IMG/VR virus record: IMGVR_UViG_3300042922_000181 | Coordinates: 1-24,460 of that record | Length of the DNA stretch: 24,460 nucleotides | From: a virus | Strand: one strand, 5' to 3' | Shown here: positions 1 through 24,460 of the stretch, in pieces | Layout of the letters: the number at the start of each line of letters is the position of its first letter | Numbering within the stretch: position 1 is the first letter of the stretch | Made by a program: the position numbers and the translations under genes | The notes under the pieces: generated by a model | The model's input: only the letters and a program-made list of their open reading frames with translations | Databases searched by the model: none | What the model was told of the DNA's origin: nothing

Positions 1-111
1 ACGGTCGTCGGCCTCCGTTGCGTTCACGACGACGGTCACGACTACGACCACCTGTACATGGTGCGCTGGTCAGATCCTGAACCGGCTGAACGGGGGGCGG
101 GTCATGAGTGA
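1..111 (+). CDS. C-terminal part of a small hypothetical protein (cut by window start)
   Basis: Frame 1 is open from the first base to a TGA at 109-111 and gives 36 residues. The fragment is rich in Asp and His and contains the stretch LYMVRW followed by an acidic tail. The same V-R-W core after aromatic or beta-forming residues occurs in the small proteins at 716 and 10991, so these may share a small beta fold; that is only a resemblance of a few residues. Its last 8 bases overlap the start of the next gene, as in the rest of this operon. No function is recognised. Confidence 0.6.
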   Translation, partial: TVVGLRCVHDDGHDYDHLYMVRWSDPEPAERGAGHE

Positions 112-229
112 TCGTGAGTTGGCTTTCGAACAGTACACGTCAACCCTCGAACCGTTGACGGAACTGGAACGTGAACTAGTCCAGACGGTGTTCTGTGCCG
201 GGTGGGACGCATCAAAGGGGATGACATGA
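104..229 (+). CDS. 41-aa hypothetical protein
   Basis: A 41-residue reading frame starts at ATG 104 behind a G-rich stretch (91-101) that can act as a ribosome binding site, and ends in an ATGA overlap with the next gene at 226. The protein begins MSDRELAFEQY and looks mostly helical, with alternating acidic and hydrophobic residues. It overlaps the end of the preceding frame by 8 bases. Position and coupling support a real gene. No family is recognised. Confidence 0.6.
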   Translation: MSDRELAFEQYTSTLEPLTELERELVQTVFCAGWDASKGMT

Positions 230-456
230 ACCTCGAAGAGTTGAAGGCGCGCGATATTCGCCGGATGTCGCTCGCCGAGTTGCAGGAGTTCGCTGAACTT
301 CTCGAGGCAGCGGCGGGGGAAGTCCGAGGGGCCATCAAGTACGAGCGGACCTCCGCGCGGCACCCTGTCGCGCTCAAGCATGAAGAGTTTGCGGAGGCCC
401 GGCTGGACGCGGCCATTCTCTATTTCGCGTCCGTACGAGCGCGGGGGATGTCATGA
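226..456 (+). CDS. 76-aa helical hypothetical protein
   Basis: Start chosen at ATG 226, which overlaps the previous stop (ATGA), rather than the in-frame start at 202 that would lie inside the upstream gene. The protein (MNLEELKARD...) is almost all predicted helix, with leucine and alanine repeats suggesting a small helical hairpin or short coiled coil over residues 1-40. No cysteines, membrane segment or catalytic motif. It ends in another ATGA overlap with the gene at 453, so it is translationally coupled on both sides. Function unknown. Confidence 0.75.
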   Translation: MNLEELKARDIRRMSLAELQEFAELLEAAAGEVRGAIKYERTSARHPVALKHEEFAEARLDAAILYFASVRARGMS

Positions 457-719
457 ACTCACGAGACGAAGCCCGTGCAGCACTCGCGGATTGGGACGTC
501 CAACGGCATCTCTACCCGAAGACTGCCGGGGACCGGCTCGAGGCGGCGCTCCGCGCCCTGCTCGATGAGCCGGTCCCCGCCGACGAACGCGAAGCACTCG
601 GCGATCAGATCCTCGAGTACCTCGACATGAACTGGTCGATGGCCCTTGACGATGTCGACCGGCATGTACTCGCGGCTGGCCTGTCCGAGCACATCGAGGC
701 TGCGGAGGCGGTGAGATGA
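453..719 (+). CDS. 88-aa hypothetical protein sharing a module with the gene at 4620
   Basis: Starts MNSRDEARAAL and is acidic and helical. Residues 34-47 read RALLDEPVPADERE, and the 44 bases encoding them (550-593) recur exactly at 4711-4754 inside another small gene, whose N-terminus (MNTRDEVRARI) is also alike. The two are therefore mosaic paralogues: similar start, identical central module, different C-termini. The C-terminal half here (LEYLDMNWSMALDDVDRH) is amphipathic helix. Coupled by ATGA overlaps to both neighbours. No known family recognised. Confidence 0.8.
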   Translation: MNSRDEARAALADWDVQRHLYPKTAGDRLEAALRALLDEPVPADEREALGDQILEYLDMNWSMALDDVDRHVLAAGLSEHIEAAEAVR

Positions 720-958
720 ACGCCGGCACTCTGCATGTGGGGGATCAGGTCATCTTCCACGACGACGTAGGGGAACTCCCCGCCACCTACATCGGCCACG
801 ACGCCCATGGGGTGGTTGTGGAGATTTACGGGGTCCCGTACACGGTCAGGTGGGAGTCCCGTCACATGTGGATCAGTACCCGTGCAACGGGGGAGGCGTA
901 CACGTTTACGGATCCTGAGGACCCGGTGTTGGAGACGCTACCCCCAGACCGCGAATAA
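716..958 (+). CDS. 80-aa hypothetical beta-rich protein
   Basis: Starts at ATG 716 inside the preceding stop (ATGA). The sequence has several short beta-type stretches (GDQVIFHDDV, HGVVVEIYGV, PYTVRWESR) separated by glycines, as in small SH3-like or Tudor-like barrels. That fold is a guess from the pattern. The VRW core resembles the proteins at 1-111 and 10991. It is the last gene of the first operon: after the TAA at 956-958 about 500 bases carry no convincing gene but several hairpins. Confidence 0.75.
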   Translation: MNAGTLHVGDQVIFHDDVGELPATYIGHDAHGVVVEIYGVPYTVRWESRHMWISTRATGEAYTFTDPEDPVLETLPPDRE

Positions 959-960
959 CA

Positions 961-1018
961 GCTTTATCCAAATCCAATAAAGCGACCTAAAGCCACTAAC
1001 CCCGTCATGGGGCTGGCT
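961..1018 (+). terminator. Two hairpins after the first operon
   Basis: Three bases after the stop codon a perfect 7-bp inverted repeat (GCTTTAT 961-967, ATAAAGC 977-983) is followed by a bulged hairpin (AGCC and CCCC at 991-1003 pairing with GGGG and GGCT at 1009-1018). There is no T-run, so this is not a textbook intrinsic terminator. It may be a transcription end, an RNA 3'-end stabiliser or an operator. Confidence 0.4.
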
Positions 1019-1020
1019 AC

Positions 1021-1326
1021 AGCATTGCCTCCGGACAGCCGGACGACCGTTCACGACGGGTCAATGCACGCAACAACTACATAGCCGTCCTGCGGATGCA
1101 GGGCAATACCGATAGACCACCGCACCCCATAGAGGGTGAGGAACCAAGGGTCTTGGGCTCTCCGATCCCCGCTCAGGGGCCGGTCAGGAGTAGGGCGGCG
1201 ATAAATAGACCATCTGTCTACGGGCGCTCGCTGGTGAGATGCGGCGCTGTTGAGGTGGGGGTTCTTGTCGAAGGGAACCAACAACTTCCAGGAGTGCCTA
1301 CAGGGCGCCCCTGATACATCGCGATT
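1021..1326 (+). other. Non-coding, hairpin-rich stretch upstream of the HNH unit
   Basis: No convincing gene lies here. Frames are open on both strands, but the candidates lack start signals and their predicted proteins look like shadow translations. The stretch contains short hairpins in series: CCAAG/CTTGG at 1144-1156, CCCC/GGGG extended by CCG/CGG at 1162-1183, TAGAC/GTCTA at 1206-1220, GGTTC/GAACC at 1260-1279 and CAGGG/CCCTG at 1301-1313. Together with 1327-1467 this could be one long structured RNA leading into the HNH gene. Folding was judged by eye only. Confidence 0.45.
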
Positions 1327-1363
1327 GATGGAGTGCGGAACGGGCGCGAGCCCCGGCATTGAA
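1327..1363 (+). repeat. 37-nt repeat, copy 1, with GCGA tetraloop hairpin
   Basis: The unit holds a GGGC/GCCC stem (1342-1345, 1350-1353) closed by GCGA, a GNRA tetraloop, with possible outer pairing TGC/GCA (1334-1336, 1356-1358). It matches copy 2 at 35 of 37 positions, and both differences are inside the tetraloop. Confidence 0.85.
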
Positions 1364-1377
1364 GGTCGCGTGACGCC

Positions 1378-1414
1378 GATGGAGTGCGGAACGGGCGGAA
1401 GCCCCGGCATTGAA
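1378..1414 (+). repeat. 37-nt repeat, copy 2, with GGAA tetraloop hairpin
   Basis: Same unit as 1327-1363, starting 51 bases later. The loop at 1397-1400 is GGAA instead of GCGA, again a GNRA tetraloop. Change confined to the loop while keeping the GNRA rule is what selection on RNA structure would leave. Confidence 0.85.
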
Positions 1415-1424
1415 CGCGTCGGTA

Positions 1425-1465
1425 GCTCGGATGGTCGTAGCGGTGGTTCGACTCCACCGCCGAGC
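1425..1465 (+). ncRNA. tRNA-like hairpin (T-arm plus acceptor-like stem)
   Basis: A 7-bp stem (1440-1446 with 1454-1460) closes the loop TTCGACT, which fits the canonical tRNA T-loop. It is followed directly by CGAGC, which pairs with GCTCG at 1425-1429, so acceptor-like and T stems stack with a 10-base linker in place of D and anticodon arms. A complete tRNA cannot be folded. It ends two bases before the HNH start codon, where a ribosome binding site would normally be. It could be a tRNA remnant, an attachment-site core or part of a leader RNA. Confidence 0.5.
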
Positions 1466-1467
1466 AC

Positions 1468-1938
1468 ATGGAAGAAGAGATTTGGCTACCGCTTCCCGCG
1501 GCTCCTGACAAATACGAAGTGTCATCCCTGGGCCGAGCGCGCCGGTCGGCACCCGGTCCGCGTACTTACGTCGGCCGGCCGCTCACAGCCGCGCGGAACT
1601 CACGGACCGGATACCTCATGCTGTATCCCTTCGTGGACGGCAAGGTGAAGGCGGTGTCGCTTCATCGTCAGGTCTGCATCGCTTTCCACGGCGACCCCGC
1701 GCCTGGCCAGGTGGCGCGACATCTGGACGACGTGTCCGCCAATAACCGCGCCGACAACCTGGCGTGGGGAACCCGGGCCGAGAATGCTGCCGACGCACGC
1801 CGAAACGGCATTGGACGCCCTACAGTGCGCGCTCGCACCCACTGCAAGCAGGGTCACCCGTGGACTGAAGAAAACACGGGGCGCACCGGAAGCGGATACC
1901 GGCGTTGTCGAGCCTGCACGCGTGTGACTCACAACTGA
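1468..1938 (+). CDS. NUMOD4-HNH homing endonuclease
   Basis: A 156-aa protein with three parts. Residues 1-45 match NUMOD4, a DNA-binding module of homing endonucleases (IWLPLP, then YEVSSLGRARR). Residues 62-112 form an HNH_3 domain with LHR at 65-67, RHLDD around 84-88, NN at 92-93 and DNLAWGT at 96-102. Residues 126-150 form a zinc ribbon (C126, H130, C147, C150). It should cut DNA at a specific site and favour spread of its own gene. The ATG at 1468 is chosen because NUMOD4 begins there. No Shine-Dalgarno is visible; instead the T-arm-like hairpin ends just upstream. A strong hairpin follows, so the gene looks like an independent unit. Confidence 0.9.
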   Translation: MEEEIWLPLPAAPDKYEVSSLGRARRSAPGPRTYVGRPLTAARNSRTGYLMLYPFVDGKVKAVSLHRQVCIAFHGDPAPGQVARHLDDVSANNRADNLAWGTRAENAADARRNGIGRPTVRARTHCKQGHPWTEENTGRTGSGYRRCRACTRVTHN

Positions 1939-1953
1939 ACAACCCCACCCCTA

Positions 1954-1992
1954 GAGGGCCGGTCATCTCACTCTCCCCGATGACCGGCCCTC
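1954..1992 (+). terminator. 13-bp perfect inverted repeat after the HNH gene
   Basis: Thirteen paired bases (1954-1966 with 1980-1992) enclose a 13-base loop, the longest perfect stem in the window. It sits 15 bases after the HNH stop and just before the next gene's ribosome binding site. The tail has CCCTTTC rather than a pure T-run. It is probably a terminator that closes the HNH unit. Confidence 0.7.
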
Positions 1993-2020
1993 ACCCTTTC
2001 AAAATCTTGGAGGAACCGAA

Positions 2021-2236
2021 ATGGCATTCCCGCAACTCACTCTCACGGACGGTGCTTCGACCATCACGGGCGAACTCGTCCTCGAATCGACACTCGCATG
2101 GCAGGTTGCTGTGGGCGGCAGGGTCGGCGTCTACAACAAGGCGGATTGGGCGCCAGTGGACGAGGGCCGCTCAGCGAAGTGGCGTCAGGCTGCCGACGAC
2201 CTCGCGGACATCATCCGCGGCCTCCGCAAGCCGTAA
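2021..2236 (+). CDS. 71-aa hypothetical protein
   Basis: Starts at ATG 2021 behind a clear GGAGG (2010-2014). The N-terminal half is beta-like (ASTITGELVLESTLAWQVAV) and the C-terminal half is a helix (KWRQAADDLADIIRGL). Trp pairs with small residues in a way that suggests a small soluble domain, but no family is recognised. It is the first gene after the HNH unit, so its transcription must come from a new promoter or from read-through past the hairpin at 1954. Confidence 0.75.
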   Translation: MAFPQLTLTDGASTITGELVLESTLAWQVAVGGRVGVYNKADWAPVDEGRSAKWRQAADDLADIIRGLRKP

Positions 2237-2257
2237 CACCCATGTCGGAGGTCAACG

Positions 2258-2401
2258 GTGACTGTCGATGATCCGGTGTACGCGCATATACGCCGCCAAC
2301 TACACCTTGTTGTCGCGTTGACGGTCCGTGACGCGCTACTCGTAATGCTCATAACCCACGCGGTAGTGACCGTGCTGTTCTCACCCAGGAGGAACCGATG
2401 A
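2258..2401 (+). CDS. 47-aa small membrane protein
   Basis: A 47-residue frame starts at GTG 2258, seven bases after GGAGG (2246-2250), and its TGA overlaps the ATG of the next gene. Residues 15-42 are strongly hydrophobic (LHLVVALTVRDALLVMLITH...), long enough for one transmembrane helix, with an Arg-Arg-rich C-terminus. A single-span inner-membrane protein is the likely reading. Role unknown. The good ribosome binding site and the overlap support a real gene despite its size. Confidence 0.7.
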   Translation: MTVDDPVYAHIRRQLHLVVALTVRDALLVMLITHAVVTVLFSPRRNR

Positions 2402-2595
2402 TGTTCGACGGGTTAGTCGCAATCTTCAGCATGTACCACGGCCTCACCTCTGAAGAGGCCGACCGTGTATTCGTCGAGTTCGAGAAGCAGCCCGTCGCGA
2501 CCTCGCCGTCGCATTTTTTCGAGACGTTTCTTCTCGCCGCGGCTGAGGCCGGCGTCCAAGTGCGGACGGCGACAAAGGGATGGGACTGGCAGTGA
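2398..2595 (+). CDS. 65-aa hypothetical protein
   Basis: Starts at the tandem ATGs at 2398, seven bases after AGGAGG (2388-2392 core). The protein (MMFDGLVAIFSMYHG) has an amphipathic N-terminus, an acidic centre (SEEADRVFVEFEK) and a helical C-terminus ending KGWDWQ. No zinc site or catalytic motif. Overlaps the previous gene by four bases and the next by a GTGA at 2592. No family recognised. Confidence 0.75.
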   Translation: MMFDGLVAIFSMYHGLTSEEADRVFVEFEKQPVATSPSHFFETFLLAAAEAGVQVRTATKGWDWQ

Positions 2596-2768
2596 GCACT
2601 GATCCTGTGGTGGTTGAAGCCGCCCACACGTACACGAACCTTCCCGCCAACTACGGGGAAGACGCCAACCTGATCCGCATTTGTGAAACCGACGCGTTCA
2701 TTGCCGGGGTTGCGTGGCTGGTTGGGCACCCGGACGAGTACCAAAGACTACGGAAAGACTGGCCATGA
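2592..2768 (+). CDS. 58-aa hypothetical protein
   Basis: Start placed at GTG 2592, which overlaps the preceding TGA (GTGA), the junction used throughout this operon. An in-frame ATG at 2580 would add four residues and is possible. The protein (VSTDPVVVEAAHTYTN) ends in a short helical segment with Trp-Leu-Val and a basic tail. Its stop overlaps the exonuclease start (ATGA at 2765), so it is coupled to that gene. No family recognised. Confidence 0.7.
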   Translation: MSTDPVVVEAAHTYTNLPANYGEDANLIRICETDAFIAGVAWLVGHPDEYQRLRKDWP

Positions 2769-3616
2769 TCCAGTACGACATCAGCGACCAGGATTACCAT
2801 TCGCGCTCCGAGCTCTCGAGCACCGGGGCGCGACTTCTTCTCCCCGAGTTCGGTGGGTCGCCGGCCAAGTTCAAGTACCGGCAGGGACGCGAGTTCAACA
2901 GCGCATCCTTCGACCTCGGGAAAGCCGTTCACGCGGAAGTGCTCGGGGTTGGTGCGCAGGCTGTCGCATACCCGGAAGACGTCCTCGCGTCGAACGGTGC
3001 CGCATCAACGAAGTCTGCGAAGGAATGGGCTGACTCGGTGCGGTTCGAGGGGAAGATCCCCATGAAAGCCGCCGACCTGCGACCCATTCAGGGGATGGCG
3101 CAGGCCGTCCTCAAGCACCCCACCGCACGCCCGCTGTTTGAGGTGTGCGCGCTACGTGAGGTTTCAGTGTTCTCCACCGTCGATGGTGTCCCGTCGCGGG
3201 CGCGGTTCGACGCACTGTCGGAGGAGACGCCTAAGGGCATCTACTCGGTGGACCTCAAGACGGCCGACGACGCGACGAAGGCCGGGTTTGAACGGTCAGT
3301 CGCGAAGTGGGGTTACGACGTTCAGGAGTCCTGGTACGAGGACGTGTACGAGGCGTCGACCGGGAACCCTATCAACGAGTTCTTCTTCTGCGCCGTCGAG
3401 AAGACCGCGCCCTATGAGGTCGCAGTGTTCCAGCTTCCGGAGATCTGGCGGCTGATGGGCAAGCGGAAGGCCGAGGAGGCGCGCCGCATCTTCAGTGAGT
3501 GCGAGGCATCAGGTCTTTGGCCCGGCTACGACCCCACGATCCAGATCCTCGACCCGCCCACGTGGGTCGTGTTCGAACACGAAACCCGCTACGAGAGCCA
3601 GGAGATCCAGGTCTGA
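2765..3616 (+). CDS. Exo VIII/RecE-like PD-(D/E)XK exonuclease
   Basis: A 283-aa protein that fits the phage exodeoxyribonuclease VIII-like group (PDDEXK_7/DUF3799 type). Visible motifs are FDLGKAVHAEVL at 49-60 (conserved His56), SRARFDAL at 144-151 (Asp149), IYSVDLKTAD at 159-168 (Asp163-x-Lys165, the metal-binding core) and QESWYEDVY at 187-195 (the QxxxY helix). Such enzymes resect double-stranded ends to single strands for annealing-type recombination. The start is ATG 2765 in an ATGA overlap; an in-frame ATG at 2714 lies inside the upstream gene. The gene at 3920 is a plausible partner. Confidence 0.87.
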   Translation: MIQYDISDQDYHSRSELSSTGARLLLPEFGGSPAKFKYRQGREFNSASFDLGKAVHAEVLGVGAQAVAYPEDVLASNGAASTKSAKEWADSVRFEGKIPMKAADLRPIQGMAQAVLKHPTARPLFEVCALREVSVFSTVDGVPSRARFDALSEETPKGIYSVDLKTADDATKAGFERSVAKWGYDVQESWYEDVYEASTGNPINEFFFCAVEKTAPYEVAVFQLPEIWRLMGKRKAEEARRIFSECEASGLWPGYDPTIQILDPPTWVVFEHETRYESQEIQV

Positions 3617-3942
3617 TGGACGACAACACTACGGAGATCACGATCTCCATCCCGGTCAAGCAGGCGACACAGGTTCATGTCGAGCACTTGCAGGCGACGC
3701 TCACGAAACGGAACGAGCAGATCGAGCGTCTCACTGAACGGGTTGCTGAGGCTGAGGCCGGTGAGCCGAATCGGCGGGCTCTCGACGCAGCGTACAAGCG
3801 AGGGTGGCAGGACGCAGCACACCACCTGATGAACGCGACGGCCGACGCAGCCCGGGAACTCGGGAAGGTGCGCCGGGACGCGTGGAACCTGTACCTGAAA
3901 AGTGAAGGTAGGGACTTCAGTGGACATTACGAAAACGGTTGA
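3616..3942 (+). CDS. 108-aa coiled-coil hypothetical protein
   Basis: Starts at ATG 3616, sharing one base with the exonuclease stop (TGATG). After a short beta segment (TEITISIPV), residues 20-50 have a heptad-like pattern rich in Glu, Arg and Leu (LQATLTKRNEQIERLTERV), typical of a coiled coil. The second half is helical, with KRGWQDAAHHL and aromatic residues near the end. Likely dimeric. Its place between exonuclease and partner gene suggests a role in the same process, but this is context only. Confidence 0.8.
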   Translation: MDDNTTEITISIPVKQATQVHVEHLQATLTKRNEQIERLTERVAEAEAGEPNRRALDAAYKRGWQDAAHHLMNATADAARELGKVRRDAWNLYLKSEGRDFSGHYENG

Positions 3943-4468
3943 GCCTCGGTCTGACCAGCTCAACTACGACGACGTGGCCGCGCGTGACCTGACTATCACG
4001 GTTACGGAGGTGAAGCAGGGTCCGCCGGATCAGCCGGTGGAGCTGCACAACGCCGAGTATCCGGGGCGCCCGTACAAGCCGGGGAAGTCGATGCGGCGGG
4101 TACTGATCGCCGCGTGGGATACGGAGGCGTCCGCGTATGTTGGCCGGCGCATCACCCTTTACGGTGACCCGACGATCCGCTTCGGCAAGGACGCTGTGGG
4201 AGGCATACGCATTCGCGCCCTCTCCCACATCACCGAGCCCCTGACCGTCGCTCTCACGGTCACCCGCGGCAAGAGAGCGCCGTTCACCGTCCAGCCTCTC
4301 CCGGGCGACCCTGAAGGGCTCACAGCGGCGCTGAACAACATCGCCAAAGCCGAATCCATCCCCGCCCTCAAGGCCGCGTGGGATCTCGCTGGGAAACGTG
4401 GCGTCCAGTCACACCCTGACGTGATCGCCGCGAAAGACAAGCGCAAGACGGAACTGGAGCAGCCATGA
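3920..4468 (+). CDS. Conserved phage protein, possible ssDNA-binding recombination partner
   Basis: Start chosen at GTG 3920, which has AGGTAGGGA at 3906-3914; an in-frame ATG at 3902 is possible. The 182-aa protein has a beta-rich N-terminal 125 residues (DLTITVTEV, RRVLIAAWD, RITLYGDPTIRFG, IRIRALSHI, LTVALTV), consistent with an OB-like DNA-binding fold, and a helical C-terminus. It follows an Exo VIII-like gene, where phages usually encode a single-strand annealing protein. No RecT, Erf or Sak signature could be confirmed by eye, so that role is inference. Confidence 0.75.
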   Translation: MDITKTVEPRSDQLNYDDVAARDLTITVTEVKQGPPDQPVELHNAEYPGRPYKPGKSMRRVLIAAWDTEASAYVGRRITLYGDPTIRFGKDAVGGIRIRALSHITEPLTVALTVTRGKRAPFTVQPLPGDPEGLTAALNNIAKAESIPALKAAWDLAGKRGVQSHPDVIAAKDKRKTELEQP

Positions 4469-4623
4469 AAACGAAGGTGTGGTCCGCGTTCAACCAGTGG
4501 GTTGCCCTGGTCCCTGGTGACGCCCCCAGATGGTTCCCCACATGGGCTGAGGCTTATGCGTTTGCGTATACGGCCACACGGGTACGCAACGTACTCACAG
4601 ACGTATTCGGAGGGCTCGAATGA
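4465..4623 (+). CDS. 52-aa hypothetical protein
   Basis: A short gene between two ATGA overlaps (4465 and 4620). The protein is rich in aromatic residues (VWSAFNQWVAL, PRWFPTWAEAYAFAY), with four Trp in 52 residues, suggesting a compact domain or peptide-binding surface. The Trp-then-helix layout recalls small phage proteins that adapt other proteins, but no family is recognised. The double coupling is the main evidence for coding. Confidence 0.65.
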   Translation: MKTKVWSAFNQWVALVPGDAPRWFPTWAEAYAFAYTATRVRNVLTDVFGGLE

Positions 4624-4892
4624 ACACCCGCGATGAAGTGCGCGCGCGGATTCTGGCGAAACTTGACCGCATCCCCGACTCCGACGCAGTGACGATCGAC
4701 AAGGCAGACATCCGCGCCCTGCTCGATGAGCCGGTCCCCGCCGACGAACGCGAATGGGAGTACGCCTGCGACAACGGCGAGTATCGGCGCTTCACTGACG
4801 AGGACGGCGCACGCCACTGGGCTGACCGGGGGTACACCGTCAGGCGGCGCAGGAAGCCATCGCCCGCCGGTCCGTGGGAGCCGGTGTTATGA
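4620..4892 (+). CDS. 90-aa hypothetical protein sharing a module with the gene at 453
   Basis: Begins MNTRDEVRARI, like the protein at 453, and contains the same RALLDEPVPADERE segment, encoded by an exact 44-base match (4711-4754 and 550-593). The C-terminal half differs: it is beta-like and basic (EYRRFTDEDGARHWADRG then RRRRK) and may bind nucleic acid. The acidic LLDEPVPADERE piece looks like a portable linker or docking segment. ATGA overlaps on both sides. Function unknown. Confidence 0.8.
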   Translation: MNTRDEVRARILAKLDRIPDSDAVTIDKADIRALLDEPVPADEREWEYACDNGEYRRFTDEDGARHWADRGYTVRRRRKPSPAGPWEPVL

Positions 4893-5158
4893 CTTCTGTT
4901 CTTGATAAGCCCACCGTGGACACCACCACCCTCAACGAAACCTGGCTCGAGGATGAACCCGGATGCCAGATCAAGCACCTGAACCCGGCAAACTGCACCC
5001 AGGAAGTCACCAACCGGATCCTCTGCGGGTGCCGGGGACGCAGCTTCCTCATGTGCGCGTGCGCCGCACGAAACAAGCAGGCCGAGATCGACTCCGGGAA
5101 CAAATGCGCTGGCTGCAAACGGGCCGCGGGTGACTGCTGGACGGTGCTACCCGCATGA
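4889..5158 (+). CDS. 89-aa cysteine-rich zinc-binding protein
   Basis: Starts at ATG 4889 in an ATGA overlap rather than at the upstream in-frame ATG 4874. It has nine cysteines: one in EDEPGCQ, one in NPANCT, four in the core (LCGCRGRSFLMCACA) and three at the end (KCAGCKRAAGDCW). Two treble-clef or ribbon zinc sites are plausible. The gene overlaps the HNH gene at 5155. A DNA- or protein-binding adaptor is possible; no family recognised. Confidence 0.78.
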   Translation: MTSVLDKPTVDTTTLNETWLEDEPGCQIKHLNPANCTQEVTNRILCGCRGRSFLMCACAARNKQAEIDSGNKCAGCKRAAGDCWTVLPA

Positions 5159-5553
5159 ATAAGCGAAGAGGGTCACCGAACCCGTCACCCGCCGACAAGA
5201 AGGCTGTTATCGAAAGAGATAACAGCCTTTGTGTTCTCAACCTCGAGAACTGCCAGGGCACCGCGGTAATCACCGACCACCGGGCGAACCGGCAAGCCGG
5301 CGGATCACGCCTCCTCAACGACCCATGCGTACTCGTCGGCGCGTGCGTGCGCTGCAACGGCCGCAAAGAGGACTCCACGGGCCAGGAGAGGGAAGAACTG
5401 ATCCGGCGTGGCCTGATCGTCCTCCCCGCCTCCACGCACGAGAAGACGCTGGCACGCTGCAAGGTCACGCCTGTCGAGTACCCGGACGGTGAGAAGTACA
5501 TCCTCGCCGACGCCCACACCCGGATCCCCTACGAGGACTGGGTTCCGTTCTAG
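5155..5553 (+). CDS. HNH endonuclease
   Basis: A 132-aa protein with an HNH core at residues 26-72: C26, C33, ITDHRANRQAGG (Asp41-His42), Asn55 in LLNDPC, and CVRCNGRKE (C64, C67, Asn68). The paired cysteines frame the beta-beta-alpha metal site. Unlike the other HNH genes it has no private leader: it starts in an ATGA overlap and lies within the operon, so it may be a working phage gene rather than a mobile element. A perfect 12-bp hairpin lies near its 5' end (5200-5229). Confidence 0.82.
   Translation: MNKRRGSPNPSPADKKAVIERDNSLCVLNLENCQGTAVITDHRANRQAGGSRLLNDPCVLVGACVRCNGRKEDSTGQEREELIRRGLIVLPASTHEKTLARCKVTPVEYPDGEKYILADAHTRIPYEDWVPF
5200..5229 (+). repeat. 12-bp perfect inverted repeat inside the HNH gene
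   Basis: Bases 5200-5211 pair fully with 5218-5229 across a 6-base loop, followed by TTGTGTTCT. It lies at codons 16-25 of the HNH gene. It resembles an intrinsic terminator or attenuator, or a palindromic protein site. Confidence 0.7.
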
Positions 5554-5565
5554 GAGGTGAATCCG

Positions 5566-5778
5566 ATGCCCGATGCTTCTGCGGAACTCGCGTTACTTGC
5601 CGTCATCGAATCCCAACTCCGATCCAAACACGGGCCGATCTTTAAGAACGCCGTCCACGTCGCATACGCACGGTTCGGCCTCGAGGTGGACCGGATCGCG
5701 GAGATAGCGGGCCTCCCCCTGTTCACCGTGCAACGCGCGTTACTCGGGGAAGCCACCAAACGAACCGGAGACGAATGA
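5566..5778 (+). CDS. 70-aa mini helix-turn-helix protein
   Basis: ATG 5566 is preferred because GGAGG (5553-5557) sits eight bases upstream; the in-frame GTG at 5557 overlaps that site. Residues 43-64 (LEVDRIAEIAGLPLFTVQRAL) match a helix-turn-helix: first helix, AGLP turn, recognition helix. The protein at 6043 has the same layout and spacing, so the two are probably related DNA-binding proteins. Its stop overlaps the next start (ATGATG). Confidence 0.78.
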   Translation: MPDASAELALLAVIESQLRSKHGPIFKNAVHVAYARFGLEVDRIAEIAGLPLFTVQRALLGEATKRTGDE

Positions 5779-5933
5779 TGACCTATGGGCCGATGTCTAA
5801 GGAACAGCTTCTAGCCGGGCTGCGTATCTCGCTGGCCCGCCACGAGCAGGCGGACCCGCAAAAGTTCAGCGACCGGATGGCGGCTATGTCACTCCGCGTG
5901 ATCATCGCAGAACTCACCGGAGACAACCAATGA
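5775..5933 (+). CDS. 52-aa hypothetical protein
   Basis: Starts at ATG 5775, overlapping the preceding TGA; ATG 5778 is an alternative two... codons apart in the same stretch (MMTYGPMSKEQ). The protein is helical, with SKEQLLAGLRISLARHEQA and a C-terminal helix (MAAMSLRVIIAELTGDNQ). It resembles the short helical partner proteins common in phage early regions. After its stop at 5933 about 109 bases carry no sure gene before the next ribosome binding site. Confidence 0.65.
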   Translation: MMTYGPMSKEQLLAGLRISLARHEQADPQKFSDRMAAMSLRVIIAELTGDNQ

Positions 5934-6042
5934 GGGGAACAGGGTAGTGCAACCGCGCGAACTAAAGTTCTCCACAGACATCTCCACAAGCGACACCGCT
6001 TCGAACACCCCAACGATTCAGGCTGAGAGCGGGAGGAAGCAC

Positions 6043-6228
6043 ATGAGCCGCACATTCACCGCTGAACGATTCCTGATCCTGCTTCGCGACGACGCTGACC
6101 GAACCCGAAACCTTGAACGGTACTACGTGAAGCTCGCGTACGGGTACGGGGTGCCGGTTGATGACATCGCCCGGTTGTCGGGCATCAACATTGCCGCTGT
6201 GCGGACACTGCTACTTGAGGAGGACTGA
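6043..6228 (+). CDS. 61-aa mini helix-turn-helix protein
   Basis: ATG 6043 is chosen because GGGAGG (6031-6036) precedes it at good spacing. An in-frame GTG at 5947 would add 32 low-complexity Ser/Thr residues and seems less likely. The C-terminal half (PVDDIARLSGINIAAVRTLL) is a helix-turn-helix like the one in the protein at 5566. The N-terminal helix (AERFLILLRDDADRTRNLE) may dimerise it. It sits directly before the replication initiator and could help regulate it; that is inference. Confidence 0.75.
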   Translation: MSRTFTAERFLILLRDDADRTRNLERYYVKLAYGYGVPVDDIARLSGINIAAVRTLLLEED

Positions 6229-7062
6229 ATGGCACGCGAACACGCCAACGTTCGCCTCGACATGTGGGGAGACCGGGACTGGCGGTCGCTGTCACCAACC
6301 GCGCAATGGCTGTACATGGTTCTCCTCACCCACCCGAAGACGAACCGGGCCGGCGTATCCGACTGGCGTGCAGGGCGCATCGCGCAGCTCGCGCACGGTC
6401 TTAGCGCCGACGACGTTCGCAAGATCGCCGCCGAACTCGCCGAACGGTTCTTTATCGTCATCGACGAAGACACCGAAGAAGTCCTTGTCCGATCGTTCGT
6501 CAAGTACGACGGCGTGCTGAAGCAGCCGAACATGACCATCACCATGGTCAACGACTGGACCGGCGTCGCGTCCGCGCGACTACAGGGCGTCGTCGCGTTC
6601 GAGGTGCAGAAGATCCGCGCGCGGTACCCGGAGTGGACCATCTGGGAAAAGTCACAGTTGGCAACCCTGCTCGAGACTCCCGGGATCGACGTAAGGGCCA
6701 ACCCATCCGCCGACCCTAGCGCTGACCCATCCGATAACCCTTCAAGCAGGGGTCCCTCTACTACTACATCTACTTCTACTACTACGAATGCTTCGCATTC
6801 CGTGGCGCGCAAGGTCGATAGGGGAAGAGAAGCCCCGCTACCGAAGGATTGGGCACCAACAGCGGATCACATCGCTGTAGCGAAGGAACTCGGAGTGGAC
6901 GTCATCCGGGAAGCTGACAACTTCCGCCTCCACGCGGAAACCCATGATCGCCGCGCCGTCCGATGGAACGCGGCATTCACCATGTGGCTCAAGAAGGCGA
7001 AGCCATCCGCCGCAGCGCAACCCGACAGGAAGGTGAAGAAGTTTGTCGCACACGCCGACTGA
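6229..7062 (+). CDS. Replication initiator (DnaT/O-like, winged-helix N-terminus)
   Basis: A 277-aa protein right before a DnaB-type helicase gene, the classic place for an initiator or helicase loader. Residues 1-125 (AREHANVRLDMWGDRDWRSL, then AQWLYMVLLTHP) resemble the N-terminal winged-helix domain of phage replication proteins. Residues 158-190 form a low-complexity linker of PSAD repeats and Ser/Thr. Residues 204-257 (LPKDWAPTADHIAVAKEL, FRLHAE, WNAAFTMWLKKA) match the DnaT-like C-terminal domain pattern. It should bind the origin and bring in the helicase. GAGGAGG at 6218-6224 supports the ATG. The linker DNA has 12-bp repeats that may be the origin. Confidence 0.82.
   Translation: MAREHANVRLDMWGDRDWRSLSPTAQWLYMVLLTHPKTNRAGVSDWRAGRIAQLAHGLSADDVRKIAAELAERFFIVIDEDTEEVLVRSFVKYDGVLKQPNMTITMVNDWTGVASARLQGVVAFEVQKIRARYPEWTIWEKSQLATLLETPGIDVRANPSADPSADPSDNPSSRGPSTTTSTSTTTNASHSVARKVDRGREAPLPKDWAPTADHIAVAKELGVDVIREADNFRLHAETHDRRAVRWNAAFTMWLKKAKPSAAAQPDRKVKKFVAHAD
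6701..6800 (+). other. Candidate replication origin inside the initiator gene
   Basis: Four 12-base units in tandem (6701-6748), each starting ACCC and two of them sharing ACCCATCCG, are followed by a pyrimidine-rich, less GC-rich tract of CTA repeats (about 6757-6785) and a 6-bp hairpin (GAATGC/GCATTC, 6786-6800). Lambda keeps its iterons and AT-rich unwinding region inside the O gene linker in the same way. The function is inferred. A coding-level PSAD repeat alone could also produce it. Confidence 0.45.
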
Positions 7063-8299
7063 CACCCTCCGGGAAGCTGAGCTCGCTGTCCTCGGGGCAG
7101 TGTTCGCCACCAACGGGAAATGCATCGATGACTTCACGCTCACAGGTGAGGACTTCAGCGAACCCCGCCATGGGGACCTGTACGACCTGATGGTGAAAAC
7201 CCACCGCCAAGGTGTCCCGGTCGACCAGCTGACGATGTCTGAGGCGAACCCGGGGGAAGCTGCGTTTCTGTGGTCTCTGACGGATCATGTGCCGGCGGTG
7301 TCGTCCGCCCCGTTCTACGCGCAGATCGTGCAGAAGCATGGGATGCGCCGCCGCCTGTCCAGGGTTGGTGCAGCGATCGCAGGGCTCGGAACGGACCTGT
7401 CCATCGACGACATGGTCGAAGCCGCCAGGGGCATCGTTGACAACGCTGTGGGTGGTTTCGGGGGAGCGAAGGTCAAGTTCGTTCGCGACATCCTCCCCGA
7501 CGTCATCGAACGGCTCACCCAGAAGGCGTCATTTGTTCCGTCACCGTGGAAGACGCTCAACGCCGCCATCGGCGGGTTCCGGCCAGGTGCCGTCTATGTG
7601 GTTGCCGCCCGCCCCGGTGTCGGTAAGACCGTTGTCGCCGCGCAGATCGCAGCGAACCTTGCAGAGCATGGGAATGTGGCGTTCGCGTCGCTCGAGATGA
7701 CATCCGAAGAACTCGTGTCCCGGCTCATCTCCGAACGGTTGCAGATCGGTGTGGGGAAGATCAAAGACTCCCGCATGACCGACCTGGACTGGCAAGTGTT
7801 CCAGGAAGGCCGTGCACGCCTCGAAGCCCTCAACATTGCCATCGACGACCGGTCAGGGGTATCCGTCGGGGATGTGCGCGGGTTCGTTCGCTCCGTCGCC
7901 CGAACCGGCACCCTCTCCGGTGTCGTCGTCGACTACATGCAACTCATGGTTGCGAAACAGAAGATGGACCGTCACCTGCAAGTCGCTGACTTCTCTCGCC
8001 AACTCAAGATCATGGCGAAGGAGATGCAGGTTCCCGTGGTCGCGCTGTCCCAGCTGAACCGGAACAGTGAGGCCACATCTTTGGCGGTCCCGAAACTGTC
8101 CGACCTACGCGAATCCGGCGCCATCGAACAGGACGCAGACGTCGTAATGCTGCTCCGACGTGAGGGGGAGTTCCCCAACGAGCGCCTCATCATCGACGTC
8201 GCCAAGAACAGGCACGGGGAAACGGGCGAAGTAGACCTCGCATGGGAAGGCATGTTCTCCCGCGCCGTCGAATGGGGCTCCACCGGCCGTACCGCCTAA
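7043..8299 (+). CDS. DnaB-family replicative helicase
   Basis: A 418-aa protein with a DnaB N-terminal domain (residues 1-135) and a RecA-type motor domain. Motifs: Walker A RPGVGKT at 190-196, SLEMT at 216-220, Walker B VVVDYMQLM at 294-302, ALSQLNR at 334-340, and arginine-finger region KNRHGETG at 388-395. It unwinds DNA as a hexamer at the phage fork. Slightly shorter than bacterial DnaB (about 450-470 aa), as in many phages. The start is TTG 7043 with AGGAAGG upstream (7027-7033), overlapping the initiator by 20 bases; no ATG occurs before residue 50. Confidence 0.93.
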   Translation: MSHTPTDTLREAELAVLGAVFATNGKCIDDFTLTGEDFSEPRHGDLYDLMVKTHRQGVPVDQLTMSEANPGEAAFLWSLTDHVPAVSSAPFYAQIVQKHGMRRRLSRVGAAIAGLGTDLSIDDMVEAARGIVDNAVGGFGGAKVKFVRDILPDVIERLTQKASFVPSPWKTLNAAIGGFRPGAVYVVAARPGVGKTVVAAQIAANLAEHGNVAFASLEMTSEELVSRLISERLQIGVGKIKDSRMTDLDWQVFQEGRARLEALNIAIDDRSGVSVGDVRGFVRSVARTGTLSGVVVDYMQLMVAKQKMDRHLQVADFSRQLKIMAKEMQVPVVALSQLNRNSEATSLAVPKLSDLRESGAIEQDADVVMLLRREGEFPNERLIIDVAKNRHGETGEVDLAWEGMFSRAVEWGSTGRTA

Positions 8300-8369
8300 C
8301 CCCACCCATCATCAACCTCAAGGGTCGCACCACGCCGGTGTGGCCCATTCTTGTCGGCAGGAGAACCTC

Positions 8370-8597
8370 ATGAAAGAACGCGACTGGATGACTGACGCCG
8401 CATGCACCACCGTGTCGCCCGAAATCTTCTTCCCCGACCCGACCGTCGGTTGGGCGCCAAACAAGCACGCCGCCCAAGTTTGCGCGTCATGCCCTGTGCA
8501 ACGCCAATGCCTTGAAGACGCACCCACATGGGACCAGTGGTCCATCAGGGCGGGGATGACTGCGACGGCACGGGCGCGACTCAGGAGAGCAGCATGA
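8370..8597 (+). CDS. whiB: WhiB-family iron-sulfur transcription regulator
   Basis: ATG 8370 follows AGGAGA (8359-8364), giving 75 aa; an ATG at 8340 is less likely. Four cysteines sit in the WhiB arrangement: C12 in DAACTT, then C38-A-S-C41 and C47 in VCASCPVQRQC, ligands of a 4Fe-4S cluster. The usual Gly-rich turn is represented by WSIRAGMT, and a basic C-terminus (ARARLRRAA) can contact DNA. WhiB proteins act with the primary sigma factor and occur only in actinobacteria and their phages. Its stop overlaps the resolvase gene, so they are co-expressed. Confidence 0.9.
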   Translation: MKERDWMTDAACTTVSPEIFFPDPTVGWAPNKHAAQVCASCPVQRQCLEDAPTWDQWSIRAGMTATARARLRRAA

Positions 8598-9001
8598 CCA
8601 GATCACATAGGACTGCTAGGCAGGCCGGGACGTCGTTCGAGACGTGGCTGGTCGATTACTGGCGGGAAGCGTTCGGGACCCGATCAATCGAACGGCGAGC
8701 TCGAAAGGGTGCACGGGACGAGGGGGACATTGCGGGGCTGAACTGCCACGCCGGCCCCGTCTGCGTCGAAGCCAAGAACCACAACCGCCTCGACCTTGCC
8801 GGGTGGATCACCGAAGCGCAGATCGAAGCCGGTCACGCCGACGCAGCCATGGGCGTTGTTGTCGCGAAACGCCGCGGTTTCGGACGCGGATCCATGGGCG
8901 AGCAGTACGTTCTGATGCGACTTCACGATTTCACGGTGCTGTTGGGCGGACAGCCGGCGCATCACTGTGACTGTCCTGTGGCACATGACGAGGATGACTG
9001 A
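8594..9001 (+). CDS. Holliday-junction-resolvase-like PD-(D/E)XK nuclease
   Basis: A 135-aa protein starting in an ATGA overlap with whiB. The core has GTSFETWLVDYWREAF (Glu15 on the first helix), ARDEGDIAGL (Asp45) and VCVEAKNHNRLDL (Glu59-x-Lys61), the order found in archaeal Hjc-type and related phage resolvases. A later helix (WITEAQIEAG) fits the fold. It probably cuts branched DNA made by replication and recombination before packaging. The C-terminus carries HHCDCP, a possible metal site not typical of the family. It is the last gene before the first HNH leader. Confidence 0.8.
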   Translation: MTRSHRTARQAGTSFETWLVDYWREAFGTRSIERRARKGARDEGDIAGLNCHAGPVCVEAKNHNRLDLAGWITEAQIEAGHADAAMGVVVAKRRGFGRGSMGEQYVLMRLHDFTVLLGGQPAHHCDCPVAHDEDD

Positions 9002-9019
9002 AATGTCCCTGGTCAGTGG

Positions 9020-9106
9020 GATAATTGGAACAGCCCCGGAGAGTGTTGGAAGCACTCTATCCGGGGCCTGACCCAAGCAATCGACTCAACCGATTGGAGG
9101 GCTGCG
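9020..9106 (+). promoter_or_regulatory. HNH leader, copy A: promoter -10 and two hairpins
   Basis: A -10-like GATAAT (9020-9025) is followed by hairpin 1: outer stem 9033-9039/9061-9067 (7 bp) and inner stem AGAGTG/CACTCT (9040-9045/9053-9058). Hairpin 2 is AATCG/CGATT (9079-9083/9091-9095) with loop ACTCAAC. GGAGGG (9096-9101) follows at once, five bases before the ATG. The -35 is not clear. Confidence 0.85.
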
Positions 9107-9664
9107 ATGCAGTCTACCCGCGTCTGTTCCATCGACGACTGCGACCGCCCCATGAAGGCCCGCGGCTGGTGCAAGATGCACTGGCACCGCTGGTACGTCT
9201 ACGGAGAAACCTGCCGGCCAGCGGAGATCCCCGCCCGGTGGCAAGCACGGTTCTGGTCGAAGGTAGAACGCTCCGAGGGGTGTTGGACCTGGACCGCCAA
9301 TACGAACCAGTCGGGTTACGGGATGTTCGCCCATCCTGCGCGGGGGATGATTTCGGCCCACCGCGTTTCGTGGGAGATCGCGAACGGTCCGATCTCCGAT
9401 GGCGCGCACGTCCTGCATTCCTGCGATAACCGGACCTGCGTGAACCCGTCGCACATGCGGCTAGGAAGTCACGACGACAACATGCGTGACATGGCTGAGC
9501 GGGAGCGGTCGCGCACGACGAAGCTCACCGCGTCAGACGTGAGCACGATCCGCGAGCTCGCGCGAACGGGCCGGAGTCTCCGGTCCATCGCTCGAGAGTT
9601 CCGCATCTCACCCGGAAACGTCGGCTTCATCATCGCCGGCAAGACGTGGAAGCACGTCTCCTAA
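9107..9664 (+). CDS. HNH homing endonuclease with N-terminal zinc finger and C-terminal HTH
   Basis: A 185-aa protein. Residues 7-25 form a zinc-binding start (C7, C12, C22, H25). Residues 59-130 are the HNH_3 domain: CWTWTANTNQSGYG, AHRVSWE (His85), then HSCDNRTCVNPSH (His104, C106, C111, Asn113, His116). Residues 139-182 form a helix-turn-helix of the resolvase/NUMOD type (LTASDVSTIRELARTG, SIAREFRISPGNV), which should set target choice. Its own promoter-leader lies at 9020-9106. The first five codons (MQSTR) are identical at DNA level to those of the unrelated protein at 12174. It separates the resolvase from ssb, as an inserted mobile gene would. Confidence 0.92.
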   Translation: MQSTRVCSIDDCDRPMKARGWCKMHWHRWYVYGETCRPAEIPARWQARFWSKVERSEGCWTWTANTNQSGYGMFAHPARGMISAHRVSWEIANGPISDGAHVLHSCDNRTCVNPSHMRLGSHDDNMRDMAERERSRTTKLTASDVSTIRELARTGRSLRSIAREFRISPGNVGFIIAGKTWKHVS

Positions 9665-9679
9665 CGAAAGGCCAAACCA

Positions 9680-10081
9680 ATGGCAAAGCTCACCGTAGAC
9701 AGCGCATTCGTGGAGGACGTCCTCATCGGCAACAACGGTGCCTGGGGACTCAAGACCGCCGAACCTCACTCGCGGAAGAACGAGCAGGGCAAGTATGAGA
9801 CCGTCGGCCGCACCTTCCGCACGCTGAAGGTGTCGCGCAGTTCCGGCATCCTCCTCGAGCAGTTCAACAAGGGTGACCGGATCTCGTTTGAGGGCCGCGA
9901 GCTCACCGAGTCGAGGAAGTCGGCGGACGGGTCGAAAACGTTCTACGACCTGGTCGTCTGGGCTGACTCCATCACCCGTGCTGGAACCACGCCAACCCCG
10001 GCACCCGATTATGCCCCCGAAGACATATCCGGCGACCCGTGGACCACCACACCCATCCCCGAGTCCGACGTCCCATTCTGA
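9680..10081 (+). CDS. ssb: Single-stranded DNA-binding protein (OB fold)
   Basis: A 133-aa protein with a beta-rich OB-like domain (residues 1-100: FVEDVLIG, GRTFRTLKVSRSSG, KGDRISFEGRELTES, TFYDLVVWADSI), a proline-rich linker and an acidic tail ending ESDVPF. That ending mirrors the DDDIPF tip by which bacterial SSB recruits partner proteins. It coats single strands made by the helicase and exonuclease. Start ATG 9680 has AAAGG upstream (9666-9670). N-terminal residues diverge from bacterial SSB, as is common in phages. It is separated from the other replication genes by the inserted HNH gene. Confidence 0.85.
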   Translation: MAKLTVDSAFVEDVLIGNNGAWGLKTAEPHSRKNEQGKYETVGRTFRTLKVSRSSGILLEQFNKGDRISFEGRELTESRKSADGSKTFYDLVVWADSITRAGTTPTPAPDYAPEDISGDPWTTTPIPESDVPF

Positions 10082-10095
10082 AAGGCGCTGACCTG

Positions 10096-10260
10096 ATGGA
10101 CGAGTTGCACTACAAGGTCTCCAAAGACGAACGCGCATGGTTGGACTTTGTGCTGACCGAACGACCCGAACCACCCCAACACAGGTGCGGGAAATGTCGG
10201 ACTCCCTGGGGAATCACGAACCCGAATTGTCCCGGTCGCGCGGCAGAAAGTCGGCGGTAA
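10096..10260 (+). CDS. 54-aa zinc-ribbon protein
   Basis: Starts at ATG 10096, 15 bases after the ssb stop, with AAAGG just upstream (10081-10085). The N-terminal half is helical (KVSKDERAWLDFVL). The C-terminal half has CGKCRTPWG and then NPNCPGR, half of a zinc ribbon with a possible fourth ligand from the nearby His (HRCGKC). Such short one-finger proteins are common in actinophage early regions. Its stop is four bases before the -10 of HNH leader B, so the leader was probably placed exactly between genes. Confidence 0.72.
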   Translation: MDELHYKVSKDERAWLDFVLTERPEPPQHRCGKCRTPWGITNPNCPGRAAESRR

Positions 10261-10264
10261 GAGG

Positions 10265-10349
10265 TAGAATGGGAACGGCCCCGGAGAGTGCGCTAACACC
10301 ATCCGGGGCCTGACCCAAGCAATCGACCTAACCGATTGGAGGGCTAGCA
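10265..10349 (+). promoter_or_regulatory. HNH leader, copy B: promoter -10 and two hairpins
   Basis: A -10-like TAGAAT (10265-10270) precedes hairpin 1, a 9-bp outer stem (10277-10285/10302-10310) with a short inner GTG/CAC and CGCTAA loop. Hairpin 2 is AATCG/CGATT (10321-10325/10333-10337) with loop ACCTAAC, followed by GGAGGG (10338-10343) and GTG 10350. Most of it matches copy A exactly. Confidence 0.85.
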
Positions 10350-10994
10350 GTGGATGCTACCCCAAAGTGTTCCGAGCCCGGGTGTGAACGGGAAAAGTCC
10401 CCCAAAGCCGGGTATGGGCTGTGCGGAGCCCACTATCAACGGCGTAGGCGCGCGCGGACGCTTGGAGAACTCAAGACAAAGTACGTTCACGCGAGTTCGG
10501 CGCTTGAGAAGTTCCTCGCATACACCGAGGCGTCTAAGTCCTGCTGGTGGTGGACCGGACCGACCAATCAACGCGGGTACGGGGTTCACGTCCACAACTA
10601 TGTGCATACCTATGCGCACCGTTGGGCATGGGAACACCTCATTGGGGTGATCCCGGACGGTATGACCATCGACCATCTATGCACCAACAAGGTCTGCGTC
10701 AACCCCGAACACCTCGAGGTCGTTCCTCTCGGCGTGAACAGTTCACGCAGACACGGAAATCGGGTGTTCTGCCCGCGCGGGCACAGCATGGAGGACGCGT
10801 ACCGACGCCCAGATGGCGACGGGCGTCAGTGCATGACGTGTGTGAAGGATCGGACCCGCAAGGCATGGGCGAACCGCAAGATGATCGCCTGCGAATACTG
10901 CTCCCGAGTGCTGTCGGACGCGAACATGCGAGCCCACCAGCGCAAGAGCTGCCAAGGCGAAGGAAACCCGTACGTGAAGGAGAAGGCGGCGTGA
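10350..10994 (+). CDS. HNH homing endonuclease with three zinc-binding segments
   Basis: A 214-aa protein starting at GTG 10350, six bases after GGAGGG. Residues 7-28 carry C7, C12, C25, H28, like the start of the protein at 9107. The HNH_3 domain at 65-130 has CWWWTGPTNQRGYG, AHRWAWE (His90), IDHLCTNKVCVNPEH (His109, C111, C116, Asn118, His121). Two further fingers follow: C141, H145, C161, C164 (ribbon like that at the end of the protein at 1468) and a C2H2-like CEYC...HQRKSC (C181, C184, H196, C201). It has the shared leader and looks like a mobile gene with extra DNA-reading modules. Confidence 0.92.
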   Translation: MDATPKCSEPGCEREKSPKAGYGLCGAHYQRRRRARTLGELKTKYVHASSALEKFLAYTEASKSCWWWTGPTNQRGYGVHVHNYVHTYAHRWAWEHLIGVIPDGMTIDHLCTNKVCVNPEHLEVVPLGVNSSRRHGNRVFCPRGHSMEDAYRRPDGDGRQCMTCVKDRTRKAWANRKMIACEYCSRVLSDANMRAHQRKSCQGEGNPYVKEKAA

Positions 10995-11236
10995 CGTATA
11001 GCGAAGCGATTGCTGTGAAGCGTGGGCAACTCCTCACCCAGTACGGGTTCGAGCGGCGGTGGCAACGGTGGGAGAGACCTGTCCGCATTGTTGACGCCCG
11101 ACCCCGCAGGAACGGTGACCACTATTTGGGTTGGGTACACGCAGACACAACCGTGTGGACGGTCAGGTGGATCAGCCAACGAAACTTCGACCGCTACTAC
11201 ACGCCGGTTGGTGACCAAGAAGGAGACCAACCGTGA
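10991..11236 (+). CDS. 81-aa hypothetical protein with VRW core
   Basis: Begins at GTG 10991 in a GTGA overlap with the HNH stop. The N-terminus is helical and basic (VKRGQLLTQYGFERRWQRWE) and the C-terminal half is beta-like with WTVRWISQRNFDRYY. The VRW core recalls the proteins at 1-111 and 716. The overlap means it is either part of the inserted HNH cassette or became coupled to it. No family recognised. Confidence 0.75.
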   Translation: MTYSEAIAVKRGQLLTQYGFERRWQRWERPVRIVDARPRRNGDHYLGWVHADTTVWTVRWISQRNFDRYYTPVGDQEGDQP

Positions 11237-11436
11237 GCATCGAATTTCGATACCGGTGCTGCGAACACTGCGTCGATGACCCTAGCTATCACGAGGATGA
11301 ACCACCCGACAGTCACACCGTGTCTTGCAGCACCGGTCCACTTAGCCGGTGCGAGCAGGGCGACCAGCGCGTCCCTTTCGACACCGAGCGGAACGCCGCG
11401 GTTCCGGCTGACACAACAGGAGAACAGACACCGTGA
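11233..11436 (+). CDS. 67-aa cysteine-rich hypothetical protein
   Basis: Starts at GTG 11233 in a GTGA overlap and ends in another at 11433. The N-terminus has YRCCEHCVDD (three Cys and a His), then two more cysteines around residues 32 and 40, so a single zinc site is plausible. The remainder is acidic, Thr- and Pro-rich and likely disordered. A minimal adaptor protein is a fair guess, nothing more. Confidence 0.7.
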   Translation: MSIEFRYRCCEHCVDDPSYHEDEPPDSHTVSCSTGPLSRCEQGDQRVPFDTERNAAVPADTTGEQTP

Positions 11437-12047
11437 CAATCGACGTTGAACAACTGGTCGCTGATCATAAGAAGGCGATCAGCACTCAGGACGGCATCGA
11501 GTTCCATTCGGTGCCGTCTCTTCTTTCCCAACTCCGCGACGCAATCCACGGCGGCGGACCAGCGGACGGTATCGGCGGAGCGGGGAGAACGAAGCTCCCA
11601 TTTCAGGCGGCAGCGTTCGACCTGTACAACCTGATCGAAACACAGGTGTGGGAAGCACACCGCGAGGCGTTCAACCGTGTCAACGGTGCCGACCATCCCG
11701 AAACCCTGCTGTCCGAGTGGGCGGCATGGGCAACCACCGAAACCATCGTCACCGTGGGGGGACGGAGCATGTACGCGCCCGCCGTGGTCGCACAGTGGAT
11801 CCAAGCGATCGAGGACTATTTGGATCCGCCCCGCCTGGCACCCATCGAACTCCCATGCCCCGCCTGCGGCGAACGATACGAATACCGGGTCGTTGACGGG
11901 GAAGAACTCCGATCCGCCGCACTCGCATTCCGACGCGACAGGAACACCGGAGACACCCTCGACGCAAGGTGCGGACCCTGCGGTGTCATCTGGCTACCCG
12001 GCCAGTTCATGTTCTTCCTCACCGCACTCAACGCAGGAACTACCTGA
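11433..12047 (+). CDS. 204-aa conserved hypothetical protein with C-terminal zinc ribbon
   Basis: Starts at GTG 11433 (GTGA overlap). The first 130 residues are helical (VEQLVADHKKAI, VPSLLSQLRDAIHGG, TLLSEWAAWATTETI), a pattern I have seen in actinophage hypothetical proteins next to replication genes, but I cannot name it safely. Residues 147-185 hold a zinc ribbon: CPACGERYEYRV, then CGPCGVIW. The layout suggests a nucleic-acid-binding accessory. No catalytic motif seen. It is the last gene before HNH leader C. Confidence 0.8.
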   Translation: MTIDVEQLVADHKKAISTQDGIEFHSVPSLLSQLRDAIHGGGPADGIGGAGRTKLPFQAAAFDLYNLIETQVWEAHREAFNRVNGADHPETLLSEWAAWATTETIVTVGGRSMYAPAVVAQWIQAIEDYLDPPRLAPIELPCPACGERYEYRVVDGEELRSAALAFRRDRNTGDTLDARCGPCGVIWLPGQFMFFLTALNAGTT

Positions 12048-12087
12048 GAAGACGCCGAAAGAGGCGGTCTCTCGAACGCATGTTCGG

Positions 12088-12173
12088 TACAATGGAAACG
12101 GCCCCAAACCGAGTGCGCTAACACTCGCCGGGGCCTGACCCTGAATCGAACTGAACTCGATTGGAGGGCTGCG
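12088..12173 (+). promoter_or_regulatory. HNH leader, copy C: promoter -10 and two hairpins
   Basis: A -10-like TACAAT (12088-12093) leads to hairpin 1: outer 12100-12105/12130-12135 and inner CGAGTG/CACTCG (12110-12115/12122-12127) with loop CGCTAA. Hairpin 2 is AATCGA/TCGATT (12144-12149/12157-12162) with loop ACTGAAC, then GGAGGG (12163-12168) and ATG 12174. Both stems differ from copy A but still pair. Confidence 0.85.
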
Positions 12174-12776
12174 ATGCAGTCTACCCGCCCCATCCCCGAG
12201 CGCGTCCATGGGACTGCCGGTGGCTACACCAACTGGAATTGCCGGTGCGATTCCTGCCGCGACGCTTTCCGCGTCAAGCATTACGAGTACATGCAGCGTC
12301 GGAAGCAGAAGAAGCCACCGGCAGACGTTCATGGGACTCAGAAAGGTTACGAGGGTTGGGGTTGTCGATGCCAGCCCTGCCGTGAGGCTCGCGGGCAAGT
12401 GACCAACCAGGCCCGCGGACAGAAGTCGCCGTACATGTCGCGAGCCGACCGGCGCAAGAAGCGGGAGATTGAACGCGAGGAGGCTGAGCGGCGGCGAGCA
12501 GAAAGGCCGATCGTCTACAACACCGCCCATCAGCGCGTCCGGAACACTCGCGGAGCAGCGAAGGACCACACGTGCGAGTTCTGTGGTGCCCAGGCACAGG
12601 ACTGGTCGCTCAAAGCGGACGCGAAGGGAATGATTGTGACCATCCGTGCGAGCGGAACGGAGGAGCGGTATTCGGGGGACCCGATGGACTACAGACCCCT
12701 CTGCCGCCCCTGCCACGCAAACTACGACCGGCTAGCACGATTCCTCGGTCCGAAATTCGAGAAAGGTTGCTCCTAG
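12174..12776 (+). CDS. Zinc-module protein with C-terminal HNH-like fold
   Basis: A 200-aa protein. Residues 12-31 and 53-72 are two tandem copies of a module HGTxxGYxxWxCRCxxCRxA, 41 residues apart, each with three cysteines plus His, so each can hold a zinc ion. A charged helix (residues 90-112, RRKKREIEREEAERRR) links to a C-terminal zinc domain: CEFCGAQ (C134, C137) and YRPLCRPCHANYD (C177, C180, H181), the pattern of an HNH-like treble clef. Catalytic His and Asn are not certain, so it may bind DNA without cutting. It carries the shared leader and the same first codons as the gene at 9107. Confidence 0.82.
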   Translation: MQSTRPIPERVHGTAGGYTNWNCRCDSCRDAFRVKHYEYMQRRKQKKPPADVHGTQKGYEGWGCRCQPCREARGQVTNQARGQKSPYMSRADRRKKREIEREEAERRRAERPIVYNTAHQRVRNTRGAAKDHTCEFCGAQAQDWSLKADAKGMIVTIRASGTEERYSGDPMDYRPLCRPCHANYDRLARFLGPKFEKGCS

Positions 12777-13082
12777 CCTTGCGTAAGCCACGGCTTATAC
12801 TGTAGGATCGTCATGCCGGTGGTGAGCCATGTCTCCCGCCGGTTCGTCGTTTTACCGACTCCCCGCCGAGCGACCGAGTTACGCCGCCATGACGGGTTCG
12901 AGAAGGTCGGCACAGCAGCCGACCGCCCCACACAAACCGGAACCGCGCCCCCTTGCAAACCGCCGTTCCGTAAACGCGCAAGCCAGCGCCCACAAGGCGG
13001 CTGAGGTGTGCACCCCTTTTCTTCCGTTTCCGCGCCTCCTCGCGTTACGGGGGAGCGCACCACACCCTGGGGGTTTCTCCCG
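12777..13082 (+). other. 306-base stretch without a sure gene
   Basis: It begins with a perfect 6-bp palindrome with two-base spacer (TAAGCC/GGCTTA, 12784-12797) that overlaps a -10-like TATACT (12796-12801), so an operator-promoter is possible, though no good -35 is seen. Two overlapping + frames are open (12813-13004 and 12829-13095), but both encode Arg/Pro/Ser-rich proteins without domain character and lack a good ribosome binding site. The second would overlap the next gene by 13 bases, which is the only point in its favour. Confidence 0.4.
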
Positions 13083-13328
13083 ATGGACCCGATGATCGAC
13101 ATGCTGGCTGCGCCCCCCTCGGTGACACCGGTGGGGAAGTCGCGTATGGACGCATGGTTGGACACGCTCACCCCGGAGCGCCGCGAAGCAGTCCTCGCCG
13201 CTGCGGTGAACCGTCAGTGGGGTCACGCGGCCCTGATGGAAGCGCTCAGAGAGTACGGGGCGCCCGAAATGGCTGACACTTCCTTCGGGACGTGGCGGCG
13301 GAAGAAGGGGCTTCCCCGTGTCTCTTGA
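13083..13328 (+). CDS. 81-aa helix-turn-helix DNA-binding protein
   Basis: ATG 13083 is preferred, with a run of G (13068-13073) upstream; a frame from 13008 would add 25 residues of poor character. Residues 40-74 (RQWGHAALMEALREYGAP, then FGTWRRKKG) match the short HTH seen in actinophage proteins near packaging genes, with recognition helix around SFGTWRR. It overlaps the metallophosphoesterase start by 11 bases. It could be a small-terminase-like binder or a regulator. Confidence 0.75.
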   Translation: MDPMIDMLAAPPSVTPVGKSRMDAWLDTLTPERREAVLAAAVNRQWGHAALMEALREYGAPEMADTSFGTWRRKKGLPRVS

Positions 13329-14466
13329 AGAATCCCTCGCCAACCCGCCCGTCACCGTCCCCAGCAAGTATCAGAAGCGTGCTGAGTACGACACCGACAG
13401 CGGCAAGGGTGAAGGCGCAACCGGACCGGTTCGGGTGAAGATCACCGACCACCGACAGTTGCTCGAGCTCGCCGGATTCGACCCGGACAACTTCCGCATC
13501 GTGGGACGCATCGCCCAATGGACGAAAACGCACCATGACCGCGAAGACACCTACTCGTTCTTCTTCCAAACGGAGATCATCCGTGACGAAGAGGACGCCA
13601 TTGACCTGCCTGCCCTCTACGCCGAAGCAAAACGCAAACCGAGAAGCCCCATCAGGGGCACGGCTGACAGCCGAGTTACTGTCGTTGCACTTTCGGACGT
13701 TCAAGCGGGCAAGGTAGACCACCGGGGCGGCACGCCCGAACTCATCGACCGCCTCGCGGGGATGAGGGAGCGGCTCGCCGCCCACCTGAAGACCCGGAAA
13801 CCGTCAGCGACTGTCCTCGCTGAGGTGGGGGACTTGTTCGAAGGGTTCGAGTCGGGTGGAAACCCGATGTTCACCAACGACCTGTCTCTGTCGCAGCAGA
13901 TGGACCTTGCCGGAACCGAGCTCTACCGGTTCATCGAGGTCATGCAGCGTCACGGCCGCGTTGATGTCGTTGCGATCCCGTCGAACCACACACAGTGGAG
14001 GTCGGGTAAGCAGCAGCTCGGACGTGCCGGCGACGACCTTGGGCTGTTCGTCCACAAGCAGACCCGCAAGGTGGTTGAAGCCGCCGGGATTGACGCCCAC
14101 TGGACGTTCCCCGGCGACTACGACGAATCCGTTGTCATCGACATCCTCGGCACTGGCCTGGGCGTTGTCCACGGGAACCAATTCTCACCGGGACGCGCGG
14201 TCGATTGGTGGCAGAAGCAGCAGCACGGCGGAATGCCCACTGCACGCGCCGACATCCTCCTGACCGGCCATTACCACCACCTCACCGTCCTCCCCTCGGG
14301 CCGCAACCCGAACACAGGACGCCAGAAGTGGTGGCTTCAGGCTTGCACCACCGACAACGGATCCGCATGGTTCCGCAACGTCGGCGCAGGCGACAGCGAC
14401 GCAGGCCTCCTCGTCTTCGACATCACCGAAGACGGGTTCGACCTGTCATCCCTCACGGTCCTCTAG
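13318..14466 (+). CDS. Metallophosphoesterase (calcineurin-like)
   Basis: A 382-aa protein starting at GTG 13318 within the previous gene's end. From residue 120 it carries the metallophosphoesterase motifs in order: ALSDVQAGK (Asp127), AEVGDLFEG (Gly171-Asp172), IPSNHTQ (Asn223-His224), VVHGNQF (His285) and LTGHYHH (His318, His320), giving a two-metal site. The first 110 residues are a separate N-terminal region. Such enzymes in actinophages lie before the packaging genes and are usually given only as phosphoesterase; the substrate (nucleic acid ends or nucleotides) cannot be read from sequence. Confidence 0.88.
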   Translation: MSLEESLANPPVTVPSKYQKRAEYDTDSGKGEGATGPVRVKITDHRQLLELAGFDPDNFRIVGRIAQWTKTHHDREDTYSFFFQTEIIRDEEDAIDLPALYAEAKRKPRSPIRGTADSRVTVVALSDVQAGKVDHRGGTPELIDRLAGMRERLAAHLKTRKPSATVLAEVGDLFEGFESGGNPMFTNDLSLSQQMDLAGTELYRFIEVMQRHGRVDVVAIPSNHTQWRSGKQQLGRAGDDLGLFVHKQTRKVVEAAGIDAHWTFPGDYDESVVIDILGTGLGVVHGNQFSPGRAVDWWQKQQHGGMPTARADILLTGHYHHLTVLPSGRNPNTGRQKWWLQACTTDNGSAWFRNVGAGDSDAGLLVFDITEDGFDLSSLTVL

Positions 14467-14481
14467 ACGGGCGGTGTTGCC

Positions 14482-14679
14482 ATGTCTGAAGTTTGGGAGA
14501 AGTTGCGCCCTGACGCCTCCGATCGTTGCGACGGTTGTGGGGCGCAGGCGTACGTCATCTCTCGTGCGTACGGCACTCTCCTGCGCTGGTGTGTGCACGA
14601 CTGGCGGCGCAACGAGGAGAAGCTGCTCCCCGCTGTGACTGAACTCCACGACTACTCGTTTCTCCTTGAGGATCTGTGA
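14482..14679 (+). CDS. DUF7455-like small zinc protein
   Basis: A 65-aa protein with DRCDGCGAQAYVISRAYGTL followed by LRWCVHDW: a C-x2-C pair, then C-x-H after an aromatic strand. This is the layout of the actinobacterial DUF7455 family (DRCDRCGAxAYV...FCxHH). It probably holds one zinc ion in a treble-clef fold; function unknown. Its ATG at 14482 lacks a strong ribosome binding site (GGGCGG at 14469-14474 is the best). Confidence 0.78.
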   Translation: MSEVWEKLRPDASDRCDGCGAQAYVISRAYGTLLRWCVHDWRRNEEKLLPAVTELHDYSFLLEDL

Positions 14680-14837
14680 TGTCCCGGGACCGTTGCCCAG
14701 TGACACTTGTCCTCGACTTCGACTCCCTGTTCTGTGTGCTCCACTCCGGACACCCCGGTTTACACATGGGCGAGGGCGACGGGGGACGTTTCCACTGGAT
14801 CGAACAAGTCACCCAGGCTAAAGATGCGCGAGGTTAG
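14679..14837 (+). CDS. 52-aa hypothetical protein (competes with 14707-14940)
   Basis: ATG 14679 shares a base with the previous stop (TGATG), the junction used by real genes here. The protein reads MSRDRCPVTLVLDFDSLFCV and then turns Gly- and His-rich. It overlaps the frame at 14707, and base composition by codon position does not decide between them. If this one is real, the next gene would start at ATG 14824. Confidence 0.4.
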   Translation: MSRDRCPVTLVLDFDSLFCVLHSGHPGLHMGEGDGGRFHWIEQVTQAKDARG

Positions 14838-14940
14838 CGGCGTGGCTCAATACGAATGCCCAGAATGCACACGCACCTGGTCGACGGAAGCCGCAAGGGA
14901 TTCGTGCTGTGACGAACGATTCGAGAAGGGCATCGACTGA
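14707..14940 (+). CDS. Zinc-finger protein, start uncertain
   Basis: The C-terminal part is convincing: QYECPECTRTWSTEAARDSCCDE is the short CPxC finger common in phages. The frame opens at TTG 14707 just after a stop (14701-14703), giving 77 aa with an extra CSVC pair at the N-terminus that could complete a zinc site. ATG 14824 would give 38 aa and avoid overlap with the competing frame at 14679. Its stop overlaps the next start (TGATG at 14940), so the 3' end is secure. Confidence 0.6.
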   Translation: MSSTSTPCSVCSTPDTPVYTWARATGDVSTGSNKSPRLKMREVSGVAQYECPECTRTWSTEAARDSCCDERFEKGID

Positions 14941-15152
14941 TGAGTAAGCAGGTCCTTGATGATGCCCGCTCCGCGTACATGGCATGGAAGGAAACAGCGC
15001 AAGGCTCATACCTTGAACGCACCCTTGCCGACGCGATCGTCCGAGACATTGTTCCCGCACTGATCGCCGCCGCAGAACGCAAACCGTTACCCCTCGGATT
15101 CACTGATGTCACCGAGCTCGGAAACGACACCGAGATAGATACTGAAGACTGA
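14940..15152 (+). CDS. 70-aa helical hypothetical protein
   Basis: Starts at ATG 14940, sharing a base with the preceding stop. The protein is helical (KQVLDDARSAYMAWKETAQ, ADAIVRDIVPALIAAAERK) with an acidic C-terminus ending DTEIDTED. It is the last gene before the tRNA. No family or catalytic motif recognised. A 54-base gap follows, holding a small hairpin (CGTCG/CGACG near 15175-15191). Confidence 0.72.
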   Translation: MSKQVLDDARSAYMAWKETAQGSYLERTLADAIVRDIVPALIAAAERKPLPLGFTDVTELGNDTEIDTED

Positions 15153-15206
15153 CCTGTAGGGGGTTCCTGTATCTCGTCGCGGGTGACGACGCAAACCACA
15201 CCCACC

Positions 15207-15281
15207 GGTTCTGTAGCTCCAATACGGTTAGAGCCCCGCTTGTTTGGCGGGAGGTTGCGGGTTCAAACCCCGTCAGAACCG
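15207..15281 (+). tRNA. tRNA, probably Asn (anticodon GTT)
   Basis: Full cloverleaf: acceptor GGTTCTG/CAGAACC (15207-15213/15274-15280), D arm GCTC/GAGC with GG in its 11-base loop, anticodon stem CCCGC/GCGGG (15235-15239/15247-15251) with loop TTGTTTG, T arm GCGGG/CCCGT with loop TTCAAAC (15262-15268), discriminator G15281. The anticodon GTT (15242-15244) and G73 fit Asn. Oddities: no base 26 between D and anticodon stems, T at position 37 and no encoded CCA. It lies 36 bases before an HNH gene. Confidence 0.88.
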
Positions 15282-15317
15282 CAAGAACAAACTTTCCCTT
15301 CGACTCATGGAGCGCAC

Positions 15318-15662
15318 ATGCGTGTCTGTTCCGTGCATGGCTGCCCCACCCTGTACCCCTCAACCGAGGGCAGCAGGTGCCCCGCCCATAGGCGGCAGGC
15401 GAGAGCAGCACGCACCGACAACACCGTGTACTCAACACGTGGACACAGAACCTTCCGAACCGCAGTCCTCACCCGAGACCCCATCTGCACCCTCTGTCAC
15501 CTAGCAGTCAGCACTGTCGCTGACCACTACCCACGCACACGCAGAGAACTCGTAGCTCAAGGACTAGACCCGAACGCACCCGAACATGGACGTGGTCTAT
15601 GTGCTCCCTGCCACAACAAGTGGACAGCACAGTCCTCCCCAGGAGGCTGGCACACCCACTAG
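15318..15662 (+). CDS. HNH endonuclease next to terminase
   Basis: ATG 15318 follows GGAG (15309-15312), giving 114 aa; the longer frame from 15183 would run through the tRNA and is rejected. N-terminal cysteines (C4, C9, C21, H24) form a small zinc finger. The HNH core has CTLC (C57, C60), TVADHYPRTRREL (Asp69-His70) and GLCAPCHNKWT (C95, C98, H99, Asn100). HNH proteins beside the terminase, as in HK97 gp74, assist cos cleavage and packaging; position and size suggest that role here rather than a mobile gene. Confidence 0.88.
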   Translation: MRVCSVHGCPTLYPSTEGSRCPAHRRQARAARTDNTVYSTRGHRTFRTAVLTRDPICTLCHLAVSTVADHYPRTRRELVAQGLDPNAPEHGRGLCAPCHNKWTAQSSPGGWHTH

Positions 15663-15683
15663 AGGGGTGGGGGAGGGGCCACG
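15663..15683 (+). other. G-rich tract between HNH and packaging genes
   Basis: Immediately after the HNH stop lie three runs of four or five G separated by single bases (15664-15678). The tract also supplies the ribosome binding site of the gene at 15684. It is a candidate cos or packaging-recognition region or a quadruplex-forming site; neither is shown. Confidence 0.3.
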
Positions 15684-15812
15684 ATGCCCCTAGGCCAGAG
15701 AGTCGCCGGTGAGGTGCGAAAAACCACGAGCGGGTTCAAAACGTTTGCAAGGCCCCCTTTTCCGTGGTCGCGTGATGCGGCCCAGCGTGATGCTGAGGAT
15801 GTGATGTCATGA
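15684..15812 (+). CDS. 42-aa small protein before the terminase
   Basis: A short frame from ATG 15684, five bases after a strong G/A-rich ribosome binding site, to a TGA that overlaps the small terminase ATG (ATGA at 15809). The product is basic at the start (GQRVAGEVRKTTSGF), then has RPPFPWSRDAAQRDAEDV. It looks like a linear, Pro/Trp-containing peptide with a short helix. Coupling to the terminase suggests a packaging or regulatory peptide, by context only. Confidence 0.68.
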   Translation: MPLGQRVAGEVRKTTSGFKTFARPPFPWSRDAAQRDAEDVMS

Positions 15813-16336
15813 CTTCTGGTGGAGCTCGTGCCCGTAGTGGGCCTGCACCTGACCCGAACTCGTACCGGTCGATGGACAAGGACTGGATTGATCTTCCCGC
15901 TGCCGGTTACGCGGGTGAAGTTCCGGAGTTCCCGCTGCCTCGAGCGATTCAGTTCAACACGTACTTCGAAAACGGTAAGAAGGTGACCGAGCCTGACGAT
16001 GGCGAGACCGCCGCCGTGTGGGATGCAGAGCTGGACCTGTGGGCGGAGCTTTGGTCGAAGCCGCAGGGTGCCGCTTGGGCGTCCCTCGGGTTGAAGTTCC
16101 AAGTAGCCGCCTACGTGCGCGCCTTCCTTGAGTCCGTCAAGGCTGACGCGGTCTCGGGTTTGAAGACCGCCGTGCTGCGAATGGAGACCGAGCTGGGTCT
16201 TTCGATCGCTGGGATGCGGCAGAACGGTTGGCGCATCTCTGACGGTACTGCTGCGGCGCCGGCTCAGTCTGCTCCTGCGGCACGTAAGACGTCGTCGGGT
16301 GACTGGCTGAAGGCTGTCTCCGTTGAAGGGGCCTGA
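15809..16336 (+). CDS. terS: Terminase small subunit
   Basis: A 175-aa protein directly before the large terminase. It begins with GGARARSGPAPDP, then LPAAGYAGEVPEFPLP, the N-terminal signature of the P27-like small terminases of actinophages, followed by an all-helical oligomerisation region (AVWDAELDLWAELW, VAAYVRAFLESVKA). The C-terminus is Ala/Ser-rich. It recognises phage DNA and hands it to the motor. Start in an ATGA overlap; stop lies 14 bases inside the next gene. Confidence 0.85.
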   Translation: MTSGGARARSGPAPDPNSYRSMDKDWIDLPAAGYAGEVPEFPLPRAIQFNTYFENGKKVTEPDDGETAAVWDAELDLWAELWSKPQGAAWASLGLKFQVAAYVRAFLESVKADAVSGLKTAVLRMETELGLSIAGMRQNGWRISDGTAAAPAQSAPAARKTSSGDWLKAVSVEGA

Positions 16337-17972
16337 TTACAAGATTCCTCCCCGCACGCGTTCGCTCGGTTACTTGGGCATGTGGTGGATTGAGAACCAC
16401 TGTGTTGTCCCTGAGGGTGAAACCGCTGGTGACCCGTTTGCGCCGACCCTGGACCATCGGGTGTGGTTGGCGAACTGGTATGAGGTTCGTCCGAACGCGA
16501 AGCCTGGTGAACGTAACGTGGCCTTCCGGTATCGGACGGGTCAGTGGATGGCTGCCCAGAAGGTGGGTAAGTCGCCGGGTGTTGCCGCTGAGACGTGCCT
16601 CGAGTTCGTCGGCCCTGCCCTGTTCGACGGGTGGGCGGTAGAGGGCGACTACTACGCGTGTGCGGATCATGGTTGCCCGTGCGGTGGCATCTACTTCTAC
16701 GAGGTAGGCGAACCGAAGGGGCGTCACTGGCCCACACCGCGCATCCAGCTTGCCGCGGTCGTTGAGGATCAGGTGGAGAACACCTGGGGTGCGCTTATCC
16801 CGATGATCGACTCCGGGCCGTTGTCGAACATGATCCGTACCGGTGAGGCGTTCATTCGTCACCCAAACCGGAACCGTGACTCTCGAGTCGAAATCGTCAC
16901 GTCTAAGGCTGACGGCAAGCTTGGTGCTCGTATCTCTGCCGGCAAGTGTGATGAGACGGGCCTTTGGACTGACTCGAACAAGATGAAGAAGTTCATGCGC
17001 ACGCTGCGTCGTGGTGCGGCCGGTATGGGTGGGCGGGTATCCGAGACCACAAACCCGTACGACCCGGCTGAGGCGTCGCAGGCGCAGGACACACACGAGT
17101 CGAAGCGTAAGGACGTTCTCAAGCACTACTTCCCGCCGCCAGCCAACCTTCGGTTCGATCTGAAGAAGGACCGGGCGTTGATCTTCGCGTTCAACTATGG
17201 CGGTTCGCCGTGGGTGGATCAGAGGTCGATTGAGGCGGAGGCGTCGGCGCTTGCTGAGGCGAATCCCGCTGAGGCCGAGCGGTTCTTCGGCAACCGGATC
17301 GTCGCTGGTTCGGGTTCCTGGTTCGACATGACGAAGTGGGCTGACCGGAAGGTCAAAACCCCCATTACGGTCTCGGCGCGGACGAAAGTGTGTGCCGGGT
17401 TCGACGGGTCGAATAACGACGACCACACCGGTATTCGGCTTGAAACCCTTGACGGCTACCAGTTCACCCCGACGTATGGGGATGCGCGCCGGAAGACGCA
17501 TTGGCGACCGCAGGACTGGGACGGGCGAATCCCACGTGCCGAGGTTATGGCTGCGTGGTCACAGATCGCTTCTGAGTTCGAGATCGTGCGCGCCTACCTG
17601 GATCCGGCGTTTTGGGAGTCCGAGGCCGACAACCTTGCGGCTGAGCATGGCGACAAGGTGTTCATCAAGTGGGCGACGAACCGGCTGAATCCGATGCATG
17701 CGGCGCTCGAGCGATTCCGCACTGACGTGTACAACGTCGAGTCGGACTTCAGGCACGACGGGGACGTGGATGTCGAAGCGCACCTGCGTAACGCGATCCT
17801 CCGCGCCCGTGGTGTCGACCCGGCGACGGGAATCAACCGGTACTTCATTGGCAAACCGACCGATCCCCAGAAGATCGACCTCGCTATGACCTCTGTGCTG
17901 GCGCATGAAGCCCGCATGGATGCCATCGCGGACGGCGCACTCGCGACCTCGGACAACTTCATCTACTACTGA
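16323..17972 (+). CDS. terL: Terminase large subunit
   Basis: A 549-aa packaging motor and nuclease. ATPase motifs: Walker A-like QKVGKSPGVAA at 79-89, Walker B with Asp210-Glu211 in AGKCDETGLW, and the coupling motif ETTNPYDP at 241-248. Nuclease residues: FDGSNNDDH (Asp361), YLDPAFWESEAD (Asp427), KIDLAMTSVLAHEA (Asp519). A Cys/His cluster CADHGCPC at 113-120 lies between Walker A and B. The start is TTG 16323; the next candidate, ATG 16380, would drop 19 residues but keep all motifs. It is coupled to terS by a 14-base overlap. Confidence 0.93.
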   Translation: MKGPDYKIPPRTRSLGYLGMWWIENHCVVPEGETAGDPFAPTLDHRVWLANWYEVRPNAKPGERNVAFRYRTGQWMAAQKVGKSPGVAAETCLEFVGPALFDGWAVEGDYYACADHGCPCGGIYFYEVGEPKGRHWPTPRIQLAAVVEDQVENTWGALIPMIDSGPLSNMIRTGEAFIRHPNRNRDSRVEIVTSKADGKLGARISAGKCDETGLWTDSNKMKKFMRTLRRGAAGMGGRVSETTNPYDPAEASQAQDTHESKRKDVLKHYFPPPANLRFDLKKDRALIFAFNYGGSPWVDQRSIEAEASALAEANPAEAERFFGNRIVAGSGSWFDMTKWADRKVKTPITVSARTKVCAGFDGSNNDDHTGIRLETLDGYQFTPTYGDARRKTHWRPQDWDGRIPRAEVMAAWSQIASEFEIVRAYLDPAFWESEADNLAAEHGDKVFIKWATNRLNPMHAALERFRTDVYNVESDFRHDGDVDVEAHLRNAILRARGVDPATGINRYFIGKPTDPQKIDLAMTSVLAHEARMDAIADGALATSDNFIYY

Positions 17973-17988
17973 CCCTTCAGGAGGGCGC

Positions 17989-19476
17989 ATGGACGCGGAT
18001 GCCGCCCGGAAACTAACGCAGCGTATCTACACCCGACTGAACAACCGTCGACCCGACATTGAGCGGGCGGAGAAGTATTACGAGGGCGACCAGCCCCTCA
18101 ACTTCGCGACGGAGGAGTGGAAGAAGGCGAACGCGGCGCGTTACGCGGACTTCTCGGACAACTGGTGCGGCACGGTGGTGAACGCGGAAGCGGAACGACT
18201 GAAGCCCATCGGTGTTACAAACATGCCGAAGGTGGCTGGGGCGAAGCTGTGGGACTCGTTGATGATGAACGAGTTTGATGCGCAGTTCTCGCAGGGTGCT
18301 GTAACCGCGCTCACTGCCAAGCGGTGTTTCGTGATCGTCTGGGGCGACGCGTCGGGGGAGCCTATCGTCACGTTCGAGCATCCCTCGAGCGTCGAGATTG
18401 AGTACGACTGGGAGAACCCGCGCCTGCGGACGGCCGCGTTGAAGACGTGGGTCGACGAGTCTGAAGAGTACGCGACCCTGTACACGGCGGACGAGGTTTG
18501 GAAGTGGATTCGTCCGCGGGTAACGCCGCCGAACGAGCTCGAGTCAATGTCGGAGCAGCAGCGGCAGGAATACGCCGCTTCGGGTGGTTGGTTGCCGCGC
18601 GACGGTGTGTCGGATGACTCTTGGCCGCTTACGAACCCGTTGGGTGTTGTGCCGGTTGTGGAGATCGCGAACCGGCCGACGCTCAAGGGCGACCCGCTGT
18701 CCGAGATCCAGGGTGTAATGCCCATGCAGGACGCGATCAACCTTCTGTGGGCGTACCTGTTCCTCGCGGCGGACTATGCGTCGATGGACGCGCGCGTGAT
18801 GCTGGGCACTCAGCCTCCGACTGTCCCGGTTCTGGACAAGGAGACGGGCGCGGTCATTGGGCAGCGCCCCGTGGACATGAAGGACCTCCGCGAGAAGCGG
18901 CTACTCACCATCACGGGCGACAACGCCAGGATCGACTCATGGGAGGCTGCTCGCCTCGACATCTTCACGGACACAATCGAGATTGCAGTGGGGCATATTG
19001 CGGCGCAGACCCGCACGCCCCCGCACTACCTTGTGGCGAACAAGGGGATCTCGAACCTGTCTGGTGATGCGCTGAAGTCGGCGGAGATCGGTCTGAACAA
19101 GAAGGCCGGCGAGTTCATCACTTTCACGGACCCGCAACTGCGGGAGGTGCTGCGGCTGGTGGCGCTCGTGAAGGGCGAGGCGAAGACAGCGCAGGCAACC
19201 CGTCTAGCGAAGATCGTCTGGGATTCCCCGGAGATCCGGTCGGAGGCGCAGCTTGCCGACGCGCTGCTGAAGAAGCGGCAGATGGGTTACCCGTTCGAGT
19301 ATCTGCTGGAGCTTGACGGCCGGTCGCCGCAGGAGATCAAGCGGATTCTCAAGATGCGTGCGGCCGAACTGGATGACCCGCAGATCACGGCGGCGATGAG
19401 GGGGCTTGATGGTTCCTCAGGCGTCGAAGGATCAGTACCAGAAACAGGCGGCGATAGCGGCGACGACGGCAGCTAG
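17989..19476 (+). CDS. Portal protein (SPP1 gp6-like)
   Basis: A 495-aa protein behind AGGAGGG (17979-17985). The N-terminus (ARKLTQRIYTRLNNRR, then AEKYYEGDQPLNFAT) and the region DNWCGTVVNAEAERL match SPP1 gp6-type portals of actinophages. The later LLWAYLFLAADYASM and HIAAQTRTPPHYLVAN segments are the stem and wing of that family. Twelve copies form the ring at the capsid vertex through which DNA moves. The last 68 bases overlap the MuF gene in another frame, giving a Gly/Ser/Asp-rich tail. Confidence 0.9.
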   Translation: MDADAARKLTQRIYTRLNNRRPDIERAEKYYEGDQPLNFATEEWKKANAARYADFSDNWCGTVVNAEAERLKPIGVTNMPKVAGAKLWDSLMMNEFDAQFSQGAVTALTAKRCFVIVWGDASGEPIVTFEHPSSVEIEYDWENPRLRTAALKTWVDESEEYATLYTADEVWKWIRPRVTPPNELESMSEQQRQEYAASGGWLPRDGVSDDSWPLTNPLGVVPVVEIANRPTLKGDPLSEIQGVMPMQDAINLLWAYLFLAADYASMDARVMLGTQPPTVPVLDKETGAVIGQRPVDMKDLREKRLLTITGDNARIDSWEAARLDIFTDTIEIAVGHIAAQTRTPPHYLVANKGISNLSGDALKSAEIGLNKKAGEFITFTDPQLREVLRLVALVKGEAKTAQATRLAKIVWDSPEIRSEAQLADALLKKRQMGYPFEYLLELDGRSPQEIKRILKMRAAELDDPQITAAMRGLDGSSGVEGSVPETGGDSGDDGS

Positions 19477-20311
19477 CGTCGCAAAGTTGTGGCGGCGGCT
19501 CGGACCGGACTTCACGTTCGAGTGGTCGGATGTTTCTCCGCGGGTGCTGGGTGTGGTTCAGGCGGGGCGGCAGGCTTCGGTGCGTGTCGCCCTGCCCTAC
19601 ACGGATTCTGTGCTGTCTGAGACCGGTGTGACGGCTCCTGCGGTCGGTTCGCTGGTGGCTGCCCGGTTCGTTCGGGACGCGCCAGACGGTCGGGACATGC
19701 TGACCCTGCTGGACGAGGCGCTCGTGGTGTCGAAGTCGGCCATCAAGGACGGCGCGACAGTTCGCGACGCGCTGCACAGTGGTGGTTCGTGGCTAACGGG
19801 CACCACGCTGACCGTCCTCGCTGACACTCGCCGGCAAGTGTTCCAAGCGGACATAATTCAGCGGCGAGGCATCGGGTATGCACGGATGCTCAACCCGCCG
19901 TCGTGCTCGAGGTGCGCTGTGCTGGCGGGCAAATGGTACGGGTGGAATCAAGGGTTTCAACGACACCCGCGGTGCGATTGCATACACATCCCGTCGCCGG
20001 AATCCATGTCCGACCATTTCGTGACCAGCCCCGACGAATACTTCCACTCGCTGAGTCGAGAGCAGCAGGACCGACTGTTCACAAAGTCTGGCGCCCGCGC
20101 GATTCGTGACGGGGCAGACGTTGCGCGGGTGGTGAACGTGAACCAGCGGGGTCTTGGCACCGCGAAGGGCCGTATCCGTTTCGGGACACCGTCACGGATG
20201 ACGGTGGACGACATCTACCGGACGGCTGGGACACGCGCCAACGCGATCCGCATGTTGCAAACCGAAGGCTACGTCAACTACCAGACGGGCCGACTAAATC
20301 TTCCCGCGTGA
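19409..20311 (+). CDS. MuF-like minor head protein
   Basis: ATG 19409 has GAGGGG (19399-19404) upstream and yields 300 aa. Residues 164-191 (PPSCSRCAVLAGKWYGW, then GFQRHPRCDC) are the cysteine-histidine signature of MuF-like proteins in siphoviruses (C166, C169, H186, C189, C191). The family is found inside heads and is thought to attach to the portal and enter with DNA or help head maturation. The C-terminal 100 residues (VVNVNQRGLG, GTPSRMTVDDIYRTAG) are a separate region. It overlaps the portal gene by 68 bases and ends before a terminator. Confidence 0.88.
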   Translation: MVPQASKDQYQKQAAIAATTAASVAKLWRRLGPDFTFEWSDVSPRVLGVVQAGRQASVRVALPYTDSVLSETGVTAPAVGSLVAARFVRDAPDGRDMLTLLDEALVVSKSAIKDGATVRDALHSGGSWLTGTTLTVLADTRRQVFQADIIQRRGIGYARMLNPPSCSRCAVLAGKWYGWNQGFQRHPRCDCIHIPSPESMSDHFVTSPDEYFHSLSREQQDRLFTKSGARAIRDGADVARVVNVNQRGLGTAKGRIRFGTPSRMTVDDIYRTAGTRANAIRMLQTEGYVNYQTGRLNLPA

Positions 20312-20321
20312 CGCGGTGAAT

Positions 20322-20367
20322 CACCCCGTATGGGGTGTCAAGGAGTCCTGTGACGGGGCTCCTTTTT
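20322..20367 (+). terminator. Intrinsic terminator before the scaffold gene
   Basis: A 6-bp hairpin (CACCCC/GGGGTG, 20322-20337) is followed by a 9-bp stem with one wobble (20340-20348/20356-20364) and a five-T run (20363-20367). It lies between the MuF and scaffold genes, where partial termination would separate packaging genes from the highly expressed capsid genes. Confidence 0.85.
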
Positions 20368-20392
20368 CTATCCCATCCAAGGAGTGATTCCA

Positions 20393-21001
20393 ATGTCTGA
20401 TACCGAGACCGTTGAGACGACGGACGAGGAAACAGTTGAGTCGGAAGAGGCCGCCGAAACGACCGAAGAGGTTGTTGAAGAGGACCCTACGGCAGGACTG
20501 AAGAAGGCTCTTGCCGCTGAGCGCAAGGCCCGTCGAGACGCGGAGCGTAAGGCTTCCGCACTCGAGGCTGCCCGTGCTGATGCGGACAAGGAGCCGGCGG
20601 AACAAGCGCTTGAGCAGGCCCGGCGAGAGGCGCGGGAGGAAGCCCAGACGGCTTTCAACCAGCGACTCGTGCAGGCGGAACTCAAGGCCGCACTCGCGGG
20701 CAAGGTGAGCAACCCTGCCCTCGCGCTCAGAGTGATCGACGCGTCAGTGATTGACGTCGACACCAACGGTGAGGTCGATGCGCAGTCCGTGACGGACGCG
20801 ATCGAGTCCGCTCTCGCCCAGTACCCGGAGTTGAAGCCTGTGGATCAGAAGAAGTTCACGGGTTCGGCGGACCAGGGGACCAAGGGCAAGGCGACGCGAC
20901 CTCAGCAACTCACCCGAGAAGAACTCAAATCCCTCACCCCGGAGCAGATCGTCGAAGCAGAAGCCGCAGGGCGGCTCGACGGGCTCCTGGGCAGGGGCTA
21001 A
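20393..21001 (+). CDS. Capsid scaffolding protein
   Basis: ATG 20393 lies eight bases after AAGGAG (20379-20384). The 202-aa protein is extremely acidic at its N-terminus (residues 3-33 mostly Glu, Thr, Val), then has a long charged coiled coil (residues 36-100: KKALAAERKARRDAERKASA...). The C-terminus has LTREELKSLTPEQIVEAE, which resembles capsid-binding tails of scaffolds. It directs assembly of the procapsid and is removed before DNA enters. Position right before the major capsid gene is typical. Confidence 0.88.
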   Translation: MSDTETVETTDEETVESEEAAETTEEVVEEDPTAGLKKALAAERKARRDAERKASALEAARADADKEPAEQALEQARREAREEAQTAFNQRLVQAELKAALAGKVSNPALALRVIDASVIDVDTNGEVDAQSVTDAIESALAQYPELKPVDQKKFTGSADQGTKGKATRPQQLTREELKSLTPEQIVEAEAAGRLDGLLGRG

Positions 21002-21020
21002 CGCCTAGAAAGGCCCTCCC

Positions 21021-21887
21021 ATGGCTATTGCCAACTTCATCCCGGAGATTTGGACTCCGAAGATCCTCGTCGCACTTCGCAAGAAGGCGGTCGCGGGTCA
21101 GCTCGTCAACCGTGACTACGAAGGCGAGATCAAGCGTTCCGGCGATCAGGTGAACATCACCTCGATCAATGACGTCACGATCGGCACCTACACGAAGCAC
21201 ACCGACATCACGGTCGAGGACATTGATGACGCGACCCGTGCGCTCATCATCGACCAGTCGAAGTACTTCGCGTTCGAGCTCGACGACATTGAGCGCGCAC
21301 AGTCGGTCAACGGCGGTGCGGTGCTGAACCAGGCGCTCGACAACGCGACCTACCAGCTGCGCGACACTGCTGACGCGTTCCTGTTCGACGCCATGAACGA
21401 CGCGATCCAGGGCACCGCCAACGACCTCGGCACGGTGGACATCTCTGGCACCAACACCCAGAAGCTGTACGAAGCTTTCGTCGACCTCGCGGTCACCCTC
21501 GACGTAGACAACGTGCCCGAGGAGAACCGTTGGGCTGTCGTCTCGCCGGCGCTGCACGGTCGCCTGCTCAAGCTGGACACCTTCATCACCCCCGGTGACG
21601 AAGCAGCCCCGGCGGCGCGCCGCAACGGCTACATCGGCTCGATCGCTGGCCTTCAGCTGTTCAAGTCGAACAACCTGCCCGCTGTGACGGATGTCGCCGC
21701 GACCGGTGGCATCGCGATCGCTGGTCACAACATGGCGACCACGTTCGCCGAGCAGATCGTCTCGGTTGAGGCGTTCCGTCTCGAGAAGCGGTTCGCGGAT
21801 GGCCTCAAGGGGCTGCACGTGTACGGCGCGAAGGTGGTCCGTCCGACCGCTCTCGCTGTCGTCGAGTTCGACGCCACCGCGGCATGA
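21021..21887 (+). CDS. Major capsid protein (HK97 fold)
   Basis: A 288-aa protein following the scaffold gene by 19 bases, with AGAAAGG upstream. It shows the actinophage capsid pattern: IPEIWTPKILVALRKKAVAG at the start (N-arm), DQVNITSINDVTIGTYT (E-loop region), DDIERAQSV, DAFLFDAMND (spine helix), RWAVVSPALHGRLL (P-domain strand), GSIAGLQLFKSNNLP, and a C-terminal beta edge with VVEFDATAA. It builds the icosahedral shell. Codon use is very GC3-rich, as in highly expressed phage genes. Confidence 0.92.
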   Translation: MAIANFIPEIWTPKILVALRKKAVAGQLVNRDYEGEIKRSGDQVNITSINDVTIGTYTKHTDITVEDIDDATRALIIDQSKYFAFELDDIERAQSVNGGAVLNQALDNATYQLRDTADAFLFDAMNDAIQGTANDLGTVDISGTNTQKLYEAFVDLAVTLDVDNVPEENRWAVVSPALHGRLLKLDTFITPGDEAAPAARRNGYIGSIAGLQLFKSNNLPAVTDVAATGGIAIAGHNMATTFAEQIVSVEAFRLEKRFADGLKGLHVYGAKVVRPTALAVVEFDATAA

Positions 21888-22096
21888 TCTGGGTCTGGAT
21901 CAGCGCTGAGACGCTTCTGAACATCTCCCTGGGTGCGCGCATCTCGGTCAGCAATGACGGTGGGGCTGTCTGGCATGTCCGGATCACCCCGCAGGGATCG
22001 AGCACACCCCTGGAGCTGGGCGAGACGTTCGCCACCCAGGCAGAGGCCTACGTGGCAGCGGCTGAGGTCGTGTCGGGCACGTACGACGGCCGATAG
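21884..22096 (+). CDS. 70-aa hypothetical protein after the capsid gene
   Basis: Starts in an ATGA overlap with the capsid stop, so it is made from the same abundant message. Begins MIWVWISAETLLNISLGARI, which is hydrophobic, then has beta-like ISVSNDGGAVWHVRITPQG and a helical end. It may be a small head-associated or capsid-decorating protein. No family recognised. A ribosome binding site for the following gene lies in the 21-base gap. Confidence 0.72.
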   Translation: MIWVWISAETLLNISLGARISVSNDGGAVWHVRITPQGSSTPLELGETFATQAEAYVAAAEVVSGTYDGR

Positions 22097-22117
22097 CAAG
22101 TCAACTAGGAGGTTCGC

Positions 22118-22678
22118 GTGGAAGCGTTCACCACCGCAGACGAGGTCGCCAAGCGCCTCAATCGCGTGTTCACCACTGCTGAGGAAACGTGGGTAACCAC
22201 TCTTCTGGTGGACGCTTCCGCGTACCTTCGGGCGGTGATCGGGCAGGACATCTACCCGGTCACCGCCTCCACCTTCACCGCCTACCCCGACTCGGGCCGC
22301 ATCGATTTCCCGCAGCACCCGGTCGTATCCGTGGATGCTGTGGAACGAGACGCAGTGGCGGTGGACTACACCTACCGGCCCGGGTACATCACCGTTGCCT
22401 GCGACGACCCTGTGGACGTCACGTTCACATGGGGAGTGTCGGTGGCGCCGCAACTGCTCGTATCGCTCTCCGCGGTGCTTGTGTCGCAGGCCATCCTCGC
22501 AGTCGAGACCGGAGCTGGTCTCACTTTCGGCGGGCTGTCGTCCGTAGCGCTCGACGACTTCAAGGCCGCGTTCTCCAACGGCGGCACGGACTCGGGAATG
22601 GTACTCCCGGCCCCCCAGCAGGCGCTCATTCGGCGCGAGTTCGGACGGGGCGACGTGACGGTGGTGGAGACGCGGTGA
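22118..22678 (+). CDS. Head-tail connector (adaptor) protein
   Basis: Starts at GTG 22118 after GGAGG (22109-22113). The 186-aa protein has the N-terminal helical bundle typical of phage adaptor proteins (FTTADEVAKRLNRVFTTAEETW, VDASAYLRAVIG), then beta strands around PVVSVDAVERDAVAVDYTY. A C-terminal helix follows (VAPQLLVSLSAVLVSQAIL). It should bind below the portal. Place and pattern agree with gp6/gp15-like connectors. Confidence 0.8.
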   Translation: MEAFTTADEVAKRLNRVFTTAEETWVTTLLVDASAYLRAVIGQDIYPVTASTFTAYPDSGRIDFPQHPVVSVDAVERDAVAVDYTYRPGYITVACDDPVDVTFTWGVSVAPQLLVSLSAVLVSQAILAVETGAGLTFGGLSSVALDDFKAAFSNGGTDSGMVLPAPQQALIRREFGRGDVTVVETR

Positions 22679-23073
22679 GCATCCTCCACGGCGCGCTCGG
22701 TATGGGCCGCAGGCAAGCCGAAGCACGGTTCACCGAGACCTTCACGTTCTTCACGACCGAAGAAGGTGAAGCGGACCCGGTCACGTTCGAGCCGACCATC
22801 ATCGAAACACCCGTAGCGACGGAAATCCCGGGTCGGTTCAAGGTGTCGAACACGCAGGGGCGTGACGTGGAGTCCGGGGCGCAGTACCCGGTCGTTGGGC
22901 GTCGAGAAGTGCACGTCGCTGTGGGGGCTGTTGATGTTCTCCCGGGCGTTTTCGTTCGGGTGACAGCGTCCACAGCTGATGAGGGTCTTGTGGGTCGTGT
23001 TGTGCGGGTCGCGGATCGTCCCGCCAGCGGACAAGTCACTGCCTGGAGGTATCCGGTCGAAGAGGTGAGCTGA
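22675..23073 (+). CDS. Head-tail stopper-like protein
   Basis: A 132-aa protein starting at GTG 22675 in a GTGA overlap. It is beta-rich (FTETFTFFTTEEGEAD, GRFKVSNTQGRDVES, VGRREVHVAVGAV, PGVFVRVTAST), as expected for a small beta-barrel stopper that follows the adaptor gene. It resembles the actinophage family called DUF6093, from memory only. Ends in a TGATG overlap with the next gene. Confidence 0.75.
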   Translation: MSILHGALGMGRRQAEARFTETFTFFTTEEGEADPVTFEPTIIETPVATEIPGRFKVSNTQGRDVESGAQYPVVGRREVHVAVGAVDVLPGVFVRVTASTADEGLVGRVVRVADRPASGQVTAWRYPVEEVS

Positions 23074-23453
23074 TGGACGGCATCTCGTTCGACTTCAGCG
23101 AACTTATGAAGCTGGCCGCTGACCTTGAGGGTGTGCCCGCGAAGGTGTCCCCGAATATTCGTAAGGCAGTTCAGGTCACGGCGCACAACATCAAACGTGA
23201 TTGGCGTGCGGCTGCTGACCGGACCGGGCTGGGCGGGTATGCGGCTGACATCACGTATGAGACCAAGGAGTCTCGCGCCGGGTTTGAGGCTGAGATCGGG
23301 CCGACCATCGGCGACTCGGGATCGTTTGGTCTCGTGGAGGACGCCAACGGTGGGGTTCGGTCTGCACCACAGCACGCGGCGAAGGATGCGGTCAGGAAAA
23401 ACGAGCCCGACTTTATCCGAGGCTTGCAGATCGCTATCGAAGACATCCTTTAG
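23073..23453 (+). CDS. HK97 gp10-like tail-completion protein
   Basis: A 126-aa protein sharing one base with the previous stop. It has the gp10-type layout: N-terminal ISFDFSELMKLAADLEGVP, a helix (NIRKAVQVTAHNIKRDWRAAA), then the beta element ADITYETKESRAGFEAEIGPT and the closing helix of APQHAAKDAVRKN. This type sits between head connector and tail. Followed by a 9-base gap with GGGGG before the next GTG. Confidence 0.82.
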   Translation: MDGISFDFSELMKLAADLEGVPAKVSPNIRKAVQVTAHNIKRDWRAAADRTGLGGYAADITYETKESRAGFEAEIGPTIGDSGSFGLVEDANGGVRSAPQHAAKDAVRKNEPDFIRGLQIAIEDIL

Positions 23454-23462
23454 GGGGCCGTT

Positions 23463-23885
23463 GTGATCGACGAGTATTACACGGCCCTCAAGGCGCAGAT
23501 CGAGCTTGGGCAGGGTCTCGCGGGGCGCGTGTATGACACGGTTCGGCTTGACTCGAGCGGTGTGCTGATCCGCGACAACTACGTCATCTTGTACTCCCCG
23601 GTTCCGTTGGAGGTTCCGCAGGATCGGGTCACGTTGGTGCCGTCGTTTGCTGGGCCGGTCGTGTTTGAGTCAGACGTTCGAGTGGTTGGGACGACGGCGG
23701 CGACGGTGCGGGTGATGATGGGCCGCGTCACCACGCAACTCATCGGTCACGGGCTGACAATCGTTGGCCGGCAGCCTGCCCGGGTATCCCTCGGTTCGGC
23801 TGGCCGTGTGCTGCCTGACACGTCGGTGAAGCCGTTCCTGTACTACGCGGACCTGTCCGTCGAGTGGACCGCTCGCCCCGCCTGA
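23463..23885 (+). CDS. Tail terminator protein
   Basis: Starts at GTG 23463, with AGGGGG (23453-23458) upstream. The 140-aa protein opens with MIDEYYTALKAQIELGQGLAG, then alternating strands (VILYSPVPLEV, VVFESDVRVVGTTAATVRVMM) and ends LYYADLSVEWTARPA. Gene order and alpha-beta pattern match lambda gpU-like proteins that cap the tail tube and join it to the head. A terminator follows. Confidence 0.78.
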   Translation: MIDEYYTALKAQIELGQGLAGRVYDTVRLDSSGVLIRDNYVILYSPVPLEVPQDRVTLVPSFAGPVVFESDVRVVGTTAATVRVMMGRVTTQLIGHGLTIVGRQPARVSLGSAGRVLPDTSVKPFLYYADLSVEWTARPA

Positions 23886-23903
23886 CCTCTGACCCAGTCA
23901 CAC

Positions 23904-23933
23904 AAGCCCCGCCATGTGCGGGGCTTTCGCATT
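23904..23933 (+). terminator. Intrinsic terminator after the tail terminator gene
   Basis: A perfect 9-bp stem (23904-23912/23918-23926) with a 5-base loop is followed by TCGCATTT. The stem is GC-rich. It lies between connector genes and the tail genes, which start again with their own ribosome binding site. Confidence 0.8.
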
Positions 23934-23946
23934 TAAGGGGGACCCC

Positions 23947-24192
23947 GTGGGCATTGATTACGAGCGCGTCCGCGCGATGGAGGACGCCATTTTCGCTGCG
24001 GTCTCCGCTTCCGATGCCGCCGCCGCAACAGACATGGAAATCGAAGACGAGCGAGGCAACCGCGTGACCGTGACTGTCGCGCACTGGAAGCGCTGGCCGC
24101 AGCTCGCCGAACACTTCCGCCCCGTGGCGGAGACCCCGGACACACCCGTGTCCATTGAGCCGCCCACGGGCGACAACGAAATGGAGAACTGA
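23947..24192 (+). CDS. 81-aa acidic hypothetical protein before the major tail gene
   Basis: GTG 23947 is chosen, preceded by AAGGGG (23935-23940); a frame from 23914 would run into the terminator stem. The protein has a helical N-terminus (YERVRAMEDAIFAAVSASDAAAATD), a strand with DERGNRVTVTVAHWKRW, and a Pro/Glu-rich acidic end. Its stop overlaps the next ATG. It may be a small tail-associated or regulatory protein; no family recognised. Confidence 0.72.
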   Translation: MGIDYERVRAMEDAIFAAVSASDAAAATDMEIEDERGNRVTVTVAHWKRWPQLAEHFRPVAETPDTPVSIEPPTGDNEMEN

Positions 24193-24460
24193 TGGTTGCT
24201 GAGGCCGTTCCCCAGTCAGTGAACTGGGACGACAACCTGCGTATCGCGTTCGTCGCGGAGGCGGACAACCCGCTTTCGGTGGCGGACATCACAACGGGTG
24301 ATGACCTCACCTACTCGCTGAAGACGTTCAACTTGACGGAAACGCAGGCTGTCGTTGACGACCCGCGACTGACGCTGAAGCAGGTTCTTCAGCGTCCCGG
24401 TAAGACGACTGTGACCTGTGAGGTCAACTACGTCTTCGGTGACACGGGCGATGTTGCTGC
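24192..24460 (+). CDS. Major tail (tube) protein, N-terminal part, cut by window end
   Basis: Starts at ATG 24192 sharing a base with the previous stop and runs open to the window end (89 codons visible). The sequence is beta-rich and Thr-rich: VNWDDNLRIAFVAEADNPL, LTYSLKTFNLTETQAVVDD, KTTVTCEVNYVFGDTGD, matching tube proteins of lambda-like siphoviruses of actinobacteria. Position right after the tail terminator and a small gene is standard. The C-terminus is outside the window. Confidence 0.8.
   Translation, partial: MVAEAVPQSVNWDDNLRIAFVAEADNPLSVADITTGDDLTYSLKTFNLTETQAVVDDPRLTLKQVLQRPGKTTVTCEVNYVFGDTGDVA

Follow-up and report, generated by a model that had tools for sequence, protein, structure and literature searches.

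Three repeated leaders in a phage genome are most likely small antisense RNA genes of the scr4677 kind

Three copies of a two-hairpin element stand in front of separate genes in the virus record IMGVR_UViG_3300042922_000181, the whole of which (24,460 nt, or 24.5 kb; hereafter, the window) was analyzed here, and they raise the question of which RNA they encode and on which strand. Among the genes of the window are those for DnaB helicase, replication initiation, exonuclease, terminase, portal and major head proteins, and nothing in the collection of named phages is closely related to it. A preliminary description had regarded the element as a sense 5′ leader only. Comparison with relatives suggests that the three “leaders” are most likely small minus-strand antisense RNA genes, of the same kind as the Streptomyces RNA scr4677.

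As first described, all three copies show a -10-like hexamer and two hairpins, the second followed by GGAGGG (Table 1). Copies A and B share 92% identity over 50 nt, and on both strands the copies fold with z scores of -3.95 to -4.41, a stability that none of 200 dinucleotide shuffles equaled. The inner-stem changes between copies A and C that had been taken as evidence of a sense RNA are real, but they are kept equally well on the other strand, and the sense stem of copy B is degenerate, with 3 bp (GTG/CAC). Of the genes beneath, which had been called HNH or zinc-finger genes, the first two are HNH_3; Pfam gives nothing for the product of the third, which is similar in part to distant PHROGs (PHROG 4160, E 9.7e-18; PHROG 4234, HNH, E 2.5e-8).

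Table 1. Observed and predicted features of the three copies and the genes behind them (window coordinates)
Feature	Position	Strand	Basis
Copy A putative antisense RNA gene, -10 box to terminator stretch	9020..9116	-	R2 34.5 bits, E 1.3e-9
Copy A candidate antisense -10 box TAGACT, within HNH gene codons 2-4	9111..9116	-	conserved TANNNT; sequence
Copy A predicted antisense RNA body, 5′ AGCC at 9103 to hairpin 1 end	9033..9103	-	
Copy A U-rich stretch	9032-9020	-	
Copy A sense -10-like box GATAAT	9020..9025	+	sequence; sense -10 enrichment, phage copies
Copy A Shine-Dalgarno GGAGGG, overlapped by predicted antisense RNA	9096..9101	+	sequence
HNH_3 endonuclease gene behind copy A, 185 aa	9107..9664	+	Pfam E 4e-12; PHROG 3593
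Copy B putative antisense RNA gene	10265..10359	-	R2 39.7 bits, E 2.4e-11
Copy B candidate antisense -10 box TAGCAT	10359-10354	-	
Copy B predicted antisense RNA body	10277..10346	-	
Copy B U-rich stretch	10276-10265	-	
Copy B sense -10 box TAGAAT	10265..10270	+	sequence
HNH_3 / zf-His_Me endonuclease gene behind copy B, 214 aa, GTG start	10350..10994	+	Pfam E 2.7e-13; PHROG 826
Copy C putative antisense RNA gene	12088..12183	-	R2 32.0 bits, E 8.7e-9
Copy C candidate antisense -10 box TAGACT	12183-12178	-	
Copy C predicted antisense RNA body	12100..12170	-	
Copy C U-rich stretch	12099-12088	-	
Copy C sense -10 box TACAAT	12088..12093	+	sequence
Cysteine-rich, zinc-finger-like protein gene behind copy C, 200 aa	12174..12776	+	
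Hairpin 1	9033-9067 (A), 10277-10310 (B), 12100-12135 (C)		

To collect relatives, we used a search pattern consisting of a GC hairpin plus CTGACC; blastn against named phages was too weak for so short an element, and worked once ten leaders were pooled. The pattern matched 37 viral stretches, about 30 of which carry the same element; in bacterial genomes it matched 97, almost all of them from Actinomycetota. One candidate, L052, was set aside as a chance or degenerate match. Model R1 was built from ten viral copies in the sense orientation and displayed strong covariation, while model R2 was built in the antisense orientation with the window sequence left out of training. The window copies were recovered blind by these two covariance models, neither of which contains window sequence, with R2 assigning all three to the minus strand at E values of about 1e-8 to 1e-11, and the many further copies that the models located agree with the earlier expectation that relatives would carry the element.

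R2 matched 50 of 297 Actinomycetes genomes, with up to 8 copies per genome, and 0 of 189 alphaproteobacterium-class control genomes outside the pre-picked centre, the sole match among 190 being the genome chosen because it already held the pattern. The phage genes behind the element encode HNH, NUMOD4-HNH, AP2-HNH, endonuclease VII and T5orf172-type proteins as well as an integrase. Among the 36 genes adjoining it in the viral set, Pfam identified 12 HNH_3, 3 NUMOD4, 2 AP2, 1 endonuclease VII and 1 T5orf172, and 6 matched a PHROG of endonuclease VII; by eye, further viral copies precede genes for HNH-like, DUF2637-like and small mobile-element proteins. Named examples are the HNH genes of Arthrobacter phages Phrank15 (gp79) and 1191A, an HTH gene of Rhodococcus phage ReT1v-1 and the tyrosine integrase gene gp34 of Gordonia phage Annalisa (L199 2493-2588), close behind which lies a second integrase gene, gp36. 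The genes beneath chromosomal copies are mostly uncharacterised. At 20 loci holding relatives of the first HNH protein, none of these relatives is preceded by the element, which therefore does not belong to the protein family.

In the first alignments the outer stem was invariant because the search pattern had fixed it. In a fresh set of 39 R2 matches, the outer stem also displays compensatory change; 96.8% of the cells are paired and 98 carry double changes, compared with 23 in shuffles, while slid versions of the alignment are all at or below 53% paired. The initial claim of a working structured RNA with compensatory change is supported.

Which strand carries this RNA can be read from its mismatches. 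G-U pairs form in RNA and A.C pairs do not, so that selection acts on whichever strand shows the mismatches as G-U. When 36 phage copies are folded to minimum energy, there are 11 G-U pairs on the sense strand and 101 on the antisense strand, where the fold is also the more stable in 30 of the 36; given that the difference of 11 versus 101 is inflated by composition and by two fixed U.G pairs, we repeated the count on alignments. Structure conserved on the mRNA strand, as would be expected of control of the T4/Aeh1 type (see below), was not found: in a sense-fitted alignment of 38 copies, which leans against a minus-strand outcome, A.C mismatches outnumber G.U pairs 26 to 4, and in members 18 to 1 (p 8e-5). 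In type C copies the outer stem is held by minus-strand U.G pairs only, and in the folds of window copy C these pairs are likewise retained on the minus strand alone. A stricter count of wobbles, confined to internal positions of single-sequence folds, preserves the bias in phages (17 versus 6), shows none in the Actinomadura-type group (5 versus 6) and is reversed in Streptomyces (6 versus 18, mostly one inherited T.G). A conserved, co-varying RNA mainly on the minus strand is, on this comparative evidence, well supported.

The gene starts themselves hold a conserved motif that the preliminary description had missed. Behind a conserved GGCT, the coding side reads, for example, TCTACC, CGTACC or CCTAGT (in the window, TCTACC in A, GCTACC in B and TCTACC in C), which on the minus strand corresponds to TANNNT, mostly preceded by G in phage copies. 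Of 106 copies, gathered by hairpin sequence and not by TANNNT, 91 have this hexamer on the minus strand where the gene begins, compared with 10.8 +/- 3 in shuffles (maximum 19); as controls, a stretch deeper in the gene gave 3 and the plus-strand hexamer 12 of 109. Its offset from the start codon ranges from 0 to 16 over two reading frames, so that the protein does not explain it, and a protein motif was ruled out. We also dropped a reading of TCTACC/GGTAGA as repeats marking the ends of a mobile cassette, the two being accounted for as facing -10 boxes. With 6-7 nt between TANNNT and AGCC in 85 of the 91 copies, the arrangement has the layout of a predicted -10 box and transcription start; in window copies A, B and C this -10 box falls within the genes beneath.

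At the other end of the element, the 14 nt past hairpin 1 on the minus strand contain 38-40% T in all three groups, against 15-17% in upstream control windows, suggesting that the GC-rich hairpin 1 and the U-rich stretch form a probable terminator; the stretch is weak in all three window copies (GUUCCAAUUAUC and similar). With a minus-strand -10 box at one end and a U-rich stretch at the other, the conserved block would read as a complete minus-strand small RNA gene. The same block could in principle work as DNA, as a protein-binding site, bidirectional terminator or recombination site with no RNA involved. Such a role would suit a long GC palindrome that occurs in mobile elements, and the U-rich stretch also fits a terminator for convergent transcription, but the wobble pairs are strand-asymmetric, compensatory changes extend to the outer stem and the fixed promoter-to-AGCC spacing points to RNA, which makes a purely DNA-level element very improbable.

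The sense promoter proposed directly before hairpin 1 is indeed common in phage copies, with -10 boxes in 29 of 37 (control, 6); they are found in 22 of 24 Streptomyces copies and in 4 of 45 Actinomadura-type copies. The phage type would therefore carry two promoters that face each other, with no clear -35 box seen for either one in the window. The frequency of sense boxes in phages and Streptomyces, together with sense folds that are significant too (z about -4.2), fits control by the leader itself, in which hairpins in the mRNA protect its 5′ end or gate the Shine-Dalgarno sequence, those features seen on the minus strand being secondary; mobE and I-TevI are known cases in which a hairpin of the sense RNA sequesters the ribosome site (PMC3014915). 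However, the antisense -10 box is more universal than the sense one, and the wobble bias and the U-rich stretch both lie with the minus strand, arguing against a conserved RNA that is solely a sense leader. We consider sense-leader control unlikely as the main function. In Actinomadura copies (e.g., L127, L080 and L097; several per genome), a GTGTC...GACAC palindrome, possibly an operator, often replaces the sense -10 box just upstream of hairpin 1, and by eye the gene beneath sometimes faces an XRE-like regulator gene.

The preliminary description knew of no element with such a structure; a described relative does exist, scr4677 (Rfam RF02673; PMC3896431). An Rfam search of the window returned nothing relevant at gathering or permissive thresholds, RF02673 included (no match at gathering or E<=5). 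The link came through the relatives: Streptomyces copy L073 matches RF02673 with 29.7 bits (E 1.5e-6; the Rfam gathering cut-off is 41 bits), and until then the match of phage copy L034 (10.3 bits, under the cut-off) had resembled chance. Of 81 Streptomyces genomes, 64 contain an RF02673 match that reaches the cut-off, and R2 matched all 15 of the top RF02673 loci examined, in each case opposite to the strand of the gene and of the Rfam model. The RF02673 model (against L073 980-1097 and L202-L216) matches the strand of the SCO4676-type gene, while the RNA described in the literature and the wobble pairs both point to the other one; the Rfam model may have the strand wrong.

Northern blot, 5′ RACE and RNA-seq established scr4677 as a small RNA of ~70 nt antisense to the leader of SCO4676 (Hindra et al. 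2014, PMC3896431). A separate sense transcript comes from SCO4676 itself, with an end that overlaps scr4677, and scr4677 expression requires sequence within the SCO4676 gene (PMC3896431). Its published 5′ end lies 14 nt upstream of the annotated SCO4676 start (PMC3896431), at most ~20 nt from the start that we predict, if the annotated start is the ATG of the relatives. In S. coelicolor, the target mRNA shifted little when scr4677 was over-expressed, the effect of RNase III was positive, and an effect on translation was not measurable in that study (PMC3896431). These data back the architecture experimentally in one branch of the family. Like scr4677, all three window copies lie, according to R2, over the leader and start of a gene in antisense orientation, and they have the GGCC...GGCCTGACC hairpin and the minus-strand TANNNT in common with it; unlike scr4677, phage copies score below the Rfam cut-off, differ in the hairpin 1 loop and in the first stem, and precede endonuclease genes (HNH_3 in the window) rather than a regulator of the DNA-binding protein type such as SCO4676.

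We think it likely that each copy comprises two facing transcription units, with the minus-strand RNA covering the leader and lowering translation of the endonuclease. A plus-strand promoter just before hairpin 1 would produce the mRNA of the DNA-cutting enzyme, and a minus-strand promoter with its -10 box (TANNNT) in the first codons (2-5) of the gene would produce a structured RNA of ~70-85 nt, made up of 5′ AGCC, a first stem-loop bearing the Shine-Dalgarno complement, a CA linker, the GC-rich hairpin and the U-rich stretch, where minus-strand transcription would end, at the sense promoter. Since complementarity of the small RNA extends over the entire leader, ribosome-binding site included, it would most likely pair with the leader, cover GGAGGG and, much as RNA-OUT acts on the IS10 transposase, block translation or destabilize the mRNA. 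A cis-antisense RNA would scale with gene copy number, fitting a selfish endonuclease that has to act on entry but must spare its carrier during replication. The minus-strand RNA gene is well supported, its structure, strand, antisense promoter position and distribution following from comparison of sequences; we infer its expression in the window phage, its termination and the repression of the endonuclease, and this last step is the least certain because the effect of scr4677 on its target mRNA is small.

A working analogy is offered by IS10, in which RNA-OUT, a small stable antisense RNA with its promoter near the gene start, lies over the ribosome site of the transposase. The element has in common with it an opposite-strand promoter of its own near the target gene start (91 of 106 copies versus 10.8 expected), but RNA-OUT is one long hairpin whereas two are found here, the host group differs and no sequence relation is expected. 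Homing endonuclease genes of T4 and Aeh1 (mobE, I-TevI and segB) are controlled by a sense mRNA hairpin that sequesters the ribosome site, without an antisense RNA (PMC3014915); RNA control keeping a phage homing endonuclease low would be the shared feature, demonstrated there and proposed here. The SAS/ESAS elements of cluster K mycobacteriophages, a 13 bp GGGATAGGAGCCC plus 17 bp imperfect repeats, are likewise repeats with inverted repeats at the starts of unrelated actinophage genes, but no sequence is common to both, and the available part of that account reports no antisense promoter (PMC3203893); by inspection, GGGATAGGAGCCC is absent from the window leaders.

As a kind, antisense RNAs that lie over mobile-DNA genes are already known, and one branch of this family has been described in Streptomyces. 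The present comparison adds a branch in phages, linked to an integrase as well as to several nuclease families that are unrelated; also new are the evidence on the strand and the architecture of two promoters, which recurs. In the literature searched, with incomplete coverage, there was no report of a phage homing endonuclease controlled by an antisense RNA. An isolated and poorly understood Streptomyces small RNA is thereby tied to a wide antisense RNA family in actinobacterial phages and chromosomes, sitting on the first codons of unrelated mobile-DNA enzymes. These cutting enzymes are probably held in check by antisense RNAs, which provides a testable explanation for how free-standing homing endonucleases are restrained in actinophages, and a repeated phage leader should be read with the caution that it may be a gene on the opposite strand.

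The RNA might, alternatively, act chiefly in trans, using its C-rich anti-Shine-Dalgarno loop on other mRNAs, with the gene beneath a passenger or one target among them. SCO4676 is little affected by scr4677 over-expression, the loop of the first hairpin contains a CCUCC-like sequence complementary to Shine-Dalgarno sites, and on the minus strand the hairpin 1 loop often has a YUNR motif, all of which would fit; yet the loops and first stem vary among copies while staying complementary to the local leader, and the RNA is always on a gene start while the gene families vary, so that we hold this reading to be improbable, slightly more so than sense-leader control. We rate just as low the chance that elements act on each other in trans, the RNA of a resident prophage or chromosomal copy silencing the gene for an endonuclease, integrase or related mobility function in a phage that enters with the same cassette. 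If true, the cassette would be a portable immunity and copy-number control system spread across actinobacterial mobile elements.

Elsewhere in the window, we noted a 37-nt direct repeat (1327-1363 and 1378-1414; 95% identity, 51 nt start to start), a 53-nt direct repeat with its two units 4.2 kb apart (541-593 and 4702-4754; 92% identity) and, a little ahead of the terminase gene, a tRNA gene at 15207-15281 (Rfam RF00005, 43.9 bits).
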